A stretch of 64,000 nucleotides of DNA, taken from contig NZ_CVTD020000027.1 in assembly GCF_002904165.1 (NCBI RefSeq), forward strand, positions 1-64,000, given 5' to 3'. This document shows, piece after piece, positions 1 through 64,000 of this stretch; the first letter of the stretch is position 1, and every line of letters begins with the position of its first letter. Source of the DNA: Herbinix hemicellulosilytica. GTDB lineage: Bacteria > Bacillota > Clostridia > Lachnospirales > Lachnospiraceae. The notes beneath the pieces are model-generated. The model worked only from the letters and a program-made list of their open reading frames with translations, was not told where the DNA came from and did no database searches. A program made the position numbers and the translations under genes.

Positions 1-9
1 CAAAGAGCC

Positions 10-69
10 TAAAAAAATAAGCCGTCCCTGATATTAAGTCATCATCATACTTAATATTCATCGGGCGGC
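10..69 (-). terminator. Rho-independent terminator of the first HD-GYP gene
   Basis: On the minus strand an imperfect stem (arms 49-69 and 21-39) is followed by a T-rich run (complement of 11-18). It lies just past the stop codon at 98 and so fits as that gene's terminator. Confidence 0.75.
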
Positions 70-97
70 CTGTATTTTAGTATATTATTAATTTGAA

Positions 98-1171
98 TTA
101 TAAAATTGTATCTATGGATAAATTATGCTCTTTTGACAAATCAATAAATGTATCTCCACATCGGATAACAGGCTTTGATAAAGCAAATTTATTAATCATT
201 ACAACTTCTCCTTCCCGACCGTCGCTTAGACGCACCTTATTGTGGAGATAACATTGCATTATTCTTTCCAAAAATACCATTAAATAACCGGGATCAAATT
301 TTATAAAGCCTTCTTTTTCAAAACTTTCAACTACGTCAAAGGGGCATATGGCTTTCCTGTATATACGGTTTGACGTCATAGCATCGTATACATCAGCAAT
401 AGCCACAATTTTTGAAAAATTATCAATCTGTCCGCTCTTGAAGCCGTTTGGATAACCGGATCCGTCACATCTTTCATGATGCATCAGGGCGGCATATTTG
501 ATGCGGACATCAATGTCCATATTTTTCAGTACCTGAAAGCCTTTGATAGTGTGAAGCTTTACCTCTTCATATTCGTCTTTGGTCAACTTACCTGCTTTTG
601 CAATAATTTCCCTTGGTACAAGCATCTTTCCGATATCATGAAAAAGACCGGCCAGTGTGACTATCCTCGTTTCTTCTTTGGACATTTTTAGCCAACCGGC
701 AAAAACACTGCATATAAGGGAAACGTTCAGACTATGAACAAAAGTCATGTCATCATAATCTCTAATCCCATGCAACATTTCAAATATATGTATACCGCTT
801 CTGCCTTCGTTAAGAATTCGGTCGGTTTCCTTAAGAAGGTTATCTATATCTACTTCGCTTTCACCATTTGCCATTTTATAAAAGTTATTTTCAATTTCAG
901 ATATGGTTTCGACATATGTACGATTAAATTTTTTAAATTCCGGTGTATTACGAAGCTTTTCAAGATAGGATTCTTCCTGGTTGTTAATTTCAATCGGGTC
1001 CCGTTTATAAACCGATAAACCACTTATATTATAAAAGCGAAGCTTTGTTATCATCCTTTCATCAAGTCTTGTACCTTTTGTAATAATAAGCTGGTCATTT
1101 GAGGTATAAACATCGGCTGCTACTATCATACCGCTTACCGCTTGATCTGTTCTTATTCTAATAGCTTCCAC
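98..1171 (-). CDS. HD-GYP domain phosphodiesterase (paralogue 1)
   Basis: Soluble 357-residue protein with an N-terminal region of about 110 residues opening with an 'AVSGMIVAADVY' segment. A complete HD-GYP domain follows: HD pair at residues 178-179 (FHDIGK), HH at 231-232, and the GYP signature at 239-241 (HHERCDGSGYP). HD-GYP proteins hydrolyse c-di-GMP, and some act on related cyclic dinucleotides, through a metal centre; all visible ligand residues are present. No receiver or membrane segment is seen, so the input signal is unknown. The start is a GTG with GGGGTG about 10 bases upstream. It has its own promoter and terminator. A close paralogue with the same architecture lies at 21357-22439. 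Family assignment is firm; the exact substrate is inferred. Confidence 0.92.
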   Translation of the reverse strand: MEAIRIRTDQAVSGMIVAADVYTSNDQLIITKGTRLDERMITKLRFYNISGLSVYKRDPIEINNQEESYLEKLRNTPEFKKFNRTYVETISEIENNFYKMANGESEVDIDNLLKETDRILNEGRSGIHIFEMLHGIRDYDDMTFVHSLNVSLICSVFAGWLKMSKEETRIVTLAGLFHDIGKMLVPREIIAKAGKLTKDEYEEVKLHTIKGFQVLKNMDIDVRIKYAALMHHERCDGSGYPNGFKSGQIDNFSKIVAIADVYDAMTSNRIYRKAICPFDVVESFEKEGFIKFDPGYLMVFLERIMQCYLHNKVRLSDGREGEVVMINKFALSKPVIRCGDTFIDLSKEHNLSIDTIL

Positions 1172-1215
1172 TATCTATCACCCCGATTTTATCATTTGCA
1201 AATTACCTGTAAATA

Positions 1216-1244
1216 AGTATACATATAAATACTAATATTTACAA
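1216..1244 (-). promoter_or_regulatory. Sigma-A type promoter for the HD-GYP gene
   Basis: Minus strand TTGTAA (1244-1239), a 17-base spacer, then TATACT (1221-1216). This places the start of transcription about 40 bases before the GTG start. A single perfect DnaA-box match (TGTGGATAA, 1261-1269) sits just upstream. Confidence 0.6.
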
Positions 1245-1324
1245 TAGGATTAATAAATATTGTGGATAATTCTATATTACACTGAAATTTTTTATCTATA
1301 TTTAACATAAAATATGAATAATTT

Positions 1325-1972
1325 TTATAAATTAATTATAATATCATATAGTTCTTCCACAGTTGCCGCAATATAATCCGCACCGGCTTCTTCCAACTCT
1401 TTCCTGCTGCCAAAACCGTATAAAACTCCGATTGAAGCAATGCCTACGGCCTTTGCTCCCAATATATCGTATTTACGGTCTCCCACCATGACTGTCCTGT
1501 CCAAATCTGTTATTGCATTCTTCTCCAAGGCATATCTTATAACCGCTTCCTTGTCTGCCCTGCTGCTGTCAAATGTGGCTCCGCAAATATCGTCAAAATA
1601 ATGTTCCAGATGAAAACTTTGAAGTATTTTAACGGCATATTCTTCAGGCTTTGATGTAGCAACAATAAGATACTTTCCTGCCTGTTTTAATTTAGTCAAC
1701 AGACTTTCCATACCATTGTAAAGTTTGTTTTGATATATACCTTTTTCTGCATAATATTTTCTGTACTCGGCAGTTGCTTCCTCGGCTTCATCTCTGCTAA
1801 ATCCGTAATATTCCATAAATCCTTCTCTTAATGGAGGTCCTATATGCTTAGTCAAACTGTCTAAATCTTCAACAAAAATATTCATGGCCCGTAATGCATA
1901 TTGAATTGATTTTGTTATGCCTTCTTTAGGATTAGTAATAGTTCCGTCCAAGTCCATCAAAATGTAGTCCAT
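1325..1972 (-). CDS. HAD-family hydrolase, phosphoglycolate-phosphatase-like
   Basis: Cytoplasmic 215-residue HAD phosphatase of the Gph/PpaX type. Motif I is DLDGTITNP near the N terminus with both nucleophile and acid/base Asp. Motif II is TSKP, and motif III/IV is MVGDRKYDILGAK near residue 160. A helical cap lies between motifs I and II (subfamily IA). Such enzymes dephosphorylate phosphoglycolate, pyrophosphate or other small phosphates; sequence alone does not fix the substrate. The ATG is preceded by AAAGGAAAG. It stands as a single gene between the HD-GYP gene and the DUF951 gene. Confidence 0.88.
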   Translation of the reverse strand: MDYILMDLDGTITNPKEGITKSIQYALRAMNIFVEDLDSLTKHIGPPLREGFMEYYGFSRDEAEEATAEYRKYYAEKGIYQNKLYNGMESLLTKLKQAGKYLIVATSKPEEYAVKILQSFHLEHYFDDICGATFDSSRADKEAVIRYALEKNAITDLDRTVMVGDRKYDILGAKAVGIASIGVLYGFGSRKELEEAGADYIAATVEELYDIIINL

Positions 1973-2023
1973 ATATCTTTCCTTTCATGCCTGTTTTATT
2001 TCGAGTATAAATTCAAAATGCTA

Positions 2024-2206
2024 TTATTTAGGCTTTCTAACCTGTTTAATACTTTTTTCTACTTTCTTTCTCGGGATCATAATCTGGTGCCCGCATCCCA
2101 GACATTTTAGCCTAAAATCCATGCCTATCCTCAAAATTTCCCATTCATAACTTCCACAAGGATGGGGCTTTTTTAATTTTATTATCTCACCTACATTGAG
2201 ATCCAT
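2024..2206 (-). CDS. DUF951 family small protein
   Basis: A 60-residue basic protein matching the DUF951 pattern: N-terminal DLNVGEIIKLKKPHPCG, a central beta-rich stretch, then CLGCGH and an 'IMIPRKKVEK' tail. The cysteines (CGS, CLGC) look like a metal site. The family is widespread in Firmicutes and often lies near translation genes; its function is not established. A good Shine-Dalgarno (GGGAGGG) precedes the ATG. It ends about 50 bases upstream of the HAD gene, so the two may be cotranscribed. Confidence 0.85.
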   Translation of the reverse strand: MDLNVGEIIKLKKPHPCGSYEWEILRIGMDFRLKCLGCGHQIMIPRKKVEKSIKQVRKPK

Positions 2207-2590
2207 TCTTGTCCCTCCCGTTATTTTCTAATCAATATTAGTATCCATAGTATACCATAACCGTCATAAAAATGAAAATCTATTTCCTGTCTGTCGCAAA
2301 TATAAAAATGAGCAAAACAATTCGCTCCTTTCATTGAAAGGAGCGAATTGTCTTATCTATGTTAAGCAGCCGAATATTTCTGGTATGGTATCAAGGCAGT
2401 AATCTGTATGCGCTTGGTAAAATGTGAAAGGGATTCGGTTGCGAATAATCAATGATATGTATACATATCTGATCTTATTTCCCTTTCCAGATTACTGCAC
2501 TGTATACCAAGTTACTTACTATATTATACTCTTTTTAATCATAAATGGTGACTTATACAAAAATAAATCAAGCCATCATTTATATATTAA
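2207..2590. other. Intergenic region between pgi and the DUF951 gene
   Basis: AT-rich spacer of 384 bases. Besides the pgi terminator hairpin at 2317-2351 and presumably the promoter of the DUF951 gene near its right part, I see no RNA gene or convincing small ORF on either strand. Confidence 0.5.
2317..2351 (-). terminator. Probable pgi terminator hairpin
   Basis: Perfect 15-base inverted repeat (2317-2331 with 2337-2351) with a 5-base loop. Read on the minus strand it is followed by TTTTGCTCATTTTTA. It lies about 240 bases beyond the pgi stop, so assignment to pgi is an inference. Confidence 0.6.
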
Positions 2591-3949
2591 TTATTCTTCT
2601 CCCAGTCTATTAAGAAGCTCTTTACGCTGATTTTCATAACCCGGTTTTCCGAGAAGAGCAAACATATTTGATTTATAGCTTTCTACTCCCGGCTGGTCAA
2701 AAGGATTTACTCCCAAAAGATAACCGCTGATACCGCATGCAAATTCAAAGAAGTAGAATAACTGGCCAAGATAATATTCATTTTGCTCCGGCACGTTGAC
2801 CATCAAATTGGGTACATTGCCGTCCGTATGAGCAAGCAAAGTTCCTTTCATGGCACTCTTGTTTATAAAGTCGACACTTTTTCCTGCCAGATAATTCAGG
2901 CCGTCCAAATCTACCTCTTCTTCTTCAAGTATAATTTCAGCCGAGGGTTTTTCCACATTTACTACGGTTTCAAATATAATACGCTGGCCATCCTGGATAT
3001 ACTGACCCATGGAATGTAAATCCGTGGTGAAATCCACCGATGCCGGGTATATCCCCTTTTGATCCTTGCCTTCACTTTCTCCAAAGAGCTGTTTCCACCA
3101 TTCGGACACATAATGAAGGGAAGGTTCATAATTAACCAATATTTCTATGTTCTTACCTTTTCTAAGAAGAATATTTCTTACGGCAGCATAAAGTAAAGAA
3201 TCATTTTCTTCAAAAGGAGCCTCCAGGCAGTGCTTTCTCATGCCGGCTGCCCCTTCCATAAGTTTGCTTATATCAGCACCGCTTACAGCTATAGGAAGCA
3301 GTCCAACCGCAGTAAGTACCGAATAGCGTCCTCCTATGTCATCCGGTACGACAAAGGTCTCATATCCTTCTGCGGTAGCAAGATTTTTTAATGCACCCTT
3401 TGCCTTATCAGTTGTGGCATAAATTCTTTTTGCGGCTTCTTCCTTTCCGTACTTGTCAATCAGCATTTTCTTAAAAACACGGAATGCTATAGCCGGTTCT
3501 GTCGTGGTTCCCGACTTACTGATTACATTTATGGAAAAATCCCTGTCACCTATTACATCTTTAAGATGACTCATATAGGTACTGCTGATATTGTTACCGA
3601 CAAAATATATTTCAGGAGTCTTTCTGATTTCTTTTGAAACACTGTTATAAAAACTATGCCTTAAGAATTCTATAGCAGCCCTTGCGCCCAGATAAGAGCC
3701 TCCGATACCTATAACAAGCAGCACATCTGAATCATTCTTGATTTTTTCTGCGGCTTTTTGAATACGGTCAAACTCTTCTTTATCATAATTAACGGGAAGA
3801 TCAATCCAACCCAGAAAGTCCGAGCCTTGACCTGTACCTTTAATAAGTTGTTCTTTTGCCAAATTTACAGCTTCTTTCATCATATCAATTTCAGCCGGGC
3901 GAATAAACTTTTTTGCCGAAAGATAATTGAAGCTGACCTTTTTTGTCAT
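2591..3949 (-). CDS. pgi: Glucose-6-phosphate isomerase
   Basis: Cytoplasmic 452-residue enzyme interconverting glucose-6-phosphate and fructose-6-phosphate (glycolysis). Length fits the short Gram-positive form (about 450). Visible landmarks are the sugar-phosphate-binding [13 protein letters not shown] segment, the [13 protein letters not shown] loop, the [14 protein letters not shown] segment, and a C-terminal [12 protein letters not shown] stretch carrying the catalytic lysine. The ATG is preceded by GGAGTGGGG. It appears monocistronic, followed by a hairpin at 2317-2351. Confidence 0.97.
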
Positions 3950-4057
3950 ATGTCCCCACTCCTTATATTTTTTAATATAATAACAAACCGGATCTAAAGA
4001 TTCAATCTTTTGTATGTTCTCAAATATAATAAATGATAATATAATACAGCTTTAATC

Positions 4058-5233
4058 TCAAGCAAAAAATTCCCTTAAAACATCCTCAATAAGTTTTTCT
4101 TCTTCCGGGGACATATTCATAAATAATTTACTCTCATACTTTTCATTATCTTTATCTGCGGCTTCTTCCTTATCCGCAGCTATTTCTTCAATGCTGTCTT
4201 TAATTTGTTTTTCCTCCGCAGCAAAATTATCATCCTTAAACGGTTTTTCGCCGGCTTTAACGGTATCATCTGTATACATATCTTCTTTAAGACCTTGTAA
4301 ATCATCTCTTAAATCATTTATAGATTTTTCTTTCTCTTCTTTCTCCTTGTATCTTAACTCGTTTTGACGCTGCTTTTCTTCAGCCTTCTTTATCAATTCC
4401 TCTCTGCGGCGCATAAGAGCTTCTCTTTCTTCCCTGAGCCTGCGAAGCTCTTCTTCTCTGCGTTTAGCCGCAAGCATTTTTCTTTCTTCCTGCAGTCTTC
4501 TTTCTTCTTCTTTTCTGGCTTCTTCCAATTTACGTTTTTCTTCTTCTTTTCGTAGTGCTTCCAGCCGTTTTTCTTCCTTCTTTCTTCTTCTAGCCTCTTT
4601 TCGGCTTATTTTTTCGCTGCGTTTGTCAGCTTCCTTGTCCGCTTTTGAATCCTTTAACCCAACCGCATTAAGGAAATCCTTTCTGTATTGCTCCAATTTT
4701 TCAGGTTGGGTAAGTTCATGTTCCATTCTAACTTTACAGAAATTCTCAAGGTAATCCAGAAGATTTAATCGTATTACCTGTTTTTTTACCGGCAAATTTA
4801 TCATTTTATCCACAAAAATTAAAACTGCGCCTGCTAAAATACCCACAGCCCCTGTGTATAAAATGTTCTCACGATCCACATCGTAAATAACCCCGAAAAC
4901 AGCACTAATCGGAATGATTAAGAAGTTAAGATATAAGACTTGTCCACTTAAGTTTTCCCATGTGGATAATAATAATCCACAAAATCTATACTTTGTCATG
5001 CTTTTATCCACAAAAGTATCCACATTATTCACACCGATATTAAGTTTATAACAGGTTTCAAATTTCATTTTCATGTGCTTTAATAATTTATTCTTAGTAG
5101 TCCCCAGCTTGTCCGACTGTTTTACCAAATATATGTAAACTATATCCAAAATTAAACGGAGGACAATACCCAGACCGCATAAGCCAGAAAAACCATAGAT
5201 AATATAATTTTTGTCATAAAACTCCCGAATCAT
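4058..5233 (-). CDS. Membrane protein with long charged coiled coil (unknown function)
   Basis: Not assignable to a named family. The N-terminal 150 or so residues hold about three hydrophobic helices (near residues 8-35, 100-120 and 125-145). A predicted coiled coil follows, rich in Lys, Arg and Glu, roughly residues 195-310, then an acidic tail ending in a PEEEKLIEDVLREFF helix. The start is the ATG at 5233 because AGAGAGGGG sits 5 bases upstream; an earlier in-frame ATG at 5254 lacks such a site. The membrane-encoding part contains an unusual cluster of DnaA-box sequences (separate entry). The coiled coil suggests a membrane-anchored scaffold, which is inference only. Confidence 0.75.
   Translation of the reverse strand: MIREFYDKNYIIYGFSGLCGLGIVLRLILDIVYIYLVKQSDKLGTTKNKLLKHMKMKFETCYKLNIGVNNVDTFVDKSMTKYRFCGLLLSTWENLSGQVLYLNFLIIPISAVFGVIYDVDRENILYTGAVGILAGAVLIFVDKMINLPVKKQVIRLNLLDYLENFCKVRMEHELTQPEKLEQYRKDFLNAVGLKDSKADKEADKRSEKISRKEARRRKKEEKRLEALRKEEEKRKLEEARKEEERRLQEERKMLAAKRREEELRRLREEREALMRRREELIKKAEEKQRQNELRYKEKEEKEKSINDLRDDLQGLKEDMYTDDTVKAGEKPFKDDNFAAEEKQIKDSIEEIAADKEEAADKDNEKYESKLFMNMSPEEEKLIEDVLREFFA
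4806..5033. promoter_or_regulatory. Intragenic DnaA-box cluster
   Basis: Five exact matches to TTATNCACA fall within 228 bases: 4806-4814 (+), 4853-4861 (-), 4961-4969 (-), 5004-5012 (+) and 5025-5033 (+). Two one-mismatch copies lie between them (4973-4981, 5016-5024). Two boxes face each other 3 bases apart (4961-4981). Elsewhere in the window I noticed only isolated copies (for example 1261 and 51507). The boxes lie inside the coding region of the coiled-coil membrane protein. Binding by DnaA is inferred from the consensus. Confidence 0.7.
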
Positions 5234-5399
5234 AAAAACCCCTCTCTTTTCCATAATTTTACATATATTATAGCTTGTATAAAGCTGTTTGAAAAGAGAG
5301 GGATAAAAGAATCGGTAGACATAAACCTATATTAAATTTTATAAAACGATTTCATATTATAAATTTATTATTATTTTCTCAAAATACAACAATTTTCTT

Positions 5400-6845
5400 T
5401 TACCGGTCCGGTTCCAAATCAGGTAAACTGATATAAGTGTCCATTCCGTCATCTGCTATATCAATAGTATAGCTTTTTGTCTGATATCCTTGCTTTATAA
5501 ATGTCAGAACATGTCTTCCTATAACCTTTTGGAAGCTTCCGGGTGAAACTCCTTTATATTCTCCGTTAAGATAAACCGAAACCCCTTTCGGATTCTGAAT
5601 ATAAATAAGATGCTCTTTATCGACAATGGGGTCCTCATCCGAAGTTTCATCAACCGGTATTTCTATGGTTTCAGCATCATCTTCCCCTGAACTTTGCTCC
5701 CTGTCCCAATTATTATATTCAATATAATCTGATTCATCTGTATTACTTCCCGGGATTTCTACAACACTTACGCTTTCCCTGCTCTTAAGTTCCGGAAGAA
5801 TTATCTGAACTTTCTTTTCCGATTGATCTACTTTAAGGCTGCCGCGATAAGTAGCATATCCTCCTAAAGATACCTCTATTTTATGCTCTCCGTACATAAG
5901 CTTAACCGGACTTGCATATAAAGTCAGCTTTCCGTCTATAAACAGATCCGCCCCTAAAGGTGAAATTTCAAACACAATTTGTCCGTATCCCGGCCCCAGG
6001 TCTCCAAGGGATACTACCGTTTCTTCATTACGGTTAACGGTAACATTTTTTGTCCCGCTGTATGCCCCGTTTTCGGCAGTCAGATTATAATTCCCTTCAC
6101 GAACAGTTACAATCATATTTTCAGTAATTTTTTGAACTGCTTCATAGCCTATTGTTACACTGCCTCCCAAAAAGGCGTCACAATCAATCAATCTTACCGT
6201 TCCGTGCCCTTTTATTACTTTTACAGACCATACGATTTCATCAATGCCTCTTACAGTCAATACGTCCTGTTCTGTAATATCTTCAAGACTTATAAATACA
6301 TCATTATCTGTCACAATTGGGGATTCATATGTATACTTTTTGCTTGCTATTTTTATAGTCTTATCTGAAGAATCTATAAGCATATTATTAACCCCTATAT
6401 ATTCCCAGGCTTTTAAAGACGGCTGCAAAGCCAAAATCTTGTTTTTACTGCTTTGACAGGCAATATCAACAATTTGGCCCATCTCAAGCTGGCCTGCGGT
6501 TATAGGCTGGCCGTATTTGTCGGTAATATTTGATCCGCCTGTATAATATAAAACTATTTCTTCTTTTTTGTCTATATCAAATAATTTTATAGACTTATCC
6601 GATGTATTAACCTCTAACACAAGGGCAGTTATATTTTTGTCCGCTTGATTATATATAGAGGAATTTTCTTCTTCTTTTGTAGCCGGATTGCTGATTGTCT
6701 GTCTTAGCACAGGCTTTTTACTTTTTCCGGTTTCCATTAAAGCAATAAATAAAACAAAAGTAAAAAAAGACAGACCGATTAGCAGGCTCATAATCGGCCC
6801 GATTTTAATCATGAATTTTTTATTTTTGCCTCTTACATTATTCAT
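5400..6845 (-). CDS. PEGA-domain membrane-anchored protein
   Basis: A 481-residue protein with one N-terminal membrane segment (about residues 12-35), so most of it is probably outside the cytoplasm. The first half is beta-rich and unassigned. Two PEGA-like modules follow, one near residues 275-350 (FEISPLGADLFIDGKL) and one near the C terminus (IYIQNPKGVSVYLNGEYKG). They are separated by an acidic, low-complexity linker around residues 355-410. PEGA domains are small extracellular beta modules found in envelope proteins. The ATG is preceded by GAGGGT. No enzymatic motif is visible; a structural or binding role is inferred. Confidence 0.8.
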   Translation of the reverse strand: MNNVRGKNKKFMIKIGPIMSLLIGLSFFTFVLFIALMETGKSKKPVLRQTISNPATKEEENSSIYNQADKNITALVLEVNTSDKSIKLFDIDKKEEIVLYYTGGSNITDKYGQPITAGQLEMGQIVDIACQSSKNKILALQPSLKAWEYIGVNNMLIDSSDKTIKIASKKYTYESPIVTDNDVFISLEDITEQDVLTVRGIDEIVWSVKVIKGHGTVRLIDCDAFLGGSVTIGYEAVQKITENMIVTVREGNYNLTAENGAYSGTKNVTVNRNEETVVSLGDLGPGYGQIVFEISPLGADLFIDGKLTLYASPVKLMYGEHKIEVSLGGYATYRGSLKVDQSEKKVQIILPELKSRESVSVVEIPGSNTDESDYIEYNNWDREQSSGEDDAETIEIPVDETSDEDPIVDKEHLIYIQNPKGVSVYLNGEYKGVSPGSFQKVIGRHVLTFIKQGYQTKSYTIDIADDGMDTYISLPDLEPDR

Positions 6846-6947
6846 TATGGTACCCTCGATCTATATTATCCTATGCATAATAATTTAATAGGTATTATAA
6901 TTATATCTTAATAATCTGTCTCATACAATCCCTTCAACTTACCCATA

Positions 6948-8033
6948 TTAAAGAATACTTTCCAATTTTCGCAAAAATACAATTCTCTTTGAATTTTGCT
7001 CCCCAACACTGCTTAGTTTATTTATATTTCTATCCGATACCCAAACCTTCTTGCCGTTAAAATAAAAATTCGTTATCTTCCAGAATTTTTCCGGATATAA
7101 TAAAAGAATATATAAAATCCTAAGTTCTCCTTTAGAAATAGGCCGAATCCGGTCATAAGATTCTATTATATTATTTCCATATAAAATATCCCAATCGTTT
7201 TTTTCCATAACTTTTCTAATAAATTGGTATAAGTCAGCTATCTGCAACCCAATTCTGGCTTTTTCAAAATTGGTTGTGGCCATTGATTTACTCCACTCGG
7301 GGGATATATCGGCAGCCGATATGGATTGATTGTTCATCCATCCTGAAGGACTTGCCTTAGATAAGGCTTCTCCTTTGCTTTTTAACATAATTATATTGTG
7401 GTAATTGTAATTGCCGTGTGATACCGACCGATTTTTCACAGCCTCGTCCATAAGTTCCCGGTAAGAAGAATCAGCAAGCTTTTTTGCCGCCTCAATACCC
7501 TGGGCATAAAATTCCTCATAATAATTCAAAAAAAGAAGATCAAACTCATTCTTTTGCCTTTTGTCCCTGATGTATCCTCTGACACGCTTAAGCTCTCTGT
7601 TTCGTTTTTCAAAAGTTTCCTGCAGGTTACTTTCAATATTATGCTCAATTTGCTCAGCGGTAAAATCCACACCGTTTAATATGCTGTGAATCTTTGCAAG
7701 GTTGGCAGATGCCATCTCCACCTGAGAAAGCTCTTTAAGGTTGCATTCCTCACCCCAAAACCAGTTCTTAACTATGTAACGGCACCCGGATTGGTCCTCT
7801 GCTATAATGTCATCATCTATAGTTTTGACATACAAATCAATATTATGAAATCCGTGCATATAAAGATGTTCTTTAACAGTATGTTCGAACATTGCACGGT
7901 TCCTTGAACCTTCATAGCATTTAAATAATTTAAGGCCACAATCGGTTTCAAGCAAGTAGGCGCCCCTTGCCCTATATATGTTATACACCTTTAAAGGATA
8001 TTTCTTTAATGCCTCATGACATTTTTCTTCCAC
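6948..8033 (-). CDS. CotS-like spore coat kinase-fold protein
   Basis: A 361-residue protein of the CotS/YutH group, whose fold resembles aminoglycoside phosphotransferases. The catalytic-loop-like segment is SHGNYNYHNI near residue 206, where functional kinases usually have HGD; here Asp is replaced by Asn, so phosphotransfer may be lost. The N-terminal part has the GAYLLETDCGLKLFKCYEG nucleotide-fold strand with a Lys. CotS proteins are incorporated into the spore coat, so expression during sporulation is expected. The start is a GTG with GGGGGTGG about 8 bases upstream. It stands alone between the PEGA gene and cca. Confidence 0.8.
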   Translation of the reverse strand: MEEKCHEALKKYPLKVYNIYRARGAYLLETDCGLKLFKCYEGSRNRAMFEHTVKEHLYMHGFHNIDLYVKTIDDDIIAEDQSGCRYIVKNWFWGEECNLKELSQVEMASANLAKIHSILNGVDFTAEQIEHNIESNLQETFEKRNRELKRVRGYIRDKRQKNEFDLLFLNYYEEFYAQGIEAAKKLADSSYRELMDEAVKNRSVSHGNYNYHNIIMLKSKGEALSKASPSGWMNNQSISAADISPEWSKSMATTNFEKARIGLQIADLYQFIRKVMEKNDWDILYGNNIIESYDRIRPISKGELRILYILLLYPEKFWKITNFYFNGKKVWVSDRNINKLSSVGEQNSKRIVFLRKLESIL

Positions 8034-8190
8034 AGCAAATCCACCCCCGCAAACTGATAATATCCGTCTACTAATATTATGATATGTCTAATAAATTCAT
8101 GAATAAAACAAATAATTTTACCGGATAAACTCTAAAAAATTTTATTTTAATTAATTAATCCTAAGGGATGCATACGGTTAAAAAAATTCA

Positions 8191-8230
8191 AAATACGAGA
8201 TTTATACCCGGAAATACGAATTTGTACCGG
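8191..8230. repeat. Tandem imperfect 19-21 base direct repeat
   Basis: Two adjacent copies, 8191-8211 and 8212-8230. Both start AAATACGA and end in TACC(C)GG, differing by small indels and two substitutions. They lie about 160-200 bases upstream of the CotS-like start. Role unknown; operator-like spacing is an inference. Confidence 0.5.
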
Positions 8231-8269
8231 AAAACTTTAATGGCAGTTAACTTAAGCACAATAATAAAC

Positions 8270-8330
8270 TAAAAAAATGTCACAGCCTGTATTTAAAAGA
8301 CATATTAGCCAAATACAAGCCATGACATTT
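8270..8330 (-). terminator. cca terminator
   Basis: Long imperfect stem between 8276-8294 and 8312-8330. On the minus strand it is followed by TTTTTTAG. It lies about 50 bases beyond the cca stop. Confidence 0.75.
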
Positions 8331-8382
8331 CTCAGCTCAAACTTAATATTTACGCTCCTATATATTTTAGCTTAAAGCCTCT

Positions 8383-9750
8383 TTATTTACCGCCCATATT
8401 TTTAGCCATATTAAGCAGTGTTTCCTTATTATTAAGAGACGGGTCCTCAATTACGGCTTCCAATAATTGATTTAAGATAACTCCCATTTCCTTTCCCGGC
8501 TTAAAACCTGCTTTTATGAGATCCTTTCCGCTTATATTCAATTCTTTGAGACTGACACACTCGTTTTTTGATATTATTTCGGTATAAAGTTTTTTTGCTT
8601 CTTCAAGTTCTTTTAACATATCATCAATGATGTCCGGATTTTTTCCGCATATATCAGCATACATCACTTCAAACAAAAGCGGCATATACTCTTTTCCGAC
8701 CTTTGATGTGGCTTTTCTTATTCCTTTAGGGGTAAGAGAAAAACGGTAATCGTGCCATCTGATAAGATGAACCACCGCTTCCAATGTGTCGTTGTCAAAT
8801 TTCAAATTTTTCATTATTCTTTTGGCGGTCTCAGCCCCTTTTTCCTGGTGACCGTGGAAATGATGCTGCCCGTCCTCTCCGACGGTGATTGTTCCGGGCT
8901 TTTCAATATCATGAAGCAGCATAGTCCAGCGAAGTATAGTCCTCTCCCTGGGGGCTAACCGGCTTTCGCTTATTTTTCCCGCCACAGCACTTACGGTTTT
9001 TATGGTATGCTCTCCGACAGTATAAATATGATGGATGTTTTTTTGGGGTGTTTCCATCATCCGGTCAAATTCGGGCATAATTACTTTGCTGATGCCCAGT
9101 TCGTACAAGAGTCTAAGCCTGTCTGGATTGTCCGATACCAGCAGTTTGGTTAGTTCCATTCTTATCCGTTCGGCACTGATGTTTCTAAGTAAACCTGCCT
9201 TCTCCCGAATGGCTTTTTTTGTATTTTCTTCTATCTGAAAGCCCAATTGTGCACTAAACCGCACTGCCCGCAATATCCTTAAGGCATCTTCTTCAAATCT
9301 TTCAGAAGCATTGCCTACGCATCTGATAACTGCATTTTTTAAATCCTCCATGCCTCCGAACAAATCCACAATTCCGCTATGGGGATTATATGCCATGGCA
9401 TTAATCGCAAAATCCCTTCTCTTTAAATCTTCTTCTAGTTTTGAAGTAAAGGATACTTCCTTCGGATGACGGTAATCTTCGTATTTTCCGTCAATACGGT
9501 AGGTGGTAACCTCATAATGGTCCTTATCCAGAAGAACCGTAACCGTACCGTGCATTATGCCGGTATCTACGGTTCTTCTGAATAGTTTTTTTATCTCCTG
9601 GGGCTTGGCTGACGTTGTTATATCCCAGTCTTCCGGATCTTTTCCCAGGATCATATCACGAACGCATCCACCGACGGCATAAGCTTCGTATCCATGCTCG
9701 TTTAAGGTATTTATAATATAATGGACTTTTTCGGGAATACGAAATTCCAT
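8383..9750 (-). CDS. cca: CCA-adding tRNA nucleotidyltransferase
   Basis: A 455-residue class II nucleotidyltransferase that adds or repairs the 3' CCA of tRNAs, in the cytoplasm. The head domain carries GGCVRDMILGKDPEDWDIT (residues about 27-45) with the catalytic DxD pair, then RRDFAINAMAYN and the neck with EDALRILRAVRF. A C-terminal HD-like region (LLHDIEKPG, near 277) is present, as in many longer Cca enzymes. This fits a genome whose tRNA-Lys (60196-60268) does not encode CCA. The ATG has a perfect GGAGGT 4 bases upstream. Confidence 0.96.
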   Translation of the reverse strand: MEFRIPEKVHYIINTLNEHGYEAYAVGGCVRDMILGKDPEDWDITTSAKPQEIKKLFRRTVDTGIMHGTVTVLLDKDHYEVTTYRIDGKYEDYRHPKEVSFTSKLEEDLKRRDFAINAMAYNPHSGIVDLFGGMEDLKNAVIRCVGNASERFEEDALRILRAVRFSAQLGFQIEENTKKAIREKAGLLRNISAERIRMELTKLLVSDNPDRLRLLYELGISKVIMPEFDRMMETPQKNIHHIYTVGEHTIKTVSAVAGKISESRLAPRERTILRWTMLLHDIEKPGTITVGEDGQHHFHGHQEKGAETAKRIMKNLKFDNDTLEAVVHLIRWHDYRFSLTPKGIRKATSKVGKEYMPLLFEVMYADICGKNPDIIDDMLKELEEAKKLYTEIISKNECVSLKELNISGKDLIKAGFKPGKEMGVILNQLLEAVIEDPSLNNKETLLNMAKNMGGK

Positions 9751-9823
9751 GGTTACCTCCCTATAAGTGCTTAGAAATAACGTATCAAAACATAAAGGGC
9801 TATAGCTTTCTAGGAAGCCATTA

Positions 9824-11260
9824 TTAGTAAGCCTTGCCCCAATAAGCCATAACTTTTGCGGGCTTGCCGCAGCATACGCAATGGTCGTCTATATGTTCCT
9901 GCTCAAAAGGCATGCAGCGGGAAGTAGCACCGGTTTTCTCCTTAATGGTATTTTCACAGGCTTCATCCATACACCACATAGCCTTGATAAATCCCGGTTT
10001 CTCGTTAATGATCTGTTCAAACTCTTCCATATTCCTTGCAACATAAGTATGAGCATCCCTGTGTGCCCTTGCCCTTTCAAGCATATCTGACTGCATCTTT
10101 TCAAGCACTTCTGCAGCCTTGCTTTCTATTTCATCCAAGGATACAAATATTTTTTCTCTGGTGTCCCTTCTTACGATAACTGCCTGATTTGCCTGAATAT
10201 CTTTCGGTCCTATTTCTATTCTTATAGGTATTCCGCGCATTTCCTGCTCACTGAATTTCCAGCCGGGGCTCTTGTCGGAATCATCCACTTTGACTTTAAA
10301 GTCCTTACCTAGTCTGTCTTTAAGTTCATAAGCTTTATCAAGGACACCCTCTTTTTTCTGGTTAATAGGTATAATCATAATCTGAACAGGAGCAATTTTC
10401 GGAGGAAGCACCAGGCCGCTGTTGTCACCGTGAACCATTATAATGGCACCTATAATTCTGGTTGACATACCCCAGGATGTCTGATGTACATACTGCAATT
10501 GGTTGTTTTTATCCGTATATTGAATATCAAAGGCTCTTGCAAAGCCGTCTCCAAAGTTATGGCTGGTACCCGACTGCAATGCCTTGCCGTCATGCATCAG
10601 GGCTTCAATAGTATAGGTTTCCTTTGCTCCCGCAAACTTCTCTTTTTCGGATTTTTTGCCCTTTATCATAGGAATAGCCAGTACGTTCTCACAAAAATCC
10701 GCATAAACATTCAGCATCTGAATGGTTCTTTCCTGGGCTTCTTCTGCAGTTGCATGGGCGGTATGTCCCTCCTGCCATAAAAACTCCATGGAACGTAAGA
10801 AAGGCCTTGTGGTCTTTTCCCACCTTACTACGGAACACCATTGGTTATATAATTTAGGCAGATCCCGGTATGATTGAATTATATTTGAGTAAAATTCACA
10901 GAACAAAGTCTCGGATGTGGGCCGAACGCATAATCTCTCTTGAAGAGGTTCAGCTCCTCCGTGAGTAACCCAGGCAACTTCCGGTGCAAAACCTTCCACA
11001 TGATCTTTTTCTTTCTGAAGCAGGCTTTCAGGTATAAACATAGGCATATAGACATTTTCCACACCGGTCTTTTTAAATTCCGCATCCAACTGCCTTTGGA
11101 TATTTTCCCATATGGCATATCCGTACGGGCGAAGAATCATGCAACCTCTAACGCTGGAATATTCGACCAGTTCGGCTTTTTTTACTACGTCCGTATACCA
11201 CTGGGCAAAATCCTCTTCCATTGAAGTTATTTCTTCAACCAATTTCTTTTCTTCTGCCAT
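9824..11260 (-). CDS. proS: Prolyl-tRNA synthetase (short, eukaryote/archaeal-like form)
   Basis: A 478-residue class II synthetase charging tRNA-Pro. It lacks the editing insertion of the long bacterial form and starts [20 protein letters not shown], as type-3 ProS does. Motif 2 region ([33 protein letters not shown]) and motif 3 ([28 protein letters not shown]) are intact. The C-terminal Cys-rich stretch ([20 protein letters not shown] and CVCCGKP) is the zinc-like domain of this form. The ATG is preceded by AAAGGAGAG. A T-box leader with its own promoter precedes the gene, so uncharged tRNA-Pro should induce it. Confidence 0.97.
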
Positions 11261-11332
11261 AATTTTCTCTCCTTTGATTTATTTCAAATTTTATTATCCT
11301 CCATACATCAATGCTTATAATTTTATGTAATA

Positions 11333-11571
11333 AAAAAAGCCCTTCATCCCGCAAGGGACCGAAAGACTCGGCGGTACCACCCTTATTAGCATAATCATAT
11401 GCTCACTCTTTACCGTTAACGCCGGTTCTACGTTGTACTTGGGGATTCAAATCCTTTCATACAAGGCTCCGAGGCCGGTTCGAAAACCATTGCATAAGAA
11501 GCTCACACCAATTGCTTCTCTCTCTGAAATGCATGTATTTTCTACTTTTCCTCTTCAACGCCGGTTTAATG
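11333..11571 (-). promoter_or_regulatory. T-box leader of proS
   Basis: Minus-strand RNA with the T-box consensus GGGTGGTACCGCCG (complement of 11380-11393). A Stem I follows the usual order: AGTA motif, AGAGAG, GGTGTGA distal region, then GAACCGG. A terminator stem of about 12-14 pairs runs through 11337-11371 with a T-run into 11334. In the specifier loop GAA is followed by CCG, a proline codon; this is bracketed by helices GAGG/CCTC below and AAAAT/GTTTT above. Uncharged tRNA-Pro should stabilise the antiterminator. Confidence 0.93.
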
Positions 11572-11577
11572 TACTTA

Positions 11578-11606
11578 ATTTTATTCCAGTTTTGCCCCTT
11601 TGTCAA
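11578..11606 (-). promoter_or_regulatory. proS T-box promoter, overlapping the upstream stop codon
   Basis: Minus strand TTGACA (11606-11601), a 17-base spacer, then TAAAAT (11583-11578). The first three bases of the -10 box are the TAA stop codon of the preceding AI-2E-type gene. Transcription should begin near 11571, just before Stem I. Confidence 0.8.
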
Positions 11607-12669
11607 GGGTATAAGACATGGGCTCCTTTTCATTCTGCATTCTTATTACCGTAATGATAATTATTAAGCCTATGGGCCCTAATATAAAGCCTGCTACTCC
11701 GAACAATTTTAAGCCTATATACATAGAAATCAAGGTATACAAAGGTTTTATCCCGATTCTGCTTCCGATCAGCTTGGGTTCCAAAACTTCACGAATGATT
11801 TGACAGATAAGATATGTTGTTATCAAAACAGCCGCAGCATAAATATTACCGTTTATTAATGTAATTATACTCCAAGGTATAAGTATCATACCGGTACCAA
11901 GAACGGGAAGGGCATCAAGCAAAGCGACCCCAAGCCCCAACAGCAAAGCATACTCATTTTTTATTAATATAAGTCCCGTTGTAATACATACCGCAACCAG
12001 TGCCATTATAAGAAGCTGTGATCTGAAATAAGCCGCTCCTGCATCGGCCAGCCTTGCGGTTACTTTGGTTAAATCTCGATATATATCCGTATTTTTATAT
12101 TTGCTTTTAATCTCAGGCACTTCCTTGATAATCAAAGCAGCCGATATAAATATAATCAGTAGGATTCCAACAAAACCAACCGCTCCTATAACAATATAAA
12201 ATGTTCGGGTGGTAATACCGGGGATAACATCCGTCTTTACCTTATCCACTATCCTTAGCATATGTTCATCTACGACTTTACGAACACTGCCTGCAGCCAA
12301 ACCGAACACCTCATCGCAACTGTTGCAGATATTATCAAGTTTACCCGCCAGAATGCTTAAGTAAGCCGGTATGTTTCTGAAAAAATTAATGGCTTGCTTT
12401 ATAAAAATATTTCCAATATAAAACAATGCGACAGATAACAGTACAAACAGTGCAATTAAAGAGACCGAACCAGCGACAATTCTAGGTATTTTAACTTTAT
12501 TATATAAAAATTCGGTAACAGGCCTTACGATCCAACTTAATATATATGCAACGATAAAAGGTAAAATAAGAGGCAAAATAAAGCGGAAACCCAAATACAC
12601 ACCCAGTACAATAATTGCAAGATTTATAAAAAATCTTGTTCTATCATTCATTCCCTCCCATAATTTCAT
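11581..12669 (-). CDS. AI-2E/YtvI-family membrane protein
   Basis: A 362-residue polytopic membrane protein of the AI-2E transporter (PerM/YtvI) family. There are paired helices at residues about 14-50 and 60-90, a soluble stretch near 100-150, and four or so helices from 155 to the end. The conserved DALPVLGTGMILIPW and FGVAGFILGPIGLI segments are present. Members include Na+/H+ exchangers and the sporulation protein YtvI; the size is closest to YtvI. The actual substrate is not decidable. The ATG is preceded by AAGGGGTG. Its last codons contain the proS promoter. Confidence 0.82.
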   Translation of the reverse strand: MKLWEGMNDRTRFFINLAIIVLGVYLGFRFILPLILPFIVAYILSWIVRPVTEFLYNKVKIPRIVAGSVSLIALFVLLSVALFYIGNIFIKQAINFFRNIPAYLSILAGKLDNICNSCDEVFGLAAGSVRKVVDEHMLRIVDKVKTDVIPGITTRTFYIVIGAVGFVGILLIIFISAALIIKEVPEIKSKYKNTDIYRDLTKVTARLADAGAAYFRSQLLIMALVAVCITTGLILIKNEYALLLGLGVALLDALPVLGTGMILIPWSIITLINGNIYAAAVLITTYLICQIIREVLEPKLIGSRIGIKPLYTLISMYIGLKLFGVAGFILGPIGLIIIITVIRMQNEKEPMSYTLDKGAKLE

Positions 12670-12698
12670 ATTATCACCCCTTAACGGATACTAACGGT

Positions 12699-12731
12699 AA
12701 AAGAGAAATATAAAATTTTAATTTCTCTTTT
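12699..12731 (-). terminator. Terminator between the kinase-like and AI-2E-type genes
   Basis: Perfect 11-base inverted repeat (12699-12709 with 12721-12731) made of A/T-rich arms around GAGAAA. It lies between two minus-strand genes and may end transcripts of the 12869-13681 gene. Confidence 0.5.
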
Positions 12732-12868
12732 ATCATTAGTTTTTGTTATAAGTTTTTTTATATCCTCGGGGATAATTTGAAATAAAAAGGGAATATTAAC
12801 TTAATCAGAATTTATTTGAGTAATTTGCTTATTGTTTCATTAACTTAATTTACCGTTCTGATTAATAT

Positions 12869-13681
12869 TTAGTCCTTTACAATTTCTATCTGAACAAAAC
12901 ATGCCTTCAAACCAGGCAAATTTTTTATATTATCAAAATTATCTACAATTATATAACTATCGTCCTGCCGTTTAACTTTTATAATTATATCCTTGTCATA
13001 AAAAACGGGCGTTTTATTATTTTCTAAAGCAAGCGTATTTTCATTTTCGGCGGAAATAAAAGAACCTGCTTTCTGATTATCATCAAATTTCAGACGGTTT
13101 GGAGATACCAGCATTTTCGGCCTATACTGGGGATTTTCATAAAAGGCTTTGGCTTCTTCCATTATTATATCGGCAATTGTCTGAGGATCGCAGTATGTGC
13201 TGTCTATAACAAGATCATAATTCGAAAAATCCATATAATTCAAATTATAAATATCTTTATAACGTATGCTTTCTGTTTTTGCCCTCTCTGCAATCAGCCT
13301 TTTTGCTTCTTCAACCGACGAATATTTTTCGACCGCTCCTCTTTGGTCATTCATTATACGTTCGGCCGCCACATCAAGACTTACGGAAACAAAAACTTTA
13401 AATGAATGCTCAACAAAATGCCATGCAAGCCTTGAATCAAAAATAATGTTTTTATCTTTGTTTTCCCTGGAAATCCTGGCAGTTTCATCATCAATCATAT
13501 GATCATATTTTCGGTCGCTCATCATAAGCTGATTAAGCTCAAGGGTACTTAAGTTCATCTGTCTTGCAAGCTCTCTTTGAATTTTTCCTGTCGAGTATAC
13601 CTCAAAATTGTATTTTTCGCTAAGCAGCCTGGCTACAGTGGATTTCCCACTTCCCAAATTGCCTGTTATTGTAATATGCAT
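12869..13681 (-). CDS. Cytidylate-kinase-like P-loop protein
   Basis: A 270-residue protein. The first 175 or so residues match the cytidylate-kinase-like family: Walker A GNLGSGKSTVA at residues 7-17, the STGKIQRELA segment, DSRLAWHF, and RIMNDQRG (lid-like). The remaining ~95 residues (YRPKMLVSPNRLKF onward) form a separate, unassigned C-terminal extension. Family members phosphorylate CMP/dCMP or related nucleotides, but this group diverges from canonical Cmk and its substrate is unknown. The ATG is preceded by AAAGGAAGG. A promoter is visible at 13718-13746. Confidence 0.8.
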   Translation of the reverse strand: MHITITGNLGSGKSTVARLLSEKYNFEVYSTGKIQRELARQMNLSTLELNQLMMSDRKYDHMIDDETARISRENKDKNIIFDSRLAWHFVEHSFKVFVSVSLDVAAERIMNDQRGAVEKYSSVEEAKRLIAERAKTESIRYKDIYNLNYMDFSNYDLVIDSTYCDPQTIADIIMEEAKAFYENPQYRPKMLVSPNRLKFDDNQKAGSFISAENENTLALENNKTPVFYDKDIIIKVKRQDDSYIIVDNFDNIKNLPGLKACFVQIEIVKD

Positions 13682-13717
13682 AAGCTTACCTTCCTTTTAG
13701 TTAAAATTCATTAATGT

Positions 13718-13746
13718 ATTATATATAAATTCTTTATAAAATACAA
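13718..13746 (-). promoter_or_regulatory. Promoter of the kinase-like gene
   Basis: Minus strand TTGTAT (13746-13741), a 17-base spacer, then a perfect TATAAT (13723-13718). It lies about 35-65 bases before the ATG. Confidence 0.65.
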
Positions 13747-13934
13747 CATACAGTCAAATCCATTTTACTATTGCATAGATGTGCAAAAATTTTGCTACTC
13801 TGCCGGACTTAAATATGCATGAAAAACTTTTCTAAGAGCTTTTAATTCTATCATCTGTATTCTATATGTAACTTAAATTCTATTTTTAATTTTAATAGCA
13901 TCTAAATTATAAAAAATAATAACTTCTAAGTCAG

Positions 13935-13985
13935 TAAAAAATAAGAGCCGAAAGGCATTTTATTTAATTTAACTTTCGGCTTCTT
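13935..13985 (-). terminator. Terminator of the TM1266-like/ABC operon
   Basis: Stem AGCCGAAAG (13946-13954) with CTTTCGGCT (13973-13981). On the minus strand it is followed by CTTATTTTTTA. It starts right after the ATPase stop codon. Confidence 0.8.
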
Positions 13986-13991
13986 AACTTT

Positions 13992-14567
13992 CTAATTCAT
14001 TGTAACCAGATCGGCTTTAAGCATTTCTACCTCATCTTTATCATGGGTAATTATTATAACCGTCTTTCCTTCCGTCATTTTTTTAACATAGCCTATAACC
14101 TGTTTTTTTAACTCAAAATCCAATCCTTTAAAGGGTTCATCCATTATCAGCACATCATATTCCGCTAAAAGAGCCCTTACTATGGCTACCCTTCTTCTCA
14201 TTCCTCCGCTTAAGGAAGAAACCGGTTTCTTCTCATAATCCGTCAGACCAATTTTATTTAAATTCTTATGAATATAATCCTCAGTAAAATCTTTGCGGCA
14301 GACCAGAAAAATATTTTTGACAGCATCCCAATGCTCAATAAGCCGGTCTTCCTGGAAAACCGCCGATATTTTTTTGCCTTGAAGCCCTTCAATATGCCCG
14401 GAATCGGCTTTTTGGAGGCCCATCATTATATTGGCAAGAGTCGTTTTTCCTTTCCCAGAGGCTCCCATGAGGCAGGTTATTTTTCCGTTTTTAAATGCCA
14501 TGGAAACATTGTTAAGAACCTGTTGTCCATTGAAACTTTTATTTAAATTAACTACCTTTATATCCAT
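13992..14567 (-). CDS. ABC importer ATPase (nitrate/sulfonate/taurine type)
   Basis: A 191-residue ATPase that powers the adjacent permease. Walker A is GASGKGKTTLA (about 34-44). The Q-loop is FQEDRLIEHW, the signature LSGGMRRRVAIVRALL, Walker B VLIMDEPFKGLD, and the H-loop IITHDKDE. It is 50-60 residues shorter than typical SsuB/TauB proteins because it ends soon after the H-loop; the core is complete. ATG preceded by AAAGGGGCGG, 14 bases after the permease stop. The operon order is regulator, binding protein, permease, ATPase, ended by a terminator at 13935-13985. Confidence 0.9.
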   Translation of the reverse strand: MDIKVVNLNKSFNGQQVLNNVSMAFKNGKITCLMGASGKGKTTLANIMMGLQKADSGHIEGLQGKKISAVFQEDRLIEHWDAVKNIFLVCRKDFTEDYIHKNLNKIGLTDYEKKPVSSLSGGMRRRVAIVRALLAEYDVLIMDEPFKGLDFELKKQVIGYVKKMTEGKTVIIITHDKDEVEMLKADLVTMN

Positions 14568-14581
14568 GGTCCGCCCCTTTC

Positions 14582-15397
14582 TTAAGGTTTATTTGCATAC
14601 TTTTTATCATGCCCGTAGTTTCCGATAAGTTTAACTACAATCTTTTCAAACAATACGCTTATTATAATTATAACAGTCGTCCAGGCAAAAAGCTCCTTTA
14701 TCATCAGATAAAGCTTAGCTTCATATAAGTTTAAGCCTATGGAATTGGCAGGCCTTCCGATAACTTCCGCTGCTATACCCGATTTAAAACTAAATCCGAG
14801 TCCTACCGAAACAGCGGATTTTAAAAATGGCAAAAGGGCAGGTAAATATATGGCCTTTATCCGTTTCCATCCGCTCAACCTAAATACCTTTGCCATCTCA
14901 AGCAGTTTTATATCGGTACTTTTTAATCCATATAAAAGATTGGAAAAAGATATAGGCAATACCATTAAAAAGGCAATCAATACAGAAAGATTTTTAGAAC
15001 TTATCCATACCAGAGCCAAGATTATAAACGAAGCAACAGGAGTTGACTTGATTATTTTCATTAATGGCGATATCAGTTCATATATAAGCTTACTTTTATA
15101 AGAAATCACCGCCAAAACAGCTCCCGAAACAATTCCAAGAAGAAAGCCGATAAAAATTCGTATAAATGAATTAAGAATACTAAGCCAAAATACCTGTTTT
15201 GCAGCTAAATCAATTATAGAAAGAAGCACTGAAAAAGGAGAGGGCAAAAACAGTTCCTGGTTAATTATTCTGCAGGCCGCTTCCCATATGAATATCCAAA
15301 AAATAAATACAAAAAATCTAATGACAAGTTTATTAATATGCTTTTTGATTGGTTTAGTTTCATGCCCGCTTTTCCGGCCAGCTTTTTCTTTCTTCAA
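14582..15397 (-). CDS. ABC importer permease (nitrate/sulfonate/taurine type)
   Basis: A 271-residue inner-membrane permease with about six helices and a BPD_transp_1 pattern. The EAA-like loop is near residues 155-180 (ALLPFLKSAVSVGLGFSFKSGIAAEVIG). It resembles SsuC/TauC/ThiX proteins. The start is TTG at 15397 with GGAGGG about 9 bases upstream. The first 20 residues are very basic, so they should stay inside. It is separated from the binding-protein gene by 140 bases, the largest gap in this operon; I see no terminator there. The imported substrate is unknown. Confidence 0.9.
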   Translation of the reverse strand: MKKEKAGRKSGHETKPIKKHINKLVIRFFVFIFWIFIWEAACRIINQELFLPSPFSVLLSIIDLAAKQVFWLSILNSFIRIFIGFLLGIVSGAVLAVISYKSKLIYELISPLMKIIKSTPVASFIILALVWISSKNLSVLIAFLMVLPISFSNLLYGLKSTDIKLLEMAKVFRLSGWKRIKAIYLPALLPFLKSAVSVGLGFSFKSGIAAEVIGRPANSIGLNLYEAKLYLMIKELFAWTTVIIIISVLFEKIVVKLIGNYGHDKKYANKP

Positions 15398-15537
15398 CTG
15401 CCTGCCCTCCTTTTAAATTAAAACGTTAAAATATTCAAATCCTAATTTTTAAAAAACCGGTGTATAATCAGAAAAATCCAAAATAGATTTTTTCTGCCGG
15501 AATTTATATTATAATAACTTCAAATAATTTTTTGTAA

Positions 15538-16692
15538 TTATTGGATATAGTAAAAATCCTCGGCAGGTAATGCTCCGCCAACTGAATTTGGATTTTGTTC
15601 GAACAATATATTCAGGTATTTTTCTGCCATTTCCTTCATTTCAAAACCGCTTACAAAAGTTATATTGCAGTAAGGAATGGCTTTCTTTGCAACCGCTTCT
15701 TTAAAAAGGCCGAACTTTTCCACCAGTTGTGAAGCAGCGTCCACATTTTCGTTTACGAAATCCGTTGAAGCCTGATATTCCTTTAAGAAATCATTTACGG
15801 CTTCAGGATGATTCTCAAGAAAATCTTTGTTTACTACCAGGACTCCGGTAACTACGCCGTTCCCGTCATTTAATACTTTCCATTCCTCATCAATATTTAT
15901 TGCAATCCGCACCTTGTCGTTATTCATCATTACAGTTGTAACATAGGGCTGAGGAAGCATAGCTATGGCATTATCAGCCTCGCTTAATATTGCGGCTACT
16001 TCCGTAGCTTCTGTCTTATATTCAACCGTAACATCCTTTTCCGGATCAATACCATAAGAATTTAGCAGGTAATTTAGGGTATATTGGGGTGTAGTTCCGT
16101 ATCCTGTGGAGTATATAGTCTTTCCTTTAAGATCTTCCACCTTTTCTATAGAAGTTCCGGTTTCAACTATATAAAGAACACCCAATGTATTTACTGCTGC
16201 AAGCTTAATCTGGCCCTTAGTCTTGTTGTAAAGTACCGATGCCAGATTGCAAGGTACGGCGGCGATATCAAAATCACCCTTTATAAGTCCTGCACTGATT
16301 TCATCGGCTTCTCCTGCAATAGTAAAATTATAATTATGAAGAGCATTGTTATTTTTGGCATCTTCCATAAGTTTTACCATACCTATTCCGGTAGGCCCTT
16401 TTAATGCGGCAACATTTATATTAAGTTTCTCTTTAGTTTCCTCATTTACTGAAATATTTTCATTATTTGTATCTGCTTCTTTATTTTCCTCATTATCAAC
16501 ATCTGTTTCTTTTGTATTATCTTTCTTGTTGTTATCTGTACTATCTTCAGTTTCGTTTACGACATTATTCTGATTTTTAACATCTTTAGAATCTTTTTGA
16601 CAACCGGTAAATAAAAGGATTAGCAGTATGGTTGATAATACCATCATAAATACAAGTTTTACCCGGTTAGAAATTATCTTTTTTCCAATCAT
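15538..16692 (-). CDS. ABC importer substrate-binding lipoprotein (NMT1/SsuA-like)
   Basis: A 384-residue secreted lipoprotein. The N-terminal signal ends in the lipobox LLFTGC near residue 31. A linker of about 60 residues, extremely rich in Asn, Asp, Glu and Lys, tethers the binding domain. The binding domain starts near residue 92 (INVAALKGPTGIGMVKLME) and has the periplasmic-binding type II pattern of the NMT1/SsuA/ThiY group. These bind sulfonates, nitrate, pyrimidines or similar small molecules; the ligand here is not identifiable. ATG preceded by GGAGGC. It follows the TM1266-like gene by 15 bases. Confidence 0.9.
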   Translation of the reverse strand: MIGKKIISNRVKLVFMMVLSTILLILLFTGCQKDSKDVKNQNNVVNETEDSTDNNKKDNTKETDVDNEENKEADTNNENISVNEETKEKLNINVAALKGPTGIGMVKLMEDAKNNNALHNYNFTIAGEADEISAGLIKGDFDIAAVPCNLASVLYNKTKGQIKLAAVNTLGVLYIVETGTSIEKVEDLKGKTIYSTGYGTTPQYTLNYLLNSYGIDPEKDVTVEYKTEATEVAAILSEADNAIAMLPQPYVTTVMMNNDKVRIAINIDEEWKVLNDGNGVVTGVLVVNKDFLENHPEAVNDFLKEYQASTDFVNENVDAASQLVEKFGLFKEAVAKKAIPYCNITFVSGFEMKEMAEKYLNILFEQNPNSVGGALPAEDFYYIQ

Positions 16693-16707
16693 ATTATGCC
16701 TCCGTTC

Positions 16708-16953
16708 CTATTTTTTTGAAAATATGGTTTTTACACTGACTCCCTTTAACATTCCCAGCTTGCCTGCAAGGGAGCTGATTACATCCTGTTCGGCATGGAG
16801 TACTATGCTTATAATACATATATTTTTCTCGCGAAAAGGAATTCCCATCCTGCCTATGATATGTTCACCGTATTCATGCAAAATTTCATTCAGCTTTTGC
16901 ACCGAGTCCATATCTTCCACAATAATTCCTATGTGGGCAATCCTTTTATCCAT
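16708..16953 (-). CDS. TM1266-like putative iron-only hydrogenase system regulator
   Basis: An 81-residue protein with an ACT/NikR-like ferredoxin fold pattern: KRIAHIGIIVEDMDSVQKLNEIL, then HEYGEHIIGRMGIPF, then ISIVLHAEQDVISSLAGKLGMLKGVSVKTIF. It matches the TM1266 family, annotated as a putative regulator of [FeFe]-hydrogenase systems. No hydrogenase or hydEFG gene is in this window. The ATG at 16953 is chosen because GGAGGTG lies 6 bases upstream; an upstream in-frame ATG at 16983 lies within the terminator stem. It is the first gene of the ABC operon, suggesting it senses or serves the same metabolite. Confidence 0.8.
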   Translation of the reverse strand: MDKRIAHIGIIVEDMDSVQKLNEILHEYGEHIIGRMGIPFREKNICIISIVLHAEQDVISSLAGKLGMLKGVSVKTIFSKK

Positions 16954-17122
16954 TGTTTCACCTCCGAAAAAAACCCTATGCACAGGCTTTTTGGCCTGCC
17001 GGCATAGGGTATAATAATCAGGCTCATATAAGTTCCTTATACTTGGAGCTTCCCCCTAATATAAGGCTTATTTATAAAACTCCTATGCCTTTCTGTCAGG
17101 AAATCCTTCTAGATTGGCATAG
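16954..17122 (-). promoter_or_regulatory. Structured attenuator leader (candidate riboswitch, class unknown)
   Basis: A minus-strand 5' UTR of about 165 bases. An intrinsic terminator ends it (16967-17009). The segment GGCATAGG (complement of 17082-17089) can pair perfectly with CCTATGCC, the ascending terminator arm (complement of 17001-17008), giving an antiterminator. The same segment can also pair with ATGCC at the 5' end (complement of 17116-17120), giving a third, mutually exclusive state. Between the antiterminator arms lies a stem CCTTATA/TATAAGG (17060-17066 with 17035-17041). I recognise no consensus of TPP, T-box, guanidine or other known classes. Confidence 0.65.
16967..17009 (-). 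terminator. Leader terminator before the TM1266-like gene
   Basis: Stem CCCTATGC/GCATAGGG (17002-17009 with 16974-16981) extended by CAGGC/GCCTG, with loop CAAAAA. Seven T follow on the minus strand. The terminator ends 13 bases before the start codon, the classic position for transcription attenuation. Confidence 0.85.
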
Positions 17123-17124
17123 TT

Positions 17125-17153
17125 ATTCTAGCATTTTGTTAAATTTATGTCAA
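17125..17153 (-). promoter_or_regulatory. Promoter of the TM1266-like/ABC operon
   Basis: Minus strand perfect TTGACA (17153-17148), a 17-base spacer, then TAGAAT (17130-17125). Transcription should start near 17118. Confidence 0.8.
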
Positions 17154-17203
17154 TATTAATCAAAACTTAGTTATAAAAATATGTATAAACCGAAATTATT
17201 TAA

Positions 17204-17893
17204 TCATACCTTAAACCGGTATCCAACTCCCCAAATAGTTTCGATATATTGGGGTTTGGAAGTATTGCTTTCAATTTTTTCACGAATTTTCTTTATATGC
17301 ACGGTTACGGTAGCTATATCACCGATAGATTCCATATCCCAAATCTTCCTGAAGAGTTCTTCTTTGGTAAACACCCGGTTGGGGTTTTCGGCAAGAAAGG
17401 CCAGCAGATCAAATTCCTTAGTGGTAAAGATTTTTTCTTCACCATTAACAAAGACTCTTCTTGCTGTTTTATCAATCTTAAGACCCCGTATTTCTATAAC
17501 CTCGTTTTCTTTTTGTCCGGAGCCGATTAACCGTTCATATCTTGCAAGATGGGCTTTGACTCTAGCTACCAGCTCACTGGGACTAAAGGGCTTGGTTATA
17601 TAATCGTCAGCTCCCATACCTAAGCCTCGGATTTTGTCTATATCCTCTTTCTTGGCGGATACCATAATAACCGGGATGTTTTTCTCTTCCCTGATTCTCC
17701 TGCATATCTCAAAACCGTCCACATTAGGTAGCATTAAATCCAAGATTATCAGATTAAATTCTTCTTTTAGAGCCCGTTCTACCCCAATATCTCCCGTTGT
17801 TTCAACTTCAACTTGAAATCCGGATAGTTCCAGGTAATCTTTTTCAAGTTCAGCTATAGCTATTTCATCCTCAATAATTAGAATCTTTTTCAT
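17204..17893 (-). CDS. OmpR/PhoB-family response regulator
   Basis: A 229-residue DNA-binding response regulator. The receiver domain spans residues 1-115 with the acidic pair in IIEDE, the phospho-acceptor Asp at about 52 (ILDLMLP) and the conserved Lys in ITKPFSP. The winged-helix output domain spans about 130-229 (IFTTKEFDLLAFLAENPNRVFTKEELF and the terminal YIETIWGVGYRF). ATG preceded by AGGAGG. The histidine kinase lies upstream; their ends overlap by 4 bases at 17890-17893, so the pair is translationally coupled. The regulon cannot be read from the sequence. Confidence 0.95.
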   Translation of the reverse strand: MKKILIIEDEIAIAELEKDYLELSGFQVEVETTGDIGVERALKEEFNLIILDLMLPNVDGFEICRRIREEKNIPVIMVSAKKEDIDKIRGLGMGADDYITKPFSPSELVARVKAHLARYERLIGSGQKENEVIEIRGLKIDKTARRVFVNGEEKIFTTKEFDLLAFLAENPNRVFTKEELFRKIWDMESIGDIATVTVHIKKIREKIESNTSKPQYIETIWGVGYRFKV

Positions 17894-19407
17894 TTTAATC
17901 CTCCTGACTGGGATAAGGTATCCTGATTATCCGTACTGCTCTTTTTTAATGTAAAGCTGATAGTCGTTCCTTCATGCCTTCTACTGCAAGCCCAAATCTT
18001 TCCCGAATGATCTTCAATTATTTTTTTTGCTATGGCAAGCCCAAGGCCGCTTCCTCCGGTTTTGGTACTTCTGGAAGCATCCGCCCTGTAGAAGCGATCA
18101 AATATATACGGCAAATCTTCTTTCGCAATACCCATTCCGTTGTCTTCTATATCTACCTGAACAAACTCACCTCTGTCATTTATGGTTATCTTCACTATGC
18201 CTTCAGGCTTGTCCATATATTTTACAGAATTTCCGATTATGTTATGAATAACCCTCTTTAACTGCTCCGCATCGGCAATTACCTTAACATCATTCTCCAC
18301 AAAATTTTCGTAAATAACTTTTATATTTTTAACTTCAAGTTCCAGTTTCAGATCTTCTACACAGTCTTCAAAATAGTCATTAAGCCTGATGTTGGTAAAG
18401 GAATAGGGAATGGTGTTGCAGTCTATCCTGGTATAAAAAGCCAGTTCATCAACCAATACAGATATATCATTGGCTTTCATATATATGGTCTTAAGATATT
18501 TTTCCTGCTTTTCTTTAGTATCCGCAACACCATCCAAGAGTCCTTCCGAATATCCTTTAATGGCAGTAAGCGGTGTCTTTAAATCATGGGATATATTGCT
18601 GATTAATTCTTTAATATCTTCCTCATATTTAATCCGATCTTCAATCAGTTTCTTTAATCTTAGTCTCATATTCTCAAAGTCATCACAGAGCTGTCCGATT
18701 TCGTCATTCGAATCGGATGTTACGCAGTAATTAAGATCCCCTTCTTTAATGTGATGGGTAGCAATCCTTAAGACATTCAAGGGCTTAATTATACTTCTGT
18801 AAATCCAAAATATCAGCAATGATGCGGTAAAAAAAAGTATGATTATAAATGATATGGCGCTCTGAATGGCTACGGCTTTTATCTGCGGCATAAGTACATC
18901 CAGGTCTGTTATTACATAAATCGTACCCTTGCTGCCGTCTGTATACTCAAAATCCTGTACTTTGACCAAAAAAGGATTTTTTCCGCCCAGATAAATTCCT
19001 CCGTCAACTTCGGTGCTGCCGGTACCGTATTCGGGCAGAAGGCCGCTAATTATTTCAAACTTTTCTTTGTTTCCTATATATATAAACTCTTTTTCTTTAC
19101 GAACTGCAAGAAAGGAATGTTTGGTCCTAAGCAAAGAATTAAGCTCTTCATAATAAGATGGATCACTTAATTTTTCGGGTATATTATGGGAATACAACTT
19201 AATCTCATTATATACGCCCCTGGTTATACGGTTAAAAATCTGTATAGGATTTGTAATTACCTGTATAGTCTTGGCCTCCACGTCATACGATGAATTGATG
19301 GAATACATCTGAAAACGCACAATTGTACCGGCCGTAACAGAAATTAAAACCATAGGCATGGCTATCATTATGAGAAATGCAATTATTAATCTGGACTTAA
19401 GTTTCAT
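17890..19407 (-). CDS. Membrane sensor histidine kinase
   Basis: A 505-residue kinase partnered with the overlapping response-regulator gene. Helix 1 is near residues 8-28 and helix 2 near 178-202, bracketing an extracytoplasmic sensor of about 150 residues. A HAMP linker follows (about 203-255), then the H-box ISHDLKTPLTAIKGYSEG near 275. The ATP-binding domain has N-box (HNIIGNSVKYM), G1 (DNGMGIAKED), F-box and G2 (GGSGLGLAIAKKI). The sensor ligand is unknown. The ATG is preceded by AGGTGG. The kinase gene comes first in the transcript. Confidence 0.94.
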   Translation of the reverse strand: MKLKSRLIIAFLIMIAMPMVLISVTAGTIVRFQMYSINSSYDVEAKTIQVITNPIQIFNRITRGVYNEIKLYSHNIPEKLSDPSYYEELNSLLRTKHSFLAVRKEKEFIYIGNKEKFEIISGLLPEYGTGSTEVDGGIYLGGKNPFLVKVQDFEYTDGSKGTIYVITDLDVLMPQIKAVAIQSAISFIIILFFTASLLIFWIYRSIIKPLNVLRIATHHIKEGDLNYCVTSDSNDEIGQLCDDFENMRLRLKKLIEDRIKYEEDIKELISNISHDLKTPLTAIKGYSEGLLDGVADTKEKQEKYLKTIYMKANDISVLVDELAFYTRIDCNTIPYSFTNIRLNDYFEDCVEDLKLELEVKNIKVIYENFVENDVKVIADAEQLKRVIHNIIGNSVKYMDKPEGIVKITINDRGEFVQVDIEDNGMGIAKEDLPYIFDRFYRADASRSTKTGGSGLGLAIAKKIIEDHSGKIWACSRRHEGTTISFTLKKSSTDNQDTLSQSGGLK

Positions 19408-19512
19408 TTATCCACCTGTTTCTAATAAGGGCTTTCTCAGATTAGTATAACACAAACAGACCTATCTTGCATCTTAAGTAAATATAATATTTATAAAGTA
19501 ATTATTAAGTTA

Positions 19513-20703
19513 TTAATTTTTCAAATATACTTTCAGTTCCTCCGCCTTATCGGTTCTTTCCCATGTAAAATCAGCATCGTTTCTTCCGAAATGACCGTAA
19601 GCAGCCGTCTTTTTGAATATAGGCCTTCTAAGATCAAGCATTTTGATAATACCTGCAGGGCGAAGGTCAAAATGCTTTCTTACTATTTCAACCAGCTTTT
19701 CATCAGGCAATTTGGATGTACCAAAGGTATCGATCATTACCGAAGTCGGCTCAGCAACACCTATGGCATAGGAAAGCTGAACTTCACAGCGTTTTGCCAG
19801 GCCTGCGGCTACAATATTTTTTGCCACATAACGGGCAGCATATGCCGCGGAACGGTCTACTTTTGTCGCATCTTTACCGGAAAACGCACCTCCGCCGTGC
19901 CTTGCATATCCTCCGTAAGTATCAACTATTATTTTTCTTCCGGTTAATCCGCTGTCACCGTGAGGCCCTCCTATAACAAACCTGCCGGTAGGATTAATAT
20001 AGAATTTGGTTCTTTCATCCACAAGCTCTTTTGGAAGAACTTCGTCGAAAACATATTTCTTAATATCTTCCCTAAGCCTTTCCATTGTTACGATTTCATC
20101 GTGCTGGGTTGACAAAACGACCGCATTAAGATGTACGGGTTTATTGTTTTCATCGTACTCAACCGTAACCTGCGCTTTGCCATCCGGTCTTAAATAATCA
20201 AGAATCTTTTCCTTTCTAACCTGGGAAAGCCTGCGGGTTAATTTATGAGCCAGAGAAATAGCAAAAGGCATATAATCTTCGGTTTCATCGGTTGCATATC
20301 CGAACATCATGCCCTGATCCCCTGCTCCGATGGAAGCAAGTTCATGATCGTCAGCTAAATTTTCCCTGATTTCCAAAGACTTGTCCACTCCCATAGCAAT
20401 ATCCTGAGACTGCTCATTAAGTGACACAATCACTCCACAGGTATTGGCATCAAAACCGTATTCCGATCTGTCATAGCCGATTTCACGAATAGTATCCCGT
20501 ACTATTTTTTGAATATCTACATATCCCTTTGTAGTAATTTCACCCATAACAAGCACAAGCCCGGTTGTTATGGCAGTTTCACAGGCGACCCTGCTCATAG
20601 GATCCTGCTTAAGAAGTTCGTCCAATATGGCGTCTGATATTTGGTCGCAAATTTTATCCGGATGACCCTCGGTTACCGATTCAGATGTAAATAATCTTTT
20701 CAT
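19513..20703 (-). CDS. metK: S-adenosylmethionine synthetase
   Basis: A 396-residue cytoplasmic enzyme making S-adenosylmethionine from methionine and ATP. Family landmarks are all present: [21 protein letters not shown] at the N terminus, [56 protein letters not shown]. Length is standard. A SAM-I riboswitch with its terminator precedes it, so high SAM should shut off its transcription. The ATG has a CGGAGG site. Confidence 0.98.
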
Positions 20704-20808
20704 AATATTCCTCCGTTTTTAATATTTTTCATTGAATATAATTATTTGTGAGTAAGAGGGCTTAACGGTTAACAGCAAACAGATTTTGAATTATCTATTA
20801 AATAAAAT

Positions 20809-20843
20809 TTTATTTAATAAAACAGGTCCGCAACAAGCGGACC
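20809..20843 (-). terminator. Expression-platform terminator of the SAM-I riboswitch
   Basis: Minus-strand hairpin GGTCCGC/GCGGACC (arms 20837-20843 and 20825-20831) followed by TGTTTTATTAAAT. Confidence 0.8.
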
Positions 20844-20863
20844 GGATAATACAAAACCAATCC

Positions 20864-20962
20864 CTCTTATTGTTCGATTTCTCGCTCCGGTTGGCACCTT
20901 CCATACCAATGGGGTTGCCGTGGCTTCATCGAGCCTTGTCTCTCCGCCACTCTGAATAAGAG
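20864..20962 (-). promoter_or_regulatory. SAM-I (S-box) riboswitch
   Basis: Minus-strand aptamer closed by P1 CTCTTAT/ATAAGAG. It carries the diagnostic order AGAGTGGCGGAGAGA, GATGAAGCCACGGCAACC, AAGGTGCCAA and GAGCGAGAAATCGA. It lies directly upstream of metK with a terminator between, so bound SAM should terminate transcription. Confidence 0.97.
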
Positions 20963-20996
20963 AAATTATAACCATATTCAATTATCTGTACTTAAG

Positions 20997-21025
20997 ATAA
21001 TATAACGTTATGTTTAACTAGTCAA
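20997..21025 (-). promoter_or_regulatory. metK promoter
   Basis: Minus strand TTGACT (21025-21020), a 17-base spacer, then TATTAT (21002-20997), about 35 bases upstream of the SAM-I aptamer. Confidence 0.8.
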
Positions 21026-21159
21026 GTATTTTTTCGACCATTTTTCCATTTAATTCTAATATTTTTCATTATATAGCAAAATTATTTTTTTGATTTTTAT
21101 CTTTTTTGTACTAAATTTATAGATTTGTAAGAAATATTGCCTATATTTTGTATAGATGA

Positions 21160-21188
21160 TTGACGTTTTAATACATATTTTATATACT
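21160..21188 (+). promoter_or_regulatory. Promoter of the second HD-GYP gene
   Basis: Plus strand TTGACG (21160-21165), a 17-base spacer, then TATACT (21183-21188). This implies a 5' UTR of about 160 bases before the ATG at 21357. Confidence 0.75.
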
Positions 21189-21204
21189 TTTATTAAGTTT
21201 AAAC

Positions 21205-21283
21205 AGCAATTTACTGTCAGCGCATCCGGTTTTGATGTAAAATTGCTTATATTTATAATATAAACTAAAAAGTTTATTATATA
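21205..21283 (+). promoter_or_regulatory. Structured 5' UTR of the second HD-GYP gene
   Basis: Two strong hairpins. The first pairs AGCAATTTAC (21205-21214) with GTAAAATTGCT (21237-21247), with one bulge and a 22-base apical region containing CAGCGCATCCGG. The second pairs 21254-21266 with 21271-21283 around an AAAA loop. No T-run follows, so this is not an obvious terminator. The region does not fit the GEMM-I consensus as I know it. Confidence 0.45.
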
Positions 21284-21356
21284 AACTGTAAGTTTTGCTC
21301 ATCAAAAAATTTAGAAAGGAGCGCCAGTTATACATATCAATGGCATGTGAATCTCT

Positions 21357-22439
21357 ATGAACACAGTAAAGATACTTACATCGCAAGCAGTTCCCGGTAT
21401 GGTTGTTTCGGAAGACATATACACAAAAGATCTGCATCTTATAATTTCCAAAGGAACCGTCCTTACTGATAAAATTATCACGAGGCTGAATTTCTATTCC
21501 ATAACCGATTTTTATATTTACTCCGATGAGAACCTGGTTAAAGTAGAAACAGATTATTTTGAAAATACCTTTTACACCGAGCTTAAAAAAAGCGAGTCTT
21601 TCAACCGTTTTTACCAGGCTTATCATAACAGTGCCAACCGTATAAAAGATTCCATGGACAGCATTATGGATAATCATAATGAATTTGATGCAGACAAATT
21701 ATTGTCCGAAGTCCGAAATATATTGTACCATTGCAGCACAAATATAGAGCTTTTTCATATGCTCCATTGTATGAGAGAGTATGATGACACCACTTATATT
21801 CATAGTTTGAACGTAGCATTAATTTGTAATATTATCGGCAAATGGCTTCATTTCTCCTCGGAAGATCTTGAGGCTATTACCCTTGCAGGTCTGTTACATG
21901 ATCTGGGTAAACTTTTTATCCCTAACGAAATAATTACAAAACCAAGTAAACTTAATGACTTTGAATTTTCCATGATAAAAACCCATACTATCAGAGGATA
22001 TCAGATTCTAAAGAATAAGAAAATAGATGAAAGGGTTAAAAATGCCACCTTAATGCATCACGAAAGATGTGACGGCAGCGGATATCCAAACGGTTTATTA
22101 AGCCATGAGATAGACCCCTTTGCAAAATTGGTGGCGATTGCCGATGTATATGATGCCATGACCAGCGCTCGGGTTTACAGAGGACCTTTATGTCCTTTCG
22201 AAGTAATAAACCTTTTTGAAACGGAAGGTTATTTAAAATATGATACAAAATATATTTTAACCTTCCTGGAAGGAGTCGTTCAAACTTATATTAATAATAC
22301 GGTACGACTAAACAACAAAATGGAAGGGCAAATAGTATTTATAAATAAGTTTGACCTTTCAAGGCCGGTAATTTTAAGCAACGGTCAATTCATAGATTTG
22401 TCAAAGCAACGAGATTTATATATAGAGGCATTGATCTGA
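21357..22439 (+). CDS. HD-GYP domain phosphodiesterase (paralogue 2)
   Basis: A 360-residue cytoplasmic paralogue of the 98-1171 product with identical domain layout. The N-terminal segment is AVPGMVVSEDIY, the HD pair is in LLHDLGKLFIP, and HHERCDGSGYPNG is complete, so metal-dependent hydrolysis of c-di-GMP or a relative is expected. The ATG at 21357 matches the paralogue's N terminus and a TGA lies in frame 9 bases upstream. The nearest good Shine-Dalgarno (GAAAGGAG) is about 35 bases upstream, unusually far. A seven-codon ORF (21340-21360, counting its stop) ends with an ATGA overlap at this start. An ISL3 element lies just downstream. Confidence 0.92.
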   Translation: MNTVKILTSQAVPGMVVSEDIYTKDLHLIISKGTVLTDKIITRLNFYSITDFYIYSDENLVKVETDYFENTFYTELKKSESFNRFYQAYHNSANRIKDSMDSIMDNHNEFDADKLLSEVRNILYHCSTNIELFHMLHCMREYDDTTYIHSLNVALICNIIGKWLHFSSEDLEAITLAGLLHDLGKLFIPNEIITKPSKLNDFEFSMIKTHTIRGYQILKNKKIDERVKNATLMHHERCDGSGYPNGLLSHEIDPFAKLVAIADVYDAMTSARVYRGPLCPFEVINLFETEGYLKYDTKYILTFLEGVVQTYINNTVRLNNKMEGQIVFINKFDLSRPVILSNGQFIDLSKQRDLYIEALI

Positions 22440-22535
22440 TATTTTTCTATTGCCGGCATGCCAGCTATATCAATTGCATAAAGGCAGCGCCTTTGTCAAT
22501 ACTTCTTCCTTAAAAGTACATATATCATTAAAAAT

Positions 22536-22543
22536 ATAAATAA
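22536..22543. repeat. Left target-site duplication of the ISL3 element
   Basis: ATAAATAA, identical to 23981-23988 on the other side. Eight-base duplications are usual for ISL3-family insertions. Confidence 0.9.
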
Positions 22544-22615
22544 GGTTCTATAATAAATGTTGGGGTAAGTGAATCATTTAGTTCACAACCCCAGCATTTT
22601 AGTTTATAATAAAAA

Positions 22616-22655
22616 AACCTCCCAGTGCCAGTCAATAAGTAGACCACCAGGAGGT
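22616..22655 (+). promoter_or_regulatory. Hairpin covering the transposase ribosome-binding site
   Basis: ACCTCC (22617-22622) can pair with GGAGGT (22650-22655), which is the Shine-Dalgarno of the transposase, 8 bases before its ATG. In a read-through transcript this could block translation, as known for other insertion sequences. Pairing is seen; its effect is inferred. Confidence 0.5.
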
Positions 22656-22663
22656 AAATAAAT

Positions 22664-23839
22664 ATGCTTAATAAGCATATCACATCTTTATTAAATTTGG
22701 AAGGTATTTTTGTAAAAAAAATCAACCACGCAGATAATTATTTAAAAATTTATATTGAAACAAAAGCCACAACACAGATTTGCCCTTGTTGTCATCAACA
22801 AACTAAACAGATACATGATTACCGTTATCAAAAAATTAAAGATTTACCTTTACAGTTCAAAGACTGCTATCTAATTCTTAAAAAAAGGCGGTATCGTTGT
22901 AAGTGTGGAAAACGTTTTTATGAAAAATATCCCTTTTTAGCTAGATATCAGCAACGAACCACTCGTCTTACTCAATACATAGCTAATGAATTACGAAATT
23001 CGGTTTCTATAAAAGCTGTTGCTGAAAAATCTAATGTATCTCATTCAACGGTCACTAGAATTCTGGATACTATTCATTATTCTAGTTTCCCTTTGAAAGA
23101 TGCTATTGCTATTGATGAATTTAAAGGTAACGCTGAAACAGGTAAATATCAATGTATTATTGTTAATCCTAAAAAGAATTACATTATGGACATCCTACCT
23201 GACAGAACTCAATCTCATCTTTCTGCTTATTTTAGAGAAATGAATCGTAATGAAAGGCATCGGGTAAAATTCTTTGTTTGTGATATGTGGCAGCCATATG
23301 TTGATTTAGCTTATAGTTATTTTCCTAATGCTGTAGTAATTATTGATAAATATCATTTCATAAGGCATGTAACCTGGGCAATAGAAAATGTACGTAAAAG
23401 AATACAAAAATCCATGTCTCCTACTTTGAGAAAATACTACAAAAGAAGCCGTAAATTAATTCTTACCAGGTATTATAAGTTAAAGGATGAAGATAAAAAA
23501 GCCTGTGATCTTATGCTGCTTTATAACGATGATTTAAGGAAAGCTCATATGCTTAAAGAATGGTTTTATGATATTTGTCATAATGAAAAGTATTCTATTC
23601 AAAGAAAAGAATTATTTGAATGGATAAAGAATGCAGAAAACTCAGGCATTAAAGAGTTTAAAAAATGTGCAGCAACTTTCCGACATTGGTCAAAAGAAAT
23701 ACTAAATGCATTTAAATATGGCTTAACCAATGGTGTAACAGAGGGATTTAATAATAAAATAAAGGTACTTAAGCGTATATCATATGGTATAAAAAACTTT
23801 GAAAGATTTCGTACACGTATCTTACATTCTTGCAATTAA
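22664..23839 (+). CDS. ISL3-family transposase
   Basis: A 391-residue DDE transposase that moves the element around it. The N terminus has a zinc-binding pattern (CPCCHQQ and CKCGKRFYEKY, residues about 39-87) and a helix-turn-helix-like stretch (VSIKAVAEKSNVSHSTVTRILD). The catalytic triad candidates are AIDEFKG, VCDMWQPY and the Glu of GVTEGFNNKIK. The C terminus ends in the family's SYGIKNFERFRTRILH. No frameshift or internal stop is seen, so it may be active. ATG preceded by GGAGGT. Confidence 0.95.
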   Translation: MLNKHITSLLNLEGIFVKKINHADNYLKIYIETKATTQICPCCHQQTKQIHDYRYQKIKDLPLQFKDCYLILKKRRYRCKCGKRFYEKYPFLARYQQRTTRLTQYIANELRNSVSIKAVAEKSNVSHSTVTRILDTIHYSSFPLKDAIAIDEFKGNAETGKYQCIIVNPKKNYIMDILPDRTQSHLSAYFREMNRNERHRVKFFVCDMWQPYVDLAYSYFPNAVVIIDKYHFIRHVTWAIENVRKRIQKSMSPTLRKYYKRSRKLILTRYYKLKDEDKKACDLMLLYNDDLRKAHMLKEWFYDICHNEKYSIQRKELFEWIKNAENSGIKEFKKCAATFRHWSKEILNAFKYGLTNGVTEGFNNKIKVLKRISYGIKNFERFRTRILHSCN

Positions 23840-23980
23840 ATAAAAATAAATATGACTGGCACGAGGTTTATTTGTCATGCCCAAAAACAGGTATTGGTGA
23901 GTCAATTATAAAAATAGGCTCTAAGCCTAGTGTTTTAGCATGATTCAAACATATCATACCCCAACACTTGACAAAGAGCC

Positions 23981-23988
23981 ATAAATAA
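23981..23988. repeat. Right target-site duplication of the ISL3 element
   Basis: ATAAATAA, the exact partner of 22536-22543. Confidence 0.9.
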
Positions 23989-24025
23989 AAAGGAAGTTTG
24001 GACTTAATTGCCAACCTTCCTTTTT
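23987..24025 (+). terminator. Probable native terminator of the second HD-GYP gene
   Basis: Stem from AAAAAGGAAG plus TTGG (23987-24001) with CCAA plus CTTCCTTTTT (24011-24025), followed by GTTTT on the plus strand. It is symmetric enough to work both ways. Without the insertion it would lie about 105 bases after the HD-GYP stop codon. Confidence 0.7.
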
Positions 24026-24030
24026 GTTTT

Positions 24031-24064
24031 AAAAAAGCTGTGCCAATTTTTCTATCAGCACAGC
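24031..24064 (-). terminator. murA terminator
   Basis: Minus-strand stem GCTGTGC/GCACAGC (24058-24064 with 24037-24043) followed by six T. It ends 22 bases beyond the murA stop. Confidence 0.85.
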
Positions 24065-24086
24065 AGTTACAATCCTATTAATATTA

Positions 24087-25388
24087 TTAGCTGACCTTTA
24101 ACTTAAACTTCCTGATGGCTTTGGTATCTCTTGCATCAACTTTTGCAATAGCGGCACCTAATTTCTGCATTTTCCTTTCAAAGTCCTCATAACCTCGTTC
24201 AATATATTCTACATTCTCAACAATCGTATATCCTTCCGCCATAAGGCCTGCCATAACAAGGGCGGCTCCACCGCGTAAATCGGAAGCACTCACGATTGCA
24301 CCGGTAAGGCGCTCTACACCTGTTATTATTGCCGTATTGCTTTCTACCACTCTGATATTTGCTCCCATTTTTGTCAATTCGTCTACGTATTTAAATCTGT
24401 TCTCAAAAATACTTTCAGTTACAATGCTGGTTCCGGTAGACAAAGTTAATAAAGTAGTCATCATAGGCTGCATATCGGTTAAAAATCCGGGATACGGCAG
24501 GGTCTTTACCTGAGTACTGTTAGGCCTTTTATCGGCAATTACTCTGACCGCATCATCATACTCTATAACCGTAACGCCTACTTCCAAAAGCTTTGCAGTA
24601 AAAGCTTCCAGGTGTTTGGGTATAACATTCTTGACAAGAACATCTCCCATAGAAGCTGCCGCCGCAAACATAAAGGTTCCTGCCTCTATTTGGTCGGGAA
24701 TTATAGAATATTCGCTTCCATGGAGTTTAGGAACACCTTTTATCCGGATAACATCAGTTCCGGCTCCTTTGATATTTGCTCCCATACTGTTAAGGAAGTT
24801 AGCTACATCAACCACATGAGGTTCTTTTGCGGCATTCTCGATTGTAGTCTGGCCCTCAGCCATACAGGCTGCCAACATAACGTTTATTGTTGCTCCTACA
24901 CTGGATTCGTCAAAATAAATAGAAGCACCTTCCAGCTTATCCGCCTTTGCACAAATTAAACCGTGCTCAATTTTTACATCTGATCCCAGAGCTGCAAACC
25001 CTTTGATATGGCGGTCTATAGGTCTGCTTCCAATATTACATCCTCCGGGCAATGCCACCTGAGCTTCCTTATATTTTCCCAGCAAAGCTCCTACCAAATA
25101 GTAGGAACCCCGTATTTTTCTTACATACTCCGAATCTGCCTTTACAGTGTTGATTTTTGATCCGTTAATTTTTATGGTGTGCTTATTGATTCTTTCAACC
25201 TTAGCACCCAAATCTTCAATAACATTAAGCAGTATATCTATATCACTAATATCAGGAACATTTTCTATCTTAACAGTTTCGTCTGTCATAATTGCCGCTG
25301 CAATAATCCCCAAAGCCGCATTTTTATATCCGCTTATTTCAACTTCGCCTCTTAAAGGTTTTCCACCCTTTATAATATATTGCTCCAT
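24087..25388 (-). CDS. murA: UDP-N-acetylglucosamine 1-carboxyvinyltransferase
   Basis: A 433-residue cytoplasmic enzyme catalysing the first committed step of peptidoglycan synthesis: transfer of enolpyruvate from PEP to UDP-GlcNAc. The Lys-Asn pair is in EISGYKNAALGIIAAA. The catalytic Cys loop reads LPGGCNIGSRPID, so fosfomycin sensitivity at this residue is expected. The substrate-binding PGFLTDMQPMM segment is intact. The start is ATG 25388 with GAGGTG just upstream; the ATG at 25400 overlaps that site. It has its own promoter and terminator. Confidence 0.97.
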   Translation of the reverse strand: MEQYIIKGGKPLRGEVEISGYKNAALGIIAAAIMTDETVKIENVPDISDIDILLNVIEDLGAKVERINKHTIKINGSKINTVKADSEYVRKIRGSYYLVGALLGKYKEAQVALPGGCNIGSRPIDRHIKGFAALGSDVKIEHGLICAKADKLEGASIYFDESSVGATINVMLAACMAEGQTTIENAAKEPHVVDVANFLNSMGANIKGAGTDVIRIKGVPKLHGSEYSIIPDQIEAGTFMFAAAASMGDVLVKNVIPKHLEAFTAKLLEVGVTVIEYDDAVRVIADKRPNSTQVKTLPYPGFLTDMQPMMTTLLTLSTGTSIVTESIFENRFKYVDELTKMGANIRVVESNTAIITGVERLTGAIVSASDLRGGAALVMAGLMAEGYTIVENVEYIERGYEDFERKMQKLGAAIAKVDARDTKAIRKFKLKVS

Positions 25389-25468
25389 AGCACACCTCAT
25401 AATTTTTTGTTGTTCTGCAAATATATAATTAATTAATAAAATTTGTTAAATTTTTATCCGCTATTTTG

Positions 25469-25496
25469 ATTATACCACAATGTGGGTTTTTGTAAA
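25469..25496 (-). promoter_or_regulatory. murA promoter, extended -10
   Basis: Minus strand TTTACA (25496-25491), a 16-base spacer ending TGG, then a perfect TATAAT (25474-25469). The TG one base before the -10 box makes it an extended -10 promoter. Confidence 0.75.
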
Positions 25497-25668
25497 TCGT
25501 TTTTTATGTTTTTAATTTTACTTAAAGCGTTAAATTACTCCATAAAATGCCACGTCTTTTTTTATTGTTTTATATTTATATTTTAAATCATGTTCCTTTT
25601 TATATTCCTTTTATTATGTATAAAAGAAAGGAAACCGACTGAAAAAAGAAAGAAACATTACCATTTTA

Positions 25669-25697
25669 TTGTATATGAAAATTTTTCATGTTATAAT
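25669..25697 (+). promoter_or_regulatory. Promoter of the Ig-like gene
   Basis: TTGTAT (25669-25674), a 17-base spacer, then a perfect TATAAT (25692-25697), about 80 bases before the ATG. Confidence 0.65.
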
Positions 25698-25778
25698 AAA
25701 TTTAAAAAAACATTATAGATAAAACAGGTTAACTGCAAAAGTACATTCATACGGTTTTACTGACAAGGAGATGATATT

Positions 25779-26117
25779 ATGCCTAATTACATAACTATTG
25801 AATCTGTCAGCGGAGGCGGTAGAAACCTTATTAGGCAGGATTTTAGACAAAGAACAAACCAATTTGTATGGCGGATAAAATTTTCAATTCCTCTTAACCC
25901 TTCTACCGTGAACAATAAAAATGTATACATTACCACCGAAAACAATACTCCGTTGTTAACTAATATTCGTTATGATTCGGTAAACAATTATATTGAAATA
26001 GAACCATTGGAACCTTATAGTTCCAATGAATCTTATATATTGCACGTCACAACCAATGTAGAATCCAAAAACCGCAAAAGGCTCCCAAACGAAATTACAT
26101 TACAATTTAAGATATAA
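25779..26117 (+). CDS. Stand-alone SbsA/Big_5-like Ig-fold protein
   Basis: A 112-residue protein made of one predicted Ig-like beta sandwich. Features are the FVWRIKFSIPLNPSTVNNKNVYIT strand pair, then YIEIEPLEPYSSNESYILHVT and a terminal ITLQFKI, matching the SbsA-type Ig-like pattern normally found as repeats in large surface proteins. There is no signal peptide, anchor or second domain, so it appears cytoplasmic or is exported by an unseen route. The ATG has AAGGAG 9 bases upstream and a good promoter. Its last 11 bases overlap, tail to tail, with the opposite gene ending at 26107. Function unknown. Confidence 0.8.
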   Translation: MPNYITIESVSGGGRNLIRQDFRQRTNQFVWRIKFSIPLNPSTVNNKNVYITTENNTPLLTNIRYDSVNNYIEIEPLEPYSSNESYILHVTTNVESKNRKRLPNEITLQFKI

Positions 26118-27849
26118 TATGCATGGTAAAATCCTCAGGTAATAAGGTCAGATATTCAGTATCAGCAACCATTTCCTCGGCTTCATGCCGGGGAATTTCT
26201 GTTCCAATTCTAAGATCAGCGGCTGCTATGGCATTTCGTATATATTCGGAGAATTTTTCAAATCTTTTATCCTTATCCTCAACATTTATGATGTTATATA
26301 ATCCGTTTTTTAACGGTACTAAAGCCGAAGGGTGTAATTTATATCCTCTAAGAGCGATACCGGCATATGCAAATCTCATCAGATCGTCTTCCGAATAAGG
26401 TGGTATATGTATCCTGTTATTTATGGATTCTATAATTTTGGGGCATTCTCTAAATAAATTGTTTATATTCTCATTGCTGTCTTCAAATATTACAGCAATA
26501 TCCCCACTTAAAATTTCTGCCAGCTCCAATACTTTTTCAATAGCAGGCCGCTTAAGCTCACCGGCCCTTTCTATAAGCAAACAGCATTTTCTTAATTCTT
26601 CTTTTCTCTCCGTTATATCGGTTTCCGTTAACTTCTGAGCCGATATTTTTAACAGTTTGGACGATCCAAGTTTTCCTGCCTTACTAAGGAAGATGGCTAT
26701 TTCCTTTGCCAAAGTTGTTTTTCCGGACAAAGGTTCACCGGTTATTATCATTTGCATATTATGGTTATTATCGATAATCAGCTCCAGGCTGTCAGCCAGT
26801 TGCTTTTGCAGATCCTTAATATGAATAAAATTACCGAATAAATATCTTAAATTCACATTCAAACGTTCCGATAAATTATCAAGCCGACTTAGGTCCTCGT
26901 TAGTTTCGTTCAACTCAAACAAGGCTTCAATTTCTTTTTGCACATCAGCTTGTGCATAATCAGTATCTTTTTCAATTTTATCATAATTGTCCAGTAAGGA
27001 ATCTACTTCCTTACGCATATTGTCGGTTATCTCACTTAAAACATGATCATCTATTTCATCCTCTGTCGTAGCTTTGCTTTCAACAGACAATTGTCCACTG
27101 CTTAGTTCATTTTCTGCTTCATAATCCACATAAATACTGCTATCTTCAGACTTTTCGTTAACTATATTAAGGTTATCCGTATCAATTATTTCACCGTTTC
27201 GGCCTTCATATTCAAAATCGTCTTTTTGCTCCTTATTTGCCCTGCTTTTTAGCTTCTGTATTATTTCATCCTTGTTAACTTCACCGGAATAATATGCTTT
27301 TAAAATTTTGGCCTTTTCAACATAACTGCCCTCACCAAACATAAGAATTATTTCCGAGCATTCCTGGATACACTCTTTTTCCATGCCTGCCTTATAGTAA
27401 AGCTTTGCCAGTTCATACGTCCACTTTTCCAAATAAATATGCTCTTTTAGTTTCTTTAAAGAATTTATCAATACGTCGTACGGTTCTTTCTTTAATTTGT
27501 CAATCTTATACCTGTATATATAATAATTGTAATCATTGGGAGCAATCTCTCTGTATTCATTTAGAAATTGTTCGGCTTCCGCAATATTCTTTCTTCCGAT
27601 AGCAGCAACTACCATCTGATCCAGTACTCGTCTGTTTCTTGATTTTTTATATACACGATAAAGCAGGTCCATGGCTTCATCGTATCTTTCATTATGAATG
27701 AATATATCGGCAAAAAGGCTTAGGTCAGCTATATTTTTTACCTTTTTTAACTGTATTGTGTCTAGAATTTTCTGAGCAGAGTCATAATCTCCGTTTTGAA
27801 CTCTTCTACGAATTTCTTCTGTCTTTATGATAATTCCATAGCTTCCCAT
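26107..27849 (-). CDS. TPR and AAA-like P-loop protein (unknown function)
   Basis: A 580-residue soluble protein. Residues about 5-200 are helical repeats of the TPR kind (for example YDSAQKILDTIQL, YDEAMDLLYRVYK, AEAEQFLNEYREIAP). Residues 205-310 are acidic and low complexity. From 330 on lies an AAA-type nucleotide-binding domain: Walker A GEPLSGKTT at 371-379, a second-motif candidate CCLLIERAG at 422-430 where the usual Asp-Glu is Glu-Arg, and a strand AVIFED at 452-457. ATP binding is likely and hydrolysis doubtful. ATG preceded by GGAGG. It follows the cNMP-fold gene in the same direction, but a terminator separates them. No specific function assigned. Confidence 0.8.
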   Translation of the reverse strand: MGSYGIIIKTEEIRRRVQNGDYDSAQKILDTIQLKKVKNIADLSLFADIFIHNERYDEAMDLLYRVYKKSRNRRVLDQMVVAAIGRKNIAEAEQFLNEYREIAPNDYNYYIYRYKIDKLKKEPYDVLINSLKKLKEHIYLEKWTYELAKLYYKAGMEKECIQECSEIILMFGEGSYVEKAKILKAYYSGEVNKDEIIQKLKSRANKEQKDDFEYEGRNGEIIDTDNLNIVNEKSEDSSIYVDYEAENELSSGQLSVESKATTEDEIDDHVLSEITDNMRKEVDSLLDNYDKIEKDTDYAQADVQKEIEALFELNETNEDLSRLDNLSERLNVNLRYLFGNFIHIKDLQKQLADSLELIIDNNHNMQMIITGEPLSGKTTLAKEIAIFLSKAGKLGSSKLLKISAQKLTETDITERKEELRKCCLLIERAGELKRPAIEKVLELAEILSGDIAVIFEDSNENINNLFRECPKIIESINNRIHIPPYSEDDLMRFAYAGIALRGYKLHPSALVPLKNGLYNIINVEDKDKRFEKFSEYIRNAIAAADLRIGTEIPRHEAEEMVADTEYLTLLPEDFTMHIIS

Positions 27850-27987
27850 TATTCTTCCTCCTTATTAATGGATTAAGCTCTGCTTTACTCCTTTATTCAT
27901 TACTATACTATCATTTGTGACAAATTTACTCAAGATATAAAGACAAAATAAGAACCTTAACTACAAAAATTTTAAAGATAAGAAATA

Positions 27988-28024
27988 CTGCCGCCTTGCG
28001 ATCCTGTTAACGCAATAGCGGCAG
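27988..28024 (-). terminator. Terminator of the cNMP-binding-fold gene
   Basis: Minus-strand stem CTGCCGC-TATTGCG with CGCAA-GGCGGCAG (arms 28011-28024 and 27988-28000) followed by TATTTCTTATCTTT. Confidence 0.8.
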
Positions 28025-28076
28025 CCCTGTGATACAGTTTACTTAACGTTCTGCTTTATTTAAGCAACTGCTTTCG

Positions 28077-30401
28077 TTACGTTTCTTTATAATAATCCAA
28101 TGTATCTGTCAGCTCTTTTGTAAGCTGAATACTGTCTTTCTGGAGCATCCGATATCTTCCTTCAAGCTCTTTTATTTTCTTTAAACGGTTTTTATTAAAC
28201 CTTGCAAAGGCTTCTTCAAATACAGGCTGAATAGTCAACTGTTCCCTAATCTTTTTAGAAAACGGACAATAAGTTGCCAAAATTTCCCTGACAGGTTTAT
28301 TTAACTTTATAGCTCCGCCTGATTCAAAGATAATCCATGTTTCATAATCTATGACAAATATTTCTCTGCTGTTATTTCTGCCTTTTTGAATTTGCAGTTT
28401 TATTTTTTCCTTTTTTTCTTCTGACAGATTTTTATTCTTTTTATAGAATTGTATATAGTCCGAATACTCAGACGTCAATGATTTATATTTGATATCGTTC
28501 CAGGCAACACCTTCTATGGTTCTGCACATCTCCCAGCGGAATCGGCCGCATACCCGAACCATTTGCAAGAAAAGATCTCCCTCAAAAAGCACCGGGAAAA
28601 TAAACCTTCCGGGACTGCCCCTTCTTCTTCCCGTAATGTCCTGCCACATTATAGCATTTGTTCCTATCGTCGGCATTAAAATAATATCCGGGAATACTCT
28701 TTTTATTATATACTCTTTTTCTATGTTTTTAGATTTGTCGGTATATAAAAGCTCCCAGTCAAAAATGGAAAAATCTATATCTAAAAGCTTGTTTAAAACA
28801 TCTTTTATCTTTCCGGCAGACAGATAAGCTTTATCCGGTATACTTGATAATGCATCTTTGTGAAGCACAGGAACAAAGACAGATATTTGCCCGCTGGTCA
28901 GCCTGTTGTTATAGCGGAACATATTCTGAATTTCATATTCCAGCTTTCTTTCATTATCGGTACTGTATTCATTATACTGTTTATCAGTAATCATTCCTCT
29001 GCTCTTCATCGATAAGAGCATCTCGTTATATTCCTGGTCAAATTCATTCTTAGATGGCTCTTTCTTACCTTCATAAATAAGCGTAAGCCATTCTTTTATA
29101 TTGTAGACATTATCGCAAGGATCATCCTCTTCCAAAAAATAAAGGGATAAAATCTGATCCTTGGTCAAAAGTCTCTCATCCGCATATCCGTATTTTAAAA
29201 ACATATCAATAATTCTAGGAACATGTTTATCATGATATGCCTTCAAAAACACAGCTTTATACAATACATAGTATGTCTCCGTAAGCTGCTTTCTTATTTT
29301 TCTGGCATAGTCATCAGTCGAGAACTTGTCCTTCAAATTTATAAAGTCCATCATGATGCTTTGCATCTGATTTGTTGTATCCTCATCTATTTCCGCATAA
29401 TCAAGGATTTGCCGGTAAGAATCCGTAAGCTCCTCTAAAACTTTTTCGGCTTCTTCCACTGAATATTTTATAAAGGTTTGAACACTCAACTCCTTATCTT
29501 TTGTACCGGTATTTATAAGATGATAAATTTCCTCGATTCGCTTGCGGTTTACGGAAAAATCCCTGCCTAATCTGGTTTTTAAAAATACTTCCAGATTATT
29601 TATGTTGTTTATAATATTATCAAGTATGTCTAAAAGCTGCTTGCTGTTGCCGTCCGCATTTACAATTTCAATGGCATGGGAAGCAATCAGGCCGAAAAGA
29701 CTTTTGTCGCTGTCATCAATTAAGTACTCTGTCCATAAGATAAGTTTCTTTGTGTATGACTTCAAAACATCATTCAACTGGCTGATAAGGTCGGACTGCT
29801 CTTCTATCTGGTATAGGGTTATTATATTGCTGACACTATAATATGATTTCATTACATCTATAGGAATCTTTGCATATTCCATATAAAATTCAATTTTTTC
29901 ATTATCCAGTTCCCGTTCTATTTCCAGGTTGGTCAGATCGTCGACCCACTGCGGTTTTCTTACCGTATATCCAAGTCTTGAGGCAGATTCATAATAAACC
30001 TTATAATTGTCGGTAAGTAAATTATAAAGCTCACGTCCGTACCTTATAATACCCTGATAGGTTTGACCCAGCTCATAAATAATTTTGCTTAAGGAGGCTA
30101 CCATAAAGCCGTTGTAGTCTTTATTTATGGAAAGTATCTTTTCCAAGTCCTCCTTGTGCTCAACCGCAAATAAATATATTATAACATCATCCGACGCCAT
30201 ATATGTACTTTGATATACACCGTGCAAAACATCATTTACTGCAAGAAAAGATCCCGGCCCCACCAAATATCTTGCACCGTCATGATAAACCTGAATATTT
30301 CCTTTAACCAAAAGTGCGATACTGTTTAGAGGCTCTCCTTCATTATAAATGACGGTTCCTTTTGATAATTGATTAACTGCATTTAATTTCATCTTTTGCA
30401 T
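28077..30401 (-). CDS. Large protein with N-terminal cyclic-nucleotide-binding fold
   Basis: A 774-residue cytoplasmic protein. Residues about 8-120 form a CRP-like cNMP-binding domain (LSKGTVIYNEGEPLNSIALLVKG, then YLVGPGSFLAVNDVLHG). The phosphate-binding cassette of true cAMP receptors is not recognisable, so ligand binding is uncertain. No helix-turn-helix is seen. The remaining 650 residues are mostly helical and unassigned; a central region (DDPCDNVYNIKEW, FDQEYNEMLLSM) and a C-terminal coiled coil (LKKIKELEGRYRMLQKDS) are visible. The ATG at 30401 has GGAGAGG 8 bases upstream; a TTG precedes it in frame. It appears to be a single-gene unit. Confidence 0.75.
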   Translation of the reverse strand: MQKMKLNAVNQLSKGTVIYNEGEPLNSIALLVKGNIQVYHDGARYLVGPGSFLAVNDVLHGVYQSTYMASDDVIIYLFAVEHKEDLEKILSINKDYNGFMVASLSKIIYELGQTYQGIIRYGRELYNLLTDNYKVYYESASRLGYTVRKPQWVDDLTNLEIERELDNEKIEFYMEYAKIPIDVMKSYYSVSNIITLYQIEEQSDLISQLNDVLKSYTKKLILWTEYLIDDSDKSLFGLIASHAIEIVNADGNSKQLLDILDNIINNINNLEVFLKTRLGRDFSVNRKRIEEIYHLINTGTKDKELSVQTFIKYSVEEAEKVLEELTDSYRQILDYAEIDEDTTNQMQSIMMDFINLKDKFSTDDYARKIRKQLTETYYVLYKAVFLKAYHDKHVPRIIDMFLKYGYADERLLTKDQILSLYFLEEDDPCDNVYNIKEWLTLIYEGKKEPSKNEFDQEYNEMLLSMKSRGMITDKQYNEYSTDNERKLEYEIQNMFRYNNRLTSGQISVFVPVLHKDALSSIPDKAYLSAGKIKDVLNKLLDIDFSIFDWELLYTDKSKNIEKEYIIKRVFPDIILMPTIGTNAIMWQDITGRRRGSPGRFIFPVLFEGDLFLQMVRVCGRFRWEMCRTIEGVAWNDIKYKSLTSEYSDYIQFYKKNKNLSEEKKEKIKLQIQKGRNNSREIFVIDYETWIIFESGGAIKLNKPVREILATYCPFSKKIREQLTIQPVFEEAFARFNKNRLKKIKELEGRYRMLQKDSIQLTKELTDTLDYYKET

Positions 30402-30712
30402 CAAATGAACCTCTCCAATTCCTGTAGTATGTTTATAGTCTTTTTCTTATTATATACTAAAGGCAAATTAATAAAAAGCCATTTTTTATGCCAACTGCAT
30501 AAAATAGTACAAAATTCTTATTATAAAGCAACTTTAATACACAATTTTGGCATTATTTGCATATATAACCAACAATAGATTAAAATTTTAGAACAAATAA
30601 AACAATATTTTTACTTTATAAAAAAGTTGCAACTTTTTCCCCATTGTATATTATCCGTTTGGGTTCTAAAATTGCAACGGTTTTTATGCGGTATTATTTA
30701 AAGCTAAGTTGC
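30402..30712. other. Intergenic region between the cNMP-fold and malic enzyme genes
   Basis: 311 AT-rich bases. It contains the candidate malic-enzyme terminator (30615-30680) with an 18-base perfect palindrome at 30621-30638. The rest should hold the promoter of the cNMP-fold gene; I see no other gene. Confidence 0.5.
30615..30680 (-). terminator. Possible malic enzyme terminator
   Basis: On the minus strand GTTGCAA (complement of 30672-30678 region) can pair with TTGCAAC followed by TTTTTTA (complement of 30620-30633 region). The loop is long, so this is weaker than the other terminators here. Confidence 0.4.
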
Positions 30713-31885
30713 CTATATTCTTGCAACATTGGTTTCGTAAGCAGCCTTAATTACGGCCTCTGCAACTGCCTTACTTACCCTTTTATCCAATGCATTTGGT
30801 ATAATATACTCTTCGTTTAGTTCTTCGTCCGTCACTAAAGAGGAAATGGCATAAGTTGCGGCCACCTTCATTTCTTCATTAATAGTTTTTGCTCGGCAGT
30901 CCAAAGCTCCTCTAAATATTCCCGGAAATGCCAGGACATTATTTATCTGATTGGGAAAATCCGAACGCCCTGTTCCGACTATCCTTGCTCCTGCTTCTTT
31001 TGCCAGGTCAGGCATAATCTCCGGCACGGGATTTGCCAAAGCAAATACGATTGATTCAGCTGCCATAGATTTTATCATGTCTTTGCTTAGTACATCCGGA
31101 GCAGATACCCCTATAAATACATCCGCATCTTTTATGGCATCTTCAAGATTACCCTTTTTTCTTGCCTTATTGGTAACCTTAGATATTTCCTTCTGGGCAG
31201 GATTTAATTCTTCCATCCCTTCACAAATAATACCGAAACGGTCAACCATAATAATGTCACTTAGCCCTAAATTTATCAAATGCTGGGCAATAGCAATCCC
31301 GGCCGATCCGGCTCCGTTAATAACAACTTTAACTTTTTTAATGTCCTTTTTTACCAGTTTCAAAGCATTTATTAACGCCGCCCCCACAACTATAGCGGTT
31401 CCATGCTGATCGTCATGGAATACCGGAATGTCACATATCTCTTTAAGTCTTCTTTCAATTTCAAAACAACGGGGAGCGGATATATCTTCAAGATTTATGC
31501 CTCCAAAGCTGCCCGATATCAAATATATCGTTCTTACGATTTCGTCAATATCTTTGGTTCGCAGGCAAATTGGAAAGGCATCTATATCGGCAAACTCTTT
31601 AAACAGGGCACATTTTCCTTCCATAACAGGCATACCGGCCTCCGGCCCTATATCTCCCAGCCCTAAAACTGCAGTTCCGTCCGTAATAACTGCGACCAAG
31701 TTACCCCTGCGGGTCAGCTCAAAGGACAAATCATAATTTTTTTGTATTTCCTTACAGGGTTCGGCAACCCCAGGTGTATAAGCTATTGACAAATCCTCCT
31801 TTGATTCTATTTTTGCCCGGGATATTACTTCAATTTTTCCTTTCCATTCATAATGTTTAGCAAGAGACTTATTTTTTATGTCCAT
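30713..31885 (-). CDS. NAD-type malic enzyme
   Basis: A 390-residue cytoplasmic enzyme converting malate to pyruvate and CO2 with reduction of NAD(P)+. It has the short bacterial malic enzyme layout. The N-terminal domain has IAYTPGVAEPCKEI and VTDGTAVLGLGDIGPEAGMPVMEGK. FHDDQHGTAIVV carries the metal-binding Asp residues, and the NAD fold has INGAGSAGIAIAQHL. The C-terminal FANPVPEIMP and NNVLAFPGIFRGALD stretches are intact. The Rossmann strand ends in MVDRFG. The upstream neighbour is an Ldh_2-type malate dehydrogenase with 54 bases between ORFs, so both may be cotranscribed. Confidence 0.95.
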   Translation of the reverse strand: MDIKNKSLAKHYEWKGKIEVISRAKIESKEDLSIAYTPGVAEPCKEIQKNYDLSFELTRRGNLVAVITDGTAVLGLGDIGPEAGMPVMEGKCALFKEFADIDAFPICLRTKDIDEIVRTIYLISGSFGGINLEDISAPRCFEIERRLKEICDIPVFHDDQHGTAIVVGAALINALKLVKKDIKKVKVVINGAGSAGIAIAQHLINLGLSDIIMVDRFGIICEGMEELNPAQKEISKVTNKARKKGNLEDAIKDADVFIGVSAPDVLSKDMIKSMAAESIVFALANPVPEIMPDLAKEAGARIVGTGRSDFPNQINNVLAFPGIFRGALDCRAKTINEEMKVAATYAISSLVTDEELNEEYIIPNALDKRVSKAVAEAVIKAAYETNVARI

Positions 31886-31939
31886 AAAGCCGCCTTTCTA
31901 TTTTTACAAAAGATACTGAAGATCTATTATTAAATTAGA

Positions 31940-33055
31940 TTAGTTCTCTTCAAAGGGAAATACATATCTGCTTAATCCTAATTCATTGCGCAATTGTATC
32001 AGTTCTTTTTGAACAGATTCATTTATAGGGACTCCGCTTTCTTTACGTGACAGCCAAACCAGATGTTCCTTTTCTCCAGCCGTATAAATCCTTTCCTGAC
32101 CGGGTGCTTTTTTGGAATTTCTTAATTCTCTTAAAATCTCACCGCAGGTCTTTTTAAATTCTTCCAATCCCATAAAAGCCTCGGGATCTATCGCAATAAA
32201 GAAATGGCCAAGCGGCATCGGAATTTTTTTGCCTTCTTTATCTATACCTGATAAGGCGCGTAAAAATTGCCCCTGTTGTAAAGCAGCAGATAAAATTTCC
32301 ACCACCGTTGCATACCCGTAACCTTTATAACCGGCAAGTTCTTCTCCTATACCTCCGAGAGGTGCCAATGCGGCATTTTGGTTGTCTAAATCCTTAAGAA
32401 TTTGTTTTGAATCAGTTTTTGCTTTTCCGTCCCTTCCGATAACCATGCCTTCCGGTGTATCTTTGCCTATACGGGCATAGTACTCTATTTTTCCTCTTTG
32501 GGTAATAGAAGTGGCACAGTCAAGCAAAAAAGGAAATTCCTCGTCTGTAGGCATACCAAAAGTCAAAGGGTTGGTACCCAGCATATTCTCAACCCCAAAA
32601 GTCGGTGCTATTGATGGTCTGGCGTTTGTACCTGTTATACCAATACAGCCCTGATTCACCGCCATGGCAGCATAATATCCTGCTATTCCGTAATGGGTAG
32701 AATTACGTACGGCCACCATACCCATACCGTACTCTTTTGCTTTACTTATAGCCATGTTCATAGCTTTATAACCGATTACCTGACCCATCCCAAGATGGCC
32801 GTCGACAACTGCTGTTGTAGCCGTTTCTTTTATAACTTCAAAATTCGTAACGGGATTTTGAATCCCTGCTTTAATCCGGTCTAAATATATAGGTTTTAAG
32901 CGGTTAACCCCATGAGATTCAATTCCCCACTTGTCAGCCTGCAGCAACACATCGGCACATATTCCGGCATCCTCGTCGGGTACCCCATGCTTTATAAAAA
33001 CCTCCCTGACAAATTCCGTAATGGTCTTCCAGTCAACTATATTTGACTTTTTCAT
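31940..33055 (-). CDS. Ldh_2-family malate/lactate/ureidoglycolate-type dehydrogenase
   Basis: A 371-residue NAD(P)-dependent 2-hydroxyacid dehydrogenase of the Ldh_2 fold, unrelated to classic MDH or LDH. Landmarks are ADKWGIESHGVNRL (with the catalytic His), DGHLGMGQVIGYKAM, VRNSTHYGIAGYYA, TGTNARPSIAPTFG and GTNPLTFGMPT. Members oxidise malate, lactate, ureidoglycolate or similar acids; malate is favoured here only because a malic enzyme follows. Start is ATG 33055 with GGGGGT 6 bases upstream; 13 further in-frame codons upstream lack a comparable site. Confidence 0.88.
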   Translation of the reverse strand: MKKSNIVDWKTITEFVREVFIKHGVPDEDAGICADVLLQADKWGIESHGVNRLKPIYLDRIKAGIQNPVTNFEVIKETATTAVVDGHLGMGQVIGYKAMNMAISKAKEYGMGMVAVRNSTHYGIAGYYAAMAVNQGCIGITGTNARPSIAPTFGVENMLGTNPLTFGMPTDEEFPFLLDCATSITQRGKIEYYARIGKDTPEGMVIGRDGKAKTDSKQILKDLDNQNAALAPLGGIGEELAGYKGYGYATVVEILSAALQQGQFLRALSGIDKEGKKIPMPLGHFFIAIDPEAFMGLEEFKKTCGEILRELRNSKKAPGQERIYTAGEKEHLVWLSRKESGVPINESVQKELIQLRNELGLSRYVFPFEEN

Positions 33056-33232
33056 TTTTTTACCCCCAATCAGAATAAAAAGTAAAGCTTTCAAAACACT
33101 TTCTGCCAGTTAAGTTTTGCCGATTAAAAGATTATAATTATTATAGTATTTATGCATAAATTTAACAATGTCAAAATCCCAAATCATATAAATAAATTCT
33201 GATTCATTCTTAAATTTATATAAATAATATAA

Positions 33233-33254
33233 AAAGCATCCTAAAGGATGCTTT
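33233..33254 (-). terminator. Second terminator downstream of the SRP RNA
   Basis: Stem AAAGCATCC/GGATGCTTT (33233-33241 with 33246-33254) with T-rich flanks on both strands. Confidence 0.7.
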
Positions 33255-33358
33255 CTTTAGCTCTTTTTTCTTTTTCCGTCGGTTTTCAGTATGTTATTTT
33301 CTTGGAACTTTATGACAAGAATCTTAATCTCAAATTTCCTTCATATACAAAATAAATT

Positions 33359-33391
33359 AAAGGGACGGATACGTAAAGTATCTATCCCTTT
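33359..33391 (-). terminator. SRP RNA terminator
   Basis: Stem AAAGGGA(C/T)GGATAC with its complement (33359-33373 with 33377-33391). It ends 15 bases past the mature SRP RNA 3' end. Confidence 0.7.
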
Positions 33392-33405
33392 TATATAAAT
33401 TTATT

Positions 33406-33667
33406 CCGTGCATTCTGCTTCGAATGCTTACCATAGGCGTTACCTCTACAGTTGACTCGGTCCAGGCTGCCTTACGGCACACAGGAGCTTTTGCTTAGTG
33501 CTGCTTCATTCCTGACCTGACACGGTTCACAAAGTCCTGTTGCGTAAGACCCGAACGTCAACATCACTTATAGAGGGCAGCCCTACAATAAGTCACCCTA
33601 GGCAGAATATCACCCCTGCTGTAGCGGATTGCAGGTACAGGGCACCGCTATCTCCCCGGCTGCACGG
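33406..33667 (-). ncRNA. ffs: Signal recognition particle RNA, large (scRNA) type
   Basis: A minus-strand RNA of about 262 bases. The ends CCGTGCA (5') and TGCACGG (3') pair, which sets the limits. The 5' Alu-like domain contains GGGGAGATAGCGGTGCCCTG. The conserved SRP54-binding tip reads GTGTCAGGTCAGGAATGAAG, then CAGCA. The Alu-containing long form is typical of Bacillus and Clostridium. Position next to tadA fits the usual neighbourhood. Mature ends are inferred from helix complementarity. Confidence 0.93.
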
Positions 33668-33727
33668 AAACTTTATGACAAATTCATTTAGGTCTTTTGA
33701 TTCCTGTAAACTAAAGACCGTATGCAT

Positions 33728-33757
33728 AGTATACGATTTATAAAGCGTATTTGTCAA
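33728..33757 (-). promoter_or_regulatory. SRP RNA promoter, overlapping the tadA stop codon
   Basis: Minus strand perfect TTGACA (33757-33752), an 18-base spacer, then TATACT (33733-33728). The tadA stop TGA is part of the -35 box. The predicted start near 33720 implies a 5' extension of about 50 bases, which contains a GGTCTTT/AAAGACC hairpin and would be trimmed. Confidence 0.8.
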
Positions 33758-34248
33758 CCCTCAAGCTTTGCCAATTTATTACGTATGCGCAGCTCTTTAA
33801 AAAATTTCTGCAAAATAGCTGAACATTCTTCTTCTAAGACCCCGGTGGTAATCTCCACCTGATGATTAAATTCCTCCATCTGAAGGATATTTAATATAGA
33901 ACCTGCGCAACCGGCCTTGGGATTCATTGCCCCTATGACCGCTCTTTTTATTCTGGCCTGGACAATTGCTCCCGAACACATCTGGCAAGGTTCCAAAGTT
34001 ATATATATTGTACAGTCTTCCAAACGCCAGTCTCCCATTTTTTTGCTGGCCTTATCTATTGCAGTGATTTCCGCATGGGCAAGGGTAGTTTTTTTTGTGT
34101 TTCTTTTATTATATCCTCTTCCGATAATTTTATCCTGATAAACGATAACACAGCCAATGGGAACTTCCCCTAAACGGTAAGCCCGTTTTGCCTGCTTTAA
34201 AGCTTCTCTCATGTATTTTTCATCTGTCTTTAAATTTTCGTCAGTCAT
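33754..34248 (-). CDS. tadA: tRNA-specific adenosine-34 deaminase
   Basis: A 164-residue zinc deaminase converting A34 to inosine in tRNA-Arg(ACG). The zinc site is HAEITAI (His and catalytic Glu near residues 61-63) and PCQMCSGAIVQARI (two Cys). AMNPKAGCAGSILNI is the TadA-type substrate loop. Length is normal. ATG preceded by AAAAGGAAA. It lies directly upstream of the SRP RNA gene, as in many Firmicutes. Confidence 0.96.
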   Translation of the reverse strand: MTDENLKTDEKYMREALKQAKRAYRLGEVPIGCVIVYQDKIIGRGYNKRNTKKTTLAHAEITAIDKASKKMGDWRLEDCTIYITLEPCQMCSGAIVQARIKRAVIGAMNPKAGCAGSILNILQMEEFNHQVEITTGVLEEECSAILQKFFKELRIRNKLAKLEG

Positions 34249-34465
34249 GATTAATTTCCTTTTCTATAGACTGGGTCTTTATAATCTGGTATATTTATTA
34301 TACACACCAAAAACCCATCAAAAATTATTAATAAAACAGTTTATGAGAATAACTTCTGTGCATATCTGAAAATCAGGTTTTTGGGTTGATCCGCTTAAAC
34401 ATTATACTCCATAAATAAGCCTGTTTGCAACCCGAATCCGTCAATGAAAACAACGAGGTGAACAT

Positions 34466-35161
34466 ATGAATTTTCATGGTTTTTATAAATCTACCCTTTT
34501 GGATTATCCGAAACACCTGGCTGCTACAGTATTTTCTGGCGGCTGCAATATGCGGTGCCCATTTTGTCACAATGCTTCTTTAGTCTTAAGGCCACATACC
34601 CAGCCGGAAATTCCTCAGGAAGAGATACTAAATTATCTTCGTAAGAGGAAAAACATTTTGGAAGGAGTATGTATTACAGGGGGTGAGCCGACCATATATC
34701 CCGATTTGCCTCTTTTTATAAGCCAAATCAAAGAAATCGGGCTAAAGGTTAAGCTTGATACCAACGGCACGAATCCTGCTGTGATTAAAAGGTTGACAGA
34801 ACAAAATTTAATAGATTATATAGCTATGGATATAAAAAATTCCCCGGAGAAATATGCTCTTACTTCAGGAAATTCTGCCATACCCATAGACAATATTAAT
34901 GAAAGTATATCTTTAATTCTTTCAGGCAAAACGGATTATGAGTTTAGGACCACCATAGTAGGGGAATTGCATACACAGGCCGATATGGAATCTATCGGCA
35001 ACTGGATCAGGGGTGCAAAAGCATACTATCTTCAGTCCTACACCGATTCCGGCGATGTAATATATCCAGGTTTTACAAGTCCGGACAAAGAAACCTTATA
35101 CAGGTATAAGGAGATACTGTCTGCCTATGTAGAGTTTGTTGACATACGGGGAGCAGTTTAA
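34466..35161 (+). CDS. NrdG-like anaerobic ribonucleotide reductase activating radical SAM protein
   Basis: A 231-residue radical SAM activase. It starts MNFHGFYKSTLLDYPKHLAATVFSGGCNMRCPFCHN with the CxxxCxxC cluster motif near residue 28. CITGGEPTIYPDLP is the SAM-binding GGEP motif. The sequence fits the NrdG2-type activases, which make the glycyl radical of the anaerobic ribonucleotide reductase. No nrdD is in the window, so the partner is encoded elsewhere. ATG preceded by GAGGTG. It ends 5 bases before the end of the opposite-strand gene, with no terminator in the gap. Confidence 0.88.
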   Translation: MNFHGFYKSTLLDYPKHLAATVFSGGCNMRCPFCHNASLVLRPHTQPEIPQEEILNYLRKRKNILEGVCITGGEPTIYPDLPLFISQIKEIGLKVKLDTNGTNPAVIKRLTEQNLIDYIAMDIKNSPEKYALTSGNSAIPIDNINESISLILSGKTDYEFRTTIVGELHTQADMESIGNWIRGAKAYYLQSYTDSGDVIYPGFTSPDKETLYRYKEILSAYVEFVDIRGAV

Positions 35162-35166
35162 TCGTT

Positions 35167-36819
35167 TTATAATCTTACTTCCTGATACCAGTATCCGAAG
35201 TCTCCTTGTTTTAATTCCCTTTTTCGGATGGATTTGAAGCTCTCAAATCCAAACATCCTTGCCATAAACCGTTCTCTGTTATGATATATTCCCGGAACAC
35301 CGATAATATAACGGCACCCATACCGGTCTGAAATTTCGGCAAATATCAGATGATGATAGCAATAGTACCCGTGAAGCAAAAAGCTGTTATTGCTTAAATT
35401 CCAAAGGCTCGAAGGAAGGGTGCCGATATCTTTTGGTTCAATTTTTACACATCTTTTTATTTCATTATCTTCAAAAGGATAAATCCTCGGGTAATTATTA
35501 AATATTTTTTCTATAATCTGATTTTCTTTTTTCCCTTCACTTACAACCGGGTGAGTTTTATTTTGAGATAAACTATCCGCAGCTTTTTTTCTGTCTTCTT
35601 CAGAGCGTTTGAATTTGTCTACCTGTTCCCAAGGATTTATCGGCTTTTCGTATCGGACTGCCCCCAACCTTTCTCTGCTCTTATACCCTCTCGGAAGCGT
35701 ATATAATGGCATACGGATACCGTTTTGCTTCTCCTTTTCTTCGTAATAATTATCGGTTTTTCCTTGCCCGGCAGCAATCTGCTTCTTTTCATTATCCATA
35801 TTGCCTATAGGGACTGCATCTTTATAATCGGTCTGTTCTTTTTCAACTTCTTTTTCCTCTACATCCTCTTCATCTTTCGCCGTCATTAAGTCTGTATCTG
35901 TTTTTTCTTCTTCCAATACTATAGACTCAGAACTTACGTGCTTATCTGTTTCTGTTTTTTCATTGGCAATCGTCGGTATACTTCCTGTAACTATACTTTT
36001 ATCAGCATCCTTACCTTCGGCAGCTCTTATTTCTCTTGCCTCTTTATTATCTACATCAACAATTTCTTTATCACTTTCCTTACTTTCTGCACCAGCCTTA
36101 TCCTCATCATCGGCTTTTTTATCCGTACCTGTTTCTGCCGCTATAATTTCTTCTGTCACAGTCTGTTTGTCTGCAAAAAATTTTTCTACGGCTGCTTGCT
36201 TGTCTGTATTAGATGTAACTTCAGTTTCTTTTTGTTTTTCTTCAACTTCTTTTTCTTTTATATCATCTTTTCTGTCCATAAAAGCGACAGCCAAATTACC
36301 GGCCTGATCCTCTTTCTCTTCGGCGATCTCATTTTTTAGTCCCGTTTTTTCAGGTTTTGGATTCATAGCCTTTAAAACCTCGTCCAATAAAATCGGTTTA
36401 TCATCCCACTGGGTAGCATAAAACTCACCGCTGTTAAGAAACAGAAGTATCCCACCTATATCGGAAAAATTAAGCCCCGTATTCATAATGTTATTTTCAT
36501 TTACGGTAAGCCTTCCTTCCATTATCTGATTTTTTGCTACACAATCTCCGATATAAATTAACTCCATATCTACGGCGGGTCTGTGAATCAGATAAGTTGG
36601 AAAAATACCATCAGGCAGTCCTTCTGCCTGCATATAAATCTTAAATCTGCATTCCCCGTTTCTTGCATCTACCCGTGCATAACCTACATTTTTCTTTTTT
36701 ATACCGTTTGTGTATAAATACATGTAAGATATAAATCTTTTATAATCAGCCAAATAATCACGCCCCCTTGCCACACATAATAATTGGGTTGTTTCATGAT
36801 TCTTTTTAATATATTCCAT
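35167..36819 (-). CDS. DUF6128-like protein with long acidic/basic linker
   Basis: A 550-residue protein with two folded ends and a low-complexity middle. Residues about 1-150 are beta-rich (YKRFISYMYLYTNGIKKKNVGYARVDA). Residues about 165-420 are dominated by Lys, Glu, Asp, Ala and Thr with many short near-repeats, and are probably disordered. The C-terminal ~115 residues (YPRIYPFEDNEIKRCVKIEP to FGYWYQEV) form a conserved-looking aromatic-rich domain resembling DUF6128, a family I associate with Lachnospiraceae. No signal peptide. The ATG lacks a clear Shine-Dalgarno. Function unknown. Confidence 0.72.
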   Translation of the reverse strand: MEYIKKNHETTQLLCVARGRDYLADYKRFISYMYLYTNGIKKKNVGYARVDARNGECRFKIYMQAEGLPDGIFPTYLIHRPAVDMELIYIGDCVAKNQIMEGRLTVNENNIMNTGLNFSDIGGILLFLNSGEFYATQWDDKPILLDEVLKAMNPKPEKTGLKNEIAEEKEDQAGNLAVAFMDRKDDIKEKEVEEKQKETEVTSNTDKQAAVEKFFADKQTVTEEIIAAETGTDKKADDEDKAGAESKESDKEIVDVDNKEAREIRAAEGKDADKSIVTGSIPTIANEKTETDKHVSSESIVLEEEKTDTDLMTAKDEEDVEEKEVEKEQTDYKDAVPIGNMDNEKKQIAAGQGKTDNYYEEKEKQNGIRMPLYTLPRGYKSRERLGAVRYEKPINPWEQVDKFKRSEEDRKKAADSLSQNKTHPVVSEGKKENQIIEKIFNNYPRIYPFEDNEIKRCVKIEPKDIGTLPSSLWNLSNNSFLLHGYYCYHHLIFAEISDRYGCRYIIGVPGIYHNRERFMARMFGFESFKSIRKRELKQGDFGYWYQEVRL

Positions 36820-36941
36820 AAATATGCTTATTATGCCAATTTATAATTATTCTGCCTGACCATTTAAATCGAAATTTACTTAGACATACGGTAACAAGCC
36901 GGTTTAATTTTATAAAGCAATTGAAATTCAATATATATTAA

Positions 36942-36993
36942 AAATCCCTCCGAAACAGATTTACAGTTAATAACCTGGTCTGCTTTGGAGGGA
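36942..36993 (-). terminator. carB terminator
   Basis: Stem ATCCCTCC (36986-36993 complement) with GGAGGGAT, extended by interior pairs, followed on the minus strand by TTTTTAATAT. It ends about 75 bases after the carB stop. Confidence 0.75.
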
Positions 36994-37068
36994 TACATTA
37001 TTTAGTTTACCCACTTAAAATATTATACGGCATTACCCTGTTAAATGTTCAAAATAATTATATAATCC

Positions 37069-40000
37069 TTATTCTGTAATATCCTGAATCATACAGTGGA
37101 TTTCCTGCAGGGAACGAACACCTTTTGCGGTGTTATGTTTAATTTCTTTTATACCTTCAATTGTCGCCTTGGCGGCAGCCATGGTGGTTACATAGCTGAT
37201 TCTGTTTTTTATGGCTGCTTTTCTTATATAACTGTCGTCGTCCGCTCCCTTTTTATCGATAGGTGTATTGACAATAATATCAATTTGTCCGTTGGCAATA
37301 GCATCCAAAATATCCGGCCTGCCTTTCCCAAGCTTATGTATTTTTTCGGCAGGAATACCGTTTTTGACTATCTCATCAAAAGTTCCTTTTGTGGCCAAAA
37401 TTTTAAAACCGCAATCCGCAAAGCCTTTGGCCACTTCGAAAAGTTCGGCCTTATCCCGATCATTTACGCTTATAAGTACGGTTCCCGATAAAGGCAGCCT
37501 GTGATTGGTAGCTTCCTGTGCTTTATAAAAAGCTTCTCCAAAAGTTTCGGCAAGCCCCAGGACCTCACCGGTTGAGCGCATTTCAGGCCCCAGTACCGGG
37601 TCCACTTCGGGGAACATATTAAAGGGGAATACCGCTTCTTTAACCCCGTAATGGAAGAATTTCTTTTCTTTCAGGTTAGGAACCGGAGATGGAAGGCCTA
37701 AAAGCTGTCCTACCATTATCTGTGTGGCCAGTCTTACCATCTGTATATTGCAAACTTTTGATACCAGAGGCACGGTTCTTGATGCTCTCGGATTTGCCTC
37801 CAGTACATATACAATTCCGTCTTCAATGGCATACTGAATGTTCATAAGCCCACAAACATTCATTTCTTTTGCTATCTTTATCGTATATTCCTTTATGGTA
37901 TCCAAATTTTCTTTTGAAATATGCAAGGAGGGTATAACGCAGGCGGAATCACCGGAATGTATACCTGCCAGTTCTATATGCTCCATGACTGCGGGTACAA
38001 AGGCATGGGTTCCGTCGCTGATTGCGTCGGCTTCACATTCCATGGCATTATGAAGGAAACGATCAATTAAAATCGGACGGTCGGGTGTAACACCCACGGC
38101 TGCATTCATATAGATTTTTAAATCTTCATCGTCACGGACTATTTCCATACCGCGGCCTCCCAGGACATATGAAGGCCTAACCATAACAGGATATCCTATT
38201 TTCCTTGCAATCTGCAAAGCTTCGTCAACATTCACTGCCATACCGGCTTCCGGCATGGGTATACCCAGCTTATTCATTATTTCACGGAATCTGTCCCTGT
38301 CTTCTGCCAGGTCTATAGTTTCGGGCGATGTTCCTAAAATATTAACACCGTTTTTCTTAAGTTCCGCGGCCAGATTAAGCGGTGTCTGCCCGCCGAATTG
38401 GGCGATAACCCCTAATGGCTTTTCCTTTTCATATATATTTAAGACATCCTCTATAGTAAGCGGCTCAAAATAAAGCCGGTCTGAAGTATCATAATCTGTA
38501 GAAACCGTTTCCGGATTGCAGTTAATTATAATAGTTTCGATCCCCATATCCCTAAGGGCAAAGGCAGCATGGACACAACAGTAATCGAATTCGATACCCT
38601 GGCCGATACGGTTAGGCCCGCCGCCTAAAATTATCACTTTATTGCCGGATGATGACGGCTCTTTATTATCCTGTATATGATAAGAGGAATAATAATATTT
38701 TGCATTTTGGGTACCGCTTACATGAATGCTTCCGAAAGATGCCGTAATGCCGGCTTCTATCCGGGCTTTTCTTATGATATCTTCCTCCACATTAAGCAGC
38801 TTGCTCAAATATTTATCCGAAAATCCGTTAAGCTTTGCCTGTCTTAATACGTCCGCAGGGGGAACCTGACCCTTAAATTTCTTGAGTTTCTCCTCTTCTT
38901 CCACCAGTTCTTTCATCTGTTCAATAAAATACGGTTTTATCTTAGTAAGTTCATGTAATTCTTCTATCGTAGCCCCTTTTCTTATGGCTTCGTACATTAT
39001 AAATTGCCGCTCACTGGTAGGAACATGGAGCATATCAAGAAGCTCTTCTTTTGTTTTTTCTGCAAAGTCTTTTGCCCCACCCAGGCCGTATCGGCCGATT
39101 TCAAGGCTTCTTATGGCCTTCTGGAAAGCTTCTTTATATGTTTTTCCTATACTCATAACTTCCCCTACGGCCTTCATCTGAGTCCCCAGTTTATCTTCAG
39201 CCCCCTTAAATTTCTCAAAGGCCCAGCGGGCAAATTTAATAACCAAATGCTCACCGTCCGGAACATATTTATCAAGAGTACCGTACTTTCCGCAAGGTAT
39301 TTCATCAAGAGTAAGCCCTGCCGCAAGCATAGCTGAAACCAAAGCAATAGGAAAACCGGTAGCTTTTGATGCCAATGCGGAAGAGCGGGATGTTCTTGGA
39401 TTTATCTCAATTACCACTATACGGCCACTCTTAGGGTCATGAGCAAATTGTACGTTGGTTCCTCCTATTACTCCTATGGCATCGACAATTTTATAAGCCT
39501 GCCTTTGAAGTTCGGCCTGCAGCTCCTTTGAAATGGTCAGCATAGGGGCGCAACAAATAGAATCTCCGGTATGTACTCCCAAAGGATCTATATTTTCAAT
39601 AAAGCAAACGGTAATCATATTTCCGGCCGAATCCCTTACCACTTCCAGTTCCAGTTCGTCCCATCCAAGCAAGCATTCTTCTACCAGGACCTGACCGACC
39701 ATACTGGCCTGAAGCCCTCTGGCAACAACGGTCTTTAATTCATCCACATTGTATACCAGGCCGCCTCCGGTGCCTCCCAGGGTATAAGCGGGCCTGATTA
39801 CCACCGGATAAGAAAGTTTCTCAGCTATATTTACAGCTTCTTCAACGCTGTATGCCACTTCGCTTCTTGCCATCTCTATTCCCAATGAATCCATGGTCTT
39901 TTTAAATTCAATCCTGTCTTCTCCCCGTTCTATGGCGTCAACCTGAACTCCTATTACTTTTACATTATATTTCTTCAATACCCCTGCTTTTTCCAGTTCT

Positions 40001-40299
40001 GAGCATAAATTTAGGCCGGATTGTCCCCCAAGGTTAGGAAGGAGTGCATCAGGCCTTTCTTTTTCAATAATATGGGTAAGCCTTTCCACATTCAAAGGCT
40101 CAATATAGGTTACATCTGCCGTTGATGTATCCGTCATAATAGTTGCAGGATTTGAGTTTACCAAAATTACTTCATATCCCAGTTTTTTCAGCGCCTTGCA
40201 GGCCTGTGTACCCGAATAGTCAAATTCACAAGCCTGTCCGATGACAATAGGTCCGGATCCTATTATCAGTACCTTATGAATGTCAGTCCGTTTACTCAT
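37069..40299 (-). CDS. carB: Carbamoyl-phosphate synthase large subunit
   Basis: A 1076-residue synthetase forming carbamoyl phosphate from bicarbonate, ammonia and 2 ATP, for pyrimidines and arginine. Both ATP-grasp halves are present: VLIIGSGPIVIGQACEFDYSG with SYPVVIRPAYTLGGTGGG in the first, VIILGGGPNRIGQGIEFDYCC with GYPVMVRPSYVLGGRGM in the second. A C-terminal MGS-like allosteric domain (about 940-1076) follows. Full family length. Its glutaminase partner carA is not adjacent, which is unusual; the upstream gene is ksgA. The ATG has AAGGAGG. A promoter candidate and terminator make it a probable single-gene unit. Confidence 0.98.
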   Translation of the reverse strand: MSKRTDIHKVLIIGSGPIVIGQACEFDYSGTQACKALKKLGYEVILVNSNPATIMTDTSTADVTYIEPLNVERLTHIIEKERPDALLPNLGGQSGLNLCSELEKAGVLKKYNVKVIGVQVDAIERGEDRIEFKKTMDSLGIEMARSEVAYSVEEAVNIAEKLSYPVVIRPAYTLGGTGGGLVYNVDELKTVVARGLQASMVGQVLVEECLLGWDELELEVVRDSAGNMITVCFIENIDPLGVHTGDSICCAPMLTISKELQAELQRQAYKIVDAIGVIGGTNVQFAHDPKSGRIVVIEINPRTSRSSALASKATGFPIALVSAMLAAGLTLDEIPCGKYGTLDKYVPDGEHLVIKFARWAFEKFKGAEDKLGTQMKAVGEVMSIGKTYKEAFQKAIRSLEIGRYGLGGAKDFAEKTKEELLDMLHVPTSERQFIMYEAIRKGATIEELHELTKIKPYFIEQMKELVEEEEKLKKFKGQVPPADVLRQAKLNGFSDKYLSKLLNVEEDIIRKARIEAGITASFGSIHVSGTQNAKYYYSSYHIQDNKEPSSSGNKVIILGGGPNRIGQGIEFDYCCVHAAFALRDMGIETIIINCNPETVSTDYDTSDRLYFEPLTIEDVLNIYEKEKPLGVIAQFGGQTPLNLAAELKKNGVNILGTSPETIDLAEDRDRFREIMNKLGIPMPEAGMAVNVDEALQIARKIGYPVMVRPSYVLGGRGMEIVRDDEDLKIYMNAAVGVTPDRPILIDRFLHNAMECEADAISDGTHAFVPAVMEHIELAGIHSGDSACVIPSLHISKENLDTIKEYTIKIAKEMNVCGLMNIQYAIEDGIVYVLEANPRASRTVPLVSKVCNIQMVRLATQIMVGQLLGLPSPVPNLKEKKFFHYGVKEAVFPFNMFPEVDPVLGPEMRSTGEVLGLAETFGEAFYKAQEATNHRLPLSGTVLISVNDRDKAELFEVAKGFADCGFKILATKGTFDEIVKNGIPAEKIHKLGKGRPDILDAIANGQIDIIVNTPIDKKGADDDSYIRKAAIKNRISYVTTMAAAKATIEGIKEIKHNTAKGVRSLQEIHCMIQDITE

Positions 40300-40375
40300 A
40301 TAATCCTCCTTAAATATCTTATACGATAAAGATAAATAATTATAAATAAAATTATATTTAATAATTTATATCTAC

Positions 40376-40397
40376 AGAAACTTCAAATGAAATTTCT
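40376..40397. repeat. Imperfect palindrome in the carB leader
   Basis: A 22-base near-palindrome, AGAAACTTC, AAAT, GAAATTTCT, about 80 bases upstream of carB and downstream of the candidate promoter. It could be an operator; no known regulator box is matched. Confidence 0.35.
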
Positions 40398-40460
40398 ATA
40401 GAATAAATGGGCAAAAAAAATTTGTAAAATTTTATAAGAGTCAGTTTTATATTTTTATAT

Positions 40461-40489
40461 ATATTAATTTAAAACTTATAAATATGCAA
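40461..40489 (-). promoter_or_regulatory. Candidate carB promoter
   Basis: Minus strand TTGCAT (40489-40484), a 17-base spacer, then TAATAT (40466-40461). It lies in a 231-base AT-rich gap after ksgA. Confidence 0.4.
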
Positions 40490-40530
40490 CATCTATTTTT
40501 AAAATCGTATAAAAATTTATCTAAGAATCT

Positions 40531-41397
40531 TTATGAGTTCGCGGAAAGATAATTGGATATGGCTATAAATTGCTCTAAAGTCAGGGCTTCCCCCCTGATA
40601 TCCCTGGGCAAGCCAAGAGCATCCAAAGCTTCGGTTATCGTATTTTTATCAAAAGTCAATCCCTCATAATTGGTCACCGAATTTATAAAGGTTTTTCTTC
40701 TTTGGTTAAAAGAAGCCCTAATCAAGGCAAACAAAAGGCTTTCATCTTTCACTTGATAAGGAGAATTATCGTAAGGTATCAGATTAATTACCGCCGACCC
40801 GACCTTGGGACGGGGCAAAAAGCAATTGGGAGGTACATTGGCTACGATATAAGGTTTGGCATAATATTGAACCGCCAAAGATAAAGCCCCGTAATCTTTT
40901 GAACCGGGAACGGCTTTAATACGGTCAGCCACTTCCTTTTGAATCATTACCGTTACACCGGAAAGCGGGATATGATTTTCAAACAGGTTCATAATAATCG
41001 GAGTTGTTATATAATAAGGAAGATTAGCCACAACCTTAATAGGCTTATTATCATTAAAATCCCTGACTAGAGAAGCAATATCAACTTTAAGTATATCTTC
41101 GTTTATAATTGTAACATTATCATAAGGGGCTAAAGTTTCATTCAAAATGGGAATCAGATTTTTGTCTATCTCAACCGCCACTACCCTGCCGGCACTTTCA
41201 CAAAGATACTGAGTCAAAGTTCCTATTCCCGGCCCTATTTCCAGAACAAAATCCTCTTTTGAAATTTCTGCGGCATTTATAATCTTTTCCAAAACATGAG
41301 TATCGATTAAAAAATTCTGTCCGTATTTTTTCTGAAACACAAATCCGTATTTATTTAAAATATCAATTGTATTTTTAGGAATCCCCAGCTTGTCCAT
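40531..41397 (-). CDS. rsmA: 16S rRNA dimethyladenosine transferase
   Basis: A 288-residue methyltransferase (KsgA) that dimethylates two adjacent adenosines in the 3' helix of 16S rRNA during small-subunit assembly. The SAM-binding motif VLEIGPGIGTLT is near residue 50, and the catalytic NLPYYITTPI motif near 125. The C-terminal domain has RASFNQRRKTFINS. It begins 3 bases after the tatD stop, an organisation (tatD-ksgA) common in Firmicutes. AAGGG precedes the ATG. Confidence 0.97.
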   Translation of the reverse strand: MDKLGIPKNTIDILNKYGFVFQKKYGQNFLIDTHVLEKIINAAEISKEDFVLEIGPGIGTLTQYLCESAGRVVAVEIDKNLIPILNETLAPYDNVTIINEDILKVDIASLVRDFNDNKPIKVVANLPYYITTPIIMNLFENHIPLSGVTVMIQKEVADRIKAVPGSKDYGALSLAVQYYAKPYIVANVPPNCFLPRPKVGSAVINLIPYDNSPYQVKDESLLFALIRASFNQRRKTFINSVTNYEGLTFDKNTITEALDALGLPRDIRGEALTLEQFIAISNYLSANS

Positions 41398-41400
41398 CTT

Positions 41401-42174
41401 TTACCCTTTCGTCTTAAAATAAAACTTTTTGGCATTCTCGTTTGTAATACGGATTACAGTATCATAATCCGTATTTTTTATTCTGGCAATTTCCTGCACT
41501 ATCAAAGGAAGATATAATGAACTGTTTCTATTTCCTCTGTGCGGCACCGGTGCCAAATACGGGCAGTCAGTTTCAAGCACCAGCTGCTCCAAAGGAGCGT
41601 ATTCGACAACTTCTTTAAGTTTCTTTCCGTTGGTAAAGGTAACTACTCCGCCGATACCCAGATAAAATCCCATATTCAGATATTGTCTGGCCTGTTCCAC
41701 CCCGTATCCGAAGCAATGAAGTATGGCTCCTAATTCATCTGCTTTTGCTTCCTTCATCATATTATAGGTATCGTTTGCGGCATCCCTGCTGTGAATTACC
41801 AGGGGCAGATTAAGTTCTCTTGCCATCTCCATCTGCCTTGCAAACCATTTTTTCTGGATTTCCCTGTCGGGAGTATCCCAGTAATAATCTAAACCAATTT
41901 CTCCGACAGCCACAACCTTTTTATGCTTTGCTTTCTTTTTTAGCCAGATAAAAGTTTCTTCATCCAAATTCATGCTATCTCCGGGATGAATTCCTACGGT
42001 AGCATAAATATAATCATAAGTTTCCGCCAGATTCAGGCATTGATCCACCGTACCAACGGAAGAACTGACATTTACAACATACTCTATATTATGTTTGGGA
42101 AGACTTTTAAGGATATCCTCTCTGTCTTCGTCAAACGCCTTATCTTCATAATGGGCATGGGTTTCAAATATCAT
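41401..42174 (-). CDS. tatD: TatD-family metal-dependent DNase/hydrolase
   Basis: A 257-residue TIM-barrel hydrolase. Metal ligands are visible in order: FETHAHYED (HxH), AVGEIGLDYYWD (Glu), PLVIHSRDA (His), GAILHCFGYG (His) and LETDCPYLAP (Asp). TatD proteins act as 3'-5' exonucleases or deoxyribonucleases in the cytoplasm. Start is ATG 42174 with GAGGT upstream; the in-frame ATG at 42195 has no good site. It is linked to ksgA by a 3-base gap. Confidence 0.94.
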   Translation of the reverse strand: MIFETHAHYEDKAFDEDREDILKSLPKHNIEYVVNVSSSVGTVDQCLNLAETYDYIYATVGIHPGDSMNLDEETFIWLKKKAKHKKVVAVGEIGLDYYWDTPDREIQKKWFARQMEMARELNLPLVIHSRDAANDTYNMMKEAKADELGAILHCFGYGVEQARQYLNMGFYLGIGGVVTFTNGKKLKEVVEYAPLEQLVLETDCPYLAPVPHRGNRNSSLYLPLIVQEIARIKNTDYDTVIRITNENAKKFYFKTKG

Positions 42175-42315
42175 TGGTCTTACCTCTTTTTTCATTTATT
42201 ATGCCGTGCAATCCAGTCTATTATATAACAGCTTTTATTATAAAACAATACTGCTTCCGTTTGTTAACAATTCTTTACAATTTTGCCACAATTTTGTACC
42301 AGGTACCTGACACTC

Positions 42316-43146
42316 TTAACAATTTCCTTCATGGACGAATCTTAAATTCCTACGGGCAACATCCGCCAGACGATATACGGTTTTTACCGGAGTCGGCTCT
42401 TTGTCTGACATCTTCCATCGAGGGAAGAAGCGGGTTATATGAAGGGGTATATCGGGGCTGATTTTGGATAGCCATTTTGACAAGGCTTCAATTTCTTCTT
42501 CACTGTCATTTTCGCCGGGAACTATAAGGGTTGTTACTTCCACATGACAGGCTTTGGCAGCAATTTTAATGGTGTTTTTAACCGTATCCAAATCTCCCTG
42601 AAGCTTTTTATAAAACTTATCCGTAAAACCTTTAAGGTCTATGTTAAAGGCATCTACTATATCAAGAAGTTCCCGGAGAGGTTCTTCACATATATACCCG
42701 TTTGTTACAAGCACATTTTTAAGGCCTCTTTTTTTTGCAAGAAGTCCGCAGTCTTTTACAAATTCGTAACCTATCAGAGGTTCATTATAAGTATAAGCTA
42801 TGCCGATATTACCCCTTACTTTAAGTTCGTTAGCTTTTTCAACCAATTCTTCGCAGCTTATATTAATATAATCTATATCCGTTTCTTTAGCCATAGATAT
42901 TTCACAGTTCTGGCAAAAAGGGCATCTCAGATTACAGCCGTAACTCCCGACAGACAATATTTTGCTTCCGGGATAATAATGATACAGCGGTTTCTTTTCT
43001 ATCGGGTCAAAGGCTAAAGAAGTAATCTTTCCGTAATTTTCGCAAATTACCTTTCCTCCCCGGCAAGCCCGGCCCCCGCAAAACCCTGTTTGGCCTTCAC
43101 TAAGTTTACAGCCGTGGGGGCATACATTGCACTGCACCTTCACCAC
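42316..43146 (-). CDS. amrS: AmmeMemoRadiSam system radical SAM protein (AmrS)
   Basis: A 276-residue radical SAM protein. The N-terminal Cys-rich segment is CNVCPHGCKLSEGQTGFCGGR. The cluster motif is GCNLRCPFCQNCEIS, and IAYTYNEPLIGYEF plus FNIDLKGFTDKFY are typical of the PflA-like AmrS group. It follows the AMMECR1/LigB-like fusion gene, defining an AmmeMemoRadiSam locus, whose chemistry remains unsettled. I prefer a GTG start at 43146, since GGGAGGT lies 6 bases before it; the in-frame ATG at 43161 overlaps that site. Confidence 0.88.
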   Translation of the reverse strand: MVKVQCNVCPHGCKLSEGQTGFCGGRACRGGKVICENYGKITSLAFDPIEKKPLYHYYPGSKILSVGSYGCNLRCPFCQNCEISMAKETDIDYINISCEELVEKANELKVRGNIGIAYTYNEPLIGYEFVKDCGLLAKKRGLKNVLVTNGYICEEPLRELLDIVDAFNIDLKGFTDKFYKKLQGDLDTVKNTIKIAAKACHVEVTTLIVPGENDSEEEIEALSKWLSKISPDIPLHITRFFPRWKMSDKEPTPVKTVYRLADVARRNLRFVHEGNC

Positions 43147-43176
43147 CTTTGTACCTCCCATCCTTCTTTAGGTACG

Positions 43177-44562
43177 TTATTTATGCCTTACCACTTCAAA
43201 ACGCTCGATTTTTATTTCTTCGTTGTCTTTTATTCCCGCTTTTTTCTTTGCTATGGATATTTGCTTTTCCACGGTGTCAACTCCTTCCAGGTTCGGAAGA
43301 AGCAAACCTCTTTTTCTTCCGGAACTAACTATAACTCCATATCTTTTTACATCCAGTTCATCTATTGACAATACCGGTTCCGGTTCAGACAACACATCCA
43401 CACTATAAGACAAATCATCCAGTTCATCTTTACTTACCGGAGGAAAACGGGGATCATTAAGTCCGGCACTTACGGCATTTCTGATTATCTCTTCGGCAAT
43501 GCTTCCCGTAACCGGCGATATAGTCCCGATACAGCCTCTTAACTGGCCGTATTTTTTCAGGGATACAAATACACCCGCTCTTTTTTTTGTCATTTCATCC
43601 GGAAGACCTTCGGGAATCTTTGCATATTTTCCTGTTTTAACATAGGTTTCAAGCGACAGTCTGGCAAGTTTTACGTAAGCATCTTCATTCTTTTGCCTTA
43701 CCTTGGAAAGTTTAGCCTGTTCTTCCTTAAAAGCAATATCAAAATGCCTTGTATCATCCTCACCTGTTATTTTATAGGCACATATACCGTAACCTACACC
43801 AAACGGACCTTCATACGACAGAAAATCCGCCTCTACTTTCAGCCCGCTTAAGGCTCCTGCCATAATGATAAATGACCTAAGACCGCATTCTGCGGCAGCT
43901 TCCGTAAAATCGGGTGAAAATTTTAAAAATTTAAGAAAATTGCTGTTTTTCATAGCCTCGGTTATTTCTTTGTCAAAGCGAACCCCCTCCTCGGCATATC
44001 CGTAAGGGCCGTCTTCTTTAAGCTTATGGGATAAGTCACCGCTGGCTACAAATACTATTCTTCTGTTTAGCTTGTCCGATATTTCCTTTATACATCTGCC
44101 AAGCCGGTAATGGTCCAAAACCGAAAGGCCTGACAGGCCGATGCGAACCAATTTATACTCCTTTAAATATTGGTTTATAAAGAACAGCGGTACCATGGTT
44201 CCGTGATCCAAATTCGGTTCCCTTTCTCCCATGGTGCCGGCATCTAATCGCTTTCTTTCCGCCAAAGCTTCAAGTTCTTTTACAAATTCTTCGTCATATT
44301 CAACCGAAAAAGAAATATCCCTGGCTCCGAACCGTCTGAAATCCCCTTTTGCCCCGCTTCCGGGAGATATATGAAAATAGTCGGAATACATAACCGAATG
44401 CGGTGTTGTTATGATAATTGTATCGGGTTTAAGTTCGGCTATCCTCCTTGCCACTTCATGATAGCTGTCGATGGTTTTTTGAATTTTCTTTTCTTCCCCT
44501 TTTCCAATCTGGGGTATTATCAAAGGCGGATGAGGAACAATAAAGGCACCTAATATGGACAT
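43177..44562 (-). CDS. AmmeMemoRadiSam fusion: LigB/DODA-like plus AMMECR1 domains (AmrAB)
   Basis: A 461-residue two-domain protein. Residues about 1-265 resemble class III extradiol dioxygenases (LigB/Memo-like): [53 protein letters not shown]. His residues for a metal site are conserved. Residues about 290-461 are an AMMECR1 domain, with [21 protein letters not shown] and [24 protein letters not shown]. Separate AmrA and AmrB in many bacteria are one chain here. ATG 44562 has GGAGGG 7 bases upstream. The amrS gene follows. Substrate unknown. Confidence 0.9.
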
Positions 44563-44701
44563 AGCTTTGCCCTCCTTTTTTAGAAGTCCCATATAAATAT
44601 ATATTTCATGTATTTAATGGTAATGTATGCTTTCTTTTTATAGATTTTACCTCTTTTTATTACATTATGCAAACATTACAAGTCCCGAAACTGTAAAGCT
44701 A

Positions 44702-45232
44702 TCAGTAAAAAACTATATTTGTTATAATCACGCTTGCTACCGTACCTACCAGTGTGGCAAACAGGGCTCCGGCTAAAGTATACCTTGTTTTTTTAACCCC
44801 TGCAGCCATAAAATAAACCGCCATTGTATAAAATATGGTTTCCGTACTACTTAAAATAATTGAAACCAGCCTTCCCAAATAAGAATCCGGCCCATACTCT
44901 TTAAAAATATCCAATAGAAGGCTTGTGGCTGCCGATGACGAAAACATTTTTACCAAAACTACGGGTAAAAGTTCCGAAGGAAAATGCAGCTTATCCGTTA
45001 TAGGTTTTAAAAGACCTGAAAGAAGGTCTAAAGCCCCTGAAGCCCTTAAAATTCCTATAGCAACCATAAGGCCGATTAATGTTGGTAAAATATCAAAAAC
45101 CACTTTAAAGCCTTCCTTGGCCCCTTCGATAAATTCATCAAAAATATGTGTCTTTGTAAGCAGACCTAATCCTATTACATAAAAGAAAATAAAAGGTATT
45201 ATATAGTCTGATATGTATACAATGAAATTCAT
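44702..45232 (-). CDS. spmB: Spore maturation protein B
   Basis: A 176-residue membrane protein with about five helices and the nucleoside-recognition (Gate) pattern PTLIGLMVAIGILRASGALD and FPSELLPVVLVKMFSSSAAT. SpmB works with SpmA in dehydration of the spore core. ATG preceded by AGAGGGG. It lies 212 bases downstream of spmA, a larger gap than usual for this pair. Confidence 0.94.
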   Translation of the reverse strand: MNFIVYISDYIIPFIFFYVIGLGLLTKTHIFDEFIEGAKEGFKVVFDILPTLIGLMVAIGILRASGALDLLSGLLKPITDKLHFPSELLPVVLVKMFSSSAATSLLLDIFKEYGPDSYLGRLVSIILSSTETIFYTMAVYFMAAGVKKTRYTLAGALFATLVGTVASVIITNIVFY

Positions 45233-45444
45233 ATAAATCCCCTCTTTAATATAGCTATACCTTTTTATCCTTTTGATATTATTCTCATTTATATTTTTTT
45301 ACTAATAATAAACCAAGTTCTGCTATATATTATCTTTTCATGCTAACAGGCTTATCTGTTTCTTGTCATTATAAAGTGTCTGAAGACGGTTTCCATTAAT
45401 TTAATAAAAATCTTCATTCTGCTTTTTGAAAACCAATTTTCTTT

Positions 45445-46041
45445 TTAGCGTTTTCTTTCTTTTAACTTGCTTAATTTTCTTGCTACGGTTGCAAAAATAA
45501 CTCCTGCCAATGTAGATATGCTTGTGGCAACTATTCCCGACATCAAAATTTCCGCAGGATTTGCGGATCCATACTGGCTCCGGTAAGCAATTATATTAAC
45601 CGGAATCAGCTGAAGTGAAGAAATATTTACAATCAACAGGGTACACATGTCACAGCTTGCAGTTTCTCTGTTCCCGTTCAGCTTTTTTAATTCTCGCATA
45701 GCCATTAAGCCCATGGGAGTGGCTGCCCAACCGAGTCCCAAGATATTAGCTATCATATTTGATGCAATATATTCATTGACAATATGCCCTTTGGGCAAAT
45801 CGGGAAAAAGAAAGCGGATAACCGGCCTAAGAGCTTTCGTAAAGGATGCAACCAATCCACATTTTTTTGCCACCTGCATCATACCTGTCCACATAGCCAT
45901 TATTCCAAGCATAGTTATACACAAAGAAACGGCTTCTTTTGAGGAGTTAATTGTTGCATTGCTTACATCGGCGATATTACCTTTTAATGCTCCTACAACA
46001 ATACCTATAAGTATCATAAAGCCCCATAAATAATTTAACAT
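45445..46041 (-). CDS. spmA: Spore maturation protein A
   Basis: A 198-residue membrane protein of the nucleoside-recognition family, with the SpmA hallmarks MLNYLWGFMILIGIVVGALKGNI, GIMAMWTGMMQVAKKCGL and NILGLGWAATPMGLMAM. It contributes to spore core dehydration with SpmB, which follows in the same direction. ATG preceded by AAAGGCGG. It supports the view that the organism sporulates. Confidence 0.95.
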   Translation of the reverse strand: MLNYLWGFMILIGIVVGALKGNIADVSNATINSSKEAVSLCITMLGIMAMWTGMMQVAKKCGLVASFTKALRPVIRFLFPDLPKGHIVNEYIASNMIANILGLGWAATPMGLMAMRELKKLNGNRETASCDMCTLLIVNISSLQLIPVNIIAYRSQYGSANPAEILMSGIVATSISTLAGVIFATVARKLSKLKERKR

Positions 46042-46175
46042 TTAAAAATCCGCCTTTATGCTATCTTTTAATAAACTATATTCAATAATCCGATAAAAAT
46101 GTTCTCAGATTCTTGCAAATAATTATAGTGGGGTTTGAATCCCTTTTACATATATTGTTTAAAATGTGCTATCTT

Positions 46176-46220
46176 TTGACAATTATTTTAATTGACATTA
46201 AAAATATACTGTGGTAATGT
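46176..46220 (+). promoter_or_regulatory. Promoter region of the AbrB-like gene, two TTGACA boxes
   Basis: Two perfect TTGACA hexamers, 46176-46181 and 46192-46197. The second is followed after 17 bases by TAATGT (46215-46220). The first reaches only an A-rich -10. Which is used cannot be decided from sequence. Confidence 0.5.
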
Positions 46221-46317
46221 ATATAAATGCTATATACAAAAAATGTAAGCCTATATTGGCTATTTCGACAAGTGTATAGCAATATCCCAATATACCTGAT
46301 AAAAGGAGGCAATTATT

Positions 46318-46575
46318 ATGAAAGGAACAGGCATTGTAAGAAGGCTCGATGAGCTGGGAAGAATAACACTTCCTATCGAGCTTAGAAGAACTTTGGACAT
46401 TGGTGAAAGAGATCCCCTTGAAATTTATGTCGATGAAGGTCGTATTATTCTTCAGAAATATGAACCTGTCGATATTTTCACGGGCAGCAAAGAAAATCTT
46501 ATCGAATATCGCGATAAGAAAGTTTCCAAAGAAACAATTATTGAGCTGGCAAAATTAGCCGGAATCATCGAATAG
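46318..46575 (+). CDS. AbrB-family transition-state regulator
   Basis: An 85-residue DNA-binding protein. The N-terminal swapped-hairpin AbrB domain is complete: GIVRRLDELGRITLPIELRRTLDIGERDPLEIYVDEGRIILQKY. A short C-terminal helix region (SKETIIELAKLAGII) follows. It resembles AbrB, Abh and SpoVT N termini but is too short for SpoVT's GAF domain. Such proteins control transition-state and sporulation genes. AAAGGAGG precedes the ATG. It faces the gene at 46631-48157 with a shared hairpin between. Confidence 0.93.
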   Translation: MKGTGIVRRLDELGRITLPIELRRTLDIGERDPLEIYVDEGRIILQKYEPVDIFTGSKENLIEYRDKKVSKETIIELAKLAGIIE

Positions 46576-46595
46576 TACATAATCAAAATATCAAA

Positions 46596-46621
46596 GGGGT
46601 GTCCCAATTAAGGGACACCCC
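46596..46621. terminator. Convergent terminator hairpin
   Basis: Perfect 10-base stem GGGGTGTCCC/GGGACACCCC with loop AATTAA, between two converging genes. T-runs are weak on both sides (AATTTATAT plus, TTTGATATTTTG minus), so efficiency is uncertain. Confidence 0.7.
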
Positions 46622-46630
46622 GAATTTATA

Positions 46631-48157
46631 TCATTCATAATTTAATTTCACCGAAAATTTTGTACCGGCCTTTATACTGTAATATTCACCCGTAGGTCCG
46701 TTGTCATGATATATCTTTCCGATCACATAATAACCCGGAAGATCCGTAATTTCCTGTCCGTTTTCATCTAGATAAAGCCTTGGTATTCCCTCATCCGCGG
46801 TATAACTTACATACCCTTTTTCTTCGTCATTTTCATAGAAAACTTTTTGCATTTGCCCGTCTTCAAGTCCGTTTGTGAACATGCCGCTGGTTTTTACGGT
46901 CTGTTTTACCTGATTTCCTTCATTATCCCTTACGTATTTTTCTTCAACCGTTTTACCCATCCCGTTTGGCATATTATAGCTCCATTCTCCCTGATAATAA
47001 TACCAACCGGTTTCTTTATCGGGATTCATTATAAACTGAATTCCTATCCCTTCTTTCATTTCGTCCCTGAAACCCCCGGCATAGACATTATTCTCATCAT
47101 ATATCATCATACCGTATGCCATGGGCAGTTTTACATCACCGGAAGGACTGAAATAATAAGGTGCTAACGGAGCTATCACATTTATAAAAAATTCATCTTT
47201 CATAATTCTTGTTACTTCTTCGATATCGGCCACATTTAAAGCAATATAAAGCTCGTTTAATATCCTTTCCTTCTCCTGTTTTTGCCGAATGAGCTCATTG
47301 GTTTTATCAAGCAATTCCCGGGCAGTTTGACTTTTATAACTCCTTAAGTAATTACTAAGTATGGCTCTTGCTGTATCATATTCATTCAGGGATAAATACA
47401 GTTCAGCCATCTGATTATATGCCGTATCGACCTGCGGCATTAGCCTTATGGCTTCGGCATAATTATTTAGTGCTTCTTCATAGTTTTCCTGATATATATA
47501 TTCCGATGCCTGATTTAAAATTTCATCATATTTTTTTTCTATTAGTTTTTCTTCTACAAATTCCAGTTTTGCATCTAATTTAACCGATTCCGTTAAAGCC
47601 ATTCCTTCCTGTATTTCTTCTTTTGCCATATCATAATTTTCTAAGGCAATATAGGAATCCACAATTTTTAAATATATTATCTCTTCCTTACTTTTAATCA
47701 GTTTGGCCTTTTCATATTCTTTAATAGCCTTTTCATACTCTCCGTTGGAAAAGAAAGTGTCTCCGTATGAAATTAACTGATAAAAATTGTAATCGGCTTT
47801 TCTTGCCGTAATTTCTTCTATCTTTTCCTTAACTGATGTTGATTTTCTTTCTTCATACCTGTTTCTTAATACCTCTAAAGCCTTGTCATAATTATGAATA
47901 CCAGCATATGCTTCCGCCAGGCCTATGGCCAAGGCTTCTTTGTTTCCGAATTTCATTGACATAGCTTTCAGGTAAGCCTCAATAGCTTCTTCATAACTTC
48001 CGGCCTCCAAATATTCCTGTGCCATTACAGCCTGTTCTTCATACCTTCTCCTTAACATATAAGTGTTATATGTTATAAGGCCGGCAATAAGTAAAAGAAA
48101 AACCGTCAATACTATAACCCATAGTTTTTTATTCCGTATAAATAATTCCTTATTCAT
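46631..48157 (-). CDS. Membrane-anchored TPR protein with MORN-like C terminus
   Basis: A 508-residue protein with one N-terminal membrane segment (LWVIVLTVFLLLIAGLITYN, about residues 10-30). TPR-type repeats follow (EYLEAGSYEEAIEAYLKAM, YDKALEVLRNRYEE, NYEEALNNYAEAIRLM; to about residue 300). The C-terminal part has MORN-like repeats, with VYAGGFRDEMKEGIGIQF and YQGEWSYNMPNGMGKT. TPR modules mediate protein contacts, and MORN repeats often bind lipids or scaffold. Function unknown. Start is ATG 48157 with GGAGGTG 5 bases upstream. Confidence 0.82.
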   Translation of the reverse strand: MNKELFIRNKKLWVIVLTVFLLLIAGLITYNTYMLRRRYEEQAVMAQEYLEAGSYEEAIEAYLKAMSMKFGNKEALAIGLAEAYAGIHNYDKALEVLRNRYEERKSTSVKEKIEEITARKADYNFYQLISYGDTFFSNGEYEKAIKEYEKAKLIKSKEEIIYLKIVDSYIALENYDMAKEEIQEGMALTESVKLDAKLEFVEEKLIEKKYDEILNQASEYIYQENYEEALNNYAEAIRLMPQVDTAYNQMAELYLSLNEYDTARAILSNYLRSYKSQTARELLDKTNELIRQKQEKERILNELYIALNVADIEEVTRIMKDEFFINVIAPLAPYYFSPSGDVKLPMAYGMMIYDENNVYAGGFRDEMKEGIGIQFIMNPDKETGWYYYQGEWSYNMPNGMGKTVEEKYVRDNEGNQVKQTVKTSGMFTNGLEDGQMQKVFYENDEEKGYVSYTADEGIPRLYLDENGQEITDLPGYYVIGKIYHDNGPTGEYYSIKAGTKFSVKLNYE

Positions 48158-48183
48158 TGCTACACCTCCAAAAGACAGATTTC

Positions 48184-49035
48184 TTAGCAATCGTTTCCGT
48201 CTATTACTGCCTTATAGACGTCCCTCTTGCTTATTCCTCTGTCTTTTGCAACCATTTTCATTGCTTCTTTTTTATCAAACCCCTGATCTGTGTATACCTT
48301 CAAATGCTCTATAATGGTTTTATCCCCCCACAAGTTTTGCTGATCAGCTTCGATTTCTTTAACAGATTTTCCCTCAATTATTATTAAATATTCTCCTTTA
48401 GGTTCTTCCTGCTCATATATGGCAATGGCATCTGAAATACGGGTTCTTAATACTGTTTCGTGAATTTTGGTTAATTCTTTGATAACAGCAATCGACCGGT
48501 CCCCCATAGTCTCATATAATTCTTTCAATGTCTTTAAGAGCCTGTGGGGCGCTTCGTACAATATAATTGTACGGGTATCATTAATAAGTTCTCCGATAAT
48601 TCTTTGCCTTTCTTTTTTATCGGCCGGAAGAAAAGCTTCAAATGCAAATCTTCTTGTTGAAAGTCCCGATAGAGTCAGTCCGGTTATTAAAGCACAGGGG
48701 CCGGGTAGAGAAGTAACCTCAATCCCTGCTTCGTAAGCCATTTTTACCAGATCCTCACCTGGATCTGAAATAGCAGGGGTCCCTGCATCGGTTATCAGTG
48801 CAATGTTTTTTCCGGATAATAACAGCTCTATAAGATACCTGGCTTTTTCCTTTTTATTATGTTCATGATAGCTTGTTACAGGTGTATCTATTTCATAATA
48901 ATTAAGAAGCTTCCGACTGTGTCTTGTATCTTCGGCAGCAATCAGATCTACTTCCTTTAATGTTTTAACTACCCTAAAGGTAATGTCATCCAGATTGCCG
49001 ATTGGGGTCGCACAAATATATAATTTCCCGGCCAT
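48184..49035 (-). CDS. rsmI: 16S rRNA (cytidine-1402-2'-O)-methyltransferase
   Basis: A 283-residue SAM methyltransferase of the tetrapyrrole-methylase fold that modifies C1402 in the ribosomal P site. N-terminal KLYICATPIGNLDDITFRVVKTLKEVDLIAAEDTRHS, then LITDAGTPAISDPGEDLV, then SLPGPCALITGLTLSG are signature segments. The ATG at 49035 is chosen from the conserved N terminus and GGGAAGG upstream. It belongs to the conserved yaaR-holB-ricT-yabB-rsmI cluster. Confidence 0.95.
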   Translation of the reverse strand: MAGKLYICATPIGNLDDITFRVVKTLKEVDLIAAEDTRHSRKLLNYYEIDTPVTSYHEHNKKEKARYLIELLLSGKNIALITDAGTPAISDPGEDLVKMAYEAGIEVTSLPGPCALITGLTLSGLSTRRFAFEAFLPADKKERQRIIGELINDTRTIILYEAPHRLLKTLKELYETMGDRSIAVIKELTKIHETVLRTRISDAIAIYEQEEPKGEYLIIIEGKSVKEIEADQQNLWGDKTIIEHLKVYTDQGFDKKEAMKMVAKDRGISKRDVYKAVIDGNDC

Positions 49036-49087
49036 ATTTACCATACCTTCCCATCCGCTACAGTAATACCTGTCATAATTTAGTTGT

Positions 49088-49855
49088 TTACTTTTTATTG
49101 TACCCGTATATTTCCAGGATTTCTTCCGTATAATATCCCGGTTCTTTGTATACAATTAAGGGGGCCTCTACCAAAAGGTTTCTTCCGCCGCCTTTCACAA
49201 ATTCCAGCAGCACCATATTGGGTTCTTTATTTATATAAGGATAAACCAATCTCATGCGTTTAGGCTCCAATTTATACAAACAGCATGTATTAATAATATC
49301 AACCAGCCGAAAGGGTCTGTGAACCATATAAAATCTTCCGTTAGGCTTAAGAACCCCGGCGGCTTCCCGTACCACATCTTCCAGAGTACATAAAATCTCA
49401 TGTCTTGCTATGGCTTTTGCCGAATTCGGATTTACAAGACCATGGCTGTGGTTCATATATGGAGGATTGCTGGTAACAACATCAAAGGAAGCCATACCAA
49501 ATATTTTAGAGGCCTCCTTGATATCACCATACACAATATCAATTTTATCTTCCAGTTTGTTTAGAATGACGCTTCTTTTTGCCATATCGACGCTTTCTTC
49601 CTGAATTTCCAGCCCTGTAAAATGTCTGCCCGGTGTTTTAGCCTCCAAAAGGATGGGAATTATACCGGTTCCCGTTCCTAAATCAAGCACGGTTTCGCCG
49701 GATAGAACTTTGGCGAAACCGGACAGAAGTACGGCATCCATTCCAAAACAAAACTGATTTGTACTTTGAATTATTTTATAATCATTTCTGTGAAGCTCGT
49801 CCAATCTCTCGCCGGGCTTCAAAATTATATTTAAATTATCCATATTATTCATCAT
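49088..49855 (-). CDS. TrmN6/YabB-type tRNA adenine-N6 methyltransferase
   Basis: A 255-residue class I SAM methyltransferase. Motif I is VLDLGTGTGIIPILLEAK, and the adenine-N6 motif is SNPPYMNH. It matches the YabB/TrmN6 group that methylates A37 of tRNA-Val in Gram-negatives; the Firmicute target is less certain. The start overlaps the end of ricT by about 11 bases, which suggests translational coupling. ATG 49855 is assumed; ATG codons at 49852 and 49843 and a TTG at 49858 are alternatives. Confidence 0.88.
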   Translation of the reverse strand: MMNNMDNLNIILKPGERLDELHRNDYKIIQSTNQFCFGMDAVLLSGFAKVLSGETVLDLGTGTGIIPILLEAKTPGRHFTGLEIQEESVDMAKRSVILNKLEDKIDIVYGDIKEASKIFGMASFDVVTSNPPYMNHSHGLVNPNSAKAIARHEILCTLEDVVREAAGVLKPNGRFYMVHRPFRLVDIINTCCLYKLEPKRMRLVYPYINKEPNMVLLEFVKGGGRNLLVEAPLIVYKEPGYYTEEILEIYGYNKK

Positions 49856-50762
49856 CAAGAAGGGATTTACCTTCTTCTTTCTCCAACAGTTCCAGTTCTC
49901 TTAATTCTTCGTCTTCAATGTTATTATTATTTTTCTCCTTTTTCTTTTTCGGAGTAAATATAAGGTCTTCCGCCTTGTATTCCCGAACTTCCTTTTCGTC
50001 ATTTTCCAAAGTTACAATCACTTTTACCAACTGTTTTAATACGCTGACGCTTTGAACCTCACCCTGCAGGTTATCATTGGTAGTAACAATATCACCTACG
50101 TCAGGAAGTTTAGCATTCAGTTCCTCATAAGCTTCCTGCTCATTTTTTAAGCAGCACATAAGCCTTCCGCATACACCTGATATTTTAGTCGGGTTAAGGG
50201 AAAGATTTTGCTCTTTGGCCATTTTAATTGAAACCGGCGTAAATTCCGACAGATGAGAGTTGCAGCAAAGGGTCCTTCCGCATATGCCAATACCTCCCAT
50301 AATTTTGGTTTCATCTCTCACCCCGATTTGTCTAAGTTCAATTCTGGTCTTAAAGACCGATGCCAAATCCTTGACCAGTTCCCTGAAGTCAATTCTTCCG
50401 TCAGCAGTAAAGTAAAACAATATTTTATTGTTATCAAATGTATACTCAGTATCTATAAGCTTCATTTCCAAACCGTGTTTTTTTATCTTTTCAAGGCAAA
50501 TCTTAAATGCCTCTTTTTCCTTTTCTTTATTTCTTCTTTCTATTTCATCATCTTCAGGAGTAGCTTTTCTTATCACTGGTTTAAGAGTCTGAATAATTTT
50601 TTCATCTTCTATTTCCCTTAATCCCAAAACCACTTTGCCGTATTCTATTCCTCTGGCTGTTTCAACAATTACATTATCGCCGACATTTATATCAAAACCT
50701 GCAGGATCAAAATAATATATTTTTCCTGCTTTCCTGAATCTTACTCCTATAACTTTAGCCAT
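49845..50762 (-). CDS. ricT: RicT (PSP1 domain, YaaT) regulatory iron-sulfur protein
   Basis: A 305-residue soluble protein of the PSP1/YaaT family. The PSP1 domain carries cysteines in GICGRTLCCNSHL and VCGRLMCCLKNE. In Bacillus RicA, RicF and RicT form an Fe-S complex that affects RNase Y action, phosphorelay and sporulation; ricA and ricF are not in this window. The C-terminal 60 residues are charged and disordered. AAAGGAGA precedes the ATG. It overlaps holB upstream by 8 bases and the yabB-like gene downstream. Confidence 0.94.
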   Translation of the reverse strand: MAKVIGVRFRKAGKIYYFDPAGFDINVGDNVIVETARGIEYGKVVLGLREIEDEKIIQTLKPVIRKATPEDDEIERRNKEKEKEAFKICLEKIKKHGLEMKLIDTEYTFDNNKILFYFTADGRIDFRELVKDLASVFKTRIELRQIGVRDETKIMGGIGICGRTLCCNSHLSEFTPVSIKMAKEQNLSLNPTKISGVCGRLMCCLKNEQEAYEELNAKLPDVGDIVTTNDNLQGEVQSVSVLKQLVKVIVTLENDEKEVREYKAEDLIFTPKKKKEKNNNNIEDEELRELELLEKEEGKSLLDDE

Positions 50763-51750
50763 TGTAATTCTCCTTTATATGAAGTAACATCAATTCTATT
50801 GTTATATCTAAATTAACATTGGCTGTTAATTTAGCTTTTGCCTCATCCATAGACTTGATGATATTTTCAATTTGGTCATAGCTTCTGGTATTAGCCTGTT
50901 TCTTAATAATCTGATATTCATCTTTAAAAAGCATTAAATTCGGATCATTACTTGCCTTCAGAATTAAAACATCTCTGAACCAAAGCAGCATGATATCGAT
51001 GTATTCAAAAACAGTCTCTTTATTCTCAGATATCGTCTTTATACCGGATATAATCTCATGAAGTTCCATATCATCCAAATATCTAAGTATATGGAATATG
51101 TCTTCCTTTTTCTTTTCAAAATCCTCCGAAGATGCATACTTTATAGCCTTGCCCACATTTCCGCCCGAAAAATTTGCTGCTATTTCCGCCTTATAATCAG
51201 GTATCCGATATTTTAACATTAAAAGTTCTTTGATTAATTCTTTATTTACAGGCTTTAGATCCAAAATAACACATCGGGACAGAATAGTAGGTAAAAGCGT
51301 ATTGATATTGCAGCAAAGTAAAATAATTATCGCATATTCAGGCGGTTCTTCTATTGTTTTTAGCAGGGCATTCTGGGCATTTTCCGTCATTTTATCTGCT
51401 TCTTCAATAATATATATTTTATAGCGGCTTTGATACGGTTTAACCATAATGTCCGCATTTATCCTAGTCCGGATTTCATCCACACCAATGCTGCTTTTTT
51501 CATTGTTTATCCACAAAATATCCGGATGATTTCTGCTGTCTGCCTGTATGCATGACTTGCATTTATTGCAGGAATTTAAGCCCTCTTCTGTACATTGCAG
51601 TGTTTTTGCAAATGACAAGGCCAAAGTTTTTTTGCCCATGCCTTCTTCTCCGTGTAAGATATATGCATGGGAAACTTTTTTTAACCTAATGGCGTTTTGC
51701 AAATGTTTTATAATCCTCTTATGTCCTATTATTTGATTAAAATCCTGCAT
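50755..51750 (-). CDS. holB: DNA polymerase III delta-prime subunit
   Basis: A 331-residue clamp-loader subunit. The P-loop region is HGEEGMGKKTLALSFAK, the zinc module has CTEEGLNSCNKCKSC, and ARTAP-type geometry follows in ENAQNALLKTIEEPPEYAIIILLC (sensor and SRC: LLPTILSRC). It loads the sliding clamp together with gamma/tau and delta subunits. TAGGAG precedes the ATG. A single perfect DnaA-box match (51507-51515) lies inside the gene. Confidence 0.95.
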   Translation of the reverse strand: MQDFNQIIGHKRIIKHLQNAIRLKKVSHAYILHGEEGMGKKTLALSFAKTLQCTEEGLNSCNKCKSCIQADSRNHPDILWINNEKSSIGVDEIRTRINADIMVKPYQSRYKIYIIEEADKMTENAQNALLKTIEEPPEYAIIILLCCNINTLLPTILSRCVILDLKPVNKELIKELLMLKYRIPDYKAEIAANFSGGNVGKAIKYASSEDFEKKKEDIFHILRYLDDMELHEIISGIKTISENKETVFEYIDIMLLWFRDVLILKASNDPNLMLFKDEYQIIKKQANTRSYDQIENIIKSMDEAKAKLTANVNLDITIELMLLHIKENYNG

Positions 51751-51769
51751 TTAAACACTCCTATAAAAT

Positions 51770-52210
51770 TTAAGTCAACAAATCTATTAACATCCCTCTT
51801 ATTTCATCAATTTTATTTAATATCAGAATATGGTCTTTTTCGTCTTTTATAAGTTCAGCCGCCAGCTCGTCCAGTTCTTTGTTGACTAATTTTATCATGG
51901 TATATACTCTGTGCCTGCCTTTTCTGTCAAGGAAGTTTTCTCTTGTAAACTTATGTGACCGGCTTACAATCTCGTTTAAAAAACCCCTGATCAGTTCCCT
52001 GTAATGCTTCATATCCCTTATGTCCATACGTTTTCCAAGTTTTTTGCCCTGGGCGGTTATTTCTTCAAGCATAAGATTAAGTCTGGCCTGAAGATTTTGA
52101 TCTTCTATCTGAGAAATCAAAGTAAACTTAAAAGAACCGTCTGATTGCTGAACCGTCGGCTTATTTGTAGGTTGATACACCTGTTGCAATTGATTTACTT
52201 TTATATCCAT
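51770..52210 (-). CDS. YaaR-family (DUF327) protein
   Basis: A 146-residue helical protein of the YaaR/DUF327 family: [13 protein letters not shown] at the start, then [28 protein letters not shown] and [25 protein letters not shown]. Function is not established, but the gene is conserved next to holB in Firmicutes. Start is ATG 52210, preceded by AAAGGAGC; an upstream in-frame extension of 19 codons lacks a site. It lies 20 bases upstream of holB. Confidence 0.9.
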
Positions 52211-52290
52211 AAGCTGCTCCTTTGTAATATTGGGTAAGCTGATCCGTGTATTGTGATTATACCACAATTCACCTAGGGTTTACAGTATGT

Positions 52291-52896
52291 TTATATAATA
52301 ACCTTTCTTCCGATGTAATATTTTATATCGTTTGTTATTTCCTGAATACACTTATCGATATCTGTGTTTTGGTATCTCTTTTTTATACCATAGGCAGCTA
52401 TATTTTCTTCCGAAAAATCTATGCTGTCTGCAAGAAATCTTCTGCACAGTTCAGTGTATTTTGGATTTTCCTGTTTTTGCTCTCTTAGTAAAGCCCTCAT
52501 AAGCCTTGTGCCGTCATCTACTTCAATATAGATGGGAATGACTTTATCATGGCCGAAATAGTCTCTGATTTGCCCGTAGCTTTCTAAAGTCCCCATCATC
52601 AGATAATCATTCTTATCAAGGTCTATTTGTCCGTCATTGACCGTAAAGTAACGCCATATACCGTGTACGGTATTATACGAACGATGTTCAATTATTTTAT
52701 TTTGATTTTTAAGTTCTTCAAACTTTTTTTCATCTACAAAATGGTACTCCACTCCGTCAGTTTCCGAGACCCTTATGGGTCTGGTTGTATACATAACAAC
52801 CGTCTTTAAGCCTAATTCCTTATTTTCCAAAAGTTTTTTATATATGGTATCCTTACCGGATGCACTTTTCCCTATAATAATAAAAATTTTTGGCAT
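52291..52896 (-). CDS. Guanylate-kinase-like protein
   Basis: A 201-residue P-loop protein of the guanylate kinase superfamily. The Walker A is GKSASGKDT (residues about 8-16), where true Gmk usually has GPSGxGKST. GMP-binding-type residues follow in YTTRPIRVSETDGVEYHFVDEKKFEEL, and the lid region carries RALLREQKQ. Substrate specificity may differ from Gmk. AAAGGA precedes the ATG. It takes the place where Bacillus has tmk/yaaQ at the head of the yaaR-holB cluster. Confidence 0.85.
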   Translation of the reverse strand: MPKIFIIIGKSASGKDTIYKKLLENKELGLKTVVMYTTRPIRVSETDGVEYHFVDEKKFEELKNQNKIIEHRSYNTVHGIWRYFTVNDGQIDLDKNDYLMMGTLESYGQIRDYFGHDKVIPIYIEVDDGTRLMRALLREQKQENPKYTELCRRFLADSIDFSEENIAAYGIKKRYQNTDIDKCIQEITNDIKYYIGRKVII

Positions 52897-53022
52897 AATA
52901 TTCGGTCCTTTCTTATGTCTTGCCTTTTATTGTCCGAAATTCAATAATTATATTATACCCTAATTGAATACTTCTTTGGTAAAATTATTATGATCTCATC
53001 TTTTTACATTTCATAAATATTG

Positions 53023-53063
53023 AAAAAGTCTCAACCTAATATAATATCCGGCCGAGACTTTTT
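53023..53063 (-). terminator. Terminator of the GGDEF gene
   Basis: Stem AAAAAGTCTC/GAGACTTTTT (53054-53063 with 53023-53032), with the T-run built into the stem, 11 bases after the stop codon. Confidence 0.8.
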
Positions 53064-53073
53064 GTCAATTTTA

Positions 53074-54984
53074 TTACAAAATGTTTCCTTTTATATTTAA
53101 AGCCTTTTTCTCATGTTTTTGCTTGTACATATTTACATCAGCTTCTACCAAGCATTCTTCGACAGTAGTATTTTCATCAGGCTGAATAAGGCTCCATCCA
53201 TAGCTTACATAAACATTGAAATTATATTTGCCGCTTTGATTAAATTTTTCAAGCTCTTCTATAAACCTTTTTATAAACCTTTTTCCCTTATTTTCATTAT
53301 ATTCCAGCCCTATTATTATAAATTCGTCACCGCCAAAACGTATACATATTTCATCGTCGTCAGCCGCATATGCCAAAGCATCAGCCACTGTCTTTAATGC
53401 AATATCTCCTCCTGCGTGGCCAAAATTATCATTTATCATTTTTAATTTATCCAAATCGACGGTCATAACCATAAGTTTAACCTTTTTTTCAACCGCCTGC
53501 TTTAAATATTTTTCGCCCAGGGTTTCAAGTCCTCTCCTGTTATAAAGACCTGTCAGTTCATCCCTGATATACATATCTTCCAGCTTATAGACAAGCCTTT
53601 TCAATTCGTTATGTACCCTGATATTCTCCAAAGCATTGCTTACATTTATCATCCATGCCTGGAATGTAATCATGTATGTCTGAATTTTTTCAAATGCTAT
53701 AGCCACATATCCAAAGTCTATGTCACGATGATGAAGCATGGTAAAGAAATATATTAAAGGTTTATCATCAACAAACTGTGGGGGAATTAAATATTTTCTT
53801 TGAAATTTTATTTTGCTGTAGTCCACACGGTTTTTTATCCCCACTTCCATAATCATTTCTTCATCCCGGCTTCTTTCAATATCCGCTTCATCTTCTTTTA
53901 TACTCAGCCAATCCTTGTAAAGACACATATAAAAATCTGTAAAACCTATATTTTCGTATACATAATATCTGAGCCTGCTGTCTATTTCTTCTAATTTTGT
54001 AATTCCGGTTAGATCGGCTGACATATATGCATTTCTGGTTACTTCCCTTTGCAAAGCCTCATTTCTAGTATACAGCCTTCTGTTACGGCCTTTCTTTTCG
54101 GATTCTGCCTTGTATTTACACCCGCAGGATTCTCTGAATATTGTTTTCGTTTCTATGTATGAATCTTTTTTTTCCTTAATCCCGCGGTTAATACGGTCAA
54201 TCTTGTCTACCGCTTCCATGCCCATCAAATCAACCGGAACCAAAGCTGTTGTTATAGAGGGATAGAATTCGGATGCATCTATTGTATTATCGCATCCTGA
54301 GACTGCAATGTCTTTCGGTACCGATAAGCCATGTCTTTCCAATGCCTGTATAACGGTGATAGCCATATAGTCGTTGGCGCATATAATGGCTTGTGGCAGT
54401 TCCATGGAAGAAGACAGCCAATAATCAACGGCCTCATTAGGCTTTCTCTTCCAAAAATCCCCGTAATATATTCTTTCTTCTTCAACGGGTATATTGTATT
54501 CTGCCAGTATCCTTTTATAACATTCAAGCCTTTTTTCAGAATCAGGAAAACCTTTAGGCCCTGCCAAAAAGTTCAGCCTTGTCATTCCGTGGTCTACGAT
54601 AAAATGCCTGATTATTTGCTCCAGAACCTTATAATCGTCAACTAAAACATTATAATACTCATCTATTCTTCTTCTTACACTAACAACAGGGCAATGGCTT
54701 CTTTTGCGAATATTCTCCCTTATTTTTTGTTCCAATCCTTCTATGGCCATAGTATCAGGAGCTAAAATGATACCGTCAAGGTCCTCGTAGCTTGGCAAAT
54801 CAGCTATCTTCATTTCCCCTTTGTCGTATTCATTTTTACCGTAACTTTCAAAATTGGTAAAAAAAGCAACGTTATAATCAAGCTCCCGAGCCCGTAAAGA
54901 AATGCCCCTGCTTAGGCGCTCCTGAAACTCACCGTTAATTTGAGAGATAAATACACCTATTGTTTTTCGTCCGTTGAAAAACAC
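53074..54984 (-). CDS. LacI-type periplasmic-binding-fold sensor fused to a GGDEF diguanylate cyclase
   Basis: A 636-residue cytoplasmic protein. Residues 6-285 have the LacI/PBP1 sensor fold (KTIGVFISQINGEFQERL, GIILAP, QAIICANDYMAITVIQALE, VPKDIAVSGCDNT). The usual helix-turn-helix is absent because the chain starts at the sensor. Residues 320-465 look GAF-like or linker. The GGDEF domain spans 475-630, with RDELTGLYNRRG, DLDKLKMINDNFGH and an intact GGDEF at 551-555. The inhibitory RxxD site is replaced by DDDE. It should make c-di-GMP in response to a small ligand. Start GTG 54984 with AAGGAG upstream. Confidence 0.88.
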   Translation of the reverse strand: MFFNGRKTIGVFISQINGEFQERLSRGISLRARELDYNVAFFTNFESYGKNEYDKGEMKIADLPSYEDLDGIILAPDTMAIEGLEQKIRENIRKRSHCPVVSVRRRIDEYYNVLVDDYKVLEQIIRHFIVDHGMTRLNFLAGPKGFPDSEKRLECYKRILAEYNIPVEEERIYYGDFWKRKPNEAVDYWLSSSMELPQAIICANDYMAITVIQALERHGLSVPKDIAVSGCDNTIDASEFYPSITTALVPVDLMGMEAVDKIDRINRGIKEKKDSYIETKTIFRESCGCKYKAESEKKGRNRRLYTRNEALQREVTRNAYMSADLTGITKLEEIDSRLRYYVYENIGFTDFYMCLYKDWLSIKEDEADIERSRDEEMIMEVGIKNRVDYSKIKFQRKYLIPPQFVDDKPLIYFFTMLHHRDIDFGYVAIAFEKIQTYMITFQAWMINVSNALENIRVHNELKRLVYKLEDMYIRDELTGLYNRRGLETLGEKYLKQAVEKKVKLMVMTVDLDKLKMINDNFGHAGGDIALKTVADALAYAADDDEICIRFGGDEFIIIGLEYNENKGKRFIKRFIEELEKFNQSGKYNFNVYVSYGWSLIQPDENTTVEECLVEADVNMYKQKHEKKALNIKGNIL

Positions 54985-55122
54985 CTATCATTCTCCTTGT
55001 TCATAGCATCATTCGAACGTGGCTAAAAAAATAATTCCTTCTTACTATAATATTAATATATTTCATATTAAAAAACAATAGAATTCTCTCAATTAGATAA
55101 ACTGTTTAAATCTGTCGAATTA

Positions 55123-55917
55123 TTATGATAAAATCATCCTATCGTTTGCGAACTCACCTTTGCTGACACTTTCAAATTTCTGCAAAAGATCCGCCACTTT
55201 AAGCTTGCTCTTTTCTTCTCCGCTTACATCATAAATTATATTTCCTTCATACATCATAATTAAACGGTTTCCGTACTGAATGGCATGCTTCATATTATGG
55301 GTTACCATTAAGGTTGTCAAGGAATTGGCGGTTACAATCTGTTGTGTAAGCTCCAGGACCCTCTCGGCAGTCTTAGGGTCCAGTGCAGCCGTATGTTCGT
55401 CAAGTAACAGAAGTTTTGGTTGCTGTAATGTAGCCATAAGAAGAGTTAATGCCTGTCTTTGCCCTCCGGAAAGTAGTCCTACCTTGGTACTCATTCTGCT
55501 TTCCAGGCCCAAATCAAGGTTTTTTAACATTTCCATATAAAGTTGTTTTTCTTCTTTTGTTATTCCCCATTTAAGTCCTCGGCGTTTTCCTCTCCGGTAG
55601 GCCAAAGCCAAATTTTCCTGTATTTCCATATTTGCTGCGGTACCCATCATAGGATCTTGAAATACCCTGCCCAAATATTTGGCCCTTTTGTATTCCGGAA
55701 GATTTGTTATGGGTTCGCCGTCAAGCAGTATCTTACCGCTGTCCGGAGGATAAACACCGGCAATAAGGTTAAGCATAGTGGATTTTCCTGCTCCGTTGCC
55801 GCCGATAACCGTAACAAAATCCCCTTTTTTAAGATGTAATGACAGGCCGTTTATTGCCAATTTTTCATTGACTGTATTTTTGTTAAATGTTTTATATATA
55901 TTTTCTAGTTTAAGCAT
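55123..55917 (-). CDS. ABC importer ATPase (TrpZ-like)
   Basis: A 264-residue ATPase. Walker A is GGNGAGKSTMLN (about 38-49), the Q-loop is VFQDPMMGT, the signature LLSGGQRQALTLLMA, Walker B LLLLDEHTAALDP (DEH rather than DEP, as seen in this transporter family), and the switch MVTHNMKHA. Its start overlaps the permease stop codon (TAATG type), so the two are coupled. Together with the PF04392-type binding protein and permease it makes an importer of the TrpXYZ type. Confidence 0.93.
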   Translation of the reverse strand: MLKLENIYKTFNKNTVNEKLAINGLSLHLKKGDFVTVIGGNGAGKSTMLNLIAGVYPPDSGKILLDGEPITNLPEYKRAKYLGRVFQDPMMGTAANMEIQENLALAYRRGKRRGLKWGITKEEKQLYMEMLKNLDLGLESRMSTKVGLLSGGQRQALTLLMATLQQPKLLLLDEHTAALDPKTAERVLELTQQIVTANSLTTLMVTHNMKHAIQYGNRLIMMYEGNIIYDVSGEEKSKLKVADLLQKFESVSKGEFANDRMILS

Positions 55918-56852
55918 TATTTATGTACCTCCTTACGTACAGATACCCTTTTTTTATCCAGGAAATTAGGGATAGACAAGGCTATAGCGACCACAACAGC
56001 GGTAAACAGCTTCATATCATTTGTATCAAAGCCCAGGCGAAGAACCATGGAAATAATTATCCTGTAAAGCATAGAACCGCACATAATTGCAGTCATCTTT
56101 ACGGCAAAATTTTTAGCCTTGAAAAACAGGACTTCTCCCAAAACTATAGATGCCAGGCCTATAACAATAGCTCCCTGACCCATTGATACGTCAGCATAAC
56201 CTTGGGTTTGAGTAACCAGTGCTCCGGATAAAGCGATAAAGCCGTTACTGATTGCAAGGCCTATTATTTTTGTCATATCCGTATTAACTCCCTGCGCCCT
56301 TACCATGGTTTCATTATTTCCCGTAGCCCTGACACAACAACCGATTTCAGTACCGAAGAGCCAATAAAGAAATGCTATGGTTGCTACCGAAAAAATTATG
56401 CTTACCACAAAAACAACGGAGGTTTGAAGCGTATAATCCCTGATACCCAATTCGGTTGCTGATGGCAACATATCCTTTATAACGGAAATCATAGTCGGCT
56501 TACCTATAAGCGAAACATTGGGTTGTCCCATTATTTTTAAATTTATTGAATATAAGCCGAACATAGTGAGAATACCGGACAAAATGGAAGGAATTTTAAG
56601 TTTAGTGTGTAAAAGACCGGTAACAGTTCCGGCAGCCATACCGGCAAGCAAAGAAACTAATAAGCTTATGTAAGGATTCCAGTCAAAGACAACAACCAGG
56701 ACCGAACTGATACTTCCTCCCAGGGCAAAACTTCCTTCGCAGGTAAGATCTGCTATATTTAAAATTCTAAATGTAATAAAAACTCCGAGAGCAAATGTAG
56801 TCCATGTCAAGCCCTGAGCCACGGCACCAAATAAAGACAGGAGTAAATTCAT
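55917..56852 (-). CDS. ABC importer permease (TrpY-like)
   Basis: A 311-residue inner-membrane permease with about eight hydrophobic helices and the branched-chain amino-acid-type permease pattern (ADLTCEGSFALGGSISSVL, GIALSNGFIALSGALVTQTQGYADVSMGQGAIVIGLASIVLGE). Start is ATG 56852 since GAAGGGA lies 9 bases upstream; longer in-frame starts at 56861 and 56873 are less well placed. It is 104 bases downstream of the binding-protein gene. Confidence 0.92.
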   Translation of the reverse strand: MNLLLSLFGAVAQGLTWTTFALGVFITFRILNIADLTCEGSFALGGSISSVLVVVFDWNPYISLLVSLLAGMAAGTVTGLLHTKLKIPSILSGILTMFGLYSINLKIMGQPNVSLIGKPTMISVIKDMLPSATELGIRDYTLQTSVVFVVSIIFSVATIAFLYWLFGTEIGCCVRATGNNETMVRAQGVNTDMTKIIGLAISNGFIALSGALVTQTQGYADVSMGQGAIVIGLASIVLGEVLFFKAKNFAVKMTAIMCGSMLYRIIISMVLRLGFDTNDMKLFTAVVVAIALSIPNFLDKKRVSVRKEVHK

Positions 56853-56956
56853 AATATCCATTCCCTTCGTCAAAAATGTTTAGATTAAGTAAATTATACT
56901 TCAAAAGGAGGGGTATTAAAATCCCCCTCCCATACGATATGGTAAATTTAGGACTT

Positions 56957-57916
56957 TTACTGTTCCAATAATTCCTCCGGAATTTCAATTCCCAATTGTT
57001 TAGCCACTTCTTCGTTTACGGTCAGAGTATATTCATCATCCGGAAGATATGCTATAGGCATAGTTGCCGTATCTGCTTCTTTTCTTAATATTTTTACAGC
57101 CTGTTCACCGGTTAACCATCCGAGCCTGTAATAGTCGATTCCGTATGTGGCAAGGCCTCCGTTATTTACCATACCTTCTTCTCCACAGAAAACAGGTAAC
57201 TTGTTGGAATTTGCCACCATGGCTACCGTCGGCATACCTGTTGCTATAGTATTATCCGTAGGAGCATAAATAGCATCTACTTTTCCAACCAATGACTGGA
57301 CTACCTGCTCGATTTCATTGGTATTGGAAACCGTAGCTTCAATCATTTCAAGATTAAACTCTTTTGCGGCTTCTTTAGCCATTTCCACCTGAATCTTGGA
57401 ATTGCTTTCGGCAGAACAATATAATACCGCTACTTTTTTGGCATCCGGAAGAAACTTGGTAATAAGTTCTATCTGCTTTCTTACCGGAGTTAAATCCGAA
57501 GTTCCTGATACGTTTCCTCCGGGTTTTTCATTGGACTCAACAAGACCTGATCCTGCCGGATCTGTTACGGCAGTTACCAGAATCGGAATATCTTTTGTTG
57601 CATTGGCAACAGCCTGAGCGGCAGGAGTGGCGATTGCCAGTATAAGATCACATCCGTCGTTTACAAGCTTTGTTGCTATGGTATTTGCGGTTGCCTGATC
57701 ATTTTGGGCAATCTGATAATCTATTTCGATATTTTCTCCTTCTATGTACCCCGCTTCTTTTAAAGCATCAACAAAACCCTTATAGCTGGCATCCAGTGCA
57801 TCATGTCTAACCAATTGGTTTACACCGATTTTTATTACCTTCTCTTTTTTTGAACATCCGGCAAGAAGGCTTCCTGCCATTGCGACAACCAGAAGGGCAA
57901 TTATTGTTCTCCTCAT
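56957..57916 (-). CDS. ABC importer substrate-binding lipoprotein (TrpX-like)
   Basis: A 319-residue lipoprotein with signal and lipobox LLAGCSKKE (Cys near residue 20). The binding domain matches the PF04392 ABC_sub_bind family: KIGVNQLVRHDALDASYKGF, SGTSDLTPVRKQIELITKFLPDAKKVAVLYC, and IYAPTDNTIATGMPT. Relatives include TrpX, which takes up tryptophan; the ligand here is not proven. AAGGAGG precedes the ATG. No tryptophan T-box lies upstream. Confidence 0.93.
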   Translation of the reverse strand: MRRTIIALLVVAMAGSLLAGCSKKEKVIKIGVNQLVRHDALDASYKGFVDALKEAGYIEGENIEIDYQIAQNDQATANTIATKLVNDGCDLILAIATPAAQAVANATKDIPILVTAVTDPAGSGLVESNEKPGGNVSGTSDLTPVRKQIELITKFLPDAKKVAVLYCSAESNSKIQVEMAKEAAKEFNLEMIEATVSNTNEIEQVVQSLVGKVDAIYAPTDNTIATGMPTVAMVANSNKLPVFCGEEGMVNNGGLATYGIDYYRLGWLTGEQAVKILRKEADTATMPIAYLPDDEYTLTVNEEVAKQLGIEIPEELLEQ

Positions 57917-57961
57917 TTCCTACCTCCTTATATTATATAACCAAATTCCTCTGCTTTATCA

Positions 57962-57978
57962 CTTTGACGCTTTGACGC
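57962..57978. repeat. Tandem TTTGACGC repeat in the TrpX-like leader
   Basis: TTTGACGC occurs twice in tandem just downstream of the predicted transcription start, a plausible operator position. No regulator is recognised. Confidence 0.4.
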
Positions 57979-57991
57979 TTTTAATGGGTAA

Positions 57992-58020
57992 AGTATACTA
58001 TGGTTTATAATATTCGTCAA
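57992..58020 (-). promoter_or_regulatory. Promoter of the TrpXYZ-like operon
   Basis: Minus strand TTGACG (58020-58015), a 17-base spacer, then TATACT (57997-57992), about 75 bases before the ATG. Confidence 0.8.
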
Positions 58021-58100
58021 TACCTAAATTTAATTGCAAAATAAATTGTGAGGTACAAATACTATATTAAGAGCGTAAGCTATCATTTCATTATTAAAAT

Positions 58101-58148
58101 AAAAAAAAGCTTTGCCTTTATACCCAAACGTAGTTTTAACGGCAAAGC
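58101..58148 (-). terminator. Terminator of the DUF1893 gene
   Basis: Minus-strand stem GCTTTGCC/GGCAAAGC (58141-58148 with 58109-58116) followed by a run of eight T. Confidence 0.85.
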
Positions 58149-58158
58149 CTTAAAATTC

Positions 58159-58566
58159 TTAAGATATTTTTTTCAACAACAATTCGTATGCCAATTTTGG
58201 ATCGTCTACATCGATAACCGTTTGCTCCATCGGACACATTCCGTCTTTATTGCGATTTAAAATATATGGAACCTTTTTTTCATATTCATAATAAATATGA
58301 TATTTCTCAAGAATATTTATGGCATGATCGCTTATCAGAGGTGTATATATGCTGCGAACCTTGCCGTATATCAAAAGCATTGCCGCAGCCCTGCCTATTA
58401 CCTCATCTGCCACGTCTGCCCCATTAAAAAACTGCGGATCTTCCTTAAGTTTGCTGATAATAGGCATAATCCCCTTAAGATTTGATTTATAAACCTTATC
58501 CTCTTTTACAGCAACACAGGTACAGACCAATTGGTTTAATAATTCTTTTACATAATTTAATGACAT
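58159..58566 (-). CDS. DUF1893 (TM1506-like) protein
   Basis: A 135-residue soluble protein of the DUF1893 family, known from TM1506 to have a cytidine-deaminase-like fold. Landmarks are CTCVAVKEDKVYKSNLKGIMPIISKL, DVADEVIGRAAAMLLIYG and NRDGMCPMEQ-like KDGMCPMEQTV near residue 110. Activity is unknown. Start is ATG 58566 with GGAGG 5 bases upstream; an in-frame ATG lies 4 codons earlier. It has its own terminator. Confidence 0.85.
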   Translation of the reverse strand: MSLNYVKELLNQLVCTCVAVKEDKVYKSNLKGIMPIISKLKEDPQFFNGADVADEVIGRAAAMLLIYGKVRSIYTPLISDHAINILEKYHIYYEYEKKVPYILNRNKDGMCPMEQTVIDVDDPKLAYELLLKKIS

Positions 58567-58754
58567 TTTATCCTCCACGGTGCGGAAATTTTTCTTTCAT
58601 TTATATATCCAGATTAATTAAGATATAAACTATTATTAATCTATTGAATTCGCATTGTCAATGGTTATTGCAAATATATTTAGTCTATCTGTCACAGGGA
58701 TAATATAAACCTCTGTTTCATATATTGATTATATAATAAGGTTCGAGGTTAAGT

Positions 58755-60047
58755 ATGCATATACATGTGGTACAACCGGGTGATACCATACAATCTATTG
58801 CTGAAACTTACGGTCTTCCGCCTGAAGTAATAGTACGGGACAACGGACTGGATTTCCTCGATAATTTGGTAATAGGCCAAACTATAGTAATTGCAACACC
58901 TCAAATAGTTTATACGGTAAAACCTGGTGATACGCTGACAGAAATTGCAGCATCTCACAATGTTTCGGTAATGCAGTTGCTTCAAAATAATCCGTATCTG
59001 GCAGACAGGGAATTTATTTATCCGGGTGACAGAATAGTTATAAGTTATGAAAAAAACGGATATATGGCAACCCACAGTATTACCCTCCCCTTTGTCCATG
59101 TCAGGACTTTAAGAAAAACTTTACCCTATCTTACATATATATCCGTAGTTAATTATACTGCTACAGACGAAGGAGATATTATAACTTATTATGACGATAC
59201 CGAGTTTATCAGGCTTGCAAAAGAGTACAATACAATTCCTTTAATGTTTTTAACTACTTTGACTCTTCAGGGAGAAGCAAATATAAAGGCAGCCTTTAAT
59301 CTTATTCTAAATGAAGAAATCCAGGACAGACTGGCAGAAAACATTCTTAATATACTTAAGTCCAAAGGGTTTTATGGAATAAATATTTCGTTTGAATTTA
59401 TAACGCCTTCCAATCTGCCGTATGTCGAAAGTGCTTATGCAAGAATTGCAAACAGAATTATTTCGGAAGGATACCTGGCTTTTGCTACCATTAATCCCGA
59501 TATCAGAATGACAGGAAGTACCGTAGAATTTTTAAGAATAGATTATTCCCTATTAAATCAAATTATAGACAATGTTCTTTTTATGAACTACGAATGGGCT
59601 GTTAATCCCAATCCACCTTCTCCCATAAGTTCCATATATAGTATAGAAATTTATCTGAACTATTTGCTGGAAACTATTTCACCGTATAAGTTGAACCTCG
59701 GAATTTCTACAATCGGATATGACTGGGAACTGCCATTTTTTACAGGTGTTTCCCAAGTCAGGGCATTAACCTATGACAGTGCCGTTGCCTTAGCACGTAA
59801 TGAACAAGTTCCTATCCATTTTGACGAAATATCCCAAACACCGTTTTTTCTGTATACAGAAAACGGCGCCACTCCCAGAGAACATATTGTTTGGTTTATT
59901 GATGCAAGAAGCATAAATGCCCTGCTAAATCTGGTTGCCGAAAATAACTTACACGGTATAGGTATATGGAATATAAGCGTTTTTAATCCACAGTTGTGGC
60001 TTCTTGTAAATTCTCAATATGATATTATAAAGAGAGAAGTAAGTTAA
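58755..60047 (+). CDS. LysM-LysM-GH18 protein, SleL/YaaH-like, with altered active site
   Basis: A 430-residue protein. Two LysM modules are at residues 2-48 and 51-96 (VQPGDTIQSIAETYGL, VKPGDTLTEIAASHNV), binding peptidoglycan glycans. A GH18 barrel follows from about 105. The GH18 catalytic strand normally reads DGxNxDxE; here residues 206-214 are FYGINISFE, so both Asp positions are changed (Tyr207, Ser212) and only Glu214 remains. In spore formers such proteins act in cortex lysis at germination. No signal peptide. GAGG precedes the ATG. The altered motif makes enzymatic activity uncertain. Confidence 0.88.
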   Translation: MHIHVVQPGDTIQSIAETYGLPPEVIVRDNGLDFLDNLVIGQTIVIATPQIVYTVKPGDTLTEIAASHNVSVMQLLQNNPYLADREFIYPGDRIVISYEKNGYMATHSITLPFVHVRTLRKTLPYLTYISVVNYTATDEGDIITYYDDTEFIRLAKEYNTIPLMFLTTLTLQGEANIKAAFNLILNEEIQDRLAENILNILKSKGFYGINISFEFITPSNLPYVESAYARIANRIISEGYLAFATINPDIRMTGSTVEFLRIDYSLLNQIIDNVLFMNYEWAVNPNPPSPISSIYSIEIYLNYLLETISPYKLNLGISTIGYDWELPFFTGVSQVRALTYDSAVALARNEQVPIHFDEISQTPFFLYTENGATPREHIVWFIDARSINALLNLVAENNLHGIGIWNISVFNPQLWLLVNSQYDIIKREVS

Positions 60048-60050
60048 TAC

Positions 60051-60077
60051 AAAGAATCGGCCTACAGCCGATTCTTT
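60051..60077 (+). terminator. Terminator of the LysM/GH18 gene
   Basis: Perfect 11-base stem AAAGAATCGGC/GCCGATTCTTT with loop CTACA, directly after the stop codon. Confidence 0.85.
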
Positions 60078-60144
60078 ATTAATAAACTCGTATATTTAAA
60101 TATTATTAAATCTTTATTTTAACTGATCCTGCAAAATAAGCACA

Positions 60145-60193
60145 AAAAAAGTCCTAACCCAGCAAAACTAAGTTGCCAAATTAGAACTTTAAA
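60145..60193 (-). terminator. tRNA-Lys terminator
   Basis: Minus-strand stem AAGTTCTAA with TTAGGACTT (arms about 60181-60190 and 60148-60156) followed by a T-run, just past the tRNA 3' end. Confidence 0.75.
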
Positions 60194-60195
60194 AA

Positions 60196-60268
60196 TGCAC
60201 CTCCAGGGGCTCGAACCCTGGACACCCTGATTAAGAGTCAGGTGCTCTACCAACTGAGCTAGAGGTGC
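60196..60268 (-). tRNA. tRNA-Lys (anticodon CTT)
   Basis: A 73-base cloverleaf. The acceptor is GCACCTC/GAGGTGC, the D arm AGCTCAGTTGGTAGAGCA, the anticodon loop CTCTTAA (anticodon CTT), and the T loop GGTTCGAGCCC. The discriminator base is A and CCA is not encoded, so Cca (8383-9750) must add it. Confidence 0.97.
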
Positions 60269-60447
60269 TTGTCTTTAACGCCGAACGCAAATGTTATTAT
60301 AAGCTATGAAATTAATTTTTGCAAGTACTTTTTTGAATATTTTTAATATTTCTTCAAACCATTTTTATACATTATTATTTTAAAAAAAAGACAGGGCAGG
60401 ATTTTTCGCAACTCCTACCCTGCCGACAATCAAATTATTCTTATTGA

Positions 60448-60765
60448 TTATTTACTGGCATCAAGTTTTTCTTTAAGGACATTCTTAGATACAACCCCGA
60501 CTACATTGTCAATAGCTTCGCCGTTCTTAAAGATGATCATTGTGGGAATTGACATAACACGATATTTTCTGGTAGTCTCCGGGTTTTCATCTACATTAAG
60601 CTTTCCGATTTTAACGCTTCCTTCATATTCTTCTGCAAGTTCATCTATGATAGGAGCCATCATTTTGCATGGTCCGCACCAGTCAGCATAAAAGTCCACC
60701 AAAACCAGCTTGTCCGACTCTAAAGCTTCGGTTTTAAAGTTGTCATCTGTAAATTTAAAAGCCAT
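60448..60765 (-). CDS. trxA: Thioredoxin
   Basis: A 105-residue thioredoxin with active site WCGPC in VDFYADWCGPCKMMAPIIDEL (about residues 25-45), the cis-Pro loop MSIPTMIIFKNGE, and standard length. It reduces protein disulfides in the cytoplasm. AATGGAGG precedes the ATG. It has a strong promoter and a stable hairpin in the 5' UTR. Confidence 0.97.
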   Translation of the reverse strand: MAFKFTDDNFKTEALESDKLVLVDFYADWCGPCKMMAPIIDELAEEYEGSVKIGKLNVDENPETTRKYRVMSIPTMIIFKNGEAIDNVVGVVSKNVLKEKLDASK

Positions 60766-60786
60766 ATTTTTTCCTCCATTCTAACT

Positions 60787-60821
60787 ATTTGGGTAGATTA
60801 ATGTCTATTAATCACCCAAAT
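60787..60821 (-). promoter_or_regulatory. Stable hairpin in the trxA 5' UTR
   Basis: ATTTGGGT plus ATTAAT (60787-60802) pairs with ATTAAT plus ACCCAAAT (60807-60821), with a tetraloop and small bulges. It lies between promoter and Shine-Dalgarno, leaving the latter free. A stabilising role is inferred. Confidence 0.55.
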
Positions 60822-60872
60822 ACAAATGTTACTGTATATTATTCCATCAAGTAAATATTATTATGTGATTTT

Positions 60873-60901
60873 ATAATATGTTAAGATTCCTAAAAAGTCA
60901 A
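60873..60901 (-). promoter_or_regulatory. trxA promoter
   Basis: Minus strand TTGACT (60901-60896), a 17-base spacer, then TATTAT (60878-60873), about 100 bases before the ATG. Confidence 0.8.
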
Positions 60902-60916
60902 CTTTTTATATCCGTT

Positions 60917-61066
60917 TTATTTATAAGTCTTCTTTTTTGTCTTTGTTGCCTTGTTTAATATTTCTTCTACTTCATCCCATGACCTTTTTAGTTTCATGAC
61001 CTTTTTATTCAGCTTATAGTTACTTCCGGTAATCTTTGCAATTTTATACTTCCAGTTTTTTTTCAT
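60917..61066 (-). CDS. Small basic protein, 49 residues (unknown)
   Basis: A 49-residue minus-strand ORF beginning MKKNWKYKIAKITGSNY and ending ATKTKKKTYK, very rich in Lys, with a central helix-forming RSWDEVEEILNKA. The ATG has AAGGA 8 bases upstream. It fits exactly between trmB and the trxA promoter with the same orientation, and its codon choice resembles the neighbours. I recognise no family; a nucleic-acid-binding role is only suggested by charge. Confidence 0.65.
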   Translation of the reverse strand: MKKNWKYKIAKITGSNYKLNKKVMKLKRSWDEVEEILNKATKTKKKTYK

Positions 61067-61121
61067 ATTAAGTCCTTAAACTCTTTTTTTACATTGTATT
61101 TGACCGGTGTCAAAATTATAC

Positions 61122-61757
61122 TTAACGGCAGATTTTCATCATATAGATCGGCTTTCCTTGAGAAACAAATTTTTCTTCGTATTCTGTCATAATATTGCCT
61201 TTAGCAAATTCGCTGTTATGAAGGTCATAAGTAACCGCTTTAAATTTCCATCCCGCTTCTTTCACTTCGTTTAACGAAAATTCAAAAAGGTCTTTGTTGT
61301 CTGTCTTAAAAATTACTTCACCGTCTTTTTTAAGGCATTTATCATACATATTAAGAAAATTTCTTGAAGTTAGACGTCTTTTTGCATGGCGCTCCTTGGG
61401 CCAGGGATCGGAAAAATTAAGATAGATTCTTTCAATTTCATTTTCTGCAAATATGTCCAAAAGATATACTGCATCAAAACGTAAATAGTATAAATTATTA
61501 ATTTCAACTTCTCTTCTTTTTTCCAATGCCCTAAACAGCACGCTGGAATACTTTTCAATTCCTAAATAATTTATATCCGGATTCTGCAAGGCCATTTCAG
61601 TTATAAATTTTCCTTTGCCGGTGCCTATCTCAAGATGAATAGGATTGTCGTTTCCAAAAATGCTTTTCCAGTTACCTTTTAATTTTTCCGGTTCTTTTAT
61701 AACATATATATCATTAGCCACAGCTTCCCTGGAGCCTTTTATATTTCTTAACCTCAT
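61122..61757 (-). CDS. trmB: tRNA (guanine-46-N7)-methyltransferase
   Basis: A 211-residue class I SAM methyltransferase methylating G46 in the tRNA variable loop. Signatures are IHLEIGTGKGKFITEMA near residue 40, YLGIEKYSSVLFRAL, and the catalytic-site region NFSDPWPKERHAKRRLTSRNFL. The ATG at 61757 is favoured because AAGGAGA lies 7 bases upstream; the ATG two codons earlier abuts it. Confidence 0.96.
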   Translation of the reverse strand: MRLRNIKGSREAVANDIYVIKEPEKLKGNWKSIFGNDNPIHLEIGTGKGKFITEMALQNPDINYLGIEKYSSVLFRALEKRREVEINNLYYLRFDAVYLLDIFAENEIERIYLNFSDPWPKERHAKRRLTSRNFLNMYDKCLKKDGEVIFKTDNKDLFEFSLNEVKEAGWKFKAVTYDLHNSEFAKGNIMTEYEEKFVSQGKPIYMMKICR

Positions 61758-61968
61758 TTTCATTCTCCTTATCCGTATTTTTATAAAATTATTTATCGCT
61801 ATAAGATTATAATTATAATCGGCCTTAACGTCAATTGTTGCAGTTTTTGCGGTAATTAATAAAGGTTAGCCTATTTAAAAAATTATTATTTTATAGTATA
61901 CTTGAAACGATGCAAAAGTTAATGATTTTTATTATTTGAAATCAAAATAATATATAAGGAGAGATAGC

Positions 61969-62586
61969 ATGAAAGTTATAGCCGTAAACGGAAGCCCAAG
62001 ACCAAAGGGAAATACATATCATGCTTTAAAAGTTGTCTGTGATGAGTTAAACACAGAGGGTATAGAAACAAAAATTTTGCAGGTTGGGAACATGAAAATC
62101 GAAGGCTGTATATCCTGCTACAGATGCAAGGACGGTTATTGCATACATAATGATGAAATTTTAAATAATATGATAAACGAAATATATGAAGCTGACGGAT
62201 TGCTGCTTGGCAGCCCGGTATATTACTCCGGAATATCCGGCACCATGAAATGTTTTCTTGACAGATTGTTTTATGCCAGCCGCGGAAAGATGCGCCATAA
62301 GGTAGGTGCTTCCATAACCGTCCCCAGACGAAGCGGAGGCATGCCGGCCTTCGAGCAACTTAACAATTACTTCCTTATATCCGAAATGCTGGTTGTTTCA
62401 TCTTATTACTGGAACGTTATCCATGGCGGCAAACCCGGTGAAGTGCTTGATGATGCGGAAGGAATATCTGTATTAAAAAACTTGGCCAGAAATATGAGCT
62501 GGGTTATTAAAATGAAGGAGGAAACCAAAAATATTCTGCCCGCACCCGAAAGTTACCCAAGATCATGGATGAATTTCATCAGATAA
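61969..62586 (+). CDS. NADPH-dependent FMN reductase / iron-sulfur flavoprotein-like
   Basis: A 205-residue flavodoxin-fold protein. The FMN phosphate loop is VNGSPRPKGNT (residues 5-15), and GSPVYYSGISGTMKCFLDRLFY forms the second flavin-binding segment. A Cys cluster, GCISCYRCKDGYC near residues 47-59, resembles that of iron-sulfur flavoproteins, which bind a 4Fe-4S cluster and shuttle electrons. AAGGAGA precedes the ATG. Physiological partner unknown. Confidence 0.88.
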   Translation: MKVIAVNGSPRPKGNTYHALKVVCDELNTEGIETKILQVGNMKIEGCISCYRCKDGYCIHNDEILNNMINEIYEADGLLLGSPVYYSGISGTMKCFLDRLFYASRGKMRHKVGASITVPRRSGGMPAFEQLNNYFLISEMLVVSSYYWNVIHGGKPGEVLDDAEGISVLKNLARNMSWVIKMKEETKNILPAPESYPRSWMNFIR

Positions 62587-62628
62587 TTGTTGCTAGTTTT
62601 GTTTTTACATTAATTTACGGAGGTTTTT

Positions 62629-64000
62629 ATGAAAAAGCTGATTCTATCCATATTATGCATAATAAGTCTAAGCCTGTCCTGTCTAAATACAAATGCTTTT
62701 GCATCCGCATATGAAGATACTGATACCTGGCCTCAGGGACCTAGTGTTTATGCTGAAGCCGCTATTGTTATGGAAGCTTCTACCGGGCTTATTTTATATG
62801 AAAAAAATATACACAACACTTATTATCCAGCCAGCATAACAAAGATATTATCAGCCTTATTGATAATTGAAAATTCGTCACCCGGAGAAGTAGTTACCTT
62901 TTCCCGTGATGCCGTATTTAAGGTAGACTTAGACAGCAGCCGGATAGGAATAGATGTGGGTGAACAGCTTACCATTCAGCAATGCTTATACGGAATTTTG
63001 CTGGAATCGGCAAATGAAGTAACCTATGCCGCAGCAGAGCATGTAGCCGGAAATATAGAAGAATTTGCCAGGATGATGAACGAAAGGGCAAAAGAAATTG
63101 GTTGCATGAATTCTAACTTTGTTAATCCTCACGGCCTGCCTGACGATAATCATTACACTTCGGCTTATGATATGGCTTTAATAACCAGAGAAGCTTTAAA
63201 AAACGATACTTTCAGAAAAATTTTTGGGACAAGAACCTATCAGATACCTCCGACCAACAAGCAATCGGAAACCAGATATCTAAGAAATCATCATAAATTT
63301 GTACTTAAGCAGGAATATAATTATGATGGTACGGTGGGAGGAAAAACTGGATATACCAGCAAGGCCAGATATACTCTGGTTACCGTTGCAAAAAGAGGAG
63401 ATTTGGAATTAATTTGCGTAGTGCTTAAAGACGATTCGAGCAGTCACCAATATGAAGACACTATGAAATTATTGGATTTTGGATTTAATAATTTCTCAAT
63501 ATATCCCATATATGAGTTGGAGAGCGTAGACGTTCAGAAAGAAACTCCTTTTTTCACCCGTTACAATTCTATGCTGGATTATGCAAATACATCGATAAAA
63601 ACTGATGAAAAAGGCTATCTGGTTCTTCCCAATACGGCATCATTTGAAGATGCAAAACGGGAAGTTATCTTCTATCCTGAAGCGGAAATAAATGAAGGAC
63701 GCAACGTTATAGGCAAAATTTCATATACTTACGGTGGAAAATATGTAGGCGGTGCGGATATCCTGTTTAACAATGCAGATACTCCTAAGTTAAATCATTA
63801 TTATGTTGACAGAAAAGAAGTTCAAAATAACGCAGGCGAAACCAATGAGGACAATCCACCCGATGACGATTCTGAGCAAACAAAGTCTAACGGTTATTTT
63901 CGACCTGTAATAACAGCAATAATTGTAGGTTTCTTTGTTTTGGTAATAGGTTTGTATTTTGTTCTTGTAGAAATGCCAAGGTTAAAACGCAGAAAAGCTT
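62629..64000 (+). CDS. D-alanyl-D-alanine carboxypeptidase (peptidase S11), cut by the window end
   Basis: The first 457 codons of a PBP5/DacF-type carboxypeptidase, open to the right edge. A signal peptide covers about residues 1-26. Active-site motifs are SITK (SxxK) in YYPASITKILSALL, SAN (SxN) in LLESANEVTYAA, and KTG in VGGKTGYTSKARY. A beta-rich C-terminal domain, an acidic linker and a membrane helix (TAIIVGFFVLVIGLYFVLVE, about 430-449) follow. It trims peptidoglycan stem peptides, with possible use in spore cortex. ACGGAGG precedes the ATG. Confidence 0.95.
   Translation, partial: MKKLILSILCIISLSLSCLNTNAFASAYEDTDTWPQGPSVYAEAAIVMEASTGLILYEKNIHNTYYPASITKILSALLIIENSSPGEVVTFSRDAVFKVDLDSSRIGIDVGEQLTIQQCLYGILLESANEVTYAAAEHVAGNIEEFARMMNERAKEIGCMNSNFVNPHGLPDDNHYTSAYDMALITREALKNDTFRKIFGTRTYQIPPTNKQSETRYLRNHHKFVLKQEYNYDGTVGGKTGYTSKARYTLVTVAKRGDLELICVVLKDDSSSHQYEDTMKLLDFGFNNFSIYPIYELESVDVQKETPFFTRYNSMLDYANTSIKTDEKGYLVLPNTASFEDAKREVIFYPEAEINEGRNVIGKISYTYGGKYVGGADILFNNADTPKLNHYYVDRKEVQNNAGETNEDNPPDDDSEQTKSNGYFRPVITAIIVGFFVLVIGLYFVLVEMPRLKRRKA

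Follow-up and report, generated by a model that had tools for sequence, protein, structure and literature searches.

A conserved DnaA-box array inside a membrane-protein gene of Herbinix hemicellulosilytica, a candidate origin-proximal titration element

Are DnaA boxes that lie inside a protein-coding gene there because the protein demands their codons, or are they kept as DNA, and if so, for what role? The question is raised by a locus in a 64-kb stretch of Herbinix hemicellulosilytica DNA (here called the window), in which a sequence-only reading had reported five exact and two one-mismatch boxes within 228 bp and had proposed a DnaA-titration or DnaA-regulatory locus that is embedded in a coding sequence and constrains it.

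A dense DnaA-box array in one reading frame

All seven boxes are present where they had been reported, with the five exact matches to TTATNCACA (B1, B2, B3, B5, and B7) defining the 228-bp span (Table 1). B5 and B6 stand in tandem with a gap of 3 bp, and all boxes of the array lie inside a single open reading frame (ORF) on the minus strand. No exact box occurs from position 5034 to 5399, a region that includes the upstream intergenic stretch 5255-5399. The facing pair that had also been pointed out, B3 and B4 with their TTA ends turned toward each other across 3 bases, does exist in the window, but it is not conserved (the site at 4973 is within one mismatch of a box in 3 of 33 genus rows).

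Table 1. The array and the gene that carries it; positions refer to the window, "genus" to the 33 aligned genus rows, and "other" to the 27 rows from other genera.
Feature	Positions	Strand	Sequence	Occurrence or remark
Membrane/coiled-coil helical protein gene, 398 aa, carries the array	4058-5254	-		ORF
DnaA box B1	4806-4814	+	TTATCCACA	exact 24/33 genus, 6/27 other
Weak box-like site, 2 mismatches	4839-4847	+	ATACCCACA	same 9-mer 13/33 genus, 11/27 other
DnaA box B2	4853-4861	-	TTATACACA	exact 11/33 genus, 7/27 other
Possible weak site	4872-4880	+	CGATCCACA	many relatives have TGTCCACA, one base shifted; weak evidence
Box-like site B8	4940-4948	+	TTGTCCACT	TTGTCCACA in 10/33 genus
DnaA box B3	4961-4969	-	TTATCCACA	exact 27/33 genus, 15/27 other
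One-mismatch box B4	4973-4981	+	TAATCCACA	within 1 mismatch 3/33 genus, 2/27 other
DnaA box B5	5004-5012	+	TTATCCACA	exact 28/33 genus, 25/27 other
One-mismatch box B6	5016-5024	+	GTATCCACA	1 mismatch 32/33 genus, 23/27 other
DnaA box B7, abuts B6	5025-5033	+	TTATTCACA	exact 14/33 genus, 13/27 other

The window holds 11 exact boxes against 2.95 expected, a number that none of 100 shuffles reached (largest, 9). Across the genome (3.04 Mb in 35 contigs) there are 176 exact boxes, compared with 110 matches to a reversed control pattern. Among the 174 of these 176 boxes that could be placed, the array is the densest cluster: every other 250-bp span has three boxes or fewer, the next-densest clusters being three boxes in 185 bp and three in 71 bp. 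No cluster of similar density, which would have spoken against a special locus, was thus found among the placed boxes. At the genome-wide rate, 0.013 boxes are expected per 228-bp span and about 2e-7 five-box clusters per genome, and a chance origin of the array is rejected both by this expectation and by the window shuffles.

Several smaller arrangements of boxes were seen elsewhere in the same genome (G000). Four exact TTATCCACA boxes at C26:90997-91583 (L061 8998-9584) lie between a murC-like gene and a pair of dnaD-like and helicase-loader-like genes (names assigned by eye), and this cluster is likely a DnaA-controlled or titration site. Three exact boxes at C25:23450-23520 (L060 9951-10021), two of them directly abutting, are intergenic and precede an hpf-like gene, after which comes a secA-like gene (likewise named by eye). 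A transposase-like ORF adjoins this second cluster (L060 10975-12102) and is nearly identical to one in the window (22664-23839), both being ISL3-like by eye. Near-identical repeats at C8:98272, C8:324235, and C28:50575 (L062, L063, and L066) carry TTATTCACA and TTATCCACA 32 bp apart, and C10:179529 and C22:5073 share this box spacing.

The protein encoded by the array gene matched no Pfam or NCBIfam family at an E value of 0.1. It has three hydrophobic segments (residues 17-47, 102-127, and 129-157), and the array codes for residues 74-150, a stretch that covers the segment at 102-127 and most of that at 129-157. An AlphaFold2 model of a 391-amino-acid form (mean pLDDT, 72.8; pTM, 0.43) features a long helix at residues 206-312 in the numbering of that form, a long coiled coil. 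A Foldseek search yielded nothing at an E value of 0.001 or better, with a weak best match to ExbB (E = 0.14), and a sequence search of the PDB gave two matches, ensconsin and SRPK2, both on the charged coiled coil. Elsewhere in the window, two HD-domain-like proteins (98-1171, a PF13487 match, and 21357-22439) look alike by eye.

Conservation of the boxes within and beyond the genus

An orthologue of the gene is present in 32 of the 33 other genus genomes (G032 had no match), and the genus codon alignment comprises 33 rows, the window's own included. Here the boxes are kept far beyond what the protein demands, the opposite of what the sequence-only reading had named as a refutation: at ten core box codons, synonymous identity is 4642/5128 (0.905), compared with 23147/48499 (0.477) at the other codons of the first 199. 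Likewise, the genus ORFs contain 104 exact boxes, whereas 200 codon shuffles that retain each protein and its codon usage gave 13.8 ± 3.3 (maximum, 22). Individual codons of B3 are nearly invariant (TTA in 31/33, TCC in 30/33, and ACA in 30/33 genus rows), and so is the GTG codon of B6 (32/33), B5 (31/33), and B1 (28/30). The degenerate fifth base of B2 and B3 varies while their remaining bases mostly hold. In B2 this base can be A, T, or C, giving Y, F, or S, and the box survives the amino acid change because it hits the free fifth base.

Ranking codons by their excess over codon-usage expectation gave a median of 0.80 for 20 box codons and of 0.04 (of a maximum of 1) for 103 non-box codons; the set of 20 takes in B8, a site that was not predicted in advance and was added post hoc because of its conservation (codons GGA and CAA, 33/33 genus rows each), while the ten-codon set above excludes it. 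The same ranking picks out codons 5 and 7, which are frozen (30/30 each) and lie in a ribosome-site-like stretch before an inner ATG, suggesting that it detects real DNA constraint. Since these two codons are frozen as well, translation probably begins at the inner ATG at 5233 instead of at 5254, giving the 391-amino-acid form, and the stretch itself is probably the ribosome-binding site.

Not all boxes are equally well kept. B7 and B2 each persist in a minority of genus rows and B4 is not retained, leaving B5, B6, B3, and, within the genus, B1 as the conserved core, together with B8. The tandem of B5 and B6, written as TTATCCACA-N3-DTATCCACA (a pattern chosen once its conservation was already known), is present as a single copy in 28 of 34 genus genomes, always within this gene. 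Two loci serve as natural controls inside the genus: L008 (genome G020) retains the open frame with no exact box, and L043 (G022), whose ORF is shorter, retains a single exact box of the five. The array is dispensable in both, and the intact frame of L008 implies that the protein can do without these codons. Taken together, these comparisons make it nearly certain that the box sites are selected as DNA.

The same box positions or spacing recur beyond the genus, at loci from Anaerocolumna, Anaerosporobacter, Mobilisporobacter, Anaeromicropila, Lachnoclostridium phytofermentans, Acetivibrio ethanolgignens, and [Clostridium] polysaccharolyticum, as well as in Lachnospiraceae MAGs, with protein identity down to about 28%. 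In 27 rows from other genera, synonymous identity is 0.849 at the ten core codons and 0.488 elsewhere, and 68 exact boxes compare with 11.8 ± 2.8 (maximum, 20) in protein-preserving shuffles, although some rows are near copies (e.g., L119/L120 and L115/L116) and the 27 are therefore not independent. Left out of this test were 29 loci judged to come from the same genomes as the genus rows (L076-L104), two duplicates (L110 and L125), and one partial locus (L133). B1 is mostly lost in these rows (Table 1).

As 58 loci had been gathered via peptide patterns that contain B5-B7 residues, those residues are over-sampled among them, a bias avoided by a profile search of the family with one genome per genus. 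This search found the protein in 80 of 160 family genomes. Among the 65 of 79 other-genus matches that were read (one of which, L164, is an 84-amino-acid fragment that cannot be scored), seven had at least two exact boxes (L042, L134-L138, and L143) and the rest had one or none, which marks the array as a clade-level trait that was added to an older protein family. In a quick tree of 98 rows and 118 columns, from which the array columns were omitted, all 38 rows with at least two boxes sit in one group of 46 rows (SH-aLRT, 89). Box gain and loss take seven changes on this tree, at least three of them forced by well-supported branches, compared with a mean of 30.6 after shuffling. The array thus likely arose once and was later lost in places, with L008 and L043 as likely losses within the genus.

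Position near dnaA and candidate roles of the array

The sequence-only reading had noted the absence of dnaA neighbors, which is true within the window; dnaA is, however, on the same contig (C27), 83.8 kb away, with the array on the side upstream of dnaA. The two genes are 49 to 174.5 kb apart in nine box carriers that have both on one contig, and 74 to 92 kb apart in the five of these on chromosome-size contigs; circular joins were assumed for G006, G007, G158, and G173, and short contigs can show short distances only. In the other carriers searched, dnaA was on another contig or not found, or the contig of the gene was uncertain (G102, G107, and G108). Box-less homologues are 60 to 230 kb from dnaA in all seven cases with both genes on one contig (7 of the 12 homologues searched). 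Being equally near dnaA, they suggest that the position is inherited, so that nearness makes titration plausible without counting as evidence for it. The distance from dnaA is kept and the chromosome arm is not: relative to dnaA, the gene lies toward dnaN in Anaerocolumna but on the opposite side in the window's genus. Inversions around the origin are common in bacteria and could swap the arm without selection.

We favor, with a probability of roughly 0.55, the interpretation that the array is an origin-proximal DnaA-titration element inside a reading frame, comparable to the DnaA-box clusters of Bacillus subtilis. The tandem B5-B6-B7, B3 and B1 on either strand, and the weaker B8 and B2 form an ordered array that is almost certainly selected as double-stranded DNA. 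We infer that DnaA binds it in the cell, given that the exact consensus is repeatedly conserved on both strands while the degenerate base is free. Owing to its proximity to oriC, the array would be copied soon after initiation, and the second copy would then bind several DnaA molecules, free DnaA would fall, and re-initiation would be held back, a mechanism proposed for the B. subtilis clusters and for origin-near boxes in Escherichia coli. Titration is made plausible by the nearness to dnaA, by searches of four genus genomes that found neither YabA (0/4) nor Hda above its curated cut-off (0/4), and by the presence of just two exact boxes around dnaA itself (C27, 87.0-89.7 kb). It plausibly fits a dense, early-replicated array in a genus in which these two regulators were not found in the four genomes. 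Against titration by the array speak the two other multi-box intergenic sites in the genome.

The literature on titration cuts both ways. In its title, Okumura 2012 reportedly terms the B. subtilis DnaA-box clusters oriC-proximal. A paper on E. coli states that initiation control by titration long lacked experimental evidence and describes boxes that are enriched near the origin and titrate DnaA (PMC12371093). In B. subtilis, six clusters jointly delay initiation, and removing all six leads to early initiation (PMC5295017, PMC13220808). The same two papers doubt a significant role of single clusters (PMC5295017) and report no over-initiation upon roughly 10-fold DnaA overproduction (PMC13220808), both of which argue against strong titration in Bacillota. 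In PMC4447404 the eight strongest B. subtilis DnaA regions are listed as intergenic, one of them spanning the small gene yyzF; sites within genes bind DnaA more weakly, and rplB was unbound in the cell. A coding array is therefore unusual, which is also a reason for doubt.

Two alternatives place the constraint in the gene product. That the boxes merely follow from a conserved peptide (NVDTFVDK, LSTW, FVDK) has the least to recommend it: FVDK and SGQ do occur in some box-less homologues, where TTGTCCACA falls out of FVDK, but the synonymous and codon-shuffle tests reject this explanation. Very unlikely, too, is a conserved mRNA hairpin, which is suggested by B5 and B3 being reverse complements in the transcript. 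Where both sites are within one mismatch, B5 and B3 are perfect complements in 33 of 55 rows, as are B1 and B3 in 27 of 37. Yet B5/B3 is broken in the other 22, mostly at positions 5, 6, and 9 (with G-U pairs counted as broken); perfect pairing is found in 1 of 21 rows for B1/B2, 0 of 9 for B8/B3, and 0 of 51 for B6/B3, the last being one end base off throughout, with eight pairs possible in most.

The other alternatives accept the boxes as DnaA sites and differ in what DnaA would do there. The main rival to titration is local transcription control, in which DnaA sitting on the array would act as a roadblock, stopping or modulating transcription of the membrane-protein gene and linking its expression to the amount of DnaA or the state of replication. 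We regard this as a minority option that deserves attention: the boxes lie on both strands, about 200 to 450 bp into the frame, and gene and boxes are inherited together in the clade, but there is no exact box upstream (5255-5399) and homologues retain the gene without the array, two observations with which a roadblock is still compatible. A DARS- or datA-like role in resetting the nucleotide bound to DnaA appears improbable. E. coli box clusters outside oriC can have this effect according to PMC5742627 and PMC5295017, but the DARS1 pair has converging ACA ends, whereas the array's pair has facing TTA ends and is not conserved, and B. subtilis has no IHF, as a review says (PMC13220808). It is more doubtful still that the array marks an additional or relic origin of replication or anchors the origin during segregation. 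In five genus genomes (G000, G006, G007, G016, and G023), exact boxes are denser at the array than around dnaA; the GC skew, however, turns at dnaA and not at the array, which indicates that the array is near the origin but is not the origin itself. The oriC hallmarks, a GC-skew turn with dnaA and dnaN as neighbors, are thus absent from it.

The original proposal of a DnaA-regulatory locus that is embedded in a coding sequence and constrains it is hence partly supported, by genome-wide density and by synonymous conservation. More tentatively, we suggest that in several Lachnospiraceae genera the codons of a membrane protein, and in part its amino acids, may be fixed by replication control rather than protein function; in the four tested members of the window's genus, neither YabA nor Hda over the cut-off was found. 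Literature searches limited to open-access papers listed none on a DnaA-box array within a coding sequence of these bacteria. Evolution has retained this specific array where the protein code would permit it to decay; in a few relatives it is gone. Synonymous recoding could remove the boxes with the protein untouched, providing a clean test of the array's role, and replication-control elements of this kind can escape surveys confined to intergenic DNA.

Comparison with known DnaA-box clusters

Among the E. coli sites, DARS1 and DARS2 are box clusters outside oriC as well, but they are non-coding, and the DARS1-type convergent pair is absent from the array. The bioD-uvrB stretch of E. coli, which we take to be the location of DARS1, carries two boxes with ACA ends pointing at each other across 5 bp, followed by a third box. 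The array does not match a DARS core, in which boxes I and II converge and a box III is added: its close pair has the opposite orientation and is not conserved. The listed part of L074 contained no DARS2 core. With datA, the array would share a high-affinity box cluster that limits initiation and the logic of replication dosage; datA, however, is non-coding, depends on IHF, and acts via ATP hydrolysis, whereas the array is coding.

The B. subtilis clusters also consist of several DnaA boxes outside oriC in an origin-proximal position. Like them, the array gathers consensus boxes within a few hundred base pairs beyond chance and is close to oriC, a trait it has in common with the seven box-less homologues. 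It differs in lying inside a reading frame, while the strong B. subtilis regions are listed as intergenic (PMC4447404, Table 1, in which the gene of the array is not named). The origin-near clusters named in PMC4585315 are similarly said to repress untimely initiation. Finally, the accumulation of boxes near the E. coli origin, as reported in PMC12371093, resembles the array in its enrichment near oriC and provides evidence for titration, but it is a broad trend in density, compared with one frozen array in a single gene.
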